A stretch of 64,000 nt of DNA from Desulfobacteraceae bacterium Eth-SRB1 (lineage in GTDB: Bacteria > Desulfobacterota > Desulfobacteria > Desulfobacterales > ETH-SRB1): the NCBI GenBank assembly GCA_004193555.1, contig RPGP01000040.1, forward strand, positions 1 through 64,000, given 5' to 3'. The notes under the pieces were generated by a model. That model was not told where the DNA came from, did no database searches, and saw nothing but the letters and a program-made list of their open reading frames with translations. Position 1 is the stretch's first letter; each line of letters begins with the position of its first letter. A program made the translations under genes and the position numbers. Shown one piece after another: positions 1 to 64,000 of this stretch.

Positions 1-532
1 GTTTGCCCAGATCTGCAAGTTCATTGAAGATGATATTCTGTCCAGCCCGGTTTACACCCACTTCACGTATAATTCCGGAGAGCTTCTTCGGGCTTAGATA
101 AGGATTCATGTTCTCTGCATTGTAGAGTTTCTCCCATGCATCCTTTACCCGTTTTAAAGGCACATTGCCAGTGGCACGCACCATGGCAATAGCACAGATT
201 TCAGCCCAACAGTCAGGGAAACCCTCCTTCAATAGTGGTTTGAGATCCTTAATCGTTTCATGGAGCAGCATCGAGTTGCCATATTCCGTGATGTTTCTGA
301 TATCAGACGGATAAATTCTATGTCTTCCCCCTGATTTGATAAGCCCTTTATCAGGATCAAGTGCTCCAAGATATTTCGAGATTTTTCTCGGCTTTTTGAG
401 TGCTTTGTCCCAGTAAGTGCTCGAATGATACACATAATAACATTTTCCCCGCATCTTTACCTCAAGGCATTTTACACCTTGATCCCTCTGTTCCTCCACC
501 CAGGCTTTGACCCATTGTTCCATATTTGACAT
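1..532 (-). CDS. Transposase, N-terminal part, cut by the window edge
   Basis: An open frame runs on the minus strand from an ATG at 532 (a second in-frame ATG lies at 523) to base 1 without a stop, giving about 177 residues. The start region is rich in Trp, Lys and Tyr and reads like the N-terminal part of IS4/IS1634-type transposases known from methanogenic archaea and some anaerobic bacteria, with the stretch YLGALDPDKGL. The DDE catalytic core would lie beyond the window, so activity cannot be judged. A 13-base inverted pair (533-545 and 618-630) lies just upstream and could be a terminal repeat or an operator. The family assignment rests on recalled resemblance and is tentative. Confidence 0.6.
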   Translation of the reverse strand, partial: MSNMEQWVKAWVEEQRDQGVKCLEVKMRGKCYYVYHSSTYWDKALKKPRKISKYLGALDPDKGLIKSGGRHRIYPSDIRNITEYGNSMLLHETIKDLKPLLKEGFPDCWAEICAIAMVRATGNVPLKRVKDAWEKLYNAENMNPYLSPKKLSGIIREVGVNRAGQNIIFNELADLGK

Positions 533-630
533 ATAGGGAATAGGTCAATATAAAAGTATCGGTTTTTATTTATGTTTGATTGGCAAAAGAGGAAATATTA
601 CGTGATAATCTGATTATACCTATTCCCTAT
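533..630. repeat. Inverted repeat upstream of the transposase gene
   Basis: ATAGGGAATAGGT at 533-545 is matched exactly by its reverse complement at 618-630, with 72 bases between. The left arm touches the transposase start codon. It could be one end of the insertion sequence or a site bound by the transposase; the sequence alone cannot decide. Confidence 0.5.
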
Positions 631-775
631 TCAGACGGAGTTAAGGTATAAAATATGGAAAAAATAAGAGAGAATACAACGTCACCTAACATAACGTATC
701 TGGCTTCGTTTCACTTCACCTAAATTTCAGATATACCAAAACCGTTACCTGAAATAATGGTTCGGCGGAATCGAA

Positions 776-841
776 ATTCATTAGACCATAAAGTATAATT
801 CATTAGACCATAAAGTATAATTCATTAGACCATAAAGTATA
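776..841. repeat. Three exact tandem copies of a 22-base unit
   Basis: A 22-base unit beginning ATTCATTAGACC and ending AAAGTATA occurs three times head to tail without a mismatch (776-797, 798-819, 820-841). The rest of 631-987 has no gene I can support. The array is too short and spacer-free to be CRISPR. Iterons or a slippage-made microsatellite are possible. Confidence 0.85.
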
Positions 842-987
842 ACCAAATACGCAACCTAAATGTGTTTAAGATATATGCCATGGATTGGGCGCTACTAAGA
901 AATATATAGATGCAGGAAACTGCCCTTTCATAGGCGCAGGAGCTGCAATCTGATACCTGTACACAGTGATTCAAAGACCAAGGCATT

Positions 988-1281
988 TTATTTCTTCAGT
1001 TTTTCGATCCTCTTTTTGATCTGCTCCAGTTGCTGTTCTAACATTGCTGCCTGGGATTCAAGTATTGAGATTTCCTGATGCCCTGGGGTTGCTGGCATTC
1101 CCACTGGGATTTCTGATGCCATTGCCTGTGGTTGTGGCGTTTGCCATGTCCCGGCTCGCATATCTTGAACAGCTGGCGGAAATCCACCTGCATTCCGTCC
1201 AACCCAGCCCGGCGAGTAGCCAAACCGCATCCACCCCGGGAGTCCTGTCGCATAGTACATATTCCTATATCTGCCTTGCAT
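988..1281 (-). CDS. DUF5320-type small protein with C-terminal coiled coil
   Basis: This is a protein of about 97 residues. It has a Gly/Pro/Met-rich front half (GLPGWMRFGYSPGW) and a C-terminal coiled coil (ILESQAAMLEQQLEQIKKR) ending in Lys. This matches the DUF5320 pattern, whose function is unknown but whose genes often sit beside NifX-like and Mrp/NBP35 genes in anaerobes. I choose the ATG at 1281, nine bases inside the longest frame, because AGAGGTGA lies just upstream. That ribosome binding site overlaps the 3' end of the NifX-like gene, so the two are probably translated together. The C-terminal coiled coils of both proteins are similar (EQIKKRIE in each), which suggests they pair. 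Confidence 0.7.
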   Translation of the reverse strand: MQGRYRNMYYATGLPGWMRFGYSPGWVGRNAGGFPPAVQDMRAGTWQTPQPQAMASEIPVGMPATPGHQEISILESQAAMLEQQLEQIKKRIEKLKK

Positions 1282-1286
1282 TTTTA

Positions 1287-1946
1287 TCACCTCTTTAATT
1301 CTTCAATTCTTTTCTTGATCTGCTCCATTTGGCTTTCCAAGGTTTTTATATCGCTTTCTATACTCTGTGTTCCCGGTTCCCTAGTTCGTGGAGGCGTGGC
1401 TGGCGATGCAGGGACAGGTGTTACCGGAGCTTCCACACCCGTGCCTCTTCCTATACCTCTTCCCATGCCGCGACCGCTGCCACGTCCACCTCCGCCGCCC
1501 ATGCCTCTGCCACTGCCCATCCCAGCACCTGTACCAGTTCCCAGGCCAGTGCCCGCACCTGCACCTGCACCAGTACCAGCACCGCCACGTCCGGAATACT
1601 CAGGAACGGTCGGACTCGTGGTCTGCGAAAATCCTCCGCTCTTGTACTGCTCGACTGCATCGCGGACGGTGCCGCTTGCACCAGTTACCATCTTAATTCC
1701 AGAAGCTTTGAGTGTCTGGGTTGCGTTTGGTCCAAGGTTTCCAGTGATAACAACTCCAACGCCAATGCCTGCAACGGTTTGTGCTGCCTGTATTCCTGCA
1801 CCACCAGAAGCGTTTATACTTGGGTTCGGCATCGATTCATACTCCATCGTTTCCGAGTCAACGATCACGAAATACTGGCATCGCCCGAATCTCGGATCTG
1901 CGGGCGCATCCATGGATGGCCCGGCTGATGTTACACATATTTTCAT
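1287..1946 (-). CDS. NifX/NifB-type FeMo-cofactor-binding-fold protein with Gly-rich linker and coiled coil
   Basis: Residues 1 to about 105 form a dinitrogenase iron-molybdenum cofactor biosynthesis fold (start MKICVTSAG, then DPRFGRCQYFVIVD and GVGVVITGN). These small proteins bind metal-sulfur clusters. A long Gly/Arg-rich stretch follows (about 120-170), then a Pro-rich part, then a coiled coil ending EQIKKRIEELKR, nearly the same as in the downstream DUF5320 protein. The longest frame starts at 2063, but the ATG at 1946 has GGAGAG upstream and begins exactly at the conserved fold. The gene forms a two-gene operon with the DUF5320 gene. A decayed relative lies at 4394-4870 on the other strand. 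No nitrogenase is near, so a role in cluster carriage is inference only. Confidence 0.8.
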   Translation of the reverse strand: MKICVTSAGPSMDAPADPRFGRCQYFVIVDSETMEYESMPNPSINASGGAGIQAAQTVAGIGVGVVITGNLGPNATQTLKASGIKMVTGASGTVRDAVEQYKSGGFSQTTSPTVPEYSGRGGAGTGAGAGAGTGLGTGTGAGMGSGRGMGGGGGRGSGRGMGRGIGRGTGVEAPVTPVPASPATPPRTREPGTQSIESDIKTLESQMEQIKKRIEELKR

Positions 1947-2380
1947 ATTTATTACTCTCCTTTCATAATATATTCTATATTGCAGTGTAATTGAACCTTG
2001 TGGGATTAAATTTACAGCCGAAATTTTAAAAGTAAAGCGAAATGCTGGGAAAGTGTTGTTCAAATTTTGCCCCCAGGTTTGCTGGGTAGATAAAGGAGTG
2101 ATTAATGTTTACATAAAATGAGATGAAAAAAAAAACTTTATTTACTAGGATCTTTATAAACCAATTCGAAATTCAGTTATCAAAAATCAATGCAAAATGT
2201 AGTGTGCTATTTGCCCTATTATTTCTCATCCCATTCATTGTACTGCTTATTCATTGTATTTGAGCAGGATATTTCATCCCATGGTCTTACTTCAACTATA
2301 GCTGTTACATGATTCCTTATGCACGATAGGTTTTCACTGGTTGGAAATTCAAAAGAAAGATTGTTTATACCGCCGCTAAT

Positions 2381-2872
2381 TCATCTCTGAACGCCTTGGC
2401 GTCCATTAACTTCAAAGAGCTGGATCATTCCTGGGTGCCGTAAGAAAGATAAGGATTGTCCCTTTTGAGGAAAACTTTTGACTTTAACATCTCCCTTAAT
2501 TGAATGTCCCGTGTAATACAGGCTCATCTCAATATCTTCCGGGTCAGCGCCATAAAGTATTACTGGTATATCAAGCGACACAAGCATTGTTCCTTCTGGT
2601 ATAGGCGTTGGTTCTGGAGTCGGCGTCGGTGTAACAAAATTCACATTTGATCCTGTTTCAGTTGGTTCTGGTTCAGGAGTTTTAGTCTTATTCACTAAAC
2701 CGGTGGCGCGTTGACTTCGCCGGCTGTGGCGGCATCGATTTGTTCGTTGTTGGATATGCATCCTGCTGCGGTGAATGTGAGAAACATGAACAGGATAGCA
2801 GCAAGTATCCCATTGATTTGTGTTGTTTATCCTTGGTTTGACTCTTTATCCGACCATACATATTCTAATCAT
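2381..2872 (-). pseudogene. Broken lipoprotein gene with two frameshifts
   Basis: Three overlapping minus-strand frames join into one lipoprotein. An ATG at 2872 gives a charged start (YGRIKSQTKDKQ). After one frameshift comes a hydrophobic signal with a lipobox (LTFTAAGC). After a second near 2700 comes a Thr/Pro linker (TPTPTPEPTPIPEG) and a tail with SLDIPVILYGADPED. The signal sequence, lipobox and Pro-Thr linker are what an exported lipoprotein would need, so the frames belong together. The linker style is common in methanogen surface proteins. The product is unidentified. The stretch 1947-2380 upstream of the NifX-like gene holds nothing else I recognise. Confidence 0.55.
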
Positions 2873-3640
2873 TCTCTTCAGGTATTCTAACCGTCCGATA
2901 ATAGTTCCTTGATTTTAGATCTATGTCAACTTGATCTATTGAAATCAATTCCTCGAAAATCTCCTTGTAAGTCGACCTTGATAGTATCCTTTTGTTCCAT
3001 TGAGGCCTTTGATTTTGCTCATGGAGTATCTTACAGACCTAAATCCTTTTATCCTTGGTTTTGTAATTATATTAATCTGATCCAGTCGAAACAACGTTGT
3101 TAACGTTGTAGTTTTGCAATCGAAAGATTTCGCAGCCAGTAAGCTTTGTATGACGATAATCCTCGTAACCTCGTGGAACTTAATTTTGAGTTCCTGGATT
3201 GATGTTATTTCCTTTGTTATAGACTTATCAGTCTGGAGAAGAATCTTTCATTGTTAATCGAAATCGTTTGTTTATTATGAATTATGTAATTTAACGCCGC
3301 CACATTATTCCGGCAATATGGTCATCGATTTGATCGCCGGAGAATTCGTTCCATTGGTCCGAACATTTTGAAGCGATGGTTACGGTTCAAAGCGATTATC
3401 TCTTTTGGAATCGATCAACGGAAGCCGTAAACCTTATGAAAGTCCGCATTTATTGAATCGGCGAAAAGATCGGATGTTCCGGCAATGTTAGCGAATATAT
3501 GGAGGAACATGAAGCGATGACGCAGAAGTTCCGGTGCTGAATTCACGCTACCAATGGCATTGAGAACTGTCCTAAATCGCGGTTCGAGATTTTGCCGTGA
3601 TTACGGTACGGAAGAGGGTGAAACTCAGCGAAAAGTAAAG
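2873..3640. other. Gene-free degenerate stretch
   Basis: No frame here is convincing in either direction. Short runs such as RIRSIGPNIL on the plus strand just before the Mrp remnant could come from a decayed small gene of the same cluster (a UPF0251/DUF134-type regulator is one guess), but the match is too weak to call. Confidence 0.4.
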
Positions 3641-4393
3641 CAGCAGTTGAAGAGGCGGCCTTGTGGAAAACGTTAAAAGAGCATGGAAAAATAAAAAGGC
3701 CAATGGTTATGAGCGGAAAAGTGGGTGTTGGAAGATCACAGTAGTTGTCAAATTCGTGCTCAATAATTTGCAGCAAGGATATGAGCCGAAATCATGGGAT
3801 TTATCATTCATGGCCAAATGTTCCGAAGATGCTTGGAATCGAAGCATTTGAAAAGACTCGATGATAGAAGCATAGCGAATAAGTCCCGGTCTTCAAAGCC
3901 CCCAAGCAATAAGGTTCAAGCGTCCTTGCATTCCTTGTTATAGAGCAAGTGATATATCAGTTGGCGGGCCGCTCAAAATGGTAATTCAAGCAGTTTTAAT
4001 CGATGTCCTTGGGTGACTTTGACTCATAGCCGACTCGCCAGGAAATCGGAGAGAATCACCGAAGTGTTGCCCAGTTAGTCCCTGAAATGACGGCAATCAT
4101 CACGCCGGTGATGCCCGATTCATGAAACAGTGATCTTGCAAAGAAATCTGGAATTCCCGGGTAATCGATTTCAGGAAACATTTCAAACATTCGAAACGGT
4201 GGAAACAATCGATCTTTCGCGATCATCGGTATGGTGGAATCGTCGTCATTGATGGTATCGTTCCCGGTGGATTCCAATCGAGTTAATATTGAGTTCTTAT
4301 CCAGATAAGTATCCCATTCGAAAGCATGAGTTTGAGGGTTCAATCCTTCAGCGATCAAGCCGATTATGGAATAAGATTATGAAAGCAATAAAT
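3640..4393 (+). pseudogene. Decayed Mrp/NBP35-family P-loop ATPase gene
   Basis: Reading plus-strand frames together recovers landmarks of an Mrp/NBP35 iron-sulfur carrier ATPase in the right order: IKRPMVMSGKVGVG followed by an altered P-loop (3706-3750), PNVPKMLGIEAFEKT (about 3810-3855), VPVFKAPK near 3885, SVAQLVPEM (about 4063-4089), and a C-terminal part resembling the usual GIPGI and ENMS region (about 4140-4200). Several stops and frame changes interrupt it, and the P-loop Lys-Ser-Thr is damaged. Family members carry Fe-S clusters in the cytosol. It lies just before the decayed NifX-like gene, the order expected for an intact Mrp-NifX-DUF5320 cluster. Confidence 0.65.
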
Positions 4394-4872
4394 ATGAAAT
4401 ATAACATCAGTCAGTCATCCATGGATATTCGCATCGAGGATCAAGATTTCCGTGATCGTTGATCGAACGATGGATATGGAATCGATTTGTCCATATAAAC
4501 CATTTTGTGGTAGGAATTATGAAACTGCAGGTAATATGCTGGAGTTGTTATCACCGGAAACGATCAAACGCAAATCCATTACTCCAAAGCTTCCGGAATT
4601 AAGATGGACCGAAATCGTCCGCGACGCAGTCGAGCAGCATAAGAAGGATCACGAGTCCTGACCCTTGAGCATTCCGGACGTATGGTGCCGGTACCGGCGG
4701 TGGTGCAGGGCAATCGGGAACCGGTGCCGGGGATAAAAGTGGCAGGAAAGCGATGGGCGGCGAGGACGGCAGCGCTTAAAGAAAGGTATAGAAGAGTACG
4801 GGAAGCCTGGTACCATCTAAGTCCCCGTAATCGCCAGCCACGCCCACGAAACTTAGGGAACCGTAAACCAGA
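4394..4872 (+). pseudogene. Decayed second copy of the NifX-like gene
   Basis: The ATG at 4394 begins a broken relative of the intact gene at 1287-1946. Recognisable pieces in order are VIVDRTMDMES (compare VIVDSETMEYES), AGVVITGN and KASGIKM, IVRDAVEQHK (compare TVRDAVEQYK), a Gly-rich run GAGTGGGAG, and SPATPTKLREP (compare SPATPPRTREP). The pieces fall in different frames and stops interrupt them, so no full product can be made. It follows the decayed Mrp-like gene and is opposite in strand to the intact copy. The two copies therefore look like an old inverted duplication, or two acquisitions, of which only one survives. Confidence 0.75.
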
Positions 4873-4874
4873 GC

Positions 4875-5107
4875 ATGGCGCTTGACAGGCAAAACCCCGT
4901 TCGGCTGACGCTAAAGAACCGGAAGAAATTCAAAGAGGATAAAACGCGGCGACAGGAAATTACAAAATTTTACGACCCCGCGGACGGCTCTGGCCACCGC
5001 CGGGCCGGGCCGGACGAAACGGTGCGACCAGCTGTTCAAGATATGAGCTGGATTGATGGCAAACAAAATGTCCTGCATTTTCCAGCGCACCCCACCTGTT
5101 GTAAATG
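4875..5107 (+). pseudogene. Possible DUF5320-like remnant
   Basis: An open frame of 77 codons starts right after the decayed NifX-like gene, where a DUF5320 gene would be expected. It contains RPAVQDMSW, which resembles PPAVQDMRAG of the intact protein at 988-1281, but little else matches and the coiled coil is absent. I treat it as a probable remnant rather than a gene. From 5108 to 5445 I see nothing further. Confidence 0.35.
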
Positions 5108-5445
5108 AAAGAATTATTTCGGCGATTTTCTCTCTTTCAGCGAACACCCCAGCTAATCGTTACGTCTATCCGGCATCCCATGTGTTTACATGACTGTCAA
5201 TCATTCCTTATCCAGCATAGGGGTTCAGAGAGAGGCCCTTTATTGTCCCTCCCGAGGTTTGTAATAGCCTCAACGTCCATGATCGGGCTCTCCCGCCGAA
5301 GACAAAAAACTGCTATTCTTTATTCAGCTAGTTTGGATTAAACGGCTCCTTTTTCTTCATTAAAGTCCAGGCTATGATCAACATTTTAGCTGCAAGTTTT
5401 ACTTTCATTTTGGTCTTGATTCCCTGTTCACGTTCTCTTCCGCCA

Positions 5446-5912
5446 TCAAGTCTTCGGTTTCTTTATAACCTGACGAATCTGTTTGAGTTTATCAACCAGA
5501 ACCTGTGCTTCAAACTCAGATGCCTGCCCCATCGGACATCCGACAGATTCAGAGGATAGACTATGGATTTTACGAAGTCGCTGTTTTTGCGCTATTCCTC
5601 TTTCTCTCGTGGTTACAATCCGAAAGAATTGATTAAACTCCATGCCGGCAATCTTGCCTGGTTCCAGACACCATCGGACAATCGCCAGGTTTTCGGTCTC
5701 GCATTGCCCATAGAACTTGTCAAATTCCGGGAAGTACTTGGCTAAGAGATTATTGCGAATTCGCATTCTCAGGCTATGATCTTCTTTCTTTAAACGCTTT
5801 CGAAGAGATAACAGGTTCCGCAGTTCGTTTATGCCTTTTAACGGCAATTCATAAAAAAGACATTTGCCTTGAGAAAGCAGGTCTGCAATATTGGCTGCAT
5901 CTTTATGCTATC
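5446..5912 (-). pseudogene. IS110-family transposase fragment
   Basis: The minus strand from about 5912 to 5446 encodes a stretch typical of the middle of IS110-type transposases: KDAANIADLLSQGKC, then INELRNLLSLRKRLKKE and a basic helical segment ending in a stop at 5446. The DEDD N-terminal catalytic half and the C-terminal Ser-containing domain are both missing, and no start codon precedes it, so this is a dead fragment. It shows that insertion sequences have passed through this block. Confidence 0.75.
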
Positions 5913-6284
5913 AGGGTGTTATTTTATTACAAGGCGATAATAAATTGTTTTTATTCTACATGTGGCAGTATAATCTCTTCTTCTTTTAATATATAACATT
6001 GGATTATTGGTTTACAGGCTTAGACGCGGGACGGGTTAGACTTGCGGATGTATATTAGTTTATAAATAGCCTATAATTATTGTCAAGTATTAATAACGGT
6101 CAAAAAAAACCCTTTTATATGCCTATCATATCTTTACCAAAAAGCCGCGGCTTGCGGTATTGGAGGCTCGGTATCAAAGCTTGAATTGTGAATTAATGTT
6201 TGACAATTAAGACACCGTTATTTAGCAAAACAGTACTGGCAGAGCATGTCGAATGCGCTCGCTGTTGCGTTTCAAGCTTTGGCG
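5913..6284. other. Gene-free stretch
   Basis: AT-rich sequence without a supportable gene or RNA. One 14-base string, GCTTGCGGTATTGG, recurs at about 7590 on the far side of the ATPase gene; I cannot tell whether this is a relic of insertion or chance. Confidence 0.4.
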
Positions 6285-7449
6285 CTAAGGCTTTTTGCCA
6301 GACTCTCGATATTCCGGCTTTAGCTGGACCAGAAATTCTTCACAGGGAATACAATATATGCCTTTAATCATCAGACTTTCTTTGCCGCGGTAGAGAAAAT
6401 ATGTCTTTGCTTCAGGGTAGTCATGCTTAAAATTAATCAGGCCTTTAAGCATTTTGGAATGTATTTTATTAGTGTTCTTGACTTCATAAGCACAGAAAGT
6501 ATCAGGTCCGTAAATAACCAGACCAACCTCTACGCCTGACTTTGTCCGCCAGAAATATAACTTATCATAACTGCTACGATAACTTATCCATGCCCGAAAA
6601 TGCTGGACAAATAGACCTTCCAGAGCAGGTTCGTCAATTTCACCGGGTCTGTCAAGTGGACCGGTGGGCCTTAAGACCCTGAAGACTCCGGTATCAAAAA
6701 AAAAATATCTTGGGATGAGCAGAAAGGCGACGTTTGGCTCTTTTGGAAAAAACAGGAACCATAAAGGCCAGCATCAGATCTTCAAGAATCGCAATATAAC
6801 CTTCGACTGTTTTCCTTTTAACCTGGCAGTCTCTGGCAACATCGGAAATATTCAGCACAGAACCATGTGAAAAGTTGATCGACTCAAGAAAACGGTTAAA
6901 GGAACCAATATTTCTGACCAGACCTTCAAGCTGTACTTCTTCTCTAATGTAAAATTCCGCATAGGCAGACAAACTTTCTTTTTTATTAGGAGAGTCAATG
7001 ACCAAAGGGACAAGGCCTGTTGTAAGCGCTTCAGACAGAGAGAATGAACTGCCAAGTTCGGCGGCCATAAACGGATGCATTGATTTGAACATAGCCCGAC
7101 CAGCGAGCAGATCAACACTTGCACGTTTTAATTTTCTGGCGCTGGAACCGGTCAGGATAAACCGCAGATCTTTTCTTTGTTCAATAAGCTGATGAACAAC
7201 ATCTAAAAGCTCAGGCACTTTTTGTATCTCGTCAATGATGACGATGCCTTCAGCAGATAGAGCAGCGCAGATATCTTTTAATCGTTCCGGTTTTGCGGAA
7301 AAGTTTCTAAAAACATCCGGCGCCAAAAGGTCGATGTAATATGCTTTGGGGAATTTCTGCCTGAGCCAGGTGGATTTGCCGGTACCACGTGGGCCGAACA
7401 AAAAAAAGGTTTGTCCTGGATCACGAAAAAAACGATTTATTGTCGCCAT
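6285..7449 (-). pseudogene. AAA ATPase with DUF4143 C-terminal domain, interrupted at a run of ten T
   Basis: The N-terminal part (250 residues from ATG 7449) has a Walker A motif GPRGTGKST, a Walker B motif IVIIDEIQKVP and a sensor-type LTGSSARKL, all typical of the ATPase family that pairs with DUF4143. The frame hits a stop at 6694 directly after a run of ten T (minus strand). If the run had nine T, translation would continue as FFFDTGVFRVLRP and on through a normal DUF4143/PDDEXK-like tail (VEVGLVIYGPDTFCAYEVKN) to a stop at 6285. So the whole protein is present but split by one extra base. Either the gene is dead, or slippage at the run restores the product in some molecules. The DNA partner and role of this family are poorly defined. 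Confidence 0.8.
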
Positions 7450-7562
7450 ATTTCCCTCCTTTATGGCTTTCTAAGCGCCATAATAGCGCCATAATTTGGA
7501 CATGTCAGCGGAAATAATATACAGAACAGAATTTCACGGGATAAACTATGTTCCGACAGGCT

Positions 7563-7721
7563 ATGCTGAATAATTGTAAGGATAAATGGCTTGCGGTATT
7601 GGAAAAGAAATTAGAAAAATATGAAATGGTAAAGCAGGGAATGATGCAAAATCTTTTAACTGGGAAGATGTACATTATGGACGGGCTGAATAAATTATCT
7701 TATATGATAAGCGCTTATTAG
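7563..7721 (+). pseudogene. C-terminal remnant of a type I restriction HsdS subunit
   Basis: A 52-codon frame contains EKKLEKYEMVKQGMMQNLLT and GKMY, very close to the coiled-coil end of type I restriction specificity (HsdS) subunits, where KQGMMQ-LLTGK is characteristic. The target-recognition domains and any hsdR or hsdM are absent. Its end overlaps the convergent CGGC gene by a few bases. It is a leftover of a lost restriction system. Confidence 0.65.
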
Positions 7722-8164
7722 TCATAGGATAAACGAGCTTCCTCATCCACTAATGTTGGTTGAATAATTTTTTGCCACGCGGGATCTTTCCATGTTCCCA
7801 ACCGATCGTGCATATTGAGGTATTTTTGAGGTATGGGGTGAGTGCCATAAACAACTTCGAGGCCATATTTCGTTTTGATAAAGTCACGGAAATAAATGAT
7901 ATGAGGACATGGTGGATACCCCACAATCAGTCCCGTGGCAAGATGTATCGCCTCTGCCCCGTTTCCCTTCATTTCTTCCACAGCATATTCAACATTGCCG
8001 CCAGGACACCCGTCGCAAGAGGTATACCCAACAAGTTCAACTTCCGTATTTTTGTACCTGCTAAATGCACCTTCTCTGTTCCGCAATGATCTGAAGCATT
8101 TTCCGCCTGCACATCTGCGGTAGCGGTCACAGATGATTATACCAATCTTTGTTTTTTCTTCCAT
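7718..8164 (-). CDS. CGGC domain protein
   Basis: A 148-residue protein with conserved Cys clusters: ICDRYRRCAGGKCF near the start, SCDGCPGGN in the middle and GYPPCPH in the last third. This is the CGGC domain pattern of small, probably metal-binding proteins of anaerobes. The biochemical role is unknown. The ATG at 8164 follows AGGAGGTGA at ideal spacing. The gene stands alone between remnants and the divergent cobT, with about 200 bases between the two starts. Confidence 0.85.
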   Translation of the reverse strand: MEEKTKIGIIICDRYRRCAGGKCFRSLRNREGAFSRYKNTEVELVGYTSCDGCPGGNVEYAVEEMKGNGAEAIHLATGLIVGYPPCPHIIYFRDFIKTKYGLEVVYGTHPIPQKYLNMHDRLGTWKDPAWQKIIQPTLVDEEARLSYD

Positions 8165-8365
8165 GTCACCTCCTGCTGTAAAAGAAATTTAATACAAATT
8201 GTTAGCCATGCAATATCTTAAATGGACTAACGAGGCAATGGAAAAAGCTATGTTTACCTTATGATTTGACATCAACCATTTGAGGCTTTAAGATGATTTT
8301 AACAATTGATGCGGTTGAAGATTTGTTATGATTTGTTTACAGGAGAGTTGGGGAATTGAAATAAA

Positions 8366-9448
8366 ATGACAGTTAAAGATATTAGCCTGGATAAGATAGT
8401 GCAGGCTATTGAACCTGTGGATGAGAAATGGATCGAAAAGGCGCGTGAAAAAACAGCTCAACTGGTGATGCCTGCCAGGGCTTTGGGAAGGCTGCATGAC
8501 ATATCGGAACGTTTATGCGGTATCCAAAAAACTCTTGAACCTTCGATAGATCGCAAAGCATTTCTGGTTATGGCCGGAGACCACGGAGTCGTGGAAGAAG
8601 GGGTCAGCGCTTATCCCCAGGAAGTAACAGGCGAGATGATAAAAACCTTTTTAAACGGCAGCGCGGGCATCAATATCCTTGCCGGCCAGGTTAATGCAGA
8701 TGTTTTTGTGGTTGATATGGGGATTGTGACCGATCTTGATCCTGCCACACTAAATGGAGGGGATCGTCTTTTTATACAAAAGGTGGCAAAAGGCACGGCC
8801 AATTTTTCTCAGGGCACGGCCATGACCCGTGAAGAGGCGGAGAAATCGATATTAACAGGGTTTGAACTTGCAAGTGAGCTTTTTATGAAAGGGGTTGATA
8901 TTCTGGGAACCGGCGATATGGGGATCGGCAATACAACCCCTTCTGCGGCTATTGGAGCGGTTATTACAGGCAATACTGTTGAAACGATGGTTGGCCGCGG
9001 GACTGGCGTAGATGATGAAGGGCTTTTGAGAAAGCAGGATGCTGTTCGTAAGGGGATTCAGGTAAACCGGCCGGAAAGAGGCGATGGGCTGGATGTGCTG
9101 TCAAAGGTTGGCGGCTTTGAGATCGGCGGGATTGCGGGCTGTGTGCTGGCAGGAGCATACCATAAGCGCCCTGTGGTGATCGATGGATTTATTTCAACTG
9201 CCGGAGCCTTGATAGCTTACGCCATTTGCCCTGCAGTTGTGGATTACCTGTTTGCCGGCCATTGCTCGGAAGAGCCTGGCCACAGAATTATGCTGAAATA
9301 TTTGGGACTTGAGCCCATTCTTGATCTGGGGATGCGTCTTGGTGAAGGGACGGGCGGGGCGCTGGCAATGGGGATTATGGAGGGGGCGCTTAAGGTTTTT
9401 AAAGAGGTGCTGACCTTTGAGGAAGCAAATGTTTCCGGCAGGCATTGA
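8366..9448 (+). CDS. cobT: Nicotinate-nucleotide:dimethylbenzimidazole phosphoribosyltransferase
   Basis: CobT activates the lower ligand base of cobalamin by making alpha-ribazole phosphate from nicotinate mononucleotide and a benzimidazole. At 360 residues it has the usual family length. It has MAGDHGV at 69-75, GTGDMGIGNTT at 181-191 and GEGTGG at 326-331, whose Glu327 matches the catalytic base. The start is the only ATG before the conserved region. The gene is followed closely by cobU, both serving nucleotide-loop assembly. No riboswitch is seen upstream, unlike the other corrinoid operons here. CobS, the partner that joins both halves, is not in the window. Confidence 0.95.
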   Translation: MTVKDISLDKIVQAIEPVDEKWIEKAREKTAQLVMPARALGRLHDISERLCGIQKTLEPSIDRKAFLVMAGDHGVVEEGVSAYPQEVTGEMIKTFLNGSAGINILAGQVNADVFVVDMGIVTDLDPATLNGGDRLFIQKVAKGTANFSQGTAMTREEAEKSILTGFELASELFMKGVDILGTGDMGIGNTTPSAAIGAVITGNTVETMVGRGTGVDDEGLLRKQDAVRKGIQVNRPERGDGLDVLSKVGGFEIGGIAGCVLAGAYHKRPVVIDGFISTAGALIAYAICPAVVDYLFAGHCSEEPGHRIMLKYLGLEPILDLGMRLGEGTGGALAMGIMEGALKVFKEVLTFEEANVSGRH

Positions 9449-9467
9449 TAAATTCAGGAGCGTGTTT

Positions 9468-9989
9468 GTGAAAGAAAAGGTATTTGTTATCGGAGGGTGC
9501 AGGAGCGGCAAGAGTAGTTATGCGGTTAAACTGGCAGAAGGGTTTGCCGGAGACAGGAAAATATATATTGCGACGGCAACTCCCGGTGATGACGAAATGA
9601 GGCAAAGGATTAAGCAGCATCAAAAGGAAAGAAGCAAAAACTGGACAACCATTGAAGAACCTGTACTGCTTTCTGAAGCAATAAATGAAAACAGTCAAAA
9701 GGCCGGTGTAATCCTTGTGGACTGCCTGACACTCTGGGTTAGCAATCTTTTTCTACAGCAAAATGACGAGGTGAAGATATCCGGTGATATTAAGAGGCTT
9801 ACACAATCAATAGAAAGTGCGCCGTGTCCACTAATATTTGTTTCAAATGAAGTGGGAAGCGGTATTGTCCCTGAAAACAGGCTTTCGAGACTGTTCAGGG
9901 ATTCTATTGGATTTGCCAACCAGAATGTTGCGGCGTGTTGCAACAGCGTGATAATAATGGTGGCAGGTATTGCAGTAAAGATTAAATAG
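9468..9989 (+). CDS. cobU: Adenosylcobinamide kinase / adenosylcobinamide-phosphate guanylyltransferase
   Basis: CobU phosphorylates adenosylcobinamide and then transfers GMP to it, giving adenosyl-GDP-cobinamide. The P-loop GGCRSGKSS lies at residues 9-17, and the family motifs LVDCLTLWVSN and SNEVGSGIVP follow. I choose GTG 9468 because AGGAG at 9456-9460 is seven bases ahead and the product then starts just before the first strand. The longer frame from 9417 would overlap cobT and GTG 9462 is too close to the AGGAG. The predicted length of 173 residues is normal. It is transcribed with cobT. Confidence 0.93.
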   Translation: MKEKVFVIGGCRSGKSSYAVKLAEGFAGDRKIYIATATPGDDEMRQRIKQHQKERSKNWTTIEEPVLLSEAINENSQKAGVILVDCLTLWVSNLFLQQNDEVKISGDIKRLTQSIESAPCPLIFVSNEVGSGIVPENRLSRLFRDSIGFANQNVAACCNSVIIMVAGIAVKIK

Positions 9990-9997
9990 AGGTAATT

Positions 9998-10158
9998 ACT
10001 CAGGTGGATAGGCTGAAGGCTGAAGACTGTTAGGAAAAAGCGCATTTTGAAGCCATGCTTGGCGCAAGGATCAGATGTTTCCGCCAAAGTGCGGCAATCG
10101 TGCTTTTTTAAGCCCTTCAGCCTTCAGTCTAAACAGCTTCAGCCTGACTACGTGAGTT
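9998..10158. repeat. About 161-bp hairpin-forming element after cobU
   Basis: The two ends are imperfect inverted copies: ACTCAGGTGGATAGGCTGAAG on the left and CTTCAGCCTGACTACGTGAGT on the right. Inside, CTGAAGGCTGAAG (from 10012) and its complement (from about 10119) form a second pairing. The whole could fold into a long hairpin and may also stop transcription after cobU. Its length is close to those of other intergenic elements in the window, but its end sequence is its own. Confidence 0.7.
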
Positions 10159-10221
10159 GCAAAATGAGTATAAAAATGCTTGACAGTGATGCAGGCTTAA
10201 TCCATCATAACAAATTATTTA

Positions 10222-10405
10222 TTTAGGCGCTCATATTGAGCTTAACAGGGAACCCTGTGCAAATCAGGGACGGGCCCGCCGCTGTAATCCCACCCTTTTT
10301 TTTATTAAAGACAGGGAACCTTTTTAGCATTTATACGCCACTATTCTGATAAAAACGGAATGGGAAGGTCGCTAAAGAGGCGGGAAAGTCAGAAAACCTG
10401 CCTGA
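10222..10405 (+). promoter_or_regulatory. Cobalamin riboswitch, first of a tandem pair
   Basis: The conserved core is visible: AACAGGGAACCCTGTG, GGGACGGGCCCGCCGCTGTA, then CGCCACTATT with GAATGGGAAGG, and a B12-box-type end (AAGTCAGAAAACCTGCC, 10386-10402). The AdoCbl aptamer class shows these blocks in this order. A strong intrinsic terminator follows at 10466, so ligand binding probably causes premature termination. A near-identical aptamer lies at 18676-18856, so the two are recent duplicates. Confidence 0.9.
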
Positions 10406-10465
10406 ATTATTGGCTTTATCTTCGAGGACAAGAAATAGGCCTTAGTAGATCCAACGGAAAAAAGG

Positions 10466-10508
10466 GATATCCCCGGATCGATTTAATATCGGTTCGGGGA
10501 TTTTTTTT
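10466..10508 (+). terminator. Intrinsic terminator between the two riboswitches
   Basis: A GC-rich hairpin with arms ATCCCCGGATCGAT and ATCGGTTCGGGGAT and a five-base loop is followed by eight T. It sits between the two aptamers and is the likely expression platform of the first. The same hairpin occurs after the riboswitch at 18676. Confidence 0.88.
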
Positions 10509-10510
10509 GC

Positions 10511-10667
10511 AATCTGTCAGATCAAGGAAGCCGGTTAGATTCCGGCGCTGCCCCGCAACTGTAGGCGGAACGAAACCCACTTAAATGTCACTGATCTCCA
10601 AAATGGAGATTGGGAAGGCGTGGAGAGTAGGAATTGCCGCAAGCCAGGAGACTTGTCTGATAGATAA
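10511..10667 (+). promoter_or_regulatory. Cobalamin riboswitch, second of a tandem pair
   Basis: This is a classic aptamer: AGCCGGTTAGATTCCGG, GCTGCCCCGCAACTGTAGG, TCACTGATCTCC, TTGGGAAGGCG and the B12 box GCAAGCCAGGAGACTTG. The closing stem TCTGTCAGA (10512-10520) pairs with TCTGATAGA near the end. It differs clearly in core sequence from the first aptamer, so it is not a simple tandem copy. It ends about 40 bases before the receptor start codon with no terminator between, so it probably acts on ribosome access. Confidence 0.93.
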
Positions 10668-10706
10668 AACAACAATTCTAACCGAGGGGAAAGGAGAAAC
10701 AAAAAA

Positions 10707-12725
10707 ATGAAGAAGTTATTAAATTGTGCGGCAGTATTATTAGTATTTATGTTTTTTGCCCTACCTGCACCGATTTTTGCACAGGAAGAGAAGGGTGTTG
10801 TAACAATGGAAGAAACGGTGGTAACGGCAACTAGGGATAAAGAAGAGATTCGCAAGATTCCGGCGAATGTAAGTGTTGTTACGGCGAAAGATATTGAAGA
10901 ATCCGGCGCTACAAGTATTGTAGAAGTACTGGAAAACTTAGAAAGTATTAATTTTGTGAGCTGGAGCGGGAACCCTTCTCAGGCATATATAGACATGCGT
11001 GGTTTTGGAGGAGACAATCCATTTGGCAAGACCCTGATCATGCTGGATGGCAGGAGACTGAACAGACCTGACATGGCAGGTGTAAACTGGCTTCAAATAC
11101 CTGTCGGTAACATTGAAAAAATAGAAGTTATCAGAGGCGCCAGCAGTGTTCTGTACGGTGATTCCGCTGTTGCCGGTGTAATAAATATTATTACAAAAAG
11201 GGGTGAAGGGAAACCTGACGTGAATGCTTCGGTTATAGCCGGAAGTTATGGTCTGCATGATGAAAGAGTTGGAATAACCGGCTCTTACGACAGGCTTTCG
11301 TATGCCCTGACAGGTGAAAATCAGAAAACATTTGGCTATAGAGAGAGGTCAAAGTTTGCATCAAAGGGAGCTGGGTTAAATCTGGGTTATGATGCAAGCG
11401 ATTATTTTGATATTTTTCTTGGGGTATCCTTTAACAAAACAGATTTTGACATGCCTGGTTGTTTGACAAAGGCACAGATGGAACAGGACAGAAAACAGTA
11501 TCAGCCTGGGCACTCAAACGATGACGCATCAAATGAATATAGTAATATCAACCTTAAGATGAAATCCTTTCTGGGTAATTTCGGACGGTTTGACGTTAAC
11601 TTTATGTACGGCAATAAGGACATTAAAAACAATATGGAGTCCAATTGGGCGCCAAATAAATACAATGTTGCTGATATTGACACCTTTGGCATAACACCAA
11701 AATATATACTGGGAAAAGACGTTTTTGGGCATGGAAACAAGCTGATTTTAGGGTTGGATTATTACCATGAGAAACTTGATATTGATAAATACAGCGATCG
11801 TGAAAGAATATCGAAAACTCACACGGTAGATCTGGAGAAAAACACTCTTGGATATTACATAAGGGATGAGCTTGACATACTTGAAAAGTTGATACTGAGC
11901 GTTGGTTACAGAACAGAGAGGGGTGAGATAAAGGGCAGCGAGACAACACTTGCAACGGCAACAAAAGACTTTGATGACAAAAAAATTCATAAGGGTGAAG
12001 CGTATGAGGCAGGCTTGACTTACCTGATAGGGGAAAAATCGAAGATATTTACAAAATATGCCCAGGTTTATCGCTATCCGTTTCTCGATGAACAGGCATC
12101 ATATTGGGGCTTCGGAGGAGATACTTTTTTGACAGATCTTGAGAAAGAGAAAGGGGAAAGTTTTGAAGTTGGTACCCAGTTTAATTCTATTGAGAACATG
12201 AAGATTGGGTTAACTTTTTTTAGAATCGACATGGAAGATGAGATTGTATACAATAATTCCACATCGCGGAACGAAAATCTGGACAAGACAAGTCATGAAG
12301 GAGCTGAGTTTTCCATTTCATATAAATTAGAGAAGCTGGGCAAATTCTATGGCAATTTTACCTATCATGACGCAGAATTCACAAGCGGACAATACAACGG
12401 CAAGAAAATGTTTTTAGTCCCGAAGGAAATGGCCAATGCAGGTCTTGAGATATACCTTCCTTATGCCTTTATGTTACGTCCCGAGATGCGATATGTAGGG
12501 AAATGTTATCAAGGCGGCGATAAAGCAAACACTTCTGAACAAATGAACGATTATACGCTGTATGATTTTTTCCTGTTCTATAGACCTGAATTTGATAATT
12601 TCAAAATATCTGCATTTTTAGGTGTCGAAAATTTTACAGACGAAAAGCATTCGGTTATATCGTGGGGTGGTTATTACCCGCAACCAGGAATTGCCGCAAA
12701 GGGCGGCATCTCTTTTATGTTTTAG
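10707..12725 (+). CDS. btuB: TonB-dependent outer-membrane receptor, probable corrinoid transporter
   Basis: A 672-residue receptor with a signal peptide (about 1-25, cleaved near PIFAQ), a TonB-box-like MEETVVTATRDKE, a plug domain with IEKIEVIRGASSVLYGDSAV and a 22-strand barrel that ends in Phe, as outer-membrane barrels do. It would bring corrinoids across the outer membrane with TonB energy. The substrate is inferred from control by two cobalamin riboswitches just upstream and from cobO just downstream; sequence alone would allow other substrates. GGAAAGGAG precedes the ATG. A GC-rich hairpin (12738-12771) follows it. Confidence 0.9.
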   Translation: MKKLLNCAAVLLVFMFFALPAPIFAQEEKGVVTMEETVVTATRDKEEIRKIPANVSVVTAKDIEESGATSIVEVLENLESINFVSWSGNPSQAYIDMRGFGGDNPFGKTLIMLDGRRLNRPDMAGVNWLQIPVGNIEKIEVIRGASSVLYGDSAVAGVINIITKRGEGKPDVNASVIAGSYGLHDERVGITGSYDRLSYALTGENQKTFGYRERSKFASKGAGLNLGYDASDYFDIFLGVSFNKTDFDMPGCLTKAQMEQDRKQYQPGHSNDDASNEYSNINLKMKSFLGNFGRFDVNFMYGNKDIKNNMESNWAPNKYNVADIDTFGITPKYILGKDVFGHGNKLILGLDYYHEKLDIDKYSDRERISKTHTVDLEKNTLGYYIRDELDILEKLILSVGYRTERGEIKGSETTLATATKDFDDKKIHKGEAYEAGLTYLIGEKSKIFTKYAQVYRYPFLDEQASYWGFGGDTFLTDLEKEKGESFEVGTQFNSIENMKIGLTFFRIDMEDEIVYNNSTSRNENLDKTSHEGAEFSISYKLEKLGKFYGNFTYHDAEFTSGQYNGKKMFLVPKEMANAGLEIYLPYAFMLRPEMRYVGKCYQGGDKANTSEQMNDYTLYDFFLFYRPEFDNFKISAFLGVENFTDEKHSVISWGGYYPQPGIAAKGGISFMF

Positions 12726-12737
12726 TTTCTATAATCA

Positions 12738-12771
12738 TTAGGGGAGGAAAAGTTTATTTTTCCTCCCCTAT
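12738..12771 (+). terminator. Hairpin between receptor gene and cobO
   Basis: The arms TAGGGGAGGAAAA and TTTTTCCTCCCCTA form a nearly perfect stem with a short loop. There is no clear T run after it, so it may attenuate or protect message ends rather than terminate fully. cobO begins about 30 bases later. Confidence 0.6.
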
Positions 12772-12803
12772 CGGAAAAAAAGAAATTGTCTGGAGGGGGA
12801 GTG

Positions 12804-13319
12804 ATGAAAGGATACATTCAGGTTTATACCGGCAATGGCAAAGGAAAAACCACGGCGGCTTTCGGGCTTGCCCTGCGTGCAGCCGGGGCTGGGCTTAAGG
12901 TATATATCGCCCAGTTTGTCAAGGGAATGAAGTACAGCGAACTCAACTCCCTGGAAAAGCTGTCGGAATCTATTACAATAAAACAATACGGCAGGGACTG
13001 CTTTATTTACAGAGAACCTGAGAAGGAAGATATTCAGGCAGCGCAGGAAGGTCTCAAAGAGGTCAGGGAGATCATGTGTTCCGGCAAGTATCAGATGATC
13101 ATCCTTGATGAGGCCAATATCGCCACCTATTATAATCTCTTTTCCGTGGATGAACTGCTGGATTTTATCCGGGCAAAGCCGGAAGAAGTGGAGCTGATTA
13201 TTACAGGCAGAAAGGCAGATCCCAGGATTATCGAAGAGGCTGACCTGGTGACGGAAATGAAGGAGATCAAGCATTACTATCAGAAAGGTGTGCAGGCAAG
13301 GGATGGGATTGAGAAGTAA
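12804..13319 (+). CDS. cobO: Cob(I)yrinic acid a,c-diamide adenosyltransferase
   Basis: CobO (BtuR/CobA type) attaches the 5'-deoxyadenosyl group of ATP to the reduced cobalt of corrinoids. The start MKGYIQVYTGNGKGKTTAAF contains the P-loop at residues 10-17, and IILDEANIA holds the Walker B part. Length is 171 residues. ATG 12804 is preferred over the longer frame because GGAGGGGG lies directly before it, inside that longer frame. It lies just after the corrinoid receptor and probably shares its riboswitch control. A short remnant of a second copy lies at 18582. Confidence 0.94.
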   Translation: MKGYIQVYTGNGKGKTTAAFGLALRAAGAGLKVYIAQFVKGMKYSELNSLEKLSESITIKQYGRDCFIYREPEKEDIQAAQEGLKEVREIMCSGKYQMIILDEANIATYYNLFSVDELLDFIRAKPEEVELIITGRKADPRIIEEADLVTEMKEIKHYYQKGVQARDGIEK

Positions 13320-13327
13320 TAAGTGTA

Positions 13328-13440
13328 CTCGCAACTATCATAGAAACGGGGAAGTTCTGTGAGAATCAGACACAGTCGCGCTACGGTGTTTAGAGGTCAT
13401 ATGATGACGAGCTAAAAGTCCGAATACCATAATAGTTGGA
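13328..13440 (+). promoter_or_regulatory. Cobalamin riboswitch controlling the metE operon
   Basis: The blocks CGGGGAAGTTCTGTGAGAAT, GACACAGTCGCGCTACGGTG and AGTCCGAATACC are the conserved core of cobalamin aptamers of the type common in front of metE. The ends AACTATCAT (about 13332) and ATAATAGTTGG close the outer stem. No T-tailed terminator follows, so ribosome-site sequestration near AAAAGGAG (13464-13471) is more likely. This fits shut-off of B12-independent methionine synthesis when cobalamin is plentiful. Confidence 0.9.
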
Positions 13441-13476
13441 AATCAATTTTGTCGCGTAAACAAAAAGGAGAAGTAA

Positions 13477-15759
13477 ATGGAAATTAAAACAAGTATAACA
13501 GGATTTCCCAGAATTGGAGAACAAAGAGAATTAAAAAAAGCACTGGAAAGTTTCTGGACAGGAAAAACCAGCCTGTCTGAGCTTGAAAAAACTTCACATG
13601 AACTCAAAATCAGACATTGGAATTACCAGAAAGCGTCAGAGATTGATTTAATCTCCAGTAATGATTTTAGCTGGTATGACAATATGCTGGATACCGCTGT
13701 TATGCTGAACGCTATCCCGGAAAGATTTCGTAATATTATCGATGAGACGGAGCGCTATTTCACAATGGCAAGAGGTAGTAAAGATTGTGTTGCCATGGAA
13801 ATGACAAAATGGTTTAACACAAATTATCATTACATTGTGCCTGAGCTTGGCAGTAAAGATGAATACAGTTTAAATGCAACTAAAATTTTAGACGAATATA
13901 AGGAAGCAAAAGAGATCGGCATAAAAACAAAAATAAATATAGTAGGTCCTGTTACATTTTTAGCGTTGTCAAAGAGGGTTGATGAAGCAGGCGGCACATA
14001 TCAATTGTTTGATAAAGTTCTTCCGGTATATAAGGAGATGATAAGACAGATCAGCAAGCTGGATGATAATATTTATGTTCAGTTTGATGAACCTGTTTTT
14101 GTTAAAGATACAGGTTCAAAAGAATTAAATTTATTAAAGAAAGCTTATTCTGAATTAACTGAATGTGCGGACAATGTAAAAATTATAGTTGCAACCTATT
14201 TTGAGCATTCAAATGAAGCCACAAACATTTTAATCGATACTCCAATATGGGGGATTTGTTTAGATTTTATATACGGGAAACAAAATCTTGATGGAATTGA
14301 AACTCTAAAAGATAAAAAGCTGATTGCCGGGGTCGTTGATGGACGAAATATCTGGGCAAATGATTTTGAGAAAAGCGTAGCGCTCTTAAATAAAATCTCA
14401 GACAGGGTCAACAGGGAAAACATAATCGTATCAAGCAGCTGTTCACTTCTGCATGTGCCATATTCTCTGAAATACGAAGATAATTTAGATGATGATTTAA
14501 AAACATGGTTGTCGTTTACAATGGAAAAACTTGAAGAGGTTAATTTGATTTCCAAACTTTTTCACGGCGTAGAATTATGTGAAGAAGATAAACAAAAAGT
14601 AACCGCCAACAAAGATGTGATTGAAAAGAAAAGAGTTTCCTTAAAAATTCACAATAATGCTGTCCATTCCAGATTGAAAAATCTTGTAAAAAAGGAAAGA
14701 GACGATAAATTTGAAGACAGAATAAAAGTTCAGAAAGCTGTTTTAAAATATCCTGAACTGGCTACGACTACAATCGGCAGTTTCCCACAAACACCGGAAA
14801 TTCGAAAATTAAGAAGAGATTATAAAAATAACAACATCTCAAAAGAATTTTATGAAACCGGAATTAAAGAATATATTGATAATTGTATTGATTTTCAGGA
14901 AGAAATTGGACTTGACGTGTTGGTGCACGGTGAACCTGAGAGGAATGATATGGTCGAGTATTTTGGCGAAATGCTCGATGGATTTGGATTTACAAAAAAC
15001 GGATGGGTTCAAAGTTATGGGAGCAGATGCGTAAAACCTCCAGTAATTTATGGAGATATCAGCAGGCCTGAGCCTATGACTGTTAAATGGATCACATATG
15101 CTCAGAGTAAAACTGAAAAGATTGTAAAAGGAATGCTTACAGGACCGGTTACAATTTTAAAATGGTCTTTTGTAAGAGATGATTTGCCGAGAAGTGTGGT
15201 TTCAGAGCAGATCTCAGTTGCTTTAAGTGATGAAGTAACCGATCTTCAAAATTCTGGAATTAAAATCGTTCAGATTGATGAAGCAGCATTTAAAGAGGGA
15301 TATCCTTTAAGAAAGGATAATATTCCTGATTATGAGAAGTGGGCTGTAAAAAGTTTTAAAATCGTTGTTAGCCCTGCTGAAATGGAAACTCAAATACACA
15401 CGCATATGTGTTACAGTGAGTTTAATGATATCATAAAGACTATAGAAGCAATGGATGCTGATGTTATTTCAATAGAGACCGCCAGAAGTGGGAATGAACT
15501 TCTTAAAGTCTTTAAGGCCATTGGCTATAAACAGGAAGTTGGGCCGGGAGTTTATGATATCCATTCTCCAAGAGTTCCGGGCATTGATGAAATAGTTAAA
15601 CAAATCAATGCGCTGCTTGAAGTGCTTCCCATGAAACAGTTGTGGATAAATCCTGATTGTGGTTTAAAAACAAGAAAATGGGAAGAAGTAAAACCAAGCC
15701 TGAAAAATATGGTGCTTGCAGTTAAACAGGTCAGAAAAGATCTTAAAGAAAGAAGATGA
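13477..15759 (+). CDS. metE: Cobalamin-independent methionine synthase
   Basis: MetE transfers the methyl group of 5-methyltetrahydropteroyl-triglutamate to homocysteine without B12. At 760 residues it has the full two-barrel length. The zinc ligands align with the E. coli set: His643 and Cys645 in HTHMCYSEFND, Glu667 in VISIETARSG and Cys728 in NPDCGL. The N-terminal barrel begins TSITGFPRIGEQRELKKALE. AAAAGGAGAAG precedes the ATG. A cobalamin riboswitch upstream controls it, and two further homocysteine methyltransferase-like genes follow in the same direction. Confidence 0.96.
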   Translation: MEIKTSITGFPRIGEQRELKKALESFWTGKTSLSELEKTSHELKIRHWNYQKASEIDLISSNDFSWYDNMLDTAVMLNAIPERFRNIIDETERYFTMARGSKDCVAMEMTKWFNTNYHYIVPELGSKDEYSLNATKILDEYKEAKEIGIKTKINIVGPVTFLALSKRVDEAGGTYQLFDKVLPVYKEMIRQISKLDDNIYVQFDEPVFVKDTGSKELNLLKKAYSELTECADNVKIIVATYFEHSNEATNILIDTPIWGICLDFIYGKQNLDGIETLKDKKLIAGVVDGRNIWANDFEKSVALLNKISDRVNRENIIVSSSCSLLHVPYSLKYEDNLDDDLKTWLSFTMEKLEEVNLISKLFHGVELCEEDKQKVTANKDVIEKKRVSLKIHNNAVHSRLKNLVKKERDDKFEDRIKVQKAVLKYPELATTTIGSFPQTPEIRKLRRDYKNNNISKEFYETGIKEYIDNCIDFQEEIGLDVLVHGEPERNDMVEYFGEMLDGFGFTKNGWVQSYGSRCVKPPVIYGDISRPEPMTVKWITYAQSKTEKIVKGMLTGPVTILKWSFVRDDLPRSVVSEQISVALSDEVTDLQNSGIKIVQIDEAAFKEGYPLRKDNIPDYEKWAVKSFKIVVSPAEMETQIHTHMCYSEFNDIIKTIEAMDADVISIETARSGNELLKVFKAIGYKQEVGPGVYDIHSPRVPGIDEIVKQINALLEVLPMKQLWINPDCGLKTRKWEEVKPSLKNMVLAVKQVRKDLKERR

Positions 15760-15811
15760 AAACTCTGGAAACTGGAAATTGGGAGAAATGCAACGGGTTT
15801 ACGAGTTGACA

Positions 15812-15834
15812 GTCAATGTCATTAACTCAAGTTT
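15812..15834. repeat. Single arm of a dispersed repeat
   Basis: The string AATGTCATTAACTCAAGTTT resembles one terminal arm of the element between qmoC and sat (54268-54420). The other arm is not seen here. It lies between metE and the next gene. Confidence 0.4.
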
Positions 15835-15900
15835 CGCACCATTTAATTTAGCCAAAGCGTTAGACGGTAAGGGCTAAAAAAGCAAGGAGGCAGGGATAAA

Positions 15901-17328
15901 ATGTTTTCTCGAGAGTGGGTTTTTTATGTTTTTGGAAGATGGGTAATTATGTCAGGTATTGCGGGAGCAATGGTTCAGTTTTTATTTTCCGATATCATTG
16001 GAATACATACAATCCCTGCCTTTCTACTGAATCAATTTTGTCTTGCCTGTGTATTCTGGTATGTAGATAAACTAATCTTTAAAAGACATTTTAAGGAAAC
16101 ATTATCAAACTTTTTTCGCTTTCCAAGAATTAAAACAGCCTATGGGTTTACAGAGCAGTTTGATAAAATTAAGCAGGAATTCAATGACTTTAAGACAAAA
16201 ATGGCGGGAAGTGAAGATAAGCCCGGAATATGGCTTAATGAATTTGTGGATTTTGAGCATAGCGTTGAAATGATGGAAAGGCTCTTGAGGGAAAGAAAAA
16301 TTGATGTGGATAAGGAATATGAAAATGTCAGGGATGAGAATTTAGAAAGAGGATATTATTTTGATAAAGAAATCCTGAAAAAAACTGAAACAGAAAAAAA
16401 AGGACACAAAGTATTCCTTGAGGCATTGAGCAAAGATGTTTTATTAGCTGATGGCGCAATGGGAACATATTTAACAACCAAAGGTTTTGATGCTTCAATT
16501 TGTTGCGAATCCCTGAATCTTACTGATTCAGAAACAGTGAAAAAAGTTCATGAAGAATATATCGAAGCTGGAGCTAAGATAATAGAAACCAACACCTTTG
16601 CCGCAAATAAATTTAAGCTGGCTGAATATGGATTGGCTGATAAGGTTAGAGAAATAAATCTTGCGGGAGCAAGGATTGCTAAAGAATCTTCAGAGGGCAG
16701 AGTATTTGTAGCGGGCTCAGTTGGTCCTTTAGGAAGGTCAATAAGTCCGTATGGCGAATTATCTCTTGTTGAAGCTCATAACGCTTTCATGGAACAAATT
16801 CAAGCCATTATAGATGGTGATGTTGATATTATAATGTTAGAGACTATGGCAAGTTTTTTAGAAGCAAAAGAGGCGGTTCTTGTGTGTAGAGAAATAGCCG
16901 ATATCCCGATAATCTGCCAGGTGACTTTTACCGATGAAGGAAAGACTGTTTACGGCGATAAATTAGCAGAATCATTTGAAGAGTTAAAACGCCTTGGCGC
17001 TGATGTAGTTGGATTAAATTGCTCTTTAGGCCCACGGAAGATGTTAGAACTTTTAAAATCTATTCCCAATTCATTTACAGGTATGGTTTCAGTTCAGCCT
17101 AATGCAGGATTGCCTCGATACAGGGATGGTTCTTCTGAATATTCGGTAAATCCTGAATACTTTAGAGAATATGCTGAGCATTTTAAGAATTCAGGTGTGA
17201 ACATAATTGGTGGTTGTTGCGGAACTACACCAGCGCATATAAAAGAGATGGCTAAAGTTGTGTCCGGCCCTCCGGTTAAAAGAAGATGCGAGATAAAATA
17301 TGCCACCAATCCAGATCAAAAAGGATGA
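15901..17328 (+). CDS. Membrane-anchored homocysteine S-methyltransferase fusion
   Basis: Residues about 172-460 are a homocysteine S-methyltransferase barrel like the first module of MetH: DGAMGT at 184-189, and the zinc cysteines in NCSLGP (Cys374) and GGCCGTTPAH (Cys439 and Cys440). The folate, cobalamin and reactivation modules of MetH are absent. The first 65 residues hold two membrane segments (about 15-33 and 40-60) and residues 80-170 are charged and helical. I do not know this front domain from other methyltransferases. AAGGAGGCAGGG precedes the ATG and the frame is continuous, so the fusion is real as sequenced. It lies between metE and a core-MetE-like gene. A methyl donor could be a betaine, S-methylmethionine or a corrinoid protein; none is shown. 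Confidence 0.85.
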   Translation: MFSREWVFYVFGRWVIMSGIAGAMVQFLFSDIIGIHTIPAFLLNQFCLACVFWYVDKLIFKRHFKETLSNFFRFPRIKTAYGFTEQFDKIKQEFNDFKTKMAGSEDKPGIWLNEFVDFEHSVEMMERLLRERKIDVDKEYENVRDENLERGYYFDKEILKKTETEKKGHKVFLEALSKDVLLADGAMGTYLTTKGFDASICCESLNLTDSETVKKVHEEYIEAGAKIIETNTFAANKFKLAEYGLADKVREINLAGARIAKESSEGRVFVAGSVGPLGRSISPYGELSLVEAHNAFMEQIQAIIDGDVDIIMLETMASFLEAKEAVLVCREIADIPIICQVTFTDEGKTVYGDKLAESFEELKRLGADVVGLNCSLGPRKMLELLKSIPNSFTGMVSVQPNAGLPRYRDGSSEYSVNPEYFREYAEHFKNSGVNIIGGCCGTTPAHIKEMAKVVSGPPVKRRCEIKYATNPDQKG

Positions 17329-17334
17329 ATATAA

Positions 17335-18387
17335 ATGCAGAATACTATGGTAGAAAGGCTTTTAAGTGTAGATTGCAAGGTCACAGGAATTGGTAGTGTG
17401 CCTCATAAGGATGTTGATTATATTTGCGAACTGATACTCAATAAATTTCCAGACATACCTTACTATCCCCAGTTTAGCAAAATCGATGCAAGAGAAAATA
17501 TGTTTCTACAGTGCAGCGAAAACCTGCCATGTCTTAAACCCGATTTAAAGAAAGAACATATTTACTATGACGATTCTGTAAACAAAGAAGAAAAACTATT
17601 GGAATTTTATGACCATTTGACCCGTAAGTCTTATGAATATTTTAAGATAACTTCAGATTACGCAAAAGGATTTTATGCATTACTTGAGAAATCAAAAAAC
17701 GAACAGAACCAATTCATTAAGGGGCAGGTTATAGGGCCTATTACATTCTCATCTTCAATCCTGGGAGAAAATGGAAGGGCTCTTATTCACGATGATGTGA
17801 TGTCCGATGTTATTGTAAAGGGTCTTGCCATGAAGGGAATATGGCAGGCAAAGGAGATAAAAAAAACAGGTAAAATGCCGGTTATTTTTTACGATGAGCC
17901 GTATTTAGCCAGTTTCGGCTCGGCATATCTGCCTCTTGAGGAAAAAAAGGTCATAACTATATTAAATGACCTCATCGACTTTATAAATGAGCGGGAAGAT
18001 ATATTAATAGGGCTCCATTGTTGCGGCAACACAGACTGGGAGATGCTTTTGCAAACAAGGATAGACATTATCAGTTTTGATTCTTATGGATTCTCTGAAT
18101 ATTTTGTACTTTACCCAAATGCTATCAAAAAATTCCTGGCAAGAAACGGTGTGATTGTCTGGGGCGCTGTTCCAACTGCGGAGTATCGTGATGGTATTTC
18201 TTTAGATGAACTTTGCCAGAAGTTAAACAAAGCGTTAAATATTTTAACAAGAAAAGGCATTGACAAGGAACTCCTTCTGAAAAATTCACTATTTAGCCCT
18301 TCCTGCGGTATGGGATTATTGAATGAAAAAACCGGTGAGAAGATTATGCATCTAACAGCTGCTTTAGCAGAAAGAATGAAAAGGTAG
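17335..18387 (+). CDS. Core-MetE-like methyltransferase, single barrel
   Basis: A 350-residue protein related to the C-terminal barrel of MetE and to uroporphyrinogen decarboxylase-type methyltransferases. IGSVPHKD (19-26) is the entry motif, FYDEPY at 185-190 holds the conserved DEP, and the zinc set appears as His228 and Cys229 in GLHCCGNTDW with Cys324 in SPSCGMG. The N-terminal MetE barrel that binds polyglutamyl folate is missing. Short MetE forms of this kind in archaea and Dehalococcoides take methyl groups from corrinoid proteins or methylcobalamin rather than folate. It starts 6 bases after the fusion gene, so it is cotranscribed. The methyl donor here is unknown. Confidence 0.85.
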   Translation: MQNTMVERLLSVDCKVTGIGSVPHKDVDYICELILNKFPDIPYYPQFSKIDARENMFLQCSENLPCLKPDLKKEHIYYDDSVNKEEKLLEFYDHLTRKSYEYFKITSDYAKGFYALLEKSKNEQNQFIKGQVIGPITFSSSILGENGRALIHDDVMSDVIVKGLAMKGIWQAKEIKKTGKMPVIFYDEPYLASFGSAYLPLEEKKVITILNDLIDFINEREDILIGLHCCGNTDWEMLLQTRIDIISFDSYGFSEYFVLYPNAIKKFLARNGVIVWGAVPTAEYRDGISLDELCQKLNKALNILTRKGIDKELLLKNSLFSPSCGMGLLNEKTGEKIMHLTAALAERMKR

Positions 18388-18393
18388 CTTATT

Positions 18394-18554
18394 ACCTAAA
18401 TTGAGCGATTTTTTACTCGATCTGCGCCGATCTCTTGCGCATAAAGGCTTCGCAAAAATCCTCCACATATCCACGGGTATGCCTGCGGTTTTTGCAAATC
18501 CTTATGCATCAAGATCTCAGCACATATCTTCGCAAAAAATCGCTCAACTTAGGT
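18394..18554. repeat. 161-bp hairpin element, copy 1
   Basis: The ends ACCTAAATTGAGCGATTTTT and AAAAATCGCTCAACTTAGGT are inverted copies, and the interior pairs again (CTTGCGCATAAAGG against CCTTATGCATCAAG), so the whole folds into one long imperfect hairpin. A second copy of exactly the same length lies at 19970-20130 and a truncated one at 35467. It has no coding capacity and looks like a MITE-type element. Confidence 0.88.
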
Positions 18555-18581
18555 ATTACAAATGTCAGGAGCAGTTAAAAA

Positions 18582-18632
18582 GTGAAAGGATATGTTCAGG
18601 TTTATACTGGTGATGGAATATGTAAGACATAA
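18582..18632 (+). pseudogene. Fragment of a second cobO
   Basis: Seventeen codons from GTG 18582 read VKGYVQVYTGDGICKT and stop. This matches the first 16 residues of cobO at 12804 (MKGYIQVYTGNGKGKT) with a broken P-loop. Nothing of the rest remains. It lies between a hairpin element and a cobalamin riboswitch, like the arrangement around the intact gene. Confidence 0.8.
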
Positions 18633-18675
18633 TAAAGCTTGATTTCATAATATAAATAGTTTAAACACAATATAG

Positions 18676-18856
18676 TTTGGGTGCTCATGTTGAGCTTAAC
18701 AGGGAACCATGTGTAAATCATGGACGGGCCCGCCGCTGTAATCCCGCCTTTTTTTCGAAGAGGGAACCTTTTTAGCAGTGACATGCCACTGTTCCGCAAT
18801 ACAGGAATGGGAAGGCAGCTAAAGGGGCGGGAGAGTCAGAAGACCTGCCTAAACAG
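18676..18856 (+). promoter_or_regulatory. Cobalamin riboswitch of the cobalt uptake operon
   Basis: Core blocks AACAGGGAACCATGTGTAAA, GGACGGGCCCGCCGCTGTAA, ATGCCACTGTTCC with AATGGGAAGG, and the end AGTCAGAAGACCTGCC match the first aptamer at 10222, so they share a recent ancestor. A terminator follows at 18963. Control of cobalt uptake by cobalamin is a known use of this class. Confidence 0.92.
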
Positions 18857-18962
18857 ACGGACAGACTTTTAAAAGGCATTTGTTAGTTGGCTTTTTAGAT
18901 GTCTTCAAAGGCATAGTTTTCGTGGACCGAGATATGCCGGAAGATCAGAGGATAAAAAAGGG

Positions 18963-19004
18963 AAATCCCCGGATCGATTCATTTCGATCTGGGGTTTTTT
19001 TTTG
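18963..19004 (+). terminator. Intrinsic terminator of the cobalt-operon riboswitch
   Basis: The arms AATCCCCGGATCGA and TTCGATCTGGGGTT with a five-base loop are followed by a T run. The hairpin is nearly the same as the one at 10466, confirming a duplicated riboswitch-terminator unit. Confidence 0.88.
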
Positions 19005-19022
19005 GTCAGGAGACCTCGACGA
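19003..19022 (+). promoter_or_regulatory. Orphan B12-box-like sequence
   Basis: GGTCAGGAGACCTCGACGA directly after the terminator matches the 3' B12-box end of a cobalamin aptamer, but no aptamer body precedes it. At 10222-10667 a full second aptamer stands in this position, so this is probably the last piece of a deleted second riboswitch. Confidence 0.5.
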
Positions 19023-19066
19023 AACCCAAACAATCAATATTCAACGAAGGTGGAAAGGAGGAGGAG

Positions 19067-19891
19067 ATGAGAAGATTTGTATTATTACTATCGTTGATTT
19101 TAGTGTTTGCGCTGAGTGCTCCGGCCTATGCGCATTTTCAGATGATCTATTCACAGGATAGTGTCCCAACATCAAAGAAGCTTAATCTGAAGATAATCTT
19201 CACACATCCATTTGAGGCGGGTCATACCATGGACATTGGAAAGGATGAAAATGGAAAGATCCATTTGCCTATAGCCTTTGGTGAAATACACAAAAAGAAG
19301 AAAAAGGATCTGCTTAACAAATTAAAACCTATTACTTTTACCAGCCTTACCAATAGCGGAAAGGGATATGAGGCTAATGTAAGGCTTAAGGGGATGGGAG
19401 ATCATATCTTCTACTTTGTTCCTGCACCGTACTATGAAGATTCAAAGGACTTTTATATACAGCAATGCACCAAGGTCATATTCAATGTGGCCGGCGCCCC
19501 GACAGACTGGGCTGCTCCGGTAGGCAGTCCTCTGCCTGTGGAGATTGTTCCTCTTGACAAGCCCTATGCTCTCTGGGTCGGTAATATTTTTCGTGGAGTT
19601 GTGACTTGTGGTGGCAAACCGGTTCCCAATGCTAAGATCAGGGTTGAATACATGAATCACGATATTAGAGGCAACGCCTTTGTAAAAGAGGCAAAAGTTG
19701 AGGCGCCCCATAATGCCATGATTGCCCAGATAATCAAAGCGGATGGTAATGGCGTCTTTACCTTTGGCATCCCAAAGGCAGGCTGGTGGGGTTTTGCTGC
19801 CCTTGGTGCGAGTGGAAGAGGTCTCAAGCACAACGGCAAGAAGCTTCGCCAGGATGCGCTCATCTGGGTTCAGGCGCTTGACATGAAATAA
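19067..19891 (+). CDS. Periplasmic DUF4198 protein of the cobalt uptake operon
   Basis: A 274-residue exported protein: signal peptide about 1-23 (cleaved after PAYA), then mature AHFQMIYSQD with an N-terminal His, a Lys-rich loop, and a beta-rich C-terminal half with a carboxypeptidase-regulatory-like turn (GKPVPNAKIRVEY). DUF4198 proteins often accompany nickel or cobalt ECF transporters and are thought to bind the metal in the periplasm. It sits directly after the cobalamin riboswitch and ahead of cbiM, so cobalt is the likely ion. GGAAAGGAGGAGGAG precedes the ATG. Binding is inferred from context. Confidence 0.8.
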   Translation: MRRFVLLLSLILVFALSAPAYAHFQMIYSQDSVPTSKKLNLKIIFTHPFEAGHTMDIGKDENGKIHLPIAFGEIHKKKKKDLLNKLKPITFTSLTNSGKGYEANVRLKGMGDHIFYFVPAPYYEDSKDFYIQQCTKVIFNVAGAPTDWAAPVGSPLPVEIVPLDKPYALWVGNIFRGVVTCGGKPVPNAKIRVEYMNHDIRGNAFVKEAKVEAPHNAMIAQIIKADGNGVFTFGIPKAGWWGFAALGASGRGLKHNGKKLRQDALIWVQALDMK

Positions 19892-19969
19892 GTGAAAGAG
19901 GCAGCAGCTTCTATAGAGGGTCTGATTCTTGGCACCTATTACAATTCTGATCCAGGTGACAATACTTGC

Positions 19970-20130
19970 ACCTAAATTGAGCGATTTTTGACTCGATCTG
20001 CACTGATCTCTTGCGCATCAAGGATTCGCGAAAATCCTCGACATATCCACGGGTATGCCTGCGGTTTTCGCAAACCCTTATGCATCAAGATTTCAGCACA
20101 TTTCTTCCCCAAAAATCGCTCAACTTAGGT
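19970..20130. repeat. 161-bp hairpin element, copy 2
   Basis: Same ends and same length as the copy at 18394-18554, with scattered differences in the middle. It separates the DUF4198 gene from cbiM. The remaining gap (20131-20295) holds no gene; it contains GATGTTCGAACATC, a short palindrome that could be an operator. Confidence 0.88.
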
Positions 20131-20295
20131 TGTAATGAAACCTGAGGCGGGATGTTCGAACATCAAATCATCTTGGTTTGCTGCAATCGCCTGTCCGAGT
20201 ACTGTGACGGGCAGGGGCTGCTTCGATCCGAAGCCTGGGAGTCTCTAAATTTCTTATAGTGAGTTTAACACAATACAGGAGAAAGGAAATATATT

Positions 20296-20919
20296 ATGCA
20301 TATTTCAGAAGGTGTGTTATCTGCACCCGTGCTGCTCACAGGCGCCGCCATCACGGTGGCTGGTTGCGCCGTGGGGCTTAAAAAAATGGACTATGACCGG
20401 ATACCTCAGGTGGCCATCCTGTCGTCAGCCTTTTTTGTGGCATCCCTTGTTCATGTTCCCATTGGACCCTCAAGTGTGCACCTCTTATTAAACGGTATTA
20501 TAGGGCTCCTGTTAGGCTGGGCGGCCTTTCCAGCCATTCTGGTGGCCCTCACCCTGCAATCCATCCTGTTTCAATTCGGGGGGATTACAGCCCTTGGGGT
20601 CAATACGGTCAATGTCGTGGTACCGGCCCTTGTCTGCTTTTACATGTTTAACTATGCAATCAGACGTGAAAACACCTTCATCTCTTTGGGATCGGCATTT
20701 GCCTGCGGGTTCCTGGCTGTATTTTTAACGAGCATCATGGTGGGTATTTCTCTGGTCTTCACGGGAGAGGCGTTTATGGAAGTGTCGAAACTAGTGGTCA
20801 TCGCTCACTTTCCGGTTATGATGATCGAGGGGTTTATGACCGCATTTTGTGTGGTTTTTTTGAAAAAAGTCAAACCCGAAATATTAGGAGTAGCTCATGC
20901 ACCGATTAAATCTATGTAA
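20296..20919 (+). CDS. cbiM: Cobalt ECF transporter substrate-binding membrane protein CbiM
   Basis: A 207-residue membrane protein starting MHISEGVL. In this family the N-terminal Met and His directly bind the metal. About six to seven hydrophobic segments follow, with HVPIGPSSVHLLLNG and FQFGGITALGVNTVN as typical loops. It forms the cobalt uptake system with CbiQ and CbiO. AGGAGAAAGG precedes the ATG. It ends 23 bases inside cbiL, so the two are coupled. Confidence 0.94.
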   Translation: MHISEGVLSAPVLLTGAAITVAGCAVGLKKMDYDRIPQVAILSSAFFVASLVHVPIGPSSVHLLLNGIIGLLLGWAAFPAILVALTLQSILFQFGGITALGVNTVNVVVPALVCFYMFNYAIRRENTFISLGSAFACGFLAVFLTSIMVGISLVFTGEAFMEVSKLVVIAHFPVMMIEGFMTAFCVVFLKKVKPEILGVAHAPIKSM

Positions 20920-21550
20920 AAAGTATACAAGAATTTCAAAGGTTATTGCTTTTTTTCTTTTAACCGTGCTGTATCTGACAATGACAGCGCCATGGGTTCT
21001 GGCCCACAAGGTCCTTCTTACAGCCTATGTGGAAGGAGACACCGTATTTGTGGAAGGCGGCTTCAGTGATGGCACATCTTGTAAGAATGCCGGGATCGAG
21101 GTGTTTGATCCCTCAGGCAAGAAGCTCCTGGAAGGCAAAACCAACGAAAACGGGGAGTTTTCTTTCAAGCCGCCTCAAAAGACTGACCTGAAGTTGGTGC
21201 TTAATGCCGGCATGGGGCACAGGGGCGAGTACACAGTGCCGGCAGACGAACTGCAGGGCGTCGTGGTCAGTAACCAGGCGACCACGACTGAAGCTATGTC
21301 TGCCCCAACCGTTGAAACCCGGAAAACCCAAGGGATCTCAGAAGCTATTGCCCAAATAGACCTGAAGGAGATTGAATCAATTGTTGACAGGGTTATACAA
21401 AAAAGACTGCGTCCCCTTGCTAAGCTCGTTGCAGAATCTCAGCGCAAGACAGGGTTTTCACCGACGGAAATCTTCGGAGGCATTGGGTACATATTTGGCC
21501 TCATGGGGGTTGCCATGTATTTTAGATATCGCAAAGGTAGTAAGTTTTGA
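20897..21550 (+). CDS. Accessory cobalt transporter protein CbiL/NikL type
   Basis: A 217-residue protein with an N-terminal signal or anchor (about 14-36), a mature start AHKVLLTAYVEGDTVFVEGG with a His near the N-terminus, an extracytoplasmic beta domain, a helical linker and a C-terminal membrane helix (about 190-207). This is the layout of the extra component (CbiL or NikL) that replaces CbiN in some Ni/Co ECF systems. It overlaps both cbiM and cbiQ. Not to be confused with the methyltransferase CbiL at 24466. Confidence 0.82.
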   Translation: MHRLNLCKKYTRISKVIAFFLLTVLYLTMTAPWVLAHKVLLTAYVEGDTVFVEGGFSDGTSCKNAGIEVFDPSGKKLLEGKTNENGEFSFKPPQKTDLKLVLNAGMGHRGEYTVPADELQGVVVSNQATTTEAMSAPTVETRKTQGISEAIAQIDLKEIESIVDRVIQKRLRPLAKLVAESQRKTGFSPTEIFGGIGYIFGLMGVAMYFRYRKGSKF

Positions 21551-22314
21551 ACATAGTTGAACCTTTTGCATACGGCAATTCGTTTTTCCATCGGCTTGAC
21601 CCACGCGTAAAAATCATTACATCGGTTCTGTTTTCTGTTGTGACGGCCCTTACCTATGAACTGGGCATCCTTTTTGTGTTCGCTGTTTCGGCCCTGGCGA
21701 TGCTGTTCATTGCCCGGCTGTCCCTGAAGAAGGTGTTCTGGCGCTTGATTGTGGTAAATGGATTTATACTGGTATTGTGGTTGTTTCTCCCATTCACCAC
21801 ACCAGGCAAGACCCTCTTTACCTTATTCGGGTTTGAGGCAACTGTGGAGGGTGTTGAATATGCCGTGCTGATTACCGTAAAATCGAATACCATTCTTATA
21901 GCCTGCATAGCGCTTCTTTCCACGTGCTCGGTATTTAAGCTGGTACACGCCCTGCATTATCTGTATGTGCCGGACAAACTTGTCCACATATTTTTCTTCT
22001 CTTATAGATACATATACGTAATAAATCTTGAATATATCAGGCTGACCAATGCCATGAAGGTGCGGTGTTTTATACCCGGGAACAATCTGCACACCTATAA
22101 AAGCTTTGCCTATCTTATAGGGATGCTTATCCTCAAAAGCCATGAACGATCAAAGCGCATTTATAACGCCATGCTCTGCCGTGGATTCAAGGGAAAATTC
22201 TATATCCTTGAACCCTGTGATTTTCATGCATCGGATTGGCTTTTTGGAATTATCTCCTTGTTATTCATTTCCGGGTTGGTGGTAATACAATGGATACCAA
22301 CAAAACTATTATAA
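21547..22314 (+). CDS. cbiQ: Cobalt ECF transporter membrane protein CbiQ
   Basis: A 255-residue T-component with several membrane helices and the coupling motif region around AMKVRCFIPG and the second AMLCRGFKG, both of the A-x-x-x-R-G/C-F type that contacts CbiO. The start is a TTG that overlaps the stop of the preceding gene (TTGA). The product then begins NIVEPFAYGNSFFHRLDPRVK, the expected N-terminus, which supports the unusual start codon. Confidence 0.92.
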   Translation: MNIVEPFAYGNSFFHRLDPRVKIITSVLFSVVTALTYELGILFVFAVSALAMLFIARLSLKKVFWRLIVVNGFILVLWLFLPFTTPGKTLFTLFGFEATVEGVEYAVLITVKSNTILIACIALLSTCSVFKLVHALHYLYVPDKLVHIFFFSYRYIYVINLEYIRLTNAMKVRCFIPGNNLHTYKSFAYLIGMLILKSHERSKRIYNAMLCRGFKGKFYILEPCDFHASDWLFGIISLLFISGLVVIQWIPTKLL

Positions 22315-22967
22315 AACTTGAGGGAATAAGCTTTGCCTATCCAGGGGGATCCATGCTCTTTGATCGGCTTGATTTTGAGTTCAGGCAAGGGGACAGAATC
22401 GGCCTTTTGGGGCCAAATGGAAGCGGCAAGACCACACTGTTTCACATCATGATAGGGCTTCTCAAGCCCATATCGGGCAACGTCACGTCCTTTGGCAAGA
22501 TAAGGACTACGGAGAGTGATTTTCGAGAAATGCGCAAAGAGATTGGACTCCTTTTACAGGATGCAGATGACCAGCTATTCTGTCCCACCGTAACCGAAGA
22601 CATAGCTTTCGGTCCTCTCAACATGGGCAAATCCCACGATGAGGCCCATGAAATTGTCGAACATACCCTGGAGATTCTGGGATTGAAGGGTTTTGAAAAC
22701 CGGGTGACACATAATCTCTCCGGTGGAGAAAAAAAGCTGGTTTCGCTGGCAACCGTACTGGCAATGAGACCTAAAGCTCTACTATTGGACGAACCCACCA
22801 CAGGACTTGATGAAGATGTCACCAAAAGAATCATTCAAGTCTTGAACGACTTGGATCTCGCGTTTGTGGGAATATCACATGACAAAGATTTCCTCAATGA
22901 AACAACCAGGAAGATATATAAATTAAATGATGGCAAGATAAGGCAACCACACACATCAGGTATATGA
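22290..22967 (+). CDS. cbiO: Cobalt ECF transporter ATPase CbiO
   Basis: A 225-residue ABC ATPase: Walker A GPNGSGKTT, Q-loop LLLQDADDQLFCPTV (typical of ECF ATPases), signature NLSGGEKKLV and Walker B ALLLDEPTTG. It powers cobalt import by CbiMQ. ATG 22290 is chosen over the longer frame because it is preceded by GGTTGGTGG and begins at the conserved strand. It overlaps the end of cbiQ. Confidence 0.93.
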   Translation: MDTNKTIIKLEGISFAYPGGSMLFDRLDFEFRQGDRIGLLGPNGSGKTTLFHIMIGLLKPISGNVTSFGKIRTTESDFREMRKEIGLLLQDADDQLFCPTVTEDIAFGPLNMGKSHDEAHEIVEHTLEILGLKGFENRVTHNLSGGEKKLVSLATVLAMRPKALLLDEPTTGLDEDVTKRIIQVLNDLDLAFVGISHDKDFLNETTRKIYKLNDGKIRQPHTSGI

Positions 22968-23075
22968 ACATTTAGATACGGATAGACATTTTAAAGAGAA
23001 CCATGCTGATCATATTAACAGCACTCAACGGGCTTGATGTGGAATCAAGGCGCAGATGGGGATAGAGTTTTGAAT

Positions 23076-23858
23076 ATGAAACCACCTATTATTTTAGCTG
23101 TATTCGGCACTACCACAAAGGCGATGGATACCTATGATTATATGGACAAGATTATCAGAGAGAGATTTTCTGACCATAAAATAGAATGGGCATATTCATC
23201 AAGGATGGTCAGGGATTTTAGCAAAAAAAGAAAAAACATCAATTTAAAAAGCCCCCAGCAGGTACTGTCCGATCTTGCTGCCGAAGGTTATCCCTGGGCC
23301 GTTGTACAGTCGATTCATCTTATCTGCGGGAATGAGTTTGATCGTCTTGTTGAAGAGATTCAGCATGTGCCGATTCGCACGTCAGTAGGGCTCCCCCTTT
23401 TGCACAGTCCTGGAGATTATGATAGAGTAGCTGCCGGCATCGTCGGTTTGCTGCCGGAATTGAAAGAAGAAGGGGTCATCCTGATAGGTCATGGGACAGA
23501 TCATCCTATGTGGACAGCCTATATCGCCCTTGAACAAAAACTTCAGGAGCGGTATGGTTCTGACATCCATGTTGGGATGATCGAAAAAGAAGACTCCTGC
23601 GAGCGGATTGTTCAAGTTGTTAAGGAAAGCGGGAAAAAGAAAGCTCTGCTAATACCTTTTGTGCTTGTGGCCGGTGTCCATTTTGAGGAGGATATTGTTG
23701 GAAACAGCGAGGATTCGTGGAAAAGCAGGATTGAAAGGGAGGGGATTGAGGTGCGGGTCATTGATAAGGGGATGGGTTTTCAACCGCCGATCGTCGAGAT
23801 TTTTATCGATCATATCGAGGAGGCTCTTGATGCCATTCCAATGAGAATTTTCAAATGA
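23076..23858 (+). CDS. cbiK: Sirohydrochlorin cobaltochelatase CbiK
   Basis: CbiK inserts cobalt into sirohydrochlorin, the first committed step of the anaerobic (early-cobalt) pathway. It has 260 residues. The metal ligands align with Salmonella CbiK: His139 in LIGHGTDH, Glu87 in CGNEFDR and His202 in AGVHFEED. No signal peptide is seen, so it is cytoplasmic, unlike some periplasmic homologues of Desulfovibrio. The ATG at 23076 starts at the first strand; the longer frame from 23034 adds a piece unlike the family. Its end overlaps cbiC. Confidence 0.93.
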   Translation: MKPPIILAVFGTTTKAMDTYDYMDKIIRERFSDHKIEWAYSSRMVRDFSKKRKNINLKSPQQVLSDLAAEGYPWAVVQSIHLICGNEFDRLVEEIQHVPIRTSVGLPLLHSPGDYDRVAAGIVGLLPELKEEGVILIGHGTDHPMWTAYIALEQKLQERYGSDIHVGMIEKEDSCERIVQVVKESGKKKALLIPFVLVAGVHFEEDIVGNSEDSWKSRIEREGIEVRVIDKGMGFQPPIVEIFIDHIEEALDAIPMRIFK

Positions 23859-24466
23859 AACCAGAAGAAATTGAAGCGTTAAGTTTCAAAATAATAGATA
23901 AAGAAGCTCCTCCACATCACTTTTCTTTTGCCCAGTGGTCTATCGTACGAAGGATGATACATACATCTGCCGATTTTGAATATGTGAAATCTGTTCGCTT
24001 CCACAAACATGCCATAGCCAAGGGGTTGGAGGCTATAAAAAACGGAGAAAATATTATCACGGATACCAGCATGGCAAGAGTGGGAATCAGAAAAAGCGAT
24101 CTTGAACGATTCGGCACAGAAGTAAAATGTTTTATGGCTGATTCCGAAGTAGGCCGGATCGCATCAAAAACCGGAACTACCAAGGCGAAAGCAGCAGTTG
24201 ATGCAGCCATACCTGACATGAAAAATGCTATTTATGTAATTGGAAATGCTCCCACAGCCCTTTTGCGGCTTATTGAACTCGTGAAAGAAAAAAAGGCGAA
24301 ACCGGCTCTAATCATAGGGCTTCCAGTGGGGTTTGTAAACGCTGCAGAGTCTAAAGCTAAGCTTATCGCAATGGACCAACCCTATATTTCTAATATTGGA
24401 AGGAAGGGCGGTTCAGGCATTGCCGCAAGTGTGGTAAATGCACTGGCAAAACTGGCGAGGAAATAA
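23855..24466 (+). CDS. cbiC: Cobalt-precorrin-8 methylmutase
   Basis: CbiC moves the methyl group from C11 to C12 to give cobyrinate. At 203 residues it is of normal length. It has the catalytic His region RRMIHTSADFEY, IITDTSMARVGI, and the signature C-terminal GLPVGFVNAAESKAKL. It overlaps cbiK by four bases and the next methyltransferase by one base. A fragment of a second cbiC is found at 32287. Confidence 0.95.
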   Translation: MKPEEIEALSFKIIDKEAPPHHFSFAQWSIVRRMIHTSADFEYVKSVRFHKHAIAKGLEAIKNGENIITDTSMARVGIRKSDLERFGTEVKCFMADSEVGRIASKTGTTKAKAAVDAAIPDMKNAIYVIGNAPTALLRLIELVKEKKAKPALIIGLPVGFVNAAESKAKLIAMDQPYISNIGRKGGSGIAASVVNALAKLARK

Positions 24467-25221
24467 TGAACAAATCAAAACCAGGAACTTTATACGGCAT
24501 AGGGGTTGGACCGGGTGATCCTGGTCTGATCACGCTAAAGGCTTCTAAAGTATTAAATGAGGTGGATGTAGTTTTTGCGGCAGCGTCTGCAAAAAACAGT
24601 TACAGCTTGGCGGTGAGCATTGCCAAACCCCATATTCCTGAAACAACTTTAGTGAAAAAGCTCTCTTTTCCAATGACCAGAAATAAAAAAGAGACTGAAA
24701 GGGCATGGAAAAATAATGTCCGGACAATTATAAAAGAGCTTGAATTAGGGAAAGACGTTGCTTTTCTAAGTTTAGGGGATTGCATGACCTATTCCACTTA
24801 TGGTTATATATTAAAACATATCAGAAAGTCAGCTTCCCATGTGAATATAAAAACCATACCAGGTATAACTTCATACCAGGCGGCGGCTTCCTGCCTGAAC
24901 GTTCCGTTGGTGGAAGGCGAAGAATCACTTCTGATTGTTTCTGGAGCCAGGGGGGGAGACCATCTGCGGGAGCTTTCAGTCAAGCCGGAATCTGTTGTTT
25001 TTCTCAAAGCATACCGAAATATTGAGGACATAGATTCAGCGCTTAATGAATCCGGGCTATATAATTACAGCGTGGGAGTATTAAACTGCGGGCTTTCTGA
25101 AGAAGAAATCGTAAGTAATATCAAAGAGTTTAGTAAAAGACAGCCGAATTACTGGACACTCATTATTGCAAAACAGAAAAGAAATGACTCAACAAAAAGC
25201 TCTGGTGAACAGGATGTTTAA
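24466..25221 (+). CDS. cbiL: Cobalt-factor II / precorrin-2 C20-methyltransferase
   Basis: A 251-residue SAM-dependent tetrapyrrole methylase with IGVGPGDPGLITLKA at the start, FLSLGDCMTYSTYGY in the middle and IPGITSYQAAAS. These are CobI/CbiL marks. The TPMT-type fold methylates C20. It starts on the last base of cbiC (TAATG overlap), so translation is coupled. Confidence 0.94.
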   Translation: MNKSKPGTLYGIGVGPGDPGLITLKASKVLNEVDVVFAAASAKNSYSLAVSIAKPHIPETTLVKKLSFPMTRNKKETERAWKNNVRTIIKELELGKDVAFLSLGDCMTYSTYGYILKHIRKSASHVNIKTIPGITSYQAAASCLNVPLVEGEESLLIVSGARGGDHLRELSVKPESVVFLKAYRNIEDIDSALNESGLYNYSVGVLNCGLSEEEIVSNIKEFSKRQPNYWTLIIAKQKRNDSTKSSGEQDV

Positions 25222-25259
25222 ACAATCTGCGTAATCTGCGGATAGGATTTAAAATACAC

Positions 25260-26477
25260 ATGAAACAGGTATCTGTAATCGGAATGGGGCTTACTATCGA
25301 AGATCTTACAGCGAAGCACCTGAAATTGATAAAAGATGCTGATGTCCTGGTAGGAGGAAAACGGCATCTCGAGTATTTCAATGATCACGCAGTAGACAAA
25401 AAGGAGATCAGCAAAGATCTTAAAGGTGTTATTCGATATATAAAAAGCAAGATGCGCAAAAAAAATGTTGTAGTGCTTGCATCTGGTGATCCGCTGTTTT
25501 TCGGTATAGGTTCCTTGCTGATAAAATCCCTTGGGTCTGACAATGTTGTGATATATCCAAATATTTCTACTGTTGCCGCGGCTTTTTCCAGGATAAAGGA
25601 GCCTTGGAATGATATTTCAGTCGTAAGTTTGCATGGCAGGAATAGTGAAAGAGAACTTTTCAGCAGACTTGATAGAAACAAAAGCGTTGCTGTTTACACA
25701 GATTTACAAAAAAATCCTGCATGGCTTGCCGGTCGTTTGCTTGAAAAGGGGATTAAAGACATAAAAATGTGCATTTTTGAGCAGCTTGGAACTGAATCTG
25801 AATGTTTTGACTGGTATGAACCCGGCCAGGCTGCGGATATGAATTTTTTACAGCCCAACCTGATTGTATTAAAACCACATCCATTTCAGCATAAAGGGAA
25901 TAAGGATCTTTACCTCGGTATGCCGGATAACCGGTATGAATACCAGAAAGGTCTTATTACAAAATCAGAGGTTCGCGCTATTACAATTGCCAGACTTTGT
26001 CTTTCAAATGATCATATATTGTGGGATCTGGGAGCAGGCTCGGGTTCTATTTCCATTGAGGCATCTCTTTTTATAAAAAAGGGCAGGATATTTTCAGTTG
26101 AGCAAAACTTGAGCAGGATCGACAATATAAAGGCGAATAAAAAACGATTTAATGTGAAAAATTTAAAAGTTGTTCAGGCTGTTCTCCCGAACGGTCTTGA
26201 GAATCTGCCTGAGCCTGACCGGATATTTATCGGTGGCGGCGGCAGGAATCTGATGAAAATCATAGATACAGCTTCAGAGTATCTAAAGCCTGACGGAGTT
26301 ATGGTTGTAAATACAGTTATTCTGTCAAATGTTGAAGCTGCCATTAAAACCCTTAAAAGCAGGGGATTTAAAACAGATATAGTGTTAGTCCAGATTCATA
26401 GGGGACAGGATATGCCCTGGGGAGAACGGCTCGAAGCATTGAATCCTGTGTGGATAATTTCTGCAAGAATACATTAA
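25260..26477 (+). CDS. cbiET: Fused cobalt-precorrin C5/C15-methyltransferase and decarboxylase CbiET
   Basis: A 405-residue fusion. Residues 1 to about 205 are CbiE (VIGMGLTIEDLT, ASGDPLFFGIG), and residues about 230-405 are CbiT (LWDLGAGSGSISIEAS, the SAM-binding loop, and IFIGGGGRNL). Together they methylate C5 and C15 and remove the acetate side chain at C12. It is equivalent to aerobic CobL. Only 38 bases separate it from cbiL. Confidence 0.94.
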   Translation: MKQVSVIGMGLTIEDLTAKHLKLIKDADVLVGGKRHLEYFNDHAVDKKEISKDLKGVIRYIKSKMRKKNVVVLASGDPLFFGIGSLLIKSLGSDNVVIYPNISTVAAAFSRIKEPWNDISVVSLHGRNSERELFSRLDRNKSVAVYTDLQKNPAWLAGRLLEKGIKDIKMCIFEQLGTESECFDWYEPGQAADMNFLQPNLIVLKPHPFQHKGNKDLYLGMPDNRYEYQKGLITKSEVRAITIARLCLSNDHILWDLGAGSGSISIEASLFIKKGRIFSVEQNLSRIDNIKANKKRFNVKNLKVVQAVLPNGLENLPEPDRIFIGGGGRNLMKIIDTASEYLKPDGVMVVNTVILSNVEAAIKTLKSRGFKTDIVLVQIHRGQDMPWGERLEALNPVWIISARIH

Positions 26478-26496
26478 AAGATGAACATCCAAAAAA

Positions 26497-26579
26497 AAAG
26501 ATGAACGTCGAATAAGGTATTCTGCCAATTTATAAACTGGCAGAGCAAAGCGATTACATCGTTCGACGTTCATCTTTTT
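26497..26579. repeat. Palindromic repeat between cbiET and cbiFG
   Basis: AAAAGATGAACGTCGAA on the left is mirrored by TTCGACGTTCATCTTTTT on the right, with a second short stem (CTGCCAATTTATAAACTGGCAG) inside. The same family, with GATGAACGTC and GTCGCTTCGCT as marks, is inserted inside cbiH at 28848. Confidence 0.85.
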
Positions 26580-26623
26580 AGTGCTTTTGCTTTGCGTGAG
26601 ACATTTCCTATAAAAAATAGAAT

Positions 26624-28522
26624 ATGACAACCGAATCAACTATTAAAAATCAAGATGAGCCTGTCCGGCATCCTGTAATATTCGCCGGGGCCGGACCTGG
26701 TGATCCTGAATTGATAACAGTTAAGGGACAACATGCGCTTGCTGACGCAGATCTTGTGATTTATGCAGGTTCTCTTGTGCCCGAGGCTGTATTAAAGTGG
26801 ACTAAACCGGAAACAAGAGTTTTGAACAGCGCTTCCATGAATCTTGAAGAGATTATTGATGAAATTGAAAAAGCGTATAAAAGAGGAAAACAGGTAGTTC
26901 GTCTTCATACCGGAGACCCGAGTCTTTATGGCGCCGTATTTGAACAGATGGCAAAGTTAGATAAAAAATCTATCCCCTGTAAAGTTATTCCCGGAGTAAC
27001 TGCTGCATTTGCCGCTGCAGCAGCCATGGGAATAGAATATACTCTGCCTGAAGTTTCACAGACACTTATTTTAACCCGTATGGCCGGCAGAACACCTGTG
27101 CCTGAAAATGAAGCGCTGGAATCGCTTGCAGAGCATAAAGCTTCCATGGCGATTTATCTTAGCATATCCATGGTTGATAAAGTAGCGAGGGTTCTTGAAA
27201 AAGCATATGGAAAAGATGCGGTATGCGCTGTTGTTTATTGTGTCAGTCAGCCTGAAGAAAAGATTATTTTTACAAGTCCTGGAGAGTTGCCGGAAATAGT
27301 GAGAAAAGAGAAGATAACAAGACAGGCTCTTATTATCATCGGAAAGGCCCTGGACATCGGCAAACACAAAGAAAAATACAAATCAAAACTATATGACAAA
27401 AACTTTTCACACGGATTTAGAAAGAAAAAAAATGACAAGATCGCCTTGTGGGCCATTACGCCTAAAGGAGCGCTGCTTGCCCGGGAAATTGCAGAGTGTT
27501 TGCCTGATGCAAAATTGCACCTTTCTGCTGATCTGAACATAAATGATATTCCGGCTTCTTATTTTAAAAGACTCTCTGATGCTATTGTCAGTGACTTTCA
27601 TGCTTACACAGGACATGTTTTTATAATGTCAACAGGAATAGTAGTCAGGCTTATTGCTTCCTGTATCCGGAACAAGACAACGGATCCGGCAGTTGTGGTG
27701 GTTGATGAAATCGGCAGACATGTCGTAAGTCTTGTCTCCGGTCATCTGGGCGGCGCCAATTCCCTTGCGATAAAGGTTGCCGGATTAATAGGGGCTGATC
27801 CTGTAATAAATACAGCTACGGATGTGAACCAGGTGACTGCTATCGATGTGCTGGCAAAACAGCATAATCTTTTTATAGAAAACCCGGAAGCTATAAAAAA
27901 TATTAACATGGCCCTTATTACAGGGAAAAAGTTTTATCTCCATGATCAATACAAACTTCTTCGTGACAGTATCGATCCATCACATATTTTTCCATCACAT
28001 ACTTTCCCGGCACATATTCCTACAGATTTTAAAAAAGGACAAATTACGGGAAATGAAGATATCCCCGATGTATCTATTGGTGTATTTATAGATGACACGC
28101 TGGCCGATCTTTCGAAAAAGGTGCTGATATTAAGACCCGGATCACTTGTTGCAGGAATTGGATGCAACAGAAACACAACAATGAAGGAGATTAAAGAATT
28201 TTTTGAAAAAGTACTCAAAGAATCGGGACTTGCCGTAGCCAGCGTGATACGCCTATCAACGATTAATTTAAAAACAGATGAACCGGGACTGATAGCGCTT
28301 GCAGAAGAACTCAAACTTCCCATTAGTTTTTTCGACAAGGACGAATTGAACAGAGCAGACGGTATTAAATCACCATCCGACATGGTGGAAAAACATACAG
28401 GAGTAAAAAGCGTATGCGAAGCAGCCGCGATTCTTGCGTCAAAAAACGGAAAACTGATTGTGCCAAAACATTCGACCCAAAACGTCACGGTGGCCATCGC
28501 CAGAATACCCTTTATATTGTAG
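26624..28522 (+). CDS. cbiFG: Fused cobalt-precorrin-4 C11-methyltransferase and cobalt-precorrin-5A hydrolase CbiFG
   Basis: A 632-residue fusion. The CbiF part (about 15-255) has FAGAGPGDPELITVKG and RLHTGDPSLYGAVFEQM and methylates C11. The CbiG part (about 270-632) has HVFIMSTGIVVRLIA, SLVSGHLGGANSLA and, in its C-terminal domain, GIGCNRNTT; it opens the lactone and releases acetaldehyde, a step found only in the anaerobic pathway. A short His-Pro-rich stretch (FPSHTFPAHIP) interrupts CbiG near 450-460. Its last 109 bases overlap the cbiH frame. Confidence 0.93.
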   Translation: MTTESTIKNQDEPVRHPVIFAGAGPGDPELITVKGQHALADADLVIYAGSLVPEAVLKWTKPETRVLNSASMNLEEIIDEIEKAYKRGKQVVRLHTGDPSLYGAVFEQMAKLDKKSIPCKVIPGVTAAFAAAAAMGIEYTLPEVSQTLILTRMAGRTPVPENEALESLAEHKASMAIYLSISMVDKVARVLEKAYGKDAVCAVVYCVSQPEEKIIFTSPGELPEIVRKEKITRQALIIIGKALDIGKHKEKYKSKLYDKNFSHGFRKKKNDKIALWAITPKGALLAREIAECLPDAKLHLSADLNINDIPASYFKRLSDAIVSDFHAYTGHVFIMSTGIVVRLIASCIRNKTTDPAVVVVDEIGRHVVSLVSGHLGGANSLAIKVAGLIGADPVINTATDVNQVTAIDVLAKQHNLFIENPEAIKNINMALITGKKFYLHDQYKLLRDSIDPSHIFPSHTFPAHIPTDFKKGQITGNEDIPDVSIGVFIDDTLADLSKKVLILRPGSLVAGIGCNRNTTMKEIKEFFEKVLKESGLAVASVIRLSTINLKTDEPGLIALAEELKLPISFFDKDELNRADGIKSPSDMVEKHTGVKSVCEAAAILASKNGKLIVPKHSTQNVTVAIARIPFIL

Positions 28523-29376
28523 GAATAGGCCCGGGAACTTATGATCATTTGTCCAAAAGGGCAAAGGATGTTCTTGAGTCTGTGGATACTGTTGCAGGAT
28601 ATACCACCTATATAGAGCTGATCCACCCTTTGATTAAAGATAAGAATATAATCAGCACCGCAATGACCCAAGAGGTTAAACGTGTGAAAGCTGCCATTGA
28701 TGTTGCTCTTACAGGAAGATCATGCGCAATTGTTTCGAGCGGTGATCCAGGGATTTATGCCATGGCCGGGCTTGTTTTTGAGATATGCAGAAAGGAGAAT
28801 ATCAGTGTAATACCTCCTACAAGTGAAACGGCATTAAAGAACAAATTAAAAGATGAACGTCCAACATTGAACGTCCAACGTCCAACGTCGAATAATGATG
28901 TCGCTTCGCTATTTTATAATTTCCTATACAATGAAAAATCTACACTAACTGTTGAAATTATTCCCGGAATACCGGCGCTCTGCGCCGGCGCTTCTCTCCT
29001 TGGAGCGCCCTTAAGCCATGATTTTGCATCCATAAGCTTAAGTGATCTTTTGACTCCCTGGGAACTTATTGAAAAACGCATAGAAGCTGCTGCAAGTGCT
29101 GATTTTGTGATTGTTTTGTATAACCCTAAGAGTAAAAGAAGAAACCGGCAGCTCGAAACAGCACAGAAGATTATATTAAAATACAGGGATAAAAAGACCC
29201 CTGCCGGAATTGTTGTAAGCGCCATGAGAAAAGATGAAATGGTAACAATTATTCCCCTTGAAGATCTTCACAAAGCAGACGTAAACATGCAGACAATAAT
29301 CTTTATTGGAAACAGCACATCGTTTACTTACCTGGATTTTATGGTTACACCAAGAGGGTATAGAGGTTTTTTATGA
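28414..29376 (+). CDS. cbiH: Cobalt-precorrin-3B C17-methyltransferase with an in-frame repeat insertion
   Basis: CbiH (CobJ type) methylates C17 and contracts the ring. YIVGIGPGTYDHLSKRA, SSGDPGIYAMAGLVFE and IPGIPALCAGASLLGAPL identify it. Between the GDPG helix and the IPGIPALC loop, residues about 146-174 (28848-28935) are read through a palindromic repeat and have no counterpart in the family. The ATG at 28414 lies deep inside cbiFG, giving an odd charged N-terminus of about 29 residues before the first strand. No nearer start is obvious, so the true start is uncertain. Next gene overlaps by four bases. Confidence 0.88.
   Translation: MRSSRDSCVKKRKTDCAKTFDPKRHGGHRQNTLYIVGIGPGTYDHLSKRAKDVLESVDTVAGYTTYIELIHPLIKDKNIISTAMTQEVKRVKAAIDVALTGRSCAIVSSGDPGIYAMAGLVFEICRKENISVIPPTSETALKNKLKDERPTLNVQRPTSNNDVASLFYNFLYNEKSTLTVEIIPGIPALCAGASLLGAPLSHDFASISLSDLLTPWELIEKRIEAAASADFVIVLYNPKSKRRNRQLETAQKIILKYRDKKTPAGIVVSAMRKDEMVTIIPLEDLHKADVNMQTIIFIGNSTSFTYLDFMVTPRGYRGFL
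28848..28935 (+). repeat. Palindromic repeat inserted in frame in cbiH
   Basis: The DNA repeats AACGTCCAAC several times after AAAAGATGAACGTCC and goes on to GTCGCTTCGCT. It is translated in frame as DERPTLNVQRPTSN and a short tail. The same repeat family stands between cbiET and cbiFG at 26497. I recall the peptide DERPTSNVQRPTSN from other deltaproteobacterial proteins, which suggests a mobile element tolerated in coding sequence. Confidence 0.85.
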
Positions 29377-30896
29377 AGTGTAGATCCTTGATGATTCAGG
29401 GAACAGCATCACATGTAGGAAAGAGTATTTTAGTTGCTGCATTCTGCCGGATACTCAGGCAGGACGGGTATAATGTGGCGCCCTTTAAGGCACAAAACAT
29501 GGCTCTCAACTCTTTCATTACAAAGACCGGCGGAGAGATGGGGAGGGCGCAGGTCGTGCAGGCGGAGGCAGCGGGCGTGGAACCAGATGTAGATATGAAT
29601 CCTGTATTGATAAAACCAAATACGGATGTGGGAGCCCAGGTTATAATTCATGGCAGGGTTTATGAAAACATGTCTGCAAGTCTGTATCATAAATTCAAAA
29701 AACATGCCAGTGAGTTTGTCAGGGAGAGTTTCCAAAGATTAAGCAAAAAATATGATTTCATAATAATAGAGGGAGCAGGATCCCCTGCGGAGATAAATCT
29801 GCGAGAAAATGATATCGCCAATATGGGAATGGCTGAAATTGCGGACTGTTCCGTTGTACTGGCAGGAGACATAGACAGGGGAGGGGTGTTTGCCTCACTC
29901 GTTGGCACCATAGAACTGCTTTCGGAAAATGAAAGGAAGAGAATTAAGGGCTTCATTATTAACAAGTTCCGCGGTGACATCTCATTATTAAAGCCGGGAC
30001 TCAATTTTTTGGGGGAAAAGACGGGAATCCCCGTACTGGGAACCATACCCTATTTTAAAGATATTTATATCCAGGAGGAAGATAGCGTTTCCCTGGAGAG
30101 AGAAATCCCTTCCGGAGGAAGTGAAAAGGTTGATGTTGCCGTTATTCGTCTTCCACACATTTCTAATTTTACAGACTTCGACCCTTTTGAAAGAGAGCCA
30201 GGTATTAATCTCAGGTATGTAAATTATGGTGAAAAAATAGGCAATGCCGGTGTCGTTATCATCCCTGGCAGTAAAAATACCATTGATGACCTGAATTATT
30301 TGCATAATAGTGGCTATGTCCGGGAGATCTTAAGGCATTACAGAAACGGCGGATCAGTTGTTGGAGTCTGCGGAGGCTATCAGATGCTTGGTGAATATAT
30401 TGAAGATCCTTTTCACATTGAAACCTCTCTCGAAAGTATAAACGGCATCGGCCTTTTACCCGTAAGAACATTTATAGAAAAAGAGAAAGTAACGTGTCAG
30501 GTCAGCGCGAAGATCCATCCATCGAACCAGGTTTTCAAAAACAGAGATGAATTGAAGGGTTACGAAATACATATGGGGAGAACAGAATTGCAGGATGAAA
30601 AATATATGTTTGAAATTATTCAAAGAGAAGAAAAACAAACTTCCACTCCCGACGGATTCATATCGGAAGATGGCAGAGTCTGGGGAACATATATCCATGG
30701 CATTTTCGACAATGACTGTTTCCGTCAGGAATTTATCAAGCGCGTAAAGGAGGCAAAAGGAATATCCGTGTCTCCGGAGGCACATGCATCTTTCAGCTTT
30801 CAGGAATTTAAAGAGACACAATATGACAGGCTGGCAGAACTTGTAAGGAATAATATCGAAATGGAAACTTTTTACAGGATTGCGGGGCTGAGATGA
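29373..30896 (+). CDS. cbiP: Cobyric acid synthase
   Basis: CbiP (CobQ) amidates side chains b, d, e and g of adenosyl-cobyrinate diamide using glutamine. It has 507 residues: an N-terminal ATP-binding dethiobiotin-synthetase-like domain (MIQGTASHVGKSILVAAFCR) and a C-terminal glutaminase-like domain whose nucleophile Cys lies in GVCGGYQMLG, with the later IHGIFDND His. It overlaps cbiH and cbiA by four bases each. Confidence 0.95.
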   Translation: MKCRSLMIQGTASHVGKSILVAAFCRILRQDGYNVAPFKAQNMALNSFITKTGGEMGRAQVVQAEAAGVEPDVDMNPVLIKPNTDVGAQVIIHGRVYENMSASLYHKFKKHASEFVRESFQRLSKKYDFIIIEGAGSPAEINLRENDIANMGMAEIADCSVVLAGDIDRGGVFASLVGTIELLSENERKRIKGFIINKFRGDISLLKPGLNFLGEKTGIPVLGTIPYFKDIYIQEEDSVSLEREIPSGGSEKVDVAVIRLPHISNFTDFDPFEREPGINLRYVNYGEKIGNAGVVIIPGSKNTIDDLNYLHNSGYVREILRHYRNGGSVVGVCGGYQMLGEYIEDPFHIETSLESINGIGLLPVRTFIEKEKVTCQVSAKIHPSNQVFKNRDELKGYEIHMGRTELQDEKYMFEIIQREEKQTSTPDGFISEDGRVWGTYIHGIFDNDCFRQEFIKRVKEAKGISVSPEAHASFSFQEFKETQYDRLAELVRNNIEMETFYRIAGLR

Positions 30897-32290
30897 AGGG
30901 ATTAGTCGTTGCGGGCATACACAGCGGCTGCGGTAAGACCACAATAGCCATGGGACTCATGGCCGTCCTCAAGAGACGTGGAATGAATGTTGCGCCATTT
31001 AAAGTAGGACCGGACTTCATTGATCCCGGATTCCATAAGCAGATCTGTGATCGTCCATCTCGAAATCTCGATGGCTGGATGCTCTCAAAAGAATATAATA
31101 AGGAAGTGTTTTATAAGGGCAGTCATTCTTGCGATGTGGCTATTGTAGAGGGGGTAATGGGCCTTTTTGACGGGTATGACGGCAGATCGGAAGCCGGGTC
31201 CACGGCAGAAATGGCCAAGTGGCTGTCGCTCCCCGTCCTCCTGATTGTGGATGCCCGGAGTATGGCTCGAAGCGCCGCGGCCATGGTATATGGATTCGAA
31301 AACTTCGACAGGGAATTGAAATGGGCAGGAGTTGTCTTGAATCGTCTTGGAAGTAATACACATCTTCGATATATCCGTGAAGCCTTTGAAGGTCATGTGG
31401 ATATCCCCCTGATTGGCGGCATTAAAAAGGAGGACGGTCTGAATTTACCCGAAAGGCACCTCGGTCTTGTTACCCAGGATGAGAATCCCCTGAGCCCGGA
31501 CTACATTGACCATCTGGCAGACTTGATCGAAGATTCGCTGAATCTAAACATGCTGATGGATAACCTTCCTGAACTTGATATTCCGAAATTTTTTCAAAGG
31601 CAGGAAACCCGTCAAAAAAACTCCGTCAGGATTGGTGTTGCAAGGGACGAAGCATTTTGTTTCTACTATCAGGACAATTTTGAACTCCTTGAAAAATATG
31701 GGGCGGAGTTAGTCTTTTTTTCACCCCTGCGCGATCGCTCTCTACCACCGGATATTAATGGCCTCTATCTTGGAGGAGGGTATCCGGAGCTCTTTGCGGA
31801 AAAACTCTCAAGGAACAAGAGTCTCATGGAAGAGATTAAAAAACTGGGTGACAACGGTTTCCCTATCTATGCCGAATGTGGGGGGTTCATGTATCTCACT
31901 GAGGGTATTGAGGATAAATCACTCAACTATTATTCCATGGCGGGAATATTTCCTGTAAAGATTATGATGCTTGATCGATTGAAAGCGCTCGGCTATAGGG
32001 AGATTACCCTGAAGGCATTCAATCTTCTCGGCAAACCTGGAGAGAAAATAAGAGGACATGAATTTCACTATTCAGAAATTAAGGAAATCACCGGAAAGAT
32101 GGACCCTGTCGTAGATCACAACGGTGTAACCCTTGTCTATAAACTTAGTGACAGGCCAGGATTGAAAATCCGTGAAGAGGGATACATGAAGAAAAATGTT
32201 CTGGGAAGTTACGTTCACCTTCACTTCGGAAGCAAACCACAGATTGCTGAGAATTTTGTTAGATTTCTTGATGAAAGTTCCCTGCATTGA
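30893..32290 (+). CDS. cbiA: Cobyrinate a,c-diamide synthase
   Basis: CbiA (CobB type) amidates the a and c acetates of cobyrinate. It has 465 residues. The ATP loop GIHSGCGKTT is at the start, followed by VGPDFIDPGFH and VEGVMGLFDG; the glutaminase Cys lies in AECGGFMYL and the His in SYVHLHFGS. Its stop region overlaps a fragment of cbiC. Confidence 0.95.
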   Translation: MKGLVVAGIHSGCGKTTIAMGLMAVLKRRGMNVAPFKVGPDFIDPGFHKQICDRPSRNLDGWMLSKEYNKEVFYKGSHSCDVAIVEGVMGLFDGYDGRSEAGSTAEMAKWLSLPVLLIVDARSMARSAAAMVYGFENFDRELKWAGVVLNRLGSNTHLRYIREAFEGHVDIPLIGGIKKEDGLNLPERHLGLVTQDENPLSPDYIDHLADLIEDSLNLNMLMDNLPELDIPKFFQRQETRQKNSVRIGVARDEAFCFYYQDNFELLEKYGAELVFFSPLRDRSLPPDINGLYLGGGYPELFAEKLSRNKSLMEEIKKLGDNGFPIYAECGGFMYLTEGIEDKSLNYYSMAGIFPVKIMMLDRLKALGYREITLKAFNLLGKPGEKIRGHEFHYSEIKEITGKMDPVVDHNGVTLVYKLSDRPGLKIREEGYMKKNVLGSYVHLHFGSKPQIAENFVRFLDESSLH

Positions 32291-32360
32291 TCGTCGGCTT
32301 TCCCGTGGGATTTGTCAATGCCGCTGGGGCCAAAGAAAGACTTTTAGAATCAAAATGCAG
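32287..32360 (+). pseudogene. C-terminal fragment of a second cbiC
   Basis: Right at the end of cbiA the sequence reads IVGFPVGFVNAAGAKERLLE, the signature end of precorrin-8 methylmutase (compare GLPVGFVNAAESKAKL at 24310). It then runs into a hairpin repeat. There is no front part. This is the only surviving piece of a deleted second cbiC, or of a former cbiA-cbiC neighbourhood. Confidence 0.8.
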
Positions 32361-32367
32361 CAGCCTT

Positions 32368-32526
32368 AGGGTTCGACAAAAAATAATTTCACATTTCAGG
32401 CGCCGATGCATCCCGCCTGACTGCGTTGCGAAAATTCTGAATATGCTTGATATTCATGCTTTTTCGCGCCTTGTCAGCCGAGCGCCTCAACACCTGAAAT
32501 TGCGAACTTATTTTTTGCCGAACCCT
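32368..32526. repeat. 159-bp hairpin element between cbiA and cobF
   Basis: Ends AGGGTTCGACAAAAAATAA and TTATTTTTTGCCGAACCCT are inverted copies, and inner arms (TTTCACATTTCAGG and CACCTGAAATTGCGAA) pair imperfectly. It has no gene. It cuts off the cbiC fragment. Its length matches the 161-bp element although the ends differ. Confidence 0.85.
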
Positions 32527-32540
32527 TAATAAGGAGATAG

Positions 32541-33323
32541 ATGAAGAAAATATATCTTATTGGAATTGGGCCTGGTAATCTTGATTATCTTACTGTCAAG
32601 GCGATAAACACAATGAAAAAAGCAGATGTATTCTTCCTTCTTGAAAAGAGGGGACGGAAGGAACATGAGGATCTCCTGAAGATAAGAAAGGAGATATTAA
32701 AAAAATGTCTAAATAGAGGGACATACAGGGTTGTGACTGCGAAAATTCCTGAACGTAAAAAAGGGAGTAAGTCATATAAGGAAGGGGTTAAGACATGGCG
32801 TCAACAAAAAGCAGAAGTTGTTACTGAATTGATTAAAAGCAAGATGAAAGATGGTGAAAACGGCGCCTTTCTTGTCTGGGGCGACCCATCGCTATATGAT
32901 GGACATTTAGAAATTCTACAGCATATCCTTAAACAAGGAGCGGTAAATTTTGAGTATGAGGTGATATCAGGAATAACCAGCGTTCAGATATTGGCAGAAA
33001 AGCATAAAATTCCCTTAAACCGTATAGGGGAGACTATCGTAATTACAACGGGCAGAAGACTGAAAGAATACTCACCTGCTGAGGTTGTAAATGTTGTAGT
33101 ATTGTTAGATTCTTATTCTACTTTTAAGCATTTTAAGGATGCGGATATTGATATCTATTGGGGTGGCTATCTGGGGACTGACGATGAAATCCTGTTTTCA
33201 GGTAAGCTGAAAGATGTAATCGGGGATCTTCAAAGGATAAGAAAAAAGGCTAAAAAGAAAAAAGGCTGGCTTATGGATACATATATTTTGAGGCGGCCGG
33301 AAGGTTCGGAAAGCAATGAATAA
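32541..33323 (+). CDS. cobF: Precorrin-6A synthase (deacetylating) CobF-like
   Basis: A 260-residue tetrapyrrole methylase with LIGIGPGNLDYLTVKA, FLVWGDPSLYDGHLEIL and ISGITSVQILAEKHKIPLNR, marks of CobF. CobF methylates C1 and removes acetate in the aerobic pathway. The other enzymes here (CbiK, CbiG) belong to the anaerobic pathway, whose C1-methyltransferase is the unrelated CbiD; no cbiD is in the window. So this may act on the cobalt-containing intermediate as a CbiD stand-in. AAGGAGATAG precedes the ATG. Confidence 0.85.
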   Translation: MKKIYLIGIGPGNLDYLTVKAINTMKKADVFFLLEKRGRKEHEDLLKIRKEILKKCLNRGTYRVVTAKIPERKKGSKSYKEGVKTWRQQKAEVVTELIKSKMKDGENGAFLVWGDPSLYDGHLEILQHILKQGAVNFEYEVISGITSVQILAEKHKIPLNRIGETIVITTGRRLKEYSPAEVVNVVVLLDSYSTFKHFKDADIDIYWGGYLGTDDEILFSGKLKDVIGDLQRIRKKAKKKKGWLMDTYILRRPEGSESNE

Positions 33324-33379
33324 ACTCTATAGCCCCGTGGTTACTGGTAATGGGAGTTATGCGCTCCCTGGAGACTTTT

Positions 33380-34324
33380 ATGACGCCTGCAATTTTCATA
33401 GAAGCATATGTCGTTGATATAATAATCGGCGACCCTCGCCGGTTTCCTCATCCTGTTGTCATCATCGGGAAGGCTGTTAAATATTTAGAAGATAAGATTC
33501 GTCTTTTATACCCTTTTGATAAAAAGAAGGGCGGAATAATTCTTTGGTTTGCCGTTGTTATCCCCGTTTATTTCATCACCTGTGGGGCAATTAAAGGATG
33601 TCTCTTAATAAACCCTTTGTTTGGCGCAATTATAACGGTACTGCTTGCCTCCCTTACACTGGCAACAAAATCTCTTTATAATGAAAGCAAGGTCGTTCTA
33701 AATGCCTTAAACCGCGGAGATATAGAAGAGGCAAGAAAGAGCCTCTCTATGATTGTGGGAAGAGATACGGAAAATCTCAATGAGCAGGGAATTTGCCGGG
33801 CTGTTATTGAAACAGTATCGGAGAACCTGTCGGACGGTATAGTGGCGCCCATGTTCTACCTGGCTATTGGCGGAGTTCCTCTGGCCATGGCGTATAAGGC
33901 AATCAATACACTCGACTCGATGGTTGGATACAAAAATGCAAGATATGGGGATATCGGCTGGTTTTCTGCCAAAATGGATGATATATGGAATTGGATACCG
34001 GCAAGACTCACGGGGTTTATTATTATATTGGCTGCTTTTATCCTGAGGCTCAACTGGAGGGACTCGTGGAGAATTATGCGAAGGGACGGCAGAAACCACT
34101 CAAGTCCCAACAGCGGCATGCCGGAGGCAGCGGCAGCCGGAGCATTGAATATACAATTGGGCGGCAAGATCCAGTATTTCGGAAAAATCTTTCACAAACC
34201 CATGATTGGCGACAGGATAAAAGAAATAGACAGAGATGATGTAAAGAAGACATGGATTATCATGTTTGCATCATCTTTCTTGATGGCCTTTGTTTGTATG
34301 GCCGTTTTAGGGATGGTTCAATGA
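33380..34324 (+). CDS. cbiB: Adenosylcobinamide-phosphate synthase CbiB
   Basis: CbiB joins aminopropanol phosphate (or ethanolamine phosphate) to adenosylcobyrate. It is a membrane protein of 314 residues with an N-terminal DIIIGDPRRFPHPV, ENLSDGIVAPMFYLAIGG and RDGRNHSSPNSGMPEAAAAG motifs and about five membrane helices. I use the ATG at 33380, six bases after GGAG, rather than 33350, because the family begins at this helix. Its stop overlaps the cobD start. Confidence 0.94.
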   Translation: MTPAIFIEAYVVDIIIGDPRRFPHPVVIIGKAVKYLEDKIRLLYPFDKKKGGIILWFAVVIPVYFITCGAIKGCLLINPLFGAIITVLLASLTLATKSLYNESKVVLNALNRGDIEEARKSLSMIVGRDTENLNEQGICRAVIETVSENLSDGIVAPMFYLAIGGVPLAMAYKAINTLDSMVGYKNARYGDIGWFSAKMDDIWNWIPARLTGFIIILAAFILRLNWRDSWRIMRRDGRNHSSPNSGMPEAAAAGALNIQLGGKIQYFGKIFHKPMIGDRIKEIDRDDVKKTWIIMFASSFLMAFVCMAVLGMVQ

Positions 34325-35403
34325 TGAAAAGAGATCATGGCGGAAGCATCTGTGAGATTTCCCGAAGATATGGAATCGACGAAGATAAAATCATTGACTT
34401 CAGCGCCAATATAAATCCACTGGGCTATCCGCAGGGGTTAAAAGAAACGATAATTGAAGAATTTGATGCTGCATTAAATTATCCGGATATTGATTCCTTT
34501 GATCTTGTTTCAGGATTATCGGAATACCATGATATTGGCAGGGATTATATCCTTGCAGGGAACGGTTCAACCGAATTCATGTATTCTATTCCCTCAACAT
34601 TCAAACCCCGAAAGGCTCTTATCGTCACACCAGCCTTCAGCGAATACGAAAAGGGCCTCAGTCTGATCGGTACCAAGGTTTCGTGCTTCAAGGCTGAGGA
34701 GAAAGACAATTTTTCCATTGATATAGACTCAGTTTGCGTGCGGTTGAGAGATGGTTTTGATATTGTTTATTTCTGCAATCCCGCCAATCCAACAGGTGTC
34801 CTTACATCAAAAGATGAATTGTGTCGTGCCATTGCATGCGCGGGTAAAACAGGAACACTTGCAGTTATAGATGAAGCCTTCATAGATTTTGTTGAGGAAG
34901 AGTCTGTAAAAAAAGAAATTTTGAGGTTTCACAATCTGATAGTCCTCAGGTCAATGACGAAATTTTTCGGCATTCCAGGGCTCCGTATAGGGTATGTTAT
35001 AGCGGCGCCATCATGTGCTGCAAAAATGAGGGAAAACAAAATTCCATGGACTGTTAATGCCCTGGCGCAAAAAGCAGCTGTTAAAGCCCTTGTTGATGGA
35101 GATTATATCAGGGCAACAAGGCAATATATATCAACCGAAAGGAAGTACTTAAAAGCTGCCTTAAATGAAATCGCCGGGCTGAGCGCCTTTAAAAGCGCTG
35201 CAAACTTCCTCCTTGTTCGTATATATGACAGGGTTGGTTCCAATTCCACAGAGCTCAAAGACCGTCTAACAAGAGAAGGGATACTGATAAGGGACTGTAG
35301 CACATTTGATAGTATGGGAGACCGTTATTTTCGTGTAGCTGTTAAGAAACATGAGCAGAATGTGATTCTTATCGAAAAGTTGAAAGAAGTCATAGGACGG
35401 TAA
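34321..35403 (+). CDS. cobD: Threonine-phosphate decarboxylase
   Basis: CobD makes (R)-1-amino-2-propanol phosphate from threonine phosphate, the substrate of CbiB. It is a PLP aminotransferase-fold protein of 360 residues: DFSANINPLGYP at the start, AGNGSTEFMYSIP, FCNPANPTGVL, and the PLP Lys in SMTKFFGIPGLRIGY. The ATG pair at 34321/34324 overlaps the cbiB stop, so translation is coupled. It ends the corrinoid operon. Confidence 0.93.
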   Translation: MMKRDHGGSICEISRRYGIDEDKIIDFSANINPLGYPQGLKETIIEEFDAALNYPDIDSFDLVSGLSEYHDIGRDYILAGNGSTEFMYSIPSTFKPRKALIVTPAFSEYEKGLSLIGTKVSCFKAEEKDNFSIDIDSVCVRLRDGFDIVYFCNPANPTGVLTSKDELCRAIACAGKTGTLAVIDEAFIDFVEEESVKKEILRFHNLIVLRSMTKFFGIPGLRIGYVIAAPSCAAKMRENKIPWTVNALAQKAAVKALVDGDYIRATRQYISTERKYLKAALNEIAGLSAFKSAANFLLVRIYDRVGSNSTELKDRLTREGILIRDCSTFDSMGDRYFRVAVKKHEQNVILIEKLKEVIGR

Positions 35404-35466
35404 TTTTGTGATTTGTGGTTGATATATTGACTATGTTTAGGATATTAATAATAGATACATTCTTAA

Positions 35467-35492
35467 ACCTAAATTGAGCTATTTTTTACTCG
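35467..35492. repeat. Truncated end of the 161-bp element
   Basis: ACCTAAATTGAGCTATTTTT followed by TACTCG matches the left end of the elements at 18394 and 19970 with one change. The rest is gone and the radC start codon lies seven bases later, so the remnant supplies the upstream region of radC, which has no clear Shine-Dalgarno sequence. Confidence 0.75.
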
Positions 35493-35498
35493 TGTAAA

Positions 35499-36236
35499 AT
35501 GGAAAAAAAGCAAAAAGCAAAATACCCCTTACCCATTCGTGAATGGTCGGAAGATGACCGGCCGCGGGAAAAGCTGCTCAAATACGGAGAGCATACCCTG
35601 AGCAATGCGGAACTTCTTGCTATCTTGATTAGAACGGGCACACCCGGAAGAAGCGCAGTGGATATCGGCAGAGAATTGCTCCATAAATTCAAATCCCTTC
35701 GTTTAATGAGCGGCATTGATGCTTCTGAGTTTAAAGAGATTTCCGGGCTCAAAGACGCAAAAATTGCACAGATCAAGGCGGCCATCGAATTAGGCAGGAG
35801 AATGCTTAGCGAGGAAAAAGCTTTCGAGGGCTCGATTAAAAAATCATCTGATGTGGCAAATTTTCTTATGCCCCTCATGAGAGATTTGAAAAAAGAGCGG
35901 TTTGTGCTTCTTCTTCTCAACAGACGGAATGCTGTATCAGATATGATTGATATCGACTATGGCACAGTTGACAGGGCGAATCCATATATCCGCGATATTA
36001 TCCAGACAACCATCAAATATAATGCCCCGTCGATCATTGTCGCCCACAATCACCCCTCCGGCTCAGTAATCCCCAGTAACGATGATAAAGCATTTACAAG
36101 AAGCCTGATGATGGCGGCCAGGGCAACCGGCATCAGCTTTTTCGACCACATCATCATTGGAGACAACCGCCATTTCAGTTTTGCTGATGAAGGATTGATT
36201 GAAGAATATGAAATGAAGGCTATTCGTGAATTGTAA
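35499..36236 (+). CDS. radC: RadC-family JAB1/MPN domain protein
   Basis: A 245-residue protein with an N-terminal helix-hairpin-helix part (GEHTLSNAELLAILIRTGTPG) and a C-terminal JAMM metalloprotease-like domain (VAHNHPSGSVIPSNDD, the HxH and Asp metal ligands). RadC was once linked to DNA repair, but its true role is unsettled. It stands alone after the corrinoid operon. Length is normal. Confidence 0.92.
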   Translation: MEKKQKAKYPLPIREWSEDDRPREKLLKYGEHTLSNAELLAILIRTGTPGRSAVDIGRELLHKFKSLRLMSGIDASEFKEISGLKDAKIAQIKAAIELGRRMLSEEKAFEGSIKKSSDVANFLMPLMRDLKKERFVLLLLNRRNAVSDMIDIDYGTVDRANPYIRDIIQTTIKYNAPSIIVAHNHPSGSVIPSNDDKAFTRSLMMAARATGISFFDHIIIGDNRHFSFADEGLIEEYEMKAIREL

Positions 36237-36366
36237 TAATGTTCCTGTGAAAATTCCAAGAGACCGGCAAGAAAACTATCCGGACGCAAGTTTTGAGGTG
36301 ACATATCGAGAAAATTATCTGAATTTCATAAATTTAACTGAATGAATACACCAAGATAGATATTCA

Positions 36367-36391
36367 ACTGCTATTTTTTAAAAAATAGCAA
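36367..36391. terminator. Perfect palindrome after radC
   Basis: TGCTATTTTTTAAAAAATAGCA is self-complementary and forms a hairpin with a T run on its 5' arm. It may end radC transcription from the one side and lies just upstream of the csp promoter. Confidence 0.5.
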
Positions 36392-36400
36392 TAATAAACC

Positions 36401-36428
36401 TTGCTTTTAACCTAAAAGGTGTTATAAT
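36401..36428 (+). promoter_or_regulatory. Probable sigma70 promoter of the cold-shock gene
   Basis: TTGCTT at 36401 and a perfect TATAAT at 36423 are 16 bases apart. Transcription would begin near 36435 and leave a leader of about 120 bases, with a possible hairpin at TGCCAAAGTGGCA (36495-36507). Long structured leaders are typical of cold-shock mRNAs. Confidence 0.65.
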
Positions 36429-36556
36429 TCTTATTAATCAATAAAGGCCCATTCTTAATTGGCGGGCCGGTTTCGTTCTAAAGGAAAGTACCATTTGCCA
36501 AAGTGGCACCCTGAAGTCTGGGACTATGAGAATTTTTGAAAAGGAGGGTGTTAATT

Positions 36557-36757
36557 ATGGCTAATGGAATTGTAAAATGGTTTAATAGCGGTAAAGGCTT
36601 TGGTTTTATTGAGCAGGAAGATGGACCGGATGTATTTGTTCATCATTCAGCAATCAATGCAAGTGGGTTCAAGTCTCTTGATGAAGGCGACCGAGTCACC
36701 TTTGACATTGAGCAGGGTCAAAAAGGTCCTGCTGCAGCAAATGTCACTACGGTTTAG
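36557..36757 (+). CDS. Cold-shock domain protein (CspA family)
   Basis: A 66-residue single cold-shock domain: [20 protein letters not shown] carries RNP1 (KGFGFI), and VFVHHSAI is RNP2. It binds single-stranded RNA and DNA and melts structure. I choose ATG 36557, which follows AAAAGGAGGGTG, and not the longer frame at 36536. A strong terminator follows. Confidence 0.96.
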
Positions 36758-36776
36758 ACCAATATTTTTGAGTTAA

Positions 36777-36823
36777 AAAAAGGGCATTCCATCAAATTGT
36801 TAGGGAATGCCCTTTTTGTTTTT
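36777..36823 (+). terminator. Intrinsic terminator after the cold-shock gene
   Basis: AAAGGGCATTCC and GGAATGCCCTTT form the stem around a loop of about 13 bases, followed by a T-rich run. It separates csp from the cysteine desulfurase gene. Confidence 0.88.
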
Positions 36824-36875
36824 TCTCCTTCAGATAAATTTAATAATCCCTAATCCTTTTTTAAGGGGCAAGTAG

Positions 36876-38006
36876 ATGATCTATCTTGATTATAATGCCA
36901 CAACCCCGATAGATTCGGATGTTGCTGCGGCTATGATGCCGTTTATCAGGGAAGCATTTGGAAATCCCAGCAGCTCATATTATCTGGGGATAAGAGCAAA
37001 GCAGGCGCTTGAAAAGGCACGCGGTCAGGCAGCAAGACTCCTCGGGTGCAAACATAACGAAATCGTTTTTACCAGCGGAGGGAGCGAATCAAACAATATG
37101 GTTCTAAAGGGTGTGGCTTTAAGCCTGCGCTCCAAAGGCCGTCACATCCTTACCACAGCGATTGAACATCCTGCTATCTTCAATCCTGCCATCTTTCTCA
37201 TGGAAAACGGCTGGGATGTGACCTTTCTTCCTGTGGACAGCTACGGCTCTGTTGATCCGGACGATGTGAAAAAGGCTGTCAGAAAGGATACAGTGCTTAT
37301 CTCTGTTATGCATGCAAACAATGAAACCGGCACCATCCAGCCTGTTCAGGAAATTGGCCGCATTTCCAGGGAACATGGGATCTTCTTCCATACAGATGCG
37401 GCTCAATCTATCGGTAAGATTAAAACCGATGTGAATGATCTGTGCGTCGATTTTTTATCAGTGACCGGCCATAAATTATATGCCCCCAAAGGTGTGGGCG
37501 CCCTCTATATTCGCAATGGAATTGAGATCGTTCCACTGATTCATGGCGGGGGTCAGGAGAATGGCCGCAGGTCGGGCACTGAAAATGTAATTATGAGCGT
37601 GGGTCTGGGCGCAGCCTGTGAACTTGCGCGGAAGCATCTAAAAGATTACACGGCCCGTATTATTGCCCTGCGTGACAGGCTTCATGATAATATAAAAAAG
37701 AATGTTTCTGAGCTTGTACTTAATGGACACCCTGAAAATCGTCTTCCAAATGCTCTCAATTTTTCATTCCCGGGAATAACTGGAAAAAAAATTCTGGAGA
37801 AAATTCCGGATCTGTGCGCATCAACAGGCGCAGCCTGCGAAGATCGTTCAGTAAAAATATCCCATGTTCTCACGGCAATGGGAGTTTCCCGTGAGATAGG
37901 GATGGGAGCGGTACGCCTCACACTTGGCAGGCCTACAACTGAGGAAGAAGTTGATCAGGCGGCAGATTGGATAGTAAAAGCGGTGAAATCAGGGATTAAG
38001 GATTAG
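36876..38006 (+). CDS. Cysteine desulfurase, NifS/IscS-like
   Basis: A 376-residue PLP enzyme that takes sulfur from cysteine for Fe-S clusters and thio-cofactors. The start MIYLDYNATTPID, the His-containing FHTDAAQSIGKI, the PLP Lys in SVTGHKLYAPKG and the catalytic Cys loop CASTGAACEDRS are all present. No iscU neighbour is seen, so which sulfur acceptor it serves is open. It is followed within five bases by a zinc-binding-protein gene. Confidence 0.93.
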   Translation: MIYLDYNATTPIDSDVAAAMMPFIREAFGNPSSSYYLGIRAKQALEKARGQAARLLGCKHNEIVFTSGGSESNNMVLKGVALSLRSKGRHILTTAIEHPAIFNPAIFLMENGWDVTFLPVDSYGSVDPDDVKKAVRKDTVLISVMHANNETGTIQPVQEIGRISREHGIFFHTDAAQSIGKIKTDVNDLCVDFLSVTGHKLYAPKGVGALYIRNGIEIVPLIHGGGQENGRRSGTENVIMSVGLGAACELARKHLKDYTARIIALRDRLHDNIKKNVSELVLNGHPENRLPNALNFSFPGITGKKILEKIPDLCASTGAACEDRSVKISHVLTAMGVSREIGMGAVRLTLGRPTTEEEVDQAADWIVKAVKSGIKD

Positions 38007-38010
38007 GGTT

Positions 38011-38919
38011 ATGAAAAATATATTTGTCTGTATTTTTTGCGCTGTATTTTTGATTTTTTGCCTGAGCGACGGCAATGTTTATGCAAAATCGACAAAAAGT
38101 AATATGGAAAAGATCAAAGTTTTTGTCAGCATTTTGCCCCAGGCGTATTTTGTAGAGCGCATCGGAGGTGACCGTGTCGATGTTTCTGTGATGGTTGGGC
38201 CCGGCAGCAGTCCTGCCACATATGAACCTGTGCCCAGACAGATGGTGGAGATAGGCAATGCGCAACTTTTTTTTCGCATTGGCGTACCCTTTGAAAACGT
38301 GTGGATGGATCGGATAGGCAAAACAAATCCAAAAATGAAGGTAATAGATACGCGGCGCGGCATCAAACTTCTTCCCATGAAAACCCATCATCTCAAGGCG
38401 CCAAAACAACATGCCGGTCATCAGCAAGGCGGTTTAAAAGACCCCCATATCTGGACAAGCGTCAGGCTGGTTAAGACCCAGGCGCAAAACATCTGCGATG
38501 CTCTGATTAACCTGGACCCGGACAATAAAAGGTATTATCAAAACAATTTAATAGCATTTATAGATGATCTCAATAATCTTGATGCGGAAATTGTCGAAAG
38601 CCTGAAAGGTATCAGAGTGCGAAAATTTATGGTTTTTCACCCTGCATGGGGATACTTTGCCCGTGATTACGGCCTGGATCAGATACCAATTGAAATCGAA
38701 GGGAAAAAGCCTGGTGCAAGGGAGCTTGCCAATCTCATTGAAGAGGCAAAAAATGATGGAATAAAGATAATTTTTGTGCAAAAACAGTTCAGCGAAAAAA
38801 GCGCTGAAGCTCTGGCTGATGCTATTGGAGGAAGGATAATTCAGATCGATCCATTAGCGAGAGATTATCTTAATAATATGAAGATGATTGCCGAAACATT
38901 TCGCAGGGTAATGCGATGA
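38011..38919 (+). CDS. znuA: Zinc/manganese ABC transporter substrate-binding protein, ZnuA-like
   Basis: A 302-residue periplasmic protein with a signal peptide (about 1-27), then ILPQAYFVERIGGDRVDVSV and PATYEPVPRQM. A His-rich loop (HHLKAPKQHAGHQQGG) and DPHIWTS carry metal ligands; further ligands lie in VFHPAWGYFARDYG and at IDPLARDY. The His-rich loop favours zinc over manganese. It overlaps znuC by four bases. Confidence 0.9.
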   Translation: MKNIFVCIFCAVFLIFCLSDGNVYAKSTKSNMEKIKVFVSILPQAYFVERIGGDRVDVSVMVGPGSSPATYEPVPRQMVEIGNAQLFFRIGVPFENVWMDRIGKTNPKMKVIDTRRGIKLLPMKTHHLKAPKQHAGHQQGGLKDPHIWTSVRLVKTQAQNICDALINLDPDNKRYYQNNLIAFIDDLNNLDAEIVESLKGIRVRKFMVFHPAWGYFARDYGLDQIPIEIEGKKPGARELANLIEEAKNDGIKIIFVQKQFSEKSAEALADAIGGRIIQIDPLARDYLNNMKMIAETFRRVMR

Positions 38920-39656
38920 CCACGAATAAAGCGGTTGTAGAAATCAGAAATGTAGATTTTGCCTATAATGATGTTCTTGTGCTAAAGGATATCACACTGA
39001 CAATTGAAGAGGGTAATTTCTTGGGAATAGTAGGCCCTAACGGGAGCGGCAAAACCACGCTTTTAAAATTAATGCTCGGTTTGATTCACCCCTTAAGGGG
39101 CAGCATTCGTGTGCTTGGCCAGGCGCCTGAACTGGCAAGGCATTCCATCGGCTATGTGCCGCAGCATGCTGAAATTGACTCCGGCTTTCCCATCAGTGTA
39201 ATGGATGTGGTTCTAATAGGCCGGCTGGGAAAGGCTCCGTTGTTTGGAGGGTACCGGAAAATTGATCGAGAGATGGCCGAAGAGGCCTTGAAAGAAGTGG
39301 AGATTTATGAATTTCGCAGCCACCATTTTGGAACCCTGTCCGGCGGTCAGAAACAGCGGGTTCTCATGGCAAGGGCATTGGTGGGAAAACCGGAAATGCT
39401 TCTTCTTGATGAGCCGACAGCAAGCATAGACGGAAGGGTAGAACAGGATATTTATGAACTCTTAAAAAGGCTTAATGCAAAGGTGACAATTGTTCTTGTT
39501 TCTCACGATCTGGGTTTTATTTCCACATACGTGAACCGTGTTGCATGTGTTAACCGGAGCCTTGTCTGCAACCCAACGGAGCATGTTACGGCAGATGTTA
39601 TCGAGGCATGCTATAGCGGGCCGGTTCATATGATAAAGCACAAGTGCGAATTATGA
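38916..39656 (+). CDS. znuC: Zinc/manganese ABC transporter ATPase, ZnuC-like
   Basis: A 246-residue ABC ATPase: Walker A GPNGSGKTT, signature LSGGQKQRVLMARAL, Walker B MLLLDEPTAS and a switch His in LVSHDLG. It couples to ZnuA and the permease at 39876. Genes are in order A-C-B but a hairpin repeat and a heptamer array lie between C and B. Confidence 0.92.
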   Translation: MTTNKAVVEIRNVDFAYNDVLVLKDITLTIEEGNFLGIVGPNGSGKTTLLKLMLGLIHPLRGSIRVLGQAPELARHSIGYVPQHAEIDSGFPISVMDVVLIGRLGKAPLFGGYRKIDREMAEEALKEVEIYEFRSHHFGTLSGGQKQRVLMARALVGKPEMLLLDEPTASIDGRVEQDIYELLKRLNAKVTIVLVSHDLGFISTYVNRVACVNRSLVCNPTEHVTADVIEACYSGPVHMIKHKCEL

Positions 39657-39816
39657 TGGCGTCGTAAAAAGTCCCATCTACCGCGTTGCAGTAATTTTTC
39701 AGACTCTCAACATACTATATGTATGCCTTCGATCCTGAAAAATTACTACGCCTTGTATATGAAACTTTTTACTTGGCCATCTATAGTTAAATTCGTGACT
39801 TTTTACGAAGCCATCA
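39655..39816. repeat. About 162-bp hairpin element between znuC and znuB
   Basis: Ends TGGCGTCGTAAAAAGTC and GACTTTTTACGAAGCCA are inverted copies, and inner arms (GTAATTTTTCAG and CTGAAAAATTAC) pair as well. A relative with the same ends lies at 46035-46206. It breaks up the znu operon but leaves both genes intact. Confidence 0.85.
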
Positions 39817-39826
39817 GTTTTCTTAA

Positions 39827-39868
39827 CACTTAACACCTAACACCTAACACCTAACACTTAACACCTAA
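39827..39868 (+). repeat. Six tandem heptamers upstream of znuB
   Basis: CACTTAA or CACCTAA occurs six times in direct succession (order: CACTTAA, three CACCTAA, CACTTAA, CACCTAA). The array ends seven bases before the znuB ATG and takes the place where a Shine-Dalgarno sequence should be. Copy-number change could alter znuB translation. Confidence 0.85.
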
Positions 39869-39875
39869 TATAATA

Positions 39876-40715
39876 ATGTTTGAATTTATTCATGTGCTTC
39901 AAAGCCAGGATTTTATGCAAAACGCCCTCACTGTCGGTTTGTTAGCCAGTGTGGCGTGCGGGGTTATGGGCACATATGTTGTGGTCAGACGGATTGTTTT
40001 TATCAGCGGCGGGATATCTCATACAGTACTTGGCGGGATGGGAGCGGCATATTACTATGGTTTCAATCCCATACATGGAGCCTTTGTGGTGGCGATTATC
40101 GCTGCGCTTTTAATCGGGTTTGTGAGCCTTCGGTATCACCAGCATGAAGACACACTGATAGGGGCATTATGGGCTGTTGGGATGGCTGTAGGGATATTAT
40201 TTATCTATAAAACACCTGGCTATAACGTCGATCTTATGAGCTACCTGTTTGGCAATATCCTTATGGTGGGAAGAGAAAGCGTAAAGTTTGTTGCCTGTCT
40301 TGATCTGCTTATCATTTCGATAGTGCTGCTTCTTTACAAGCGTTTTTTAGCTGTATGCTTTGATGAGGAATACACCAGACTTCAGGGCATCGGTGTCATG
40401 AGCACTTATCTGCTTTTACTCTGCCTTATTGCAATTACTGTTGTTATGCTGATACAGGTGGTGGGAATTATACTGGTGATAGCGCTGCTCACTCTTCCTG
40501 CCGCAACCGCGCGTTATTTTGCTCCAAGCCTTGGCAGTATGATGATTCTTGCATCAATTCTCGGAGCGGTATTTACTACTTCGGGCCTTATTGTTTCTTA
40601 CGAGCAGAATCTTCCATCAGGGGCTACTATAATAGTTATTGCCGGAATGGCCTATATTGTCGCGACTGTTCTAAGAGGGTTGGTTTCAAGATTTCGCAGT
40701 TATGATAAAAAGTAA
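39876..40715 (+). CDS. znuB: Zinc/manganese ABC transporter permease, ZnuB-like
   Basis: A 279-residue membrane protein with about eight hydrophobic segments. FVVIRRIVFISGGISHTV-like text (RRIVFISGGISHTVLGG) marks the ABC-3 metal permease family, and QVVGIILVIALLTLPAATA is the usual last pore segment. It forms the channel for ZnuAC. There is no visible ribosome binding site; a heptamer array occupies that place. Confidence 0.9.
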   Translation: MFEFIHVLQSQDFMQNALTVGLLASVACGVMGTYVVVRRIVFISGGISHTVLGGMGAAYYYGFNPIHGAFVVAIIAALLIGFVSLRYHQHEDTLIGALWAVGMAVGILFIYKTPGYNVDLMSYLFGNILMVGRESVKFVACLDLLIISIVLLLYKRFLAVCFDEEYTRLQGIGVMSTYLLLLCLIAITVVMLIQVVGIILVIALLTLPAATARYFAPSLGSMMILASILGAVFTTSGLIVSYEQNLPSGATIIVIAGMAYIVATVLRGLVSRFRSYDKK

Positions 40716-40786
40716 TGGTTATAGTCAAATTGCCACCCCCCAGAGGAGTTGACTTGTTTTATTTGTCCTGAAAGGCACCATGTTTT

Positions 40787-40966
40787 AAGTGTCTAAAGTG
40801 AGCTAAAGTGCCTAAAGTTAAGGAATGCGCCTCCGGCGCTGCTAATTTTAACTTTTACAAAACAAGTTAGATCACTTGAAGTCTTTACCCAGGCCTAATA
40901 TGCGGGCCGAGTTAGTGTCAAAGCAGGCTTTAAAATAGATAGAATACCTTAACTTTAGGCACTTGT
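40787..40966. repeat. Hairpin element, TGCCTAAAGT family, copy 1
   Basis: AAGTGCCTAAAGTTAAGGA on the left (40807-40825) is mirrored by CCTTAACTTTAGGCACTT on the right (40948-40965). The left side also carries a second unit, GTCTAAAGTGAGCTAAAG. The same family lies between the two tRNA genes at 56000-56187. The gap 40716-41042 has no gene. Confidence 0.85.
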
Positions 40967-41042
40967 AACCAACTAATTCCTATAACGGTATAAGCTTCTT
41001 ATAGTACCACTACCAGAAGTAGTGGTTTAGGCCGATTAATAA

Positions 41043-41354
41043 ATGTTTCTAATTGCAGGGATTTCCCCAAAAACAAAGATACTTGATAACAACCCCAGGT
41101 TATGCCCTGTATGCGGGCTGGCGCGTGCCTATTTTAAAAGGGTTGATCATTACTTTAACCTGTTTTTTATTCCGATTTTAAGGGTAAAAAAAGGCCAGCC
41201 TTTTATCATGTGTGATAATTGCGAAAGAAATATACACGATTTTGGCATGGGAGACAATCTATGGCGGGGCAAAAAGAGCTTAAGGTGCAGGAATTGCGGC
41301 AGAACTCTGCATAAGGAGTTCAAGTTCTGCCCCTATTGCGGCAAACAGATATAG
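41043..41354 (+). CDS. Zinc-ribbon protein of unknown function
   Basis: A 103-residue protein with four paired Cys motifs: CPVCGLAR, MCDNCER, CRNCGRTL and CPYCGKQI, so it can bind two zinc ions. A hydrophobic stretch YFNLFFIPILRV lies in the middle. It resembles small zinc-ribbon proteins widespread in Deltaproteobacteria. It stands alone between repeats, with no operon partner. Role unknown. No clear Shine-Dalgarno site. Confidence 0.75.
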   Translation: MFLIAGISPKTKILDNNPRLCPVCGLARAYFKRVDHYFNLFFIPILRVKKGQPFIMCDNCERNIHDFGMGDNLWRGKKSLRCRNCGRTLHKEFKFCPYCGKQI

Positions 41355-41782
41355 CCTGTCATTTTCTATTCTTTATTCTTTAAAATCGATTGCCTGTCAT
41401 GTCCGCTATTTATTTTATGTGGTGCACTTTGAAGTTGAATTCACCTATGTTTAGATGTACTTGCAGGACGCCCCTTTAGTTTTACAGTTTAAAGACCGGT
41501 CAGTTCATAGCTATCAGCGTGTACTATGTTTTCTCCTCGCTTCTCAGATAAGCTTATTCCTGATAAGGAGCGTTTGACTTAAGGGACATCCTCAGTTTAT
41601 AAATTTATATCGTCAACAAATAGCTATTGATTTTCTTTTGCGATTTATTCACCGCCAATAGTCGTAGAGTTCAGTATTTGTCTAATTTGTCGAGGATTTT
41701 TTTTGCGTCCAGCCGATGTCTGGTTATCAAATTATAATATCTTTGGCTTGATTTTGGCTTATAAAATTAATATAAACATGTC
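41355..41782. other. Gene-free stretch before dGTPase
   Basis: I see no gene, RNA or clear repeat in these 430 bases. They are AT-rich near the right end, where the promoter of the dGTPase gene is expected. Confidence 0.4.
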
Positions 41783-42838
41783 ATGTCTATTCGTGAAGAT
41801 TTTGAAAATCGTGAAAAAACTTTTATGTCTCCACATGGATGCCTTAGTTCCAATTCACGGGGCCGGCTAAGGCAGGAAGAGCCCTGCCCTATTCGCACCG
41901 TTTTTCAGCGGGACAGGGACCGCATTATTTATTCAAACGCCTTCAGACGGTTAAAGCATAAAACCCAGGTTTTTTTATCCCCTATGGGAGATCATTACAG
42001 AACACGCCTTACACATACACTGGAAGTGGCGGAAATTGCAAGAACAATAGCAAGGGCCATGCGGTTAAACGAAGATCTGGTCGAAGCAATTGCATTAGGA
42101 CATGACCTGGGGCATACACCATTCGGGCATGGCGGTGAAGTGGCTCTGAAAGAAATTTATTCAAAGAGTTTTTCTCACAATGAGCAGAGCCTTCGAGTTG
42201 TTGATCTGCTGGAAAACAACGGCAAAGGTCTTAATTTAACCCTCGAGGTTCGTGACGGGATATTAAAACATTCAAAGGGCTACGGCCCAATGGTCTGTAA
42301 TGATTCAAGAGAGTGCGCTTTAACTGTTGAGGGGAGAATATTAAGAGTTGCCGATATAATCGGATATCTAAACCATGATTTTGACGACGCAATACGCAGC
42401 GGCGTTATTACTTTGGACCAGACTCCTGAATCATGTTTAAAGGTTATTGGAAAAACCCATTCGCAGAGAGCCAATACAATGATAAGGGATATTATTGATT
42501 CAAGCAGGGTTGTTGATGGTAACCTGTGCATACTGATAAGCGATGAGCTGTTTGCAGCAATGACCGTATTAAGAGAGTTTCTTTATGAAAAGGTATATCG
42601 CTCACCGCAGGTCCATAAGGAGTTTATTAAGGCAAAAAAAATATTGTCGGATCTTTACAACTATCTTTTAAAAAACGATAAAATACTAAAGGAAAAACTT
42701 GAAGACATGGAAATGCTGGCCATCTATGACTCCGAACAGTCTAAAGAACGGGTAGTTTGCGACTTGATTGCGAGTATGACTGATAGATATGCTCTGAAAC
42801 TTTACGAGGAAATTTTCTTCCCCATACCTATTGTTTAA
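41783..42838 (+). CDS. dgt: Deoxyguanosinetriphosphate triphosphohydrolase-like protein
   Basis: A 351-residue HD-domain enzyme that hydrolyses dGTP (or other dNTPs) to the nucleoside and triphosphate. FRRLKHKTQVFLSP and DHYRTRLTHTLEVAEIA hold the first metal His, GHDLGHTPFGHGGE the HD pair and DHNEQSLRV-type text (SHNEQSLRVVD) the next His. The length and order fit the short Dgt class. The gene is followed by a cluster of Cys-rich proteins. Confidence 0.92.
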   Translation: MSIREDFENREKTFMSPHGCLSSNSRGRLRQEEPCPIRTVFQRDRDRIIYSNAFRRLKHKTQVFLSPMGDHYRTRLTHTLEVAEIARTIARAMRLNEDLVEAIALGHDLGHTPFGHGGEVALKEIYSKSFSHNEQSLRVVDLLENNGKGLNLTLEVRDGILKHSKGYGPMVCNDSRECALTVEGRILRVADIIGYLNHDFDDAIRSGVITLDQTPESCLKVIGKTHSQRANTMIRDIIDSSRVVDGNLCILISDELFAAMTVLREFLYEKVYRSPQVHKEFIKAKKILSDLYNYLLKNDKILKEKLEDMEMLAIYDSEQSKERVVCDLIASMTDRYALKLYEEIFFPIPIV

Positions 42839-42867
42839 CCTAAGGGGTTAAGCCAATATGGTGCCCG

Positions 42868-43464
42868 ATGTTTTTACCTGTGAAAAAAATAAAATCTCAA
42901 TATAATAAATATTCACCTTTTTTAGACAGGTTAAAGGTAATTTATGCGGCAATGGATAAGAAATACCATGAAGCCGCAGATTATTATGGATTCTATTGCG
43001 AGGGATGCAAAGACAATTGCTGCCGCACACTTTTTTATCACTATACACTTCTGGAATATTTTTATATTCTTGAAGGGTACGGCACCCTTGAATATGACAG
43101 GCAGGTTGAAATAAAAAACAGGGCTCTGGAGGTATGCGGGAAAACTGATGAGGCTGAAAAAAAAGGAATGAAGGTGCGATTGATGTGTCCTCTTAATTTC
43201 GACGACATGTGCGTATTATATGTCTATCGTCCAATGATATGCAGATTGCACGGCATTCCCCACGAACTTCAAAGGGCCGGTCAGAATGTAGTTCATAGTC
43301 CTGGATGCGATGCCTTTACAGAACAAAATAAGAAAAAAAGCTACTTCAAATTTGACAGAACACCTTTTTATATAAAAATGGCTGAGCTGGAAAATGAGCT
43401 GAAAATGGCGGCCAATATTACGCAAAAGTTAAAAATGACCGTAGCACAGATGTTAATCTTGTAA
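42868..43464 (+). CDS. Cys-cluster protein, YkgJ-like
   Basis: A 198-residue protein with grouped cysteines: YCEGCKDNCCRTLF near residue 47, MCPLNFDDMCVLYVYRPMICRLHG near 110-135 and a further Cys in SPGCDAF. This is the zinc- or iron-chelate pattern of the YkgJ/UPF0153 group, whose function is unknown. It is 30 bases after dgt and 54 before a second Cys-cluster gene. The start has no strong ribosome site and could be the downstream Met. Confidence 0.75.
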   Translation: MFLPVKKIKSQYNKYSPFLDRLKVIYAAMDKKYHEAADYYGFYCEGCKDNCCRTLFYHYTLLEYFYILEGYGTLEYDRQVEIKNRALEVCGKTDEAEKKGMKVRLMCPLNFDDMCVLYVYRPMICRLHGIPHELQRAGQNVVHSPGCDAFTEQNKKKSYFKFDRTPFYIKMAELENELKMAANITQKLKMTVAQMLIL

Positions 43465-43517
43465 ATTATGGTGTTTTAATCCTGAATATCCTGTTAATCC
43501 TGTCAAAAAAAGTTTAT

Positions 43518-44303
43518 ATGAAATATGTTGATATTGACAATCTGGATAAACTGCCAGGCAGAAGGCTGAAAAAAAACGACACTTTTTCATTCCATTGCCA
43601 CCCGGGTCTTTCCTGCTTTAATCAATGCTGCCGGAATCTTAATCTTTTCTTATACCCATACGATGTTCTCAGGCTGAAAAAGTCGCTTGGTATTACCTCG
43701 GATCAGTTTCTTGACAAATATGTGGATATTGTTTTGCGATCCTCCAGTTTTTTCCCGGAAGCGCTTCTTCGCATGTCGGATAACGCCGAGATGACGTGTC
43801 CTTTTTTGATTGAATCAGGCTGCTCGGTTTATCCTGACCGTCCTGATGCCTGCCGCACATTTCCTGTTGAGCAGGGGATTATATTTGATGCCATAAACAA
43901 AAAGACAAAATCTGTCTATTTTTTCAGGCCGCCGGATTTCTGCATGGGTCAGCATGAAAGCAAAGAGTGGACAACAACATCATGGTCGATAGATCAGGAT
44001 GCTGTTGAATACAACAAAATGACTTCGCTGTGGGCGGAGGTGAAAAGTTTGTTCCAGACCGATCCATGGAGAGGCGCAGGGCCGGACAGCCCCAGAGGAA
44101 AAATGGCTTTCATGGCCACATATAACATTGATATGTTTCGTGATTTTTTGTTTAACAGCAGCTTTTTAAAAAGATATAAGGTCAAATCCGCAATTCTTAA
44201 AAAGATAAAAACAGATGATATGGAACTCATGAAGTTCGGTTTCGGGTGGGTTAAATATTATCTCTGGGGGATTAAAACCAAAAATATCACTCAGAGAGCG
44301 TGA
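43518..44303 (+). CDS. YkgJ-family Cys-cluster protein, paralogue A
   Basis: A 261-residue protein with FHCHPGLSCFNQCCRNL near the start and CPFLIESGCSVYPDRPDACRTFP in the middle, the full eight-Cys YkgJ pattern that probably holds a metal centre. It is clearly related along its length to the divergent gene at 45262-45993 (compare FLYPYDVLRLKKSLGI with FLTPYDILRLKNRLGI). The role is unknown; these proteins are frequent in sulfate reducers. Confidence 0.85.
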   Translation: MKYVDIDNLDKLPGRRLKKNDTFSFHCHPGLSCFNQCCRNLNLFLYPYDVLRLKKSLGITSDQFLDKYVDIVLRSSSFFPEALLRMSDNAEMTCPFLIESGCSVYPDRPDACRTFPVEQGIIFDAINKKTKSVYFFRPPDFCMGQHESKEWTTTSWSIDQDAVEYNKMTSLWAEVKSLFQTDPWRGAGPDSPRGKMAFMATYNIDMFRDFLFNSSFLKRYKVKSAILKKIKTDDMELMKFGFGWVKYYLWGIKTKNITQRA

Positions 44304-44344
44304 GGTGTTATTATTTCGCAATCCCCAATCCAAAATCCGCAATC

Positions 44345-45160
44345 TTACACCACCGCCCTTGGCATGGGCGCAACTTTCTCGCCGCCTAATATATAGCCTC
44401 CGTCAAGCCTTAATATGCTTCCTGTCATAAAAGGAGCATCCTTGATTATAAAAATTGCCGCTTTTGCTACATCCTCGATTGTGCCTGTTCGACCTAACAG
44501 GGTGTGATCTATAAGAGACTGTTTCTGCTCTTTTGTAAGCAGCCCCCAGCCCCTGGTTTTTTCTCCGTGCCTGGTTTCGACAATACCAAGCATGATTTCA
44601 TTAACGCGCACCTGTGGGGCTCCGATTCTGGCCCATGTTTCCGTCAATAGCGATATTCCGCGGTTTGCGGCAGCATATCCGTCGTTAAATATATAGCTGG
44701 CAGGACCCGACCTTCCGACGATTCCTGCGATGGAAGACAGGTTTATTACAACGCCGTTGCCTGATGCTTTAAGATATGGGAGAGCCGAATCAAAAACCCA
44801 CCATTTTGAACGAAGGGTGGTGGCCAATTCAAGGTCCCACTGCTCTTGCACATACGATCCATGAACTACCGGCCATCCCCCCCGCTCAATATTATTTATC
44901 AGGATGTCGATACCGCCGAAACGATCCGTTACTTTTTTGATAAGCCCCGAAATTTTTTTGGTTTCAAGCAGGTTTGTCTTGACGATAAGATAATCCTGGC
45001 CGGTCCGGGCAAAATCCCGGTTCATTTCATCAAGACTATCTTCCCAGTCATAATAGTTCAAGGCAACCTTTACCCCTTCATTTGCCAGGGCAAGGCCGAT
45101 GCCTTTTCCAATGCCTTTTATAGATCCGAGTACCAGAGCAGTTTTGTTTTTAAGTTCCAT
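44345..45160 (-). CDS. SDR-family oxidoreductase-like protein lacking the active-site Lys
   Basis: A 271-residue Rossmann protein with the SDR layout: VLGSIKGIGKGIG (nucleotide loop, though Thr/Gly is changed), a NNIERGG motif in place of NNAG, Ser in INLSSIAGIVG and a Tyr in GYAAANRG. In usual SDRs this Tyr is followed at +4 by Lys; here it is Asn. Either activity is lost or the protein works differently, as in enoyl-ACP reductase variants. AATAAAGCAAG-type ribosome sites are not obvious. It lies between two paralogous Cys-cluster genes. Confidence 0.85.
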   Translation of the reverse strand: MELKNKTALVLGSIKGIGKGIGLALANEGVKVALNYYDWEDSLDEMNRDFARTGQDYLIVKTNLLETKKISGLIKKVTDRFGGIDILINNIERGGWPVVHGSYVQEQWDLELATTLRSKWWVFDSALPYLKASGNGVVINLSSIAGIVGRSGPASYIFNDGYAAANRGISLLTETWARIGAPQVRVNEIMLGIVETRHGEKTRGWGLLTKEQKQSLIDHTLLGRTGTIEDVAKAAIFIIKDAPFMTGSILRLDGGYILGGEKVAPMPRAVV

Positions 45161-45261
45161 GTTTGTCCGCGTGTGTCTGTGGCTAAGAATTAAATTAATT
45201 TCCAGGTATTATTTCGTGTTTTCGTACTTTCGCGTTTTCGTGATGAATTTTGGGTGGTTTC

Positions 45262-45993
45262 CTAATTCTGCCTTCCCAAAAATATTTGTTTAATCCACTG
45301 AAATCCGAGTTTTAAAAGCGCTTCATCGTCATCTTTTATTGCACTCAGGGTTTCGGAATTCAGGTTAAGGTTATCTAATATACCTTTTTCAAATATGTGT
45401 GATCTGAATGTATCAAGATTATAACATGCCATATAATAAAGGTACTCTGATTTAACATCTATCCGGCCCGGCATAAGACGGTTCTTCAAGCTGATGATTT
45501 CCATAAGCAGGTCGTTCATTTCATTATAGATACCGGTTTCCTGACCCTCTTCCCATTGACGTATTGTCCATGTTTTTCCCTGGCTGGATCCGAGGCAGTA
45601 AGACTCTTTTATCAGCATGTACTGTTCGGTTATCTCTCCTGTTTCTCTTGATCGAGATACAATCCGTGCAAGAGGATACATACGGCATGATGATGGACGA
45701 TCATTGTAAACACTGCAGCCTGATGGAGTAACAAAGGGACATTTTAATTTATAACCATCCGTTTTTAATGTAATAATCGGAAGACCTGATTCGGGGCCCG
45801 TGTGTCTTGCCGTATATTGCTCCAGGAAAAGACCGGATGGTATGCCAAGCCGGTTTTTAAGACGCAAAATATCATAAGGGGTTAAAAACTGCTGAAGATT
45901 TCTGCAGCATTCATTAAAACAGGGAACAGCCTTTGAGCATGAAAAGTTGAAAGTATCATCTAAGGAGAGAGGTGTTATGTTATTATCATCCAT
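45262..45993 (-). CDS. YkgJ-family Cys-cluster protein, paralogue B
   Basis: A 243-residue protein with FSCSKAVPCFNECCRNLQ and CPFVTPSGCSVYNDRPSSCRMYP, the same eight-Cys pattern as the gene at 43518 and a similar C-terminal GFQWIKQIFLG. The two face each other with an SDR gene between, so a duplication with inversion is likely. Function unknown. Confidence 0.85.
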   Translation of the reverse strand: MDDNNITPLSLDDTFNFSCSKAVPCFNECCRNLQQFLTPYDILRLKNRLGIPSGLFLEQYTARHTGPESGLPIITLKTDGYKLKCPFVTPSGCSVYNDRPSSCRMYPLARIVSRSRETGEITEQYMLIKESYCLGSSQGKTWTIRQWEEGQETGIYNEMNDLLMEIISLKNRLMPGRIDVKSEYLYYMACYNLDTFRSHIFEKGILDNLNLNSETLSAIKDDDEALLKLGFQWIKQIFLGRQN

Positions 45994-46018
45994 AAGTGTT
46001 TATTCCCTTCTCTGTGAT

Positions 46019-46225
46019 AGTTCAGCTACAAAGATGATGAAATCGTAAAAAGTCGTCACTCCGGTAGATCCCGGATCGAGTCCGGGAGGAGTCCAGGTGC
46101 TCTGTAACTACTTGAAAAGACTGGATAGCGCTAAAGCTTCACTACGTGCCCGGCTTTCGCCGGAATGACGGAAAACGGTATTTTTCGACTTTTTACGACG
46201 CCATCAAAGATACTAAGATTATAAT
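46019..46225. repeat. Two nested repeat elements upstream of aprBA
   Basis: The outer sequence AGTTCAGCTACAAAG ... AAGATACTAAGATTATAAT resembles the left arm of the element at 56357 (AGTTCAGCCACAAAG, ACCAAGATTATAAT). It is split by an inner element at about 46035-46206 with ends AAATCGTAAAAAGTCG and CGACTTTTTACGACGCCAT, the family found at 39655. Inside the inner one are further short arms (CCCGGATCGAGTCCGGG). The rest of 46226-46463 is AT-rich with no gene. Confidence 0.8.
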
Positions 46226-46463
46226 TATAGGAATTTAGGTCCGTCTGCGGCGGGCTACTGATTTTAATCCCTGAATCCCCTAATTCCTAAATCCCTCAAT
46301 TCCTTTCACCATGTCAACATAAAAATGCCTGTAGATATATTTTAAATCTTTGCCTTAAGTACTATATATAGTGTTTAAATTTTTGAGTTAGCCAGATATT
46401 GTTTTCTATGGCTGCGTCATGTAACTGTTTGCATATTTTATATATTTGTTTGCCTAAAAGTTC

Positions 46464-46492
46464 TTGACAATCTAAACGTTGGATGGTATTTA
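46464..46492 (+). promoter_or_regulatory. Probable promoter of the aprBA operon
   Basis: A perfect TTGACA at 46464-46469 and TATTTA at 46487-46492 are 17 bases apart, the ideal sigma70 spacing. It would give a leader of about 245 bases before aprB. A very AT-rich block lies around it, as for highly expressed genes. Confidence 0.55.
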
Positions 46493-46745
46493 TTGAGCCT
46501 ATTTTAATATTGTATATCTATATGAATTTAAAAGATATGTTTGTTTTTTTACAACGCTTTATTTTTTTGCGTTTTGTTGGTTGTTTTTAATAATATTTTT
46601 ATGAATATTAATAATTAAATCGATGGCCCTAAATTGTTATTTTGAGCCGCAAATTAGGAAGGGAGGTGTAAAAACATCATAGAAAAAAATTGACTGAAAC
46701 TTCGTAACAATAATTCTTACAAAGCAAAATTAGGAGGTATGATTA

Positions 46746-47180
46746 ATGCCAAGTTTTGTAATTGCTGAAAAATGTGACGGTTGCAAAGGCGGGGACAAAA
46801 CAGCCTGCATGTACATTTGTCCAAACGACCTTATGGTACTGGACCCAAATGCTATGAAGGCTTATAACCAGGAGCCGAATCAGTGCTGGGAATGTTTCTC
46901 ATGCGTAAAGATTTGCCCTACCCAAGCTATTGAGGTCAGAGGTTATTCTGATTTTGTGCCTCTGGGAAGCAGTGTAATGCCTATGCTGGGAACCGAAGAT
47001 GTTATGTGGACTTGCAAATTCAGAAACGGACTTATTAAACGGTTTAAATTCCCGATTCGTACTACTCCTGAGGGCGCCGCCAATGCTTATCCGGATCTGA
47101 AAGGAAAAGATCTCGACAGTGAAGTGCTTTCGACGGAAGAGGCCGATGGATATACTCTTAAAACACCCCAAACTGTTTAA
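46746..47180 (+). CDS. aprB: Adenylylsulfate reductase beta subunit
   Basis: AprB carries two [4Fe-4S] clusters that pass electrons to the flavin of AprA. It has 144 residues, and the two cluster motifs are visible as EKCDGCKGGDKTACMYICPN and QCWECFSCVKICPTQ. The C-terminal tail wraps around AprA in the known structure. AGGAGG lies nine bases before the ATG. It is followed by aprA after 68 bases. Confidence 0.97.
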   Translation: MPSFVIAEKCDGCKGGDKTACMYICPNDLMVLDPNAMKAYNQEPNQCWECFSCVKICPTQAIEVRGYSDFVPLGSSVMPMLGTEDVMWTCKFRNGLIKRFKFPIRTTPEGAANAYPDLKGKDLDSEVLSTEEADGYTLKTPQTV

Positions 47181-47248
47181 AGCGGGATGTAGTTTCTGAA
47201 GAACCAGTAACTGACAAATTCATGAATTATATTTAAGGAGGATGCAAT

Positions 47249-49228
47249 ATGGCACTACCAAATAAAGTTTTGGGTGAACTCAAAGCCGTAAAAGATCCGG
47301 AAGTCGAAGAGCGAGAGGTCGATATTCTGATTGTGGGCGGCGGAATGGCTGCGACAGGCTCTGCTTTTGAAGCAAAGAAATGGATGTCTGAAGGCCAGAC
47401 AGTTCTGATGGTTGACAAGGCTGCCCTGGAGCGCAGTGGCGCTGTTGCCCAAGGGTTGTCGGCAATCAACACATACATCGGCGAAAATGCAATTGAGGAT
47501 TATGTCCGCATGGTTCGTAACGACCTGATGGGAATAGTCCGTGAAGACCTTATCTATGACCTTGGAAATCACATCGATGATTCTGTCCATCTGTTTGAGG
47601 AATGGGGCCTGCCGATGTGGAAAAAGACAGAAGACGGAAAGAACATGGACGGAAAAAAAGGCCTGAAGATGGGCACCTTGAAGTCAGGCGCTACTCCAGT
47701 CCGTACCGGCAAGTGGCAGATAATGATTAACGGAGAATCCTACAAGAGAATCGTTGCCGAGGCTGCTAAACTCGCTATTGGAGACGAAAATGTTTTAGAA
47801 CGTTGTTTTATTGTTGAGATTCTTCTCGATGCCAACAAAGAAAACCAGATTGCAGGCGCGGTCGGTTTTTCCGTGCGTGAAAACAAGGTTTACATCATCA
47901 AGTGCAAGACCATGATGGTAGCCTGTGGCGGCGCAGTAAATATCTACCAGCCTCGTAGTGTTGGCGAAGGTATGGGCCGCGCATGGTATCCTATATGGAA
48001 TGCCGGCTCCACATACACCATGTGTATGAAAGTAGGCGCCGAGCTTAGCATGATGGAAAACCGTTTCACCCCTGCGCGTTTTAAGGATGGTTACGGACCT
48101 GTTGGCGCATGGTTCCTGCTGTTTAAGGCCAAAGCATTAAATGGTCTGGGTGAAGCGTTTGCATTCAGTGACGCTGCAAAGGCAGAACTCGAGAGATATG
48201 CTCCTTATGGAACTGCCGCGGTTACGCCGACCTGTCTGCGAAATCATTTGATGCTCGTTGAGATGAAGGCAGGCCGCGGTCCGATCATTATGGACACTGT
48301 TACGGCTCTTGCCACTCTTGCTGAGAAACTGGACAAGAAAGAGCTGAAACATCTTGAATCAGAAGCATGGGAAGATTTCTTAGACATGACATGCGGGCAG
48401 GCCAACCTCTGGTGCGCACAGAACTGCGAGCCTGAAAAAAAGAATTCCGAGGTTATGCCGACCGAGCCGTACCTGTTAGGGTCTCATTCCGGTTGCTGCG
48501 GTCTCTGGGTTTCCGGTCCGGATCTGGACTGGGTTCCTGATTCATACAAGATTAAAGCAGCTAACGGCAAGGTTTACAACCGCATGACAACGGTTGACGG
48601 TCTGTTTACCGCTGGTGACGGTGTTGGCTGTTCAGGTCACAAGTTCTCATCCGGTTCACATGCCGAGGGACGAATAGCAATGAAATCAATGGTTAGATAT
48701 GCGCGCGACAATGCTGATTTCACGCCGGCCCTGAGCCTGTCAAAAGAAGAAATTGTTGATCTGGTTTACAAGCCTGTCAGGACATACCTCGATAGTTGTG
48801 AATATACTACTGACGTTGATATTAACCCGAATTATCTGAAGCCTGAAGGAATGGCTTTCCGGCTCATGAAGGCTACCCACGAATACGGCGCCGGCACAGC
48901 TACATTCTATCAGACAAGCACCAAGAACCTGGAGATTGTTATGGATCTGCTCCAGGTAATGCGCGAAGACTGCGAGAAACTGGCAGCCGGCGATCTTCAC
49001 GAGCTGATGAGATGCTGGGAAATTTTTCATCGTATCTGGACTGTTGAGGCACATCTGCGTCACATCCAGTTCCGTAAAGAAACACGTTATCCCGGATTCT
49101 ACTATCAGTCTGATTATCCGGGACAGGATGATGAGAACTGGTTCTGCTTTACGAACTCAAAGTATGATCTAAAAGCCGAAAAATGGGAAATGATGAAGAG
49201 GGATTACATCAAAATCATTCCTGATTAA
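47249..49228 (+). CDS. aprA: Adenylylsulfate reductase alpha subunit
   Basis: AprA reduces APS to sulfite and AMP in the cytoplasm. It has 659 residues, the normal length. The FAD-binding fold appears at DILIVGGGMAATGSAFEA, followed by VDKAALERSGAVAQGLSAIN. SHSGCCGLWVSGP and GDGVGCSGHKFSSGSHAEGR mark the second FAD contact region. AAGGAGGATG precedes the ATG. A strong terminator follows directly. Confidence 0.98.
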   Translation: MALPNKVLGELKAVKDPEVEEREVDILIVGGGMAATGSAFEAKKWMSEGQTVLMVDKAALERSGAVAQGLSAINTYIGENAIEDYVRMVRNDLMGIVREDLIYDLGNHIDDSVHLFEEWGLPMWKKTEDGKNMDGKKGLKMGTLKSGATPVRTGKWQIMINGESYKRIVAEAAKLAIGDENVLERCFIVEILLDANKENQIAGAVGFSVRENKVYIIKCKTMMVACGGAVNIYQPRSVGEGMGRAWYPIWNAGSTYTMCMKVGAELSMMENRFTPARFKDGYGPVGAWFLLFKAKALNGLGEAFAFSDAAKAELERYAPYGTAAVTPTCLRNHLMLVEMKAGRGPIIMDTVTALATLAEKLDKKELKHLESEAWEDFLDMTCGQANLWCAQNCEPEKKNSEVMPTEPYLLGSHSGCCGLWVSGPDLDWVPDSYKIKAANGKVYNRMTTVDGLFTAGDGVGCSGHKFSSGSHAEGRIAMKSMVRYARDNADFTPALSLSKEEIVDLVYKPVRTYLDSCEYTTDVDINPNYLKPEGMAFRLMKATHEYGAGTATFYQTSTKNLEIVMDLLQVMREDCEKLAAGDLHELMRCWEIFHRIWTVEAHLRHIQFRKETRYPGFYYQSDYPGQDDENWFCFTNSKYDLKAEKWEMMKRDYIKIIPD

Positions 49229-49262
49229 TCAAAAATTCGGCCGTTCAATAGTCGAATAAGCT

Positions 49263-49297
49263 ACCTCCAGGTGTCGCAAGATGCCTGGAGGTTTTTA
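49263..49297 (+). terminator. Intrinsic terminator after aprA
   Basis: CCTCCAGG and CCTGGAGG form a stem with a TGTCGCAAGATG loop, followed by TTTTT. It would lower read-through into qmoA, so aprBA can be made in excess over qmo. Confidence 0.88.
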
Positions 49298-49394
49298 CTA
49301 ATTAAGAATGATAAATTTGTAAAACAGGTCGCATTAAAACATTTTTACAAATTTTTCATTCTCAATTTTTTTATTCATAATGCGGAGGGATAGC

Positions 49395-50672
49395 ATGACA
49401 GAAGACAAAGCAGCCCCTGTTAGCGGAAGCATTTTGGTCGTTGGAGGAGGGATAAGCGGGTTGACCACATGCCTCGAAGCTGCCGAAGTGGGGTACGAGG
49501 TATTCCTGGTCGAGAAAAATCCTTACCTGGGCGGAAGAGTGGCACAGCTAAATCAATATTTTCCCAAGCTTTGTCCCCCGTCCTGCGGTCTTGAAATCAA
49601 TTTCAGAAGAATAAAAGATAATCGAAAAATAAGAGTATTTACAATGGGAGAGGTTGAGAAGGTTGACGGAACACCAGGAAATTATGATGTAAGCATTAAA
49701 TTAAATCCCCGATATGTTAACGAAAACTGTACCTGCTGTGGGGACTGTGAGGCAGCCTGCGAAACCGAAATTTCCAGTGATTTCAATTTTGGAATGAATA
49801 AGATCAAAGGCGCTTATCTTCCCTTTGAAATGGCTTTTCCGGCACGTTATGTCATTTCACCAGAGATCATAGGAACTGAGGATGCAAAACGTTGTAAGGA
49901 AGCATGTAAATACAATGCAATCGATCTGGACATGGAAGCAAAGACTATCAATCTGAAGGTTGGAGCCATTGTATGGGCTACTGGATGGGAACCGTATGAT
50001 GCTGCAAAGATAGATAATCTTGGTTTTGGCAAGTATCAGAACATCATTACTAATATGATGTTGGAAAGATTAGCTTCTCCCAACGGGCCGACAAAGGGAC
50101 AGATCTTCCGCCCCTCAGACAGCAAACAGCCGGAAAGCGTAGCCTTTGTTCAGTGCGCGGGATCAAGGGATGAAAATCATCTTACCTATTGTTCCTACAT
50201 TTGCTGTATGGCTTCACTGAAGCATGTCACTTATATAAGGGAGCGGTATCCTGATGCCAGGATCTATATTTTTTATATTGATATTAGAACTCCGGGCTAC
50301 AGGTATGAAAAGTTCTACAAGAAAATTAAAGAAGACAAAAATGTTTTTTTTATAAAAGGCAAGGTTGCAGAGGTCAATGAAAATCCGGATTCCAAAAATA
50401 TAACCGTGGTTGCAGAAAATGCTGTGACAGGTGAAAAGATCAAGCAGGAAGTAGAAATGGTTGTGCTTGCCACCGGTATGCAGCCGACAACTAAAAATGT
50501 CAAGCTTCCGGCTGATCTGAAATACAATGAGGAAGGTTTTATTATTAACGATTTTGAAAAAGGCGGCATGTTTGCTGCAGGATGTGCAAATAAGCCTGCC
50601 GACGTAGTGTCATCGAACCAGAATGCAACCGGTATGGCTCTGAAGGCCATTCAAACCCTTGTGAGGAGGTAG
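49395..50672 (+). CDS. qmoA: Quinone-interacting membrane-bound oxidoreductase subunit QmoA
   Basis: QmoA is an HdrA-like flavoprotein that helps pass electrons from the quinone pool to AprBA. It has 425 residues. FAD fold: ILVVGGGISGLTTCLEAAE and a second at VWATGWEPYD. The cysteines in LCPPSCGLEI and ENCTCCGDCEAACE could hold an Fe-S cluster like the one inserted in HdrA. I choose ATG 49395, since GCGGAGGGATAGC lies before it inside the longer frame. qmoB follows after six bases. Confidence 0.94.
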   Translation: MTEDKAAPVSGSILVVGGGISGLTTCLEAAEVGYEVFLVEKNPYLGGRVAQLNQYFPKLCPPSCGLEINFRRIKDNRKIRVFTMGEVEKVDGTPGNYDVSIKLNPRYVNENCTCCGDCEAACETEISSDFNFGMNKIKGAYLPFEMAFPARYVISPEIIGTEDAKRCKEACKYNAIDLDMEAKTINLKVGAIVWATGWEPYDAAKIDNLGFGKYQNIITNMMLERLASPNGPTKGQIFRPSDSKQPESVAFVQCAGSRDENHLTYCSYICCMASLKHVTYIRERYPDARIYIFYIDIRTPGYRYEKFYKKIKEDKNVFFIKGKVAEVNENPDSKNITVVAENAVTGEKIKQEVEMVVLATGMQPTTKNVKLPADLKYNEEGFIINDFEKGGMFAAGCANKPADVVSSNQNATGMALKAIQTLVRR

Positions 50673-50678
50673 GAATCC

Positions 50679-53018
50679 ATGGATAAAAAGTACGGTGTAT
50701 ATATCTGCACAGGCTGTGGAATCGGGGATGTCCTTGACACAGAAGGTTTGTGTGGAGTCCCCAAAGAGGAAGGAATCGGAGTCAAAACCCATCCTTTTCT
50801 TTGCGGAAAGGATGGGGTTGAATTAATAAAAAAGGATATTGCGGATGACGGGGTAAATACTCTTGTTATTGCAGGCTGTTCACGACGGGTCAATTTTGAC
50901 GTGTTCAATTTTGACGGCTGTATTGTTGACCGGGTAAACTTGAGAGAACAGGTTGTATGGTCACATCCCAGATCGGAATTTCCGGCTCTTACTGAAGAAC
51001 AAAAAGACGATGAAGAACACTTTGACAGCCTTCAAATGCTGGCAGAAGATTATATTAAGATGGGGATGGCAAAGGTTGAAAAAATCGATCTGCCGGAAGC
51101 GTCCAAGCTCGAAACAATCAGCAAAAGAATTCTTGTTATCGGCGGCGGCGTAACAGGTATATCTGCTGCAATAGATGCCGCAAAGGCCGGCTATGATGTA
51201 ACTATAGTTGAAAAGGAAGCGTCACCTGGCGGAAATGCAGCAAAAATTCGCAAACAATTGCCTGTTGAAGATCCCTTTGAAAGCCTGGTCCCGCCAATAA
51301 TCGAGGCTAAAATCAAAGAGGCTGAAGCCTACTCTAACATTGAGATTAAGACAAACTGTATAGTTGCCCGTATTGCCGGTCAGCCAGGTGAATTTACCGT
51401 GACCCTGAAAAAACCGGACGAAACAACTGAATTTGACGTGCCTTATCCTTTGCCTGATGAAATGAAGGTTGATGAAAACGGTAAAGAGCTTGATGTGGAT
51501 AAGCTTATCGAGGTTTATAATGAATATAACAAGGGTAAAAAAGATATTTTAGCCCTTGACCCTGACGGAGAAAAGTTTGGCGCGGTAGTTCTTGCCGCAG
51601 GCTGGAGACAGGATAAGCTTGAAGGTAAGGCGTTTACCCATCTCGGCTTTGGCAAATTGCCGGATGTTGTCACCAATTATCAGTTTGAGGAAATAGCCGC
51701 AAAAGGCAAAATAATTAGGCCGTCTGATGAAAAGGAAGCTCAATCTGTTGTATTTATACAAAGCCCTGGCAAGGGTGATGATGACAGCGACTTTGAGTAC
51801 ACCGGTTCGGTTACAAGCCTTGTAGCTCTCAAGCAGGCAAAGTATGTGCGTGAAGATTATCCTGACGGCAAGGCTTATATCTTTTACCAGCATATGAGGA
51901 CACCCGGACTGCAGGAGAATTTTTATAAAAGCATACAGCAGGATGAAGGTATTTTTTTAACCAAAGGAAATGTTATAAGTGTAGCCAAAAATGGCGACGG
52001 GCTGATTGTCGAAGCCGATAATACCCTTTTAGGCGAAAAAATCAAGGTCAAAGCCGATATGGTTGTCCTGGCTTCCGGCATGGTCCCTGTAACTGCAGAT
52101 GATCCTGTAATTAATCTGGCATACAGACAGGGCCCTGGTTTCCGTGATAACGCACTTTTTAACGAATATGCCGATTCAAATTTCATCTGTTTTCCATACG
52201 AAACCCAGAGAACCGGCATTTATGCTGCCGGGTGTGTCCGGCGCAGCATGACAATTGAAGAATCTATCGAAGATGCTGCCGGAGCCGCCCTGAAGGCGAT
52301 TCAATGTATAGAGTCTGTAAACAGGGGCGTTTCAGTACATCCAAGGTCCGGCGATATGACATTCCCCGACTTTTTCTTCCAGAGATGCACTCAATGCAAG
52401 CGGTGTACAGAGGAATGTCCGTTTGGCGCTCTTGATGATGACGAAAAAGGAACACCCAAGCCTAACCCGACTCGGTGCAGACGATGCGGCACCTGCATGG
52501 GCGCCTGTCCGGAACGTATTATCGGTTTTGCCGATTATAATGTCGATAGTATCGGATCCATGGTAAAGGCGATCGGGGTTCCTTCTGAAGATGATTACAG
52601 CGAACCACCCTTGAGATTTCTCGGGCTGGTTTGTGAAAATGACGCATATCCTGCTCTTGACATTGCAGGAATGAACAGGCTAAGTTATTCTGCTGATGTC
52701 CGGTTTGTTCCGGTCAGATGCCTTGGCTCTGTAAATGTAATCTGGATAAAGGATGCTCTTTCCCAGGGCATGGACGGTATTTTTCTTCTTGGCTGCAAGC
52801 ATGGCGATGATTACCAGTGCCACTTTGTAAAAGGAAGCGAGCTGGCTGATATCAGAATGAAAAAGATAGGTGATGCATTAGCGAGCCTTGCTCTTGAAGA
52901 GGAGCGTGTAGCTCAGTTTGAGATTGCAATTGACGAGTATGACAAGATTCCGGAGATCGTTAATACTTTTGTGAAAATGGTTGAAGAACTTGGTCCAAAC
53001 CCGTTTAAGGGATTTTAG
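50679..53018 (+). CDS. qmoB: Quinone-interacting membrane-bound oxidoreductase subunit QmoB
   Basis: A 779-residue HdrA/MvhD-type flavoprotein. After an N-terminal YICTGCGIGDVLDTEGL comes the FAD fold ILVIGGGVTGISAAIDAAK (about 150-168). Two ferredoxin motifs follow, RCTQCKRCTEECPFGA and RCRRCGTCMGACPERI (about 570-610), and the last part is MvhD-like (VRCLGSVNVIWIKDAL, GCKHGDDYQCHF). It transfers electrons between QmoC and AprBA in the cytoplasm. AGGAGG precedes the ATG. Confidence 0.95.
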   Translation: MDKKYGVYICTGCGIGDVLDTEGLCGVPKEEGIGVKTHPFLCGKDGVELIKKDIADDGVNTLVIAGCSRRVNFDVFNFDGCIVDRVNLREQVVWSHPRSEFPALTEEQKDDEEHFDSLQMLAEDYIKMGMAKVEKIDLPEASKLETISKRILVIGGGVTGISAAIDAAKAGYDVTIVEKEASPGGNAAKIRKQLPVEDPFESLVPPIIEAKIKEAEAYSNIEIKTNCIVARIAGQPGEFTVTLKKPDETTEFDVPYPLPDEMKVDENGKELDVDKLIEVYNEYNKGKKDILALDPDGEKFGAVVLAAGWRQDKLEGKAFTHLGFGKLPDVVTNYQFEEIAAKGKIIRPSDEKEAQSVVFIQSPGKGDDDSDFEYTGSVTSLVALKQAKYVREDYPDGKAYIFYQHMRTPGLQENFYKSIQQDEGIFLTKGNVISVAKNGDGLIVEADNTLLGEKIKVKADMVVLASGMVPVTADDPVINLAYRQGPGFRDNALFNEYADSNFICFPYETQRTGIYAAGCVRRSMTIEESIEDAAGAALKAIQCIESVNRGVSVHPRSGDMTFPDFFFQRCTQCKRCTEECPFGALDDDEKGTPKPNPTRCRRCGTCMGACPERIIGFADYNVDSIGSMVKAIGVPSEDDYSEPPLRFLGLVCENDAYPALDIAGMNRLSYSADVRFVPVRCLGSVNVIWIKDALSQGMDGIFLLGCKHGDDYQCHFVKGSELADIRMKKIGDALASLALEEERVAQFEIAIDEYDKIPEIVNTFVKMVEELGPNPFKGF

Positions 53019-53103
53019 TGATTGATGATTGAAGATTGACGATTGAATATTGAAGTCGCTCTTTATTAATCAATCGTCAATCAACAATATTCAATATTCA
53101 ATG
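53019..53103. repeat. Palindromic repeat inside the qmo operon
   Basis: GATTGACGATTGAATATTGAAG is answered by reversed arms TCAATCGTCAATCAACAATATTCAATATTCAAT. The mRNA would fold into a hairpin between qmoB and qmoC. It has GTCGCT in its middle like the repeat inserted in cbiH, so both may be one superfamily. It could tune the relative amounts of the subunits. Confidence 0.8.
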
Positions 53104-53120
53104 TAAGAGGAGGTATCAGT

Positions 53121-54251
53121 ATGGCGGATAAATACCTGGTTGAGCCTGATGTTGAGTTTATTAAAGAAGTGGTCGGGCTTGGGGGAGATACACTGAAGAA
53201 ATGTTTTCAATGCGCAACCTGTTCGGTGGTCTGCCCGATTGCTCCGGATAATAAGCCTTTTCCAAGAAAAGAGATGATTGCCGCATCATGGGGTCTGAAG
53301 GATAGACTGGTCGGCAGCATGGATATATGGCTGTGCCATAATTGCGGAGATTGTACGACCATGTGCCCGCGCGGCGCTGCGCCAGGTGATGTGCTTGGAG
53401 CCATACGCTCGTATGCAATTTCGGAATATGCGGTCCCGAAATTCATAGGAAAGGCTGTGAATGATCCCAAAAAACTGCCTGTGCTCCTGGGACTTCCGGT
53501 GGTTGTATTTCTGGTGCTTGGTTTTATTACAGGCCTGCTCGATTTTACTCCGGGCGGAGATGAAATCGTTCATTCACATTTCTTTTCCTCATGGCTTGTT
53601 GATATGATTTTTGTTCCGCTTTCAATATGGGTTGTCGTTATTTTTGGGATAGGACTTAACAGATTTGTAAATGACATGCATGAAAATGCTGTTCTTGAAG
53701 GTAAAACCGACAAGAAAAAACTTGAAATAGGCGGTCTTGTGCGAGCCCTTTTCACTGTTTTGCCGACAATATTAAAACACAGCAAGTTTTCAGAATGCAG
53801 TGAAAATAAAGAGCGTGCCACAGCGCATCTTATGGTATTTTATTCATTTATCGGGCTGTTTATTGTTACTTCCATATTTTTTGTTGTGCTCTATGGTTTC
53901 CAGATTCATGGTCCTTATTCCCAGCTTAACCCTGTTAAATGGCTTGCAAATGTCAGCGGCATAGCCCTTGTTATAGGGAGCGCCCTGATGATAAAAAATC
54001 GTATGGCTAAAACAGATCAGGTGAGCAACTACAAAGACTGGTATCTATTATGGCTTGTTTTTGGGCTTGGGGCCAGCGGCATGCTGACAGAGATGACAAG
54101 GCTGGCAAATATAGCGGTTCTTTCTTATCCTTTATATTTCATTCATCTTATTTTTGTATTTAATCTGTTTATATTTTTGCCGTTTTCAAAACTGGCTCAT
54201 CTTGTTTACAGGACAGTTGCAATGGCATACGGTGAATACGGGAATAGATAA
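53121..54251 (+). CDS. qmoC: Quinone-interacting membrane-bound oxidoreductase subunit QmoC
   Basis: A 376-residue protein combining HdrC and HdrE traits. Two Fe-S motifs lie in the first 100 residues (KCFQCATCSVVCP and LCHNCGDCTTMCPRG). About six membrane helices follow, carrying the haem b ligands and the quinone site. It takes electrons from menaquinol. AGAGGAGGTATC precedes the ATG. Confidence 0.95.
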   Translation: MADKYLVEPDVEFIKEVVGLGGDTLKKCFQCATCSVVCPIAPDNKPFPRKEMIAASWGLKDRLVGSMDIWLCHNCGDCTTMCPRGAAPGDVLGAIRSYAISEYAVPKFIGKAVNDPKKLPVLLGLPVVVFLVLGFITGLLDFTPGGDEIVHSHFFSSWLVDMIFVPLSIWVVVIFGIGLNRFVNDMHENAVLEGKTDKKKLEIGGLVRALFTVLPTILKHSKFSECSENKERATAHLMVFYSFIGLFIVTSIFFVVLYGFQIHGPYSQLNPVKWLANVSGIALVIGSALMIKNRMAKTDQVSNYKDWYLLWLVFGLGASGMLTEMTRLANIAVLSYPLYFIHLIFVFNLFIFLPFSKLAHLVYRTVAMAYGEYGNR

Positions 54252-54267
54252 ATATTATTATTTTTGA

Positions 54268-54420
54268 AGTTAATGCCGTTAACTTAAGAAAATTTGCTCA
54301 AGTTTGGTTCTTGATCGTCATTCCCGCGAAGGCGGGAATCCAGTAATACTGACAACTTTGATATTTCTGGATTCCCGTTTTCACGGGAATGACATAAAAA
54401 ACTCTTAAGTTAATGACATT
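54268..54420. repeat. Hairpin element with CGTCATTCC core between qmoC and sat
   Basis: Outer arms TTAATGCCGTTAACTTAAGA and TCTTAAGTTAATGACATTA are inverted copies; the inner arms CGTCATTCCCGCGAAGGCGGG and CCCGTTTTCACGGGAATGAC pair again. The inner CGTCATTCCCGC form is widespread in bacteria. A single related outer arm lies at 15812. Confidence 0.85.
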
Positions 54421-54499
54421 ATATTTGAAAAGTGATAAAAAGGTTGGAAGAATTTTGATTTTAATCGTGGTTTAACAATAAAAAAAGGAGAATAGATCA

Positions 54500-55783
54500 A
54501 TGTCAAAATTAGTAGCACCACATGGAGGAAAAGGCTTAGTTTGTTGCTTACTTGAAGGAAGTGAGCTCGAGGCAGAAAAGGAAAAGGCAAAAACTTTGAA
54601 AACCATCCCCATTACGGGTCGTGCAAACGGCGATCTTATCATGATGGGTATCGGTGGATTCAGCCCGTTAACCGGTTTTATGAGCAAGGCTGACTGGAAA
54701 GGTGTTTGCGAGAATTTTCTGCTTTCCGACGGCACATTTTGGCCGGTGCCGGTAACTTTATCCGCTTCTAAAGAGGATGCCGACAGCATCAATGAAGGTG
54801 ATGAAATTACTCTTCAGAATAAAGCTGGAGAGCTCATGGCTACCATGAAAATCACTGAAAAATATGAGATGACCGAGGCTGATAAAAAATGGGAATGCGA
54901 AAAGGTTTACAAGGGTAAGGGCGAAGATTCCGCAGACGATAAATTCTGGAAAGTTGCTTTGGAAGATCATCCAGGTGTTAAAATGGTTATGGCTCAGAAA
55001 GATTACTGCCTTGCCGGTCCCGTCAAGGTGCTTAGTGAAGGTGATTTTCCCGAAAAATTTGCAGGCACCTATATGACCCCGAAGCAATCGCGCGCCATTT
55101 TTGAGGAAAAGGGATGGAGCACGGTCGCAGCGCTTCAGCTCAGGAACCCGATGCACCGGTCCCATGAGTATCTTGCCAAAATTGCTGTTGAGGTATGTGA
55201 TGGTGTTTTTATTCACTCTCTCGTTGGTTCCCTGAAGCCTGGCGATATTCCGGCTGAGGTGCGTATCAAATGCATCAACGCTCTTATCGACGGTTACTTC
55301 TGCAAGGATAATATCGTCCAGGGTGGATATCCGCTTGACATGCGTTATGCCGGTCCGAGAGAAGGTCTGCTTCATGCCACCTTCCGCCAGAACTATGGTG
55401 TTAACCGGATGATTATCGGCCGCGATCATGCCGGCGTTGGTGATTTCTACGGTCTGTTTGACGCACAGGATATCTTTGATGAGATTCCCAAGCCGGATGA
55501 TCCTGGGAAAAGACTTCTAACCGAACCGTTAAAGATCGACTGGACATTCTATTGCTTCAAGTGCGACGGCATGGCATCACTGAGAACCTGCCCGCATCAA
55601 AAAGAAGATCGTGTGATCCTTTCCGGAACAATGCTGCGCAAGATGCTTTCCGACGGCGGTGATATTCCTGATCATTTTGGTCGAGATGAGGTGTTGACAA
55701 TCCTTCGCGAGTATTATGAAGGCCTGACCGAAAAAGTTGAAATCAAAATGCAGAGTCATGCAGCGGGCGCAAAAATGAAATAA
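54500..55783 (+). CDS. sat: Sulfate adenylyltransferase (ATP sulfurylase)
   Basis: Sat activates sulfate to APS with ATP, the first step of dissimilatory sulfate reduction. It has 427 residues. ATP and sulfate sites are visible as [16 protein letters not shown] and [14 protein letters not shown], and [17 protein letters not shown] carries the zinc-binding cysteines typical of prokaryotic Sat. AAAAAGGAGAATAG precedes the ATG. A strong terminator follows. Confidence 0.98.
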
Positions 55784-55817
55784 AAGATAGATTATAGAAA
55801 AGTTTTCTTAACATAAA

Positions 55818-55853
55818 AAGTAAGGAGACAGCATTTGCTGTCTCCTTTTTTTA
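55818..55853 (+). terminator. Intrinsic terminator after sat
   Basis: AAGGAGACAGCA and TGCTGTCTCCTT form a perfect 12-pair stem with a tiny loop, followed by a T run. Confidence 0.93.
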
Positions 55854-55898
55854 TGTTTTCAATGCCATAAATGGCCGGGCTTTTTAACGGGGTAAAAC

Positions 55899-55991
55899 TG
55901 GCGGAGAGAGAGGGATTCGAACCCTCGGTGGAGCTTTCGCCCCACACTCGCTTAGCAGGCGAGCGCCTTCAGCCAGCTCGGCCATCTCTCC
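55899..55991 (-). tRNA. tRNA-Ser(GCT)
   Basis: On the minus strand the acceptor GGAGAGA (5' end at 55991) pairs with TCTCTCC. The D-arm GGCCGAGCTGGCTGAAGGC is the class II type, the anticodon loop CTGCTAA gives GCT, a long variable arm follows and the T-arm reads GGGTTCGAATCCC. CCA is encoded (complement of 55899-55901). It reads AGC and AGT codons. Confidence 0.96.
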
Positions 55992-55999
55992 ATGAGTTT

Positions 56000-56187
56000 A
56001 AGTGCCTAAAGTATATTAAAGTGAGCTAAAGTGCCTAAAGTTATTGTACGCCTTCGGCGTGCTGATTGATAATCCAAAGCTACAGAAGTTTGCCCCTCGT
56101 GCATTGATGGCTTAAGGAACATATAACATGGCAGAATTCCTTAACTTTAGGCACTTTAATATACTTTAGCTCACTTTAGGCACTTTT
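56000..56187. repeat. Hairpin element, TGCCTAAAGT family, copy 2
   Basis: AAGTGCCTAAAGTATATTAAAG with GAGCTAAAGTGCCTAAAG on the left is mirrored by CCTTAACTTTAGGCACTTTA and ATACTTTAGCTCACTTTAGG on the right. It fills the whole space between the two tRNA genes. Same family as 40787-40966. Confidence 0.9.
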
Positions 56188-56202
56188 TGCCTATCTATTC
56201 TA

Positions 56203-56290
56203 TGGCGGAGGGAGTAGGATTTGAACCCACGGAGCTTTGACACTCAACGGTTTTCAAGACCGCCGCCTTAAGCCACTCGGCCATCCCTCC
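56203..56290 (-). tRNA. tRNA-Ser(TGA)
   Basis: On the minus strand GGAGGGA (5' end 56290) pairs with TCCCTCC. The D-arm GGCCGAGTGGCTTAAGGC, anticodon loop CTTGAAA with anticodon TGA, a long variable arm (class II) and the T-arm GGGTTCAAATCC are clear. CCA is encoded. It reads TCA and other TCN codons. Confidence 0.96.
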
Positions 56291-56356
56291 CTGAAAAAAA
56301 TAATTTCTATCATTTTTATATAATACAGGTCAATATTTTTCTTGAATTTTAGTAAT

Positions 56357-56514
56357 AGTTCAGCCACAAAGGCACTAAGGGCACCAAGATTATAATATAA
56401 CTCTTAATGTACAGTATATGCCGTATTTGCAACTTTTTTCTTCTCTTTTTGATAAGGCTTGAAAATTAAAGTCCTTTTGTGCCTTTGTGACTTAGTGGCT
56501 TAACTTTTACGGAT
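56357..56514. repeat. Dispersed repeat, GCCTTTGTGACTTAGTGG family, copy 1
   Basis: GTTCAGCCACAAAGGCACTAAG on the left and CCTTTGTGACTTAGTGGCTTAAC on the right are imperfect inverted copies. The right arm is repeated nearly word for word at 63475-63533, and the left arm at 46019. It fills most of the gap between the tRNA genes and the next gene. Confidence 0.8.
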
Positions 56515-56614
56515 TTTGAAAATAAAGCTGTCATTGTATGTTGACATGATTATTATTTTGTGATTTTCAAAAAAGATAAATATTCATTTTAATAAAAATA
56601 TAAAAGGATGAACC

Positions 56615-57109
56615 ATGAGACAAAAATATTTAATCTTGAAAAACGATGAAAACAACGATCTTATAATCAGAGAGTTTACCGAGCAAGGCAAAGAAATATT
56701 TTCACTTGTCTGTGAGGAGACATATGACAGTAAAATTGTTGAATCATCAATGGCAATAGACAGGAAGCATTTTATTTCCACACTAAGGACTCGAAATTTA
56801 TTTCCGCCGGAGATATATGCGGATAAAATAGCAGAATCTGTTATGGCTGTGTATGGCGCTGAAAACAATCAGCCTGTTGAAGTTTTTATTGATGATGCTG
56901 ATTTGTTAGCTACAACCCGGAAAGAATTAAAGGCTGCTGATGATATAAAAAACGAACTGGCCGTACCCGCTATCGACGAATTGCTTGAAGATGATCTTGA
57001 AGATGATTTTGACGATAGTAATGTAATAATAAAAAAGAATTATTCAATTAAAGTAGCAGATGACGAACCAGATGATGATGAGTTGAGTGACGTCAATAAC
57101 GATAGTTAA
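56615..57109 (+). CDS. Acidic hypothetical protein
   Basis: I do not recognise this 164-residue protein. Its N-terminal two thirds are mixed and predicted to be folded (YLILKNDENNDLIIREF at the start and RNLFPPEIYADKIAESVMAVYG in the middle). The last third is very acidic (LEDDLEDDFDDSN and DEPDDDELSD). There are no Cys residues beyond one and no membrane segment. AAAAGGATGAACC precedes the ATG. Codon use is like its neighbours, so it is probably real. It stands alone 220 bases before moaA. Confidence 0.7.
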   Translation: MRQKYLILKNDENNDLIIREFTEQGKEIFSLVCEETYDSKIVESSMAIDRKHFISTLRTRNLFPPEIYADKIAESVMAVYGAENNQPVEVFIDDADLLATTRKELKAADDIKNELAVPAIDELLEDDLEDDFDDSNVIIKKNYSIKVADDEPDDDELSDVNNDS

Positions 57110-57329
57110 TGTTTGTTATTATATGCGTGCTAAACAATAATTGTATATGCCCACTCCCAAAGCATTACCGTTGATACCTGCGTACAAATTAATATTATTT
57201 TATATAGTATTTATTGTTGACAATAATTGATGATAGTATTAGATAATTTTTGATAAATTGTGTAAATGTCTTAGCCACTAAAACTCCTTAATAATATTAG
57301 CAGAGTTCATATTAGTCACATAAATATAT

Positions 57330-58352
57330 ATGTCTATTTTGGGTAGCGATATAATTAAATTACCAAATATTAAATTAATAGACGAATACGACCGGCGACT
57401 TAATTATCTGCGTATATCTATTACCGACCGTTGTAATCTGCGGTGTTTATACTGTGTGTCCAATGATAAGAAGCCAAATCTTCCCCATAAGGAAATATTG
57501 AGATATGAAGAAATCCTGCGTCTCGTAAGGATTGGTGTTCGCCTTGGCATATCCAAGGTCAGGGTAACCGGCGGCGAGCCGCTTATCCGAAAGGGTGTTT
57601 ATGATTTTCTTGGCCAGTTGACACAAATTGACGGGCTTTCAGATGTATCCCTTACAACCAACGGCGTATTGCTGAAAAATAATATTAAAAAAATACGATC
57701 TGCCGGGATAAAAAGAATAAATGTAAGTATGGATACATTAAGCAGGAAGAAATATCATGAGATTACCGGTCATGATATGTTTCATCAGGTCTGGGAAGGA
57801 ATTAAATCAGCGCAAAGCCAAGGTTTTAATCCGATCAAGATAAATGTTGTAGCCCTTGAAGGGATCAACGATGATGAATTAATTGAGATTGCAAAGCTGT
57901 CTTTTTCATCTCCGCTGCATATACGATTTATCGAATATATGCCTATCGGAACCTCTCATCTTAATATAAGTAAACATCTGCTGGCGCCTGAAATACAGGA
58001 ACGGATAAAAGTTCTGGGTGAATTGGTTCCTGTTGAAAAAGGAGTTAATGACGGCCCTGCAGAACGTTATAAGTTTAAAGGCGCTCAAGGAGAAATAGGT
58101 TTCATTCATGCTATAAGCAAGCATTTTTGCAATGAATGTAATCGGTTGAGATTAACGGCAAGCGGGAAGCTGAGAGCATGTCTTCTGTCAGACAGCGAAG
58201 AGGATCTTAAAGGCCCTCTTAGAAGAGGATGTTTAGACAGCGAGCTGGCCGATGTTTTTCTGAGAGCTGTGAGTCACAAACCACGTAATCATCATCTTGC
58301 CTGCGATCAGCCTGTCATGGTTGCGGGCCGGATGTCGGCTATTGGTGGGTGA
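57330..58352 (+). CDS. moaA: GTP 3',8-cyclase
   Basis: MoaA is the radical-SAM enzyme that begins molybdopterin synthesis. It has 340 residues: the radical-SAM cluster in TDRCNLRCLYC, the SAM loop VRVTGGEPLIRKG, and the second cluster in HFCNECNRLRLTASGKLRACLL. The C-terminal GG needed for activity is present at the very end (MSAIGG). It lies 45 bases before fdhA, whose product needs the cofactor, so the two may be cotranscribed. Confidence 0.95.
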   Translation: MSILGSDIIKLPNIKLIDEYDRRLNYLRISITDRCNLRCLYCVSNDKKPNLPHKEILRYEEILRLVRIGVRLGISKVRVTGGEPLIRKGVYDFLGQLTQIDGLSDVSLTTNGVLLKNNIKKIRSAGIKRINVSMDTLSRKKYHEITGHDMFHQVWEGIKSAQSQGFNPIKINVVALEGINDDELIEIAKLSFSSPLHIRFIEYMPIGTSHLNISKHLLAPEIQERIKVLGELVPVEKGVNDGPAERYKFKGAQGEIGFIHAISKHFCNECNRLRLTASGKLRACLLSDSEEDLKGPLRRGCLDSELADVFLRAVSHKPRNHHLACDQPVMVAGRMSAIGG

Positions 58353-58396
58353 TATTTGTTAATATTAACCAGGACTAAATTAAGGAGGTAGAGTTT

Positions 58397-61300
58397 ATGA
58401 ATGTTACTCGAAGGAAGTTTATCCAGATTACTGGTGCCTCTGCTGCCGGTCTTGCTGTAAGCGGTTTGGGATTCGATCTTACGCCGATCAAATCCCATGC
58501 GCAGATGCTCAAGACCAAGTATGCCAAGGAGACCACCACAATCTGCTGTTATTGTGCGGTAGGTTGCGGGGCTATTGTGCATACCAGCAAGAAAGGTGAC
58601 GGTCGTGTCATCAACATCGAAGGTGATCCGGATCATGTAATCAACAGAGGCTCTCTTTGTTCAAAAGGCGCTGCCCTGTCACAGTTGACAGAGAATGAGA
58701 ACCGTCTTCTTGAACCGATGTACAGAGCCCCCTATTCCAAAAAATGGGAAAAGGTTTCATGGGACTGGGCGCTGACGGAAATCGCCAAAAGAGTTAAAAA
58801 AACAAGGGATGCATCATTTGAGCACAAAAATGCCAAAAGACAGGTGGTAAATCGAACGACAGATATTGTTTCGATCGGAAGCTCAGCCCTGGATAATGAA
58901 GAGTGCTGGATTTATCAGGCAATGGTGCGCGCTTTAGGGCTTGTTTATGTTGAACATCAGGCCCGTATCTGACATAGCGCAACTGTTGCGGCTCTGGCAG
59001 AGTCGTTCGGACGTGGCGCAATGACCAATCACTGGATCGACATCGGAAACAGTGACTGCATACTGATTATGGGAAGCAACGCAGCTTCAAATCATCCCAT
59101 TTCATTCAAGTATGTACAGATAGCACAGGCAAAGGGAGCCAAGCTGATTAATGTTGACCCCCGGTTTACAAGAACATCTTCAAAGGCGGATATTTATACA
59201 TCTCTTCGTTCAGGTACGGATATTGCCTTTCTTGGTGGTATGATCAAGTATATAATGGACAACAAACTCTATAATAAAGAGTATGTCTCCAGTTATACTA
59301 ATGGTGGGTTTATAGTCGGAAAGGCTTTTAGTTTCAAAAACGGTCTTTTTTCCGGTTATAAGACCAATGACATAGGGCCGTTACGTGGAAAATATGACAA
59401 AAAGAAATGGGCTTTTGAAATGGATACAAACGGTGTTCCCAAGATAGACCGTTCTTTAAAGAACAGCCGTTGCGTAGTGAATCTTTTAAAGAAACATTTC
59501 AGCAGGTATAATACCAAGCTGGTTTCCAAGATTACCGGTACACCGGAAGCAGATCTTTTAAAAGTTTACAAAACTTATGCCGCTACCGGCGCCAGGGGAA
59601 AATCCGGCACATCCATGTACGCCATGGGATGGACGCAGCATACTGTTGGAGTCCAGAATATCCGGTCAATGGCGATAATACAGCTCCTTTTGGGTAATAT
59701 GGGTGTTGCAGGCGGTGGTATTAATGCTCTGCGAGGTGAATCAAATGTTCAGGGCTCCACAGATCAATGTCTGCTATGGCACATCTGGCCCGGATATCTC
59801 AAGACTCCAAGGGCATCGAATGTGTCTCTTGCCGCCTATAACAAAAAGTGGACTCCAAAAAGCAATGATCCGCTTTCCGCAAACTGGTGGCAGAATTATC
59901 CCAAGTATTCAGTCAGTCTCTTAAAATCGTACTTTGGCGAAAATGCCACTAAAGCGAACGATTTCGGGTATGACTGGATGCCGAAGGTGGATGATGGGGT
60001 CGATTATTCCTGGTTGACCCTCTTTGATAACATGTACAAGGGTACTGTCAAGGGTTTGTTTGCCTGGGGTATGAATCCGGCCTGTAGTGGCGCAAATTCA
60101 AACAAGACACGCAAGGCCATGGGAAATCTTGACTGGATGGTCAGTGCCAACATTTTTGACAGTGAAACAAGCTCATTCTGGAAGGGTCCGGGTATGAATC
60201 CCTCCACAATAAAGACAGAGGTTTTTTCACTGCCGGCATGTGTGTCGGTTGAAAAGGAAGGCAGCATTACCAACAGCGGCAGATGGATGCAGTGGCGTTA
60301 TCAGGGGCCAAAACCGCTTGGAAACAGCCTTTCTGACGGCGACATCATAATGGAATTAGGTCTTAAACTCAAAGAGGTTTACAAGGAAGGCGGCGCTTTT
60401 CCTGAGCCTATACTCAACCTGAAATGGGATTATATGACAGACGGCCTGTATGACCCGCACAAGGTAGCCAAAGAGATAAACGGCTACTTTACACGGGACG
60501 TCAAGGTTAAAGGCAAGCTCTGCAAGAAAGGCACGCTTGTTCCGAGCTTTAGCTGGCTGCAGGCTGATGGTTCAACATCATCGGCAAACTGGCTCTACTG
60601 CCAGAGTTATACTGAGAAAGGCAACATGTCAGCGAGGCGCAGCAAAGTAGATGCTCCGAACAACATCGGTCTGTATCCGGAGTTTGCATGGTGCTGGCCC
60701 GTAAACAGAAGGATCATTTATAATCGTGCTTCTGTTGATCTCAAAGGACAGCCGTGGGACAAGAAAGACTGGGTTGTCAGGTTCGCAGGAAATGTCAAAA
60801 ACGGCAAGTATGTATCAAAGAAATGGATCGGTGACGTGCCGGACGGAGGCTGGTATCCCCTTGAAAATCCTGATGGAACAAAAAGAAAGGATGCAAAACA
60901 TCCTTTTATTATGAGGAAACATGGGCATGCGCAGATTTTCGGTCCTGGCCGCGCTGATGGTCCGTTCCCGGAACATTACGAGCCGCTGGAATGTCCTGTT
61001 GAAAAGAACTACATGAACAAACAGCGCATGAGTCCTGTAGCGCCTGTATATGGAACAGATGCTGATGCACACGCTACATGCGATCCCAGGTTCCCGATCG
61101 TCGGCACAACATACCGTGTGTCAGAGCACTGGCAGACAGGTCTTATGACGCGTCCTCAGCCATGGCTGCTTGAGCTTCAGCCACAGGTTTTTGTGGAAAT
61201 GAGCGAAGAGCTTGGAAAACTGAAGGGCATCAAGAACGGCGAGCGGGTAAAGGTAGCATCTGCACGTGGATCTCTGGAATGCACGGCTATTGTAACTAAG

Positions 61301-61486
61301 CGTTTTAAACCGTTCAAGATAGCCGGGAAAACCGTTCATGAGGTTGGTGTTCCCTGGCATTTTGGATGGCGCTGGCCTGTAAGCGGCACAGAGGAGAGCG
61401 CAAACCTGCTTACTCCTCCGACCGGTGATCCAAACACCAGGATACCTGAATCCAAGGCCTTTATGGTCAACGTAACCAAAAAATAA
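58397..61486 (+). CDS. fdhA: Formate dehydrogenase catalytic subunit with selenocysteine
   Basis: This periplasmic formate dehydrogenase of 1029 residues has an in-frame TGA at 58970-58972 that must be read as selenocysteine (residue 192). The context ARI-Sec-HSATVAALAESFGRGA is the conserved active-site loop of FdnG-type enzymes, and the frame continues without a break to 61486. A Tat signal with TRRKFIQ starts the protein. The 4Fe-4S site is Cys50, Cys53, Cys57 and Cys88. The stretch just after the TGA (58973-59010) can form the SECIS hairpin. AGGAGGTAG precedes the ATG. Confidence 0.95.
58970..59012 (+). promoter_or_regulatory. Selenocysteine codon and candidate SECIS element
   Basis: The TGA codon is followed by sequence like the E. 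coli fdhF element, with a small apical hairpin TTGC-GGCTCTG-GCAG at about 58986-59000. In bacteria SelB binds such a hairpin directly after the codon. I inspected pairing by eye only. Confidence 0.65.
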
Positions 61487-61502
61487 AAGGAGGTGATCAT
61501 AG

Positions 61503-62222
61503 ATGAGTAAATCTTTTTTAATAGATACAACTCTTTGCACGGCCTGTAGAGGATGTCAGGTAGCCTGTAAGCAATGGCATGATCTCCCCGCAGAAAAGAC
61601 CATAAACCGGGGAACTTTTGAGAATCCGGCTGATCTTTCATTTGACACGTATAAACTTGTCAGAATGCGTGAAGAGGTTATTAATGGAAAGTTAAACTGG
61701 CTTTTCTTCCCGGAACAGTGCCGGCACTGTATCGAGGCTCCGTGTCTTGAGACGGCAGGCGATCCGGGAGCCATTTATAGAGATGATAAAACCGGAGCGA
61801 TCATCTTCACTGCAAACACAAAGCGTCTGAATGCAGCAGAGATTATCGAGTCATGCCCGTATAATATACCCCGCAAGGGCCCTGATGGCACACTTGCCAA
61901 GTGTGACATGTGTATAGACCGGGTTGAAAACGGACTGCTTCCGGCATGTGTTCAGACATGCCCGACAGGAGCAATGAATTTCGGAGATCGTGATGAAATG
62001 CTTGCACTTGCCAAAAAACGGCTTGCAGTCGCTAAAAAGAAATTTCCAAAGGCCATGCTTATAGATCCCGACGATGTAAATGTTATTTATCTCGTGGCTT
62101 ATGAGCCGGAGCTGTACTGTGCTAATGCTATGGCTTCAAATGCTGTTTTTGACATTACAAGGCAGGTTGCATTAGGAAGAATGATTCGTCCGTTAACGAA
62201 TATTGCTTCACGTCTGCTTTAA
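61503..62222 (+). CDS. fdhB: Formate dehydrogenase iron-sulfur subunit
   Basis: A 239-residue ferredoxin-type subunit with four cluster motifs: CTACRGCQVACKQW, CRHCIEAPCLE, ESCPYNIP with CDMCIDRVE, and PACVQTCPTGAM. It takes electrons from FdhA. There is no membrane helix and no own Tat signal, so it would travel with FdhA to the periplasm, as in the soluble FdhAB of Desulfovibrio, and give electrons to a cytochrome c. GGAGGTGATC precedes the ATG. Confidence 0.95.
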   Translation: MSKSFLIDTTLCTACRGCQVACKQWHDLPAEKTINRGTFENPADLSFDTYKLVRMREEVINGKLNWLFFPEQCRHCIEAPCLETAGDPGAIYRDDKTGAIIFTANTKRLNAAEIIESCPYNIPRKGPDGTLAKCDMCIDRVENGLLPACVQTCPTGAMNFGDRDEMLALAKKRLAVAKKKFPKAMLIDPDDVNVIYLVAYEPELYCANAMASNAVFDITRQVALGRMIRPLTNIASRLL

Positions 62223-62249
62223 TGACAGCTAAGTGAACAATTAAAATAA

Positions 62250-62288
62250 AAGGGGAAGGGGATTTTTTATCTTCTTCCCCTTTTCTCT
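62250..62288 (+). terminator. Hairpin terminator after fdhB
   Basis: AAAAGGGGAAG and CTTCCCCTTTT form a stem around a T-rich loop and are followed by TCTCTTTT. It probably lowers fdhE expression relative to fdhAB. Confidence 0.8.
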
Positions 62289-62354
62289 TTTGATAAATTA
62301 TGATATGTTTGTTTGTATTGTGGTAACCGTGAACCCATGTCTAAAGGAGATTAT

Positions 62355-63230
62355 ATGTCAGAAAACACTACCATTACATCGAATCAGATTATAAAGGCTG
62401 TTGAATCATTAAAGGACCTGAGGCCGGTTTACGGTACTATTTTAGATTTTTACGGACAAATATTTGTTGCCCAGGAGGATTCAAAAAGCAAGTTACATAT
62501 CGATCCGATACAGATTTCTGAAGAAATGCTTTCAATAAAGGCAGAGGATAATTTTCCGCTGATAAACATTTCGGAATTCGCTATTGATGCAAAAGAAGCC
62601 GGTGATTTATTAATAACGATTTGCGATATTGTCAAAAAGGCGGGTGGAGACATGGTTTCTACAAACCAGACCGTTCTTAAAGCAATTGAAGCAGGAAAAT
62701 TAGATCAAAAAGAACTGTTTGCCAGCCTTCTTAACGAAGATGACGCCTTTTTTGAAAACACGGCAACGGAACTGAAAATCGAAAAGAAGGCCCTGGCTTT
62801 TATTGCATACAGCAGTTTAAAACCATCTTTATCCATGTGCGCTGAACAGCTTTCAGCCAATCTAAATAAGGATAAACCATGGGGAAAGGGATACTGCCCT
62901 ATATGCGGAAGTCCTCCTGGGCTTTCCATGTTTCAGGGAGAAGGGGAGCGCTTTTTATTTTGCGGTTTCTGCTGGCATAAATGGGCTTCCAGCAGAATAT
63001 TTTGTCCGTTTTGCGAAAACACGGACGCCAAGACACTCAACTATTTATACAGTGAAGATGAAAAAGAATACAGGATTGATCTTTGCGACAAGTGCAAAAA
63101 ATATATTAAAAACATAGATAAAAGAAAGACGGATCGTATTATTTATCCTCCGCTCGAACAGGTAGCTACGCTGCATCTTGACATAAAGGCTAAGGAAATA
63201 AAGTATGAAAGCGGTATAGACCTTGCTTAG
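62355..63230 (+). CDS. fdhE: Formate dehydrogenase accessory protein FdhE
   Basis: FdhE is needed for maturation of periplasmic formate dehydrogenases. It has 291 residues with four Cys pairs in its C-terminal half: YCPICGSPPG, FCGFCWHKW, FCPFCENTD and LCDKCKKY, a rubredoxin-like iron or zinc layout. I choose ATG 62355, which follows AAAGGAGATT, rather than the upstream ATG of the same frame at 62313. The stop overlaps a small downstream gene. Confidence 0.92.
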   Translation: MSENTTITSNQIIKAVESLKDLRPVYGTILDFYGQIFVAQEDSKSKLHIDPIQISEEMLSIKAEDNFPLINISEFAIDAKEAGDLLITICDIVKKAGGDMVSTNQTVLKAIEAGKLDQKELFASLLNEDDAFFENTATELKIEKKALAFIAYSSLKPSLSMCAEQLSANLNKDKPWGKGYCPICGSPPGLSMFQGEGERFLFCGFCWHKWASSRIFCPFCENTDAKTLNYLYSEDEKEYRIDLCDKCKKYIKNIDKRKTDRIIYPPLEQVATLHLDIKAKEIKYESGIDLA

Positions 63231-63369
63231 TTCCTCAAAAAAAGCAGTTCCTTTTTTGTTGATCATACTTTTTCTCATCCTTATTCTCCTCGGCATTAAC
63301 CTTGGCGAAGTCTCAACAGTCATGGAAAAAGCAACGAAGATTTGCCTTGACTGTATAGGGGTTGGGTAA
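63223..63369 (+). CDS. Small CD1871A-type membrane protein with CXXC motif
   Basis: A 48-residue protein starting at TTG 63223 overlaps the fdhE stop. It has one membrane helix (about 11-25, FLLIILFLILILLGI), then GEVSTVMEKATKICLDCIG, with the conserved CxxC near the end. This fits the CD1871A family of tiny membrane CXXC proteins, whose role is unknown. An upstream stop excludes a longer start, and no strong ribosome site is visible, so it is probably made by coupling to fdhE. Confidence 0.75.
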   Translation: MLSSSKKAVPFLLIILFLILILLGINLGEVSTVMEKATKICLDCIGVG

Positions 63370-63455
63370 TGCCGGTTTTAAGGCGATGGATACAGATAGT
63401 TGCAACTGTTTTAAGTAATGCCTGCTGGATGTTTCCACATACAAAAGGAATATAT

Positions 63456-63533
63456 CAGGTTTTTTCTTATCTTTTTGATAAGGGTTTAAAATTAAAGCCC
63501 TTTGGTGCCTTTGTGACTTAGTGGCTGAACTTT
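63456..63533. repeat. Dispersed repeat, GCCTTTGTGACTTAGTGG family, copy 2
   Basis: From 63475 the sequence matches the element at 56461-56514 with few changes (GATAAGG-TTAAAATTAAAG and GGTGCCTTTGTGACTTAGTGG). Only the right half is clear. It overlaps the 3' end of the flavin oxidoreductase gene on the other strand and provides its last codons and stop. Confidence 0.85.
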
Positions 63534-64000
63534 TACCTTTTTTTCAACCACACAATATATTCCCTTTCCGCCCATTGCGGGAATAAAGCACTTGCTGTCG
63601 GAAATACAGGCGGCTTTATTATGATTGCCGTCCTTCCAGCGGTTTATCAAATCAGGCTCTCTTATGAAAGGCCTGCTCATGGATATATAATCCGTAATAT
63701 TATCGTTAACTAACTGCCTGGCAAAAGGAAAAGACCTGATTCCACCCACAAGTATAATCGGAAGATCAATCTTTTTTTTAAACACAAAGGCTGCATCCTT
63801 GAAATAGGCTTCGTTTTTTTCTGATACGATTCCTGTTCTTACAGGCCCCTCCTTTCCAGATGCAATGGTTCCTCCGCTTAGTTCGATAGCGTCTATTCCT
63901 GCCTTTTCCAGCATAGCAGCTACTTTTATGGAATCATTGAGCTCAAGGCCGCCTTCCAGGAAATCCTGTGTGTTTATCTTGATCAGCACAGGGTAGTTTT
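63492..64000 (-). CDS. Old-yellow-enzyme-type FMN oxidoreductase, C-terminal part, cut by the window edge
   Basis: The minus-strand frame is open to base 64000, so only about 169 residues of the C-terminal half are seen. Signs of the FMN-binding TIM barrel are VLIKINTQDFLEGGL, KAGIDAIELSGGT, IILVGGIRSF and DYISMSRPFIREPDLINRW. Family members reduce enals, enones or amine substrates. The last residues (VQPLSHKGTKGL) are encoded by a dispersed repeat, so the original C-terminus was probably different. The 2,4-dienoyl-CoA reductase-type Fe-S and FAD modules are not present after the barrel. Confidence 0.85.
   Translation of the reverse strand, partial: NYPVLIKINTQDFLEGGLELNDSIKVAAMLEKAGIDAIELSGGTIASGKEGPVRTGIVSEKNEAYFKDAAFVFKKKIDLPIILVGGIRSFPFARQLVNDNITDYISMSRPFIREPDLINRWKDGNHNKAACISDSKCFIPAMGGKGIYCVVEKKVKVQPLSHKGTKGL

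Follow-up and report, generated by a model that had tools for sequence, protein, structure and literature searches.

Organisation of the locus

The window analysed here is a stretch of 64,000 nucleotides from contig RPGP01000040.1 of Desulfobacteraceae bacterium Eth-SRB1, in which positions 13321-18387 hold a cobalamin-riboswitch-like leader followed by three genes on the forward strand. The leader (13321-13475, forward strand; AdoCbl-type, RF01482, 40 bits, E 1.4e-5) precedes a full-length metE (13477-15759) for a cobalamin-independent methionine synthase of 760 aa, whose matches to PRK05222 (1082 bits) and TIGR01371 (1045 bits) both exceed the cut-off. A gap of 142 bp, in which neither a terminator-like site nor another RNA family was found, separates metE from a gene encoding a 475-aa fusion protein (15901-17328), and the third gene (17335-18387), which starts 6 bases past the stop of the fusion, encodes a single-barrel MetE of 350 aa whose zinc ligands are intact. 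This gene set, including the 6-base gap, had been described in a first-pass annotation made from the sequence, and is borne out by the profiles and the coordinates. The three genes are assumed to be expressed as one transcript.

The metE leader scores under the gathering thresholds (RF01482, 40.0 against 50 bits; RF00174, 23.8 against 31.5 bits) and folding it as single-stranded RNA gave no informative signal (z 0.26). Since an orthologous leader scoring 46.3 bits is kept at the corresponding position in another genome, that of Candidatus Desulfaltia sp. (G003, locus L007), it was taken as a real though divergent riboswitch, and in spite of its sub-threshold score it may still act like a cobalamin riboswitch. 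The aptamer is missing at metE of G008, the contig of which stops within metE, and of G014, i.e. at two of the four metE loci of the family, with the following hairpin retained. The earlier description of the genes as a B12-repressed operon is thus acceptable for the metE leader at most, as judged by sequence, and loses ground with the absence of the aptamer at two metE orthologues of the family.

The metE leaders of two related genomes (L139, 6588-6669; L140, 1705-1779) retain the hairpin and the ribosome-binding region and lack the entire aptamer, which offers a natural comparison of B12 control with and without that element. Three strong cobalamin riboswitches were observed elsewhere in the same neighbourhood; tandem cobalamin riboswitches (10208-10419 and 10474-10674) precede a TonB-dependent receptor, and a cobalamin riboswitch at 18662 precedes a DUF4198 gene and cobalt-uptake genes. 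Directly 3' of the third gene lies a palindromic MITE-like repeat of 165 bp (18392-18556, no strand assigned) with self-complementary ends (TTACCTAAATTGAGCGATTTTTT), which has a 92% identical copy at 19968-20132 (19970-20130 in the feature list; repeat length 160-165 bp). An end-like sequence also occurs singly at 35465, and one more is in a related genus (L059). A remnant of the btuR start (18582-18632, VKGYVQVYTGDGICKT*) lies past the palindromic repeat and ahead of the next cobalamin riboswitch and suggests a segmental duplication in the B12 locus.

Homocysteine methyltransferase domain of the fusion protein

Residues 181-454 of the fusion (16441-17262, forward strand) correspond to a zinc homocysteine S-methyltransferase (HMT) domain, with a PF02574 match of 258 bits against a cut-off of 22 and the three zinc cysteines C374, C439 and C440 in the motifs NC and GGCC. 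The best NCBIfam match of the fusion is partial, namely PRK08645 (bifunctional HMT-methylenetetrahydrofolate reductase, MTHFR) with 358 bits over profile positions 3-287 of 611. Membership of PRK08645 requires both halves and at least 453 bits; the window fusion stays outside, whereas the fusion at L029 (Thermodesulfobacteriota isolate SKW55; G091/G457), which continues into MTHFR, belongs to it with 671 bits. The fusion is also not a MetH, as PF02574 stands alone on the chain without cobalamin- or folate-binding modules. The closest solved relatives of its HMT domain are the MetH N-terminal modules (E 1e-55).

Fusions of the N-terminal domain (N-domain) with HMT were identified in the window genome (G000), in G003 (94% identity), in G070 (L069; 73%) and at L029 (53%), representing three separate Desulfobacterota lineages, and are intact in all four genomes. 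A one-off fusion or an assembly artefact was ruled out by this recurrence in four assemblies. Comparison of the window with G003 gave a dN of 0.026 and a dS of 0.158 (dN/dS 0.17) for HMT, and a dN of 0.011 and a dS of 0.139 (dN/dS approximately 0.08) for the N-domain, which is more constrained than any other part of the fusion, while the fast-changing linker between them (residues 156-172; 16366-16416, forward strand) has a dN/dS above 1 (dN 0.33, dS 0.11) from 17 codons only. Judged by these rates, both domains are kept by selection, the N-domain most strongly, and the linker drifts. The strongest constraint within the fusion implies that the N-domain is more than loose membrane padding.

The methyl donor of the HMT domain might be cobalamin-free (S-methylmethionine or betaine), such that all of the encoded enzymes but the third-gene product would work when B12 is short, with the membrane domain only placing HMT near an uptake system. 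Such an arrangement would fit a leader that is switched off by cobalamin, and PF02574 does include betaine-homocysteine methyltransferase (BHMT) and the S-methylmethionine enzymes, both of which were found as weaker relatives. However, MetH and HMT-MTHFR are far ahead of BHMT (77 bits) and of plain homocysteine S-methyltransferase (64 bits), and no betaine or S-methylmethionine transporter was present among the adjacent genes scanned, and a cobalamin-free donor is considered unlikely.

The N-terminal domain and its stand-alone relatives

The N-domain (residues 1-155; 15901-16365, forward strand) comprises two predicted membrane helices and a three-helix part and belongs to an undescribed family. 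Two hydrophobic stretches lie within residues ~7-62, and an AlphaFold model from an alignment of 28 rows places helices at residues 4-33, 37-71, 83-101, 108-131 and 136-150 (mean pLDDT 75), the last three being shorter and cytosolic-looking. Insertion of the domain in the membrane is inferred from the hydrophobicity and from this model of middling confidence. The two membrane segments and the helical part fused to an HMT resembling the first module of MetH, as annotated at first pass, thus agree with the hydrophobicity, the AlphaFold helices and the PF02574 score.

The ~170 residues preceding HMT belong to no Pfam family, and searches with the N-domain in Pfam, NCBIfam and PDB sequences returned nothing, so far as kinship within the reach of these searches is concerned; a Pfam scan of 28 members gave scattered chance matches only. 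A known membrane module, considered beforehand, was therefore not recovered at this level of relationship. A known fold was likewise rejected, the best Foldseek match (NaK channel fragments, E 1.4, TM 0.22) being counted as none.

A pattern scan of one genome per species in 84,980 species retrieved 23 relatives of the N-domain with identities of 51-94%. The majority come from the Dehalococcoidia as complete proteins 153-161 residues long, and one is from the Omnitrophica; stand-alone homologues of 153 aa share 51-59% identity. The domain is present in 16 of 301 Chloroflexota genomes, once in each, including single-contig genomes of 1.4-2.1 Mb, and in nine of 395 genomes of the phylum of the window, where four are fusions and five come from one genus with a four-cysteine tail. 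The search of the fusion N-terminus across genomes proposed in the first-pass annotation has thus yielded a fusion in three lineages and a stand-alone family. The membrane core A40-F60 is near-invariant, including N44, Q45 and D56. The N-domain thus forms a real, hitherto undescribed family, in which the predicted membrane core is constant and the putatively cytosolic parts are exchangeable.

In the one Desulfobacterota genus mentioned above, the two-helix domain bears the four-cysteine tail CADCG...CxTCRERK (L070, 8391-8774; L071, 7987-8370; L072, 7684-8064; L073, 8119-8613), and at L072 the gene is divergent from a MesB gene.

Beside the stand-alone domain, a histone-deacetylase-like gene and one for an ECF-like membrane protein are encountered most often, and in small complete Chloroflexota genomes it adjoins yet other genes. 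Consistent methionine-gene neighbours were sought and not found, most Dehalococcoidia loci holding unrelated genes. An association of the N-domain with MTHFR alone was ruled out, as most genomes have the domain away from any MTHFR gene and also because Dehalococcoides mccartyi reportedly lacks MTHFR (PMC7857596). Within ~1.7 kb of stand-alone copies, ThyA was found at three loci, ThyX at three, MTHFR at two and MesB at one (two more MesB at 2.8 kb), families that were picked after looking, most loci showing none; these neighbours are only a hint of a link to a folate/one-carbon role. It is a speculative possibility that the two-helix family, which is widespread in Dehalococcoidia, is a docking platform for one-carbon enzymes, and the HMT fusions a membrane-anchored methionine synthase that would take its methyl group from a membrane-associated corrinoid partner.

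The same neighbours bear on the view that HMT is a passenger on a membrane domain that does the work, i.e. that a two-helix protein of a folate/one-carbon membrane assembly recruits methionine synthesis through its fusion to HMT or HMT-MTHFR. The membrane domain is indeed the most conserved part of the fusion, ThyA, ThyX, MTHFR or MesB lie near some stand-alone copies and thyX adjoins the HMT-MTHFR fusion at L029, but the one-carbon neighbours occur in few lineages and were selected post hoc, with other genes at most loci, which leaves this view improbable.

The third gene and the methionine synthases of the host

The third gene (17335-18387, forward strand) has no Pfam match of its own and its NCBIfam match is weak. 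Its zinc ligands H228, C230, D249 and C324 are invariant in an alignment across 12 relatives, and with C374/C439/C440 of the fusion the later two genes carry the zinc sites of the homocysteine methyltransferase kinds to which they had been assigned at first pass. A structure was predicted for the protein because searching PDB sequences with the MesB alignment had retrieved no match; residues 1-350 match the MetE catalytic barrel (~386-730; Z 25) and MesD (3RPD; Z 24.6), the folate half at the N-terminus of MetE being absent. As a MesB-type enzyme it would methylate homocysteine from methylcobalamin and need no folate. The protein scores 152-256 bits against the collected MesB-like relatives and 196-256 bits against five Dehalococcoidia relatives, and its identity to Dehalococcoidia relatives is 37%; the published MesB threshold of at least 130 bits by phmmer is defined against the characterised D. 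mccartyi MesB (PMC7857596). PF03599, the corrinoid iron-sulfur protein expected alongside MesB, was found above cut-off at C40:100712 and C40:104613. In the phylogenetic tree the gene groups with MesB of the Dehalococcoidia/Omnitrophica side (support 93/89), apart from the resident MesB of the host, its exact placement being uncertain owing to a long branch. Zinc ligands, alignment, tree and fold together indicate that it is probably a known, MesB kind of core methionine synthase that was acquired by the host, where it is a second copy. MesB-like genes were identified in 32 of 38 relatives.

The host genome also encodes a short MetH on C29 with homocysteine, folate and B12 modules, one MTHFR, the resident MesB and corrinoid iron-sulfur protein subunits (Wood-Ljungdahl), with B12 genes in the window. 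Counting metE, the fusion and both MesB copies along with MetH, it has five potential methionine synthases.

Conservation and probable exchange of the gene trio

Among the genomes searched, metE, the fusion and core-MetE occur together only in the window genome and G003, i.e. in two genera of one family, and metE was found above cut-off in seven of 58 relatives. G014 has metE followed by a different gene, with neither fusion nor riboswitch. The fusions of G070 and L029 adjoin neither metE nor MesB; that of G070 sits between surface-polysaccharide-type genes and an iron-transport-type pair, while that of L029 adjoins thyX on the downstream side, the only one visible as the contig begins inside the fusion. 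The expectation that the domain would stay beside metE and core-MetE in unrelated genomes was thus not upheld, and a conserved three-gene system was rejected on the gene neighbourhoods in the genomes searched. Between the window and G003, the dS of the trio is 0.15-0.19 compared with 0.56 for the flanking btuR and 0.91 for cobT, and its GC content is 35-37% against 42% for the window. The low dS together with the low GC points to a recent exchange between the genera, and the trio is apparently a recently exchanged cassette.

At L007, ~1.4 kb (12061-13490) carrying an hldD-like gene and part of a gcvT-like frame splits the Desulfaltia core-MetE, either as an insertion or as an assembly chimera. 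This core-MetE is interrupted after ~209 codons with ~240 bp missing, for which a chimeric assembly is possible, and the relatives of the third gene in G006 and G013 are fragmentary or contain stops. Such breakage, the lack of the riboswitch at two metE orthologues and the MITE-like palindrome and btuR remnant 3' of the cassette are what would be expected if a mobile cassette of the B12 locus had accidentally gathered spare methionine synthases, with the fusion and the second MesB bringing little and decaying. The fusion, however, is intact in four of four genomes and under purifying selection (the dN/dS values of 0.08 and 0.17 above) and the third gene of the window is intact with a dN/dS of ~0.28, and accidental accretion is regarded as very unlikely.

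Proposed function

The fusion is proposed to act as a zinc homocysteine S-methyltransferase that is anchored to the cytoplasmic membrane through its two-helix domain and that would bind homocysteine as a zinc thiolate and yield methionine, as the conserved domain and its ligands suggest. By analogy with the MetH N-terminal module, which the fusion resembles, the most likely methyl donor would be a methylated corrinoid protein, since the HMT domain has its nearest relatives in MetH modules and PRK08645. The constraint on the N-domain and its separate existence as a protein suggest that, beyond tethering, it probably serves to dock the enzyme to a membrane partner. Together with metE and the MesB-type core synthase the fusion would form a mobile methionine-synthesis cassette, in which cobalamin, acting through the leader, probably represses metE and perhaps the rest, and which would serve as a back-up beside the MetH and MesB of the host. 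This reading as a whole, i.e. a docked, membrane-held zinc HMT with a corrinoid donor in a mobile back-up cassette, is the best explanation at present, with a probability of about one half. Against it, a corrinoid donor fits poorly with a leader that is turned off by cobalamin, and the role of the N-domain may be unrelated to methyl transfer, given its methionine-unrelated neighbours in most Dehalococcoidia.

To our knowledge, methionine synthases are thought of as soluble. That the enzyme is fused repeatedly to a membrane domain under strong conservation suggests that homocysteine methylation is membrane-tied in some anaerobes; the membrane-tied methyl transfer to methionine proposed in the first-pass annotation is likewise a hypothesis. 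Dehalococcoidia are dechlorinating bacteria with an unusual methyl-group metabolism, and the fusions offer a handle on, and a testable role for, a conserved unannotated membrane protein of this group.

Comparison with known systems

The novelty of the locus lies in an undescribed membrane domain family fused to a known kind of enzyme and not in a new conserved operon. Among the papers searched, none dealt with a membrane-bound methionine synthase. No described system of this shape was known to the first-pass annotation; the membrane domain is undescribed, and the core-MetE kind has already been described as MesB (PMC7857596, PMC7005905).

Among the bifunctional HMT/MTHFR enzymes of the PRK08645/YitJ type, the N-terminal half is nearest to the HMT of the fusion, and L029 has the entire bifunctional enzyme behind the same membrane domain, whereas the fusions of the window, G003 and G070 are without the reductase half and the membrane domain is foreign to the described family. 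With the MetH N-terminal homocysteine module the fusion shares the PF02574 barrel with its NC...GGCC zinc cysteines and the nearest solved structures, but its chain has no folate-binding, cobalamin-binding or activation module and has a membrane domain added. The riboswitch-like leader resembles that of metE genes under cobalamin riboswitch control, such as metE of G036 with a full-scoring riboswitch, although here the AdoCbl-type match is weak and is missing at two of the four metE loci of the family. As in the MesB/core-MetE enzymes (Price 2021, PMC7857596; Deobald 2020, PMC7005905), which in D. mccartyi, a species without MTHFR, are fed from the corrinoid iron-sulfur protein (PMC7857596, PMC7005905), the third gene encodes a single MetE barrel of ~350 aa with the zinc set H, C, D, C, in a host that encodes the corrinoid iron-sulfur protein; it differs in being a divergent second copy (31-37% identity to others) that adjoins metE behind a cobalamin leader, while the resident MesB lies elsewhere.
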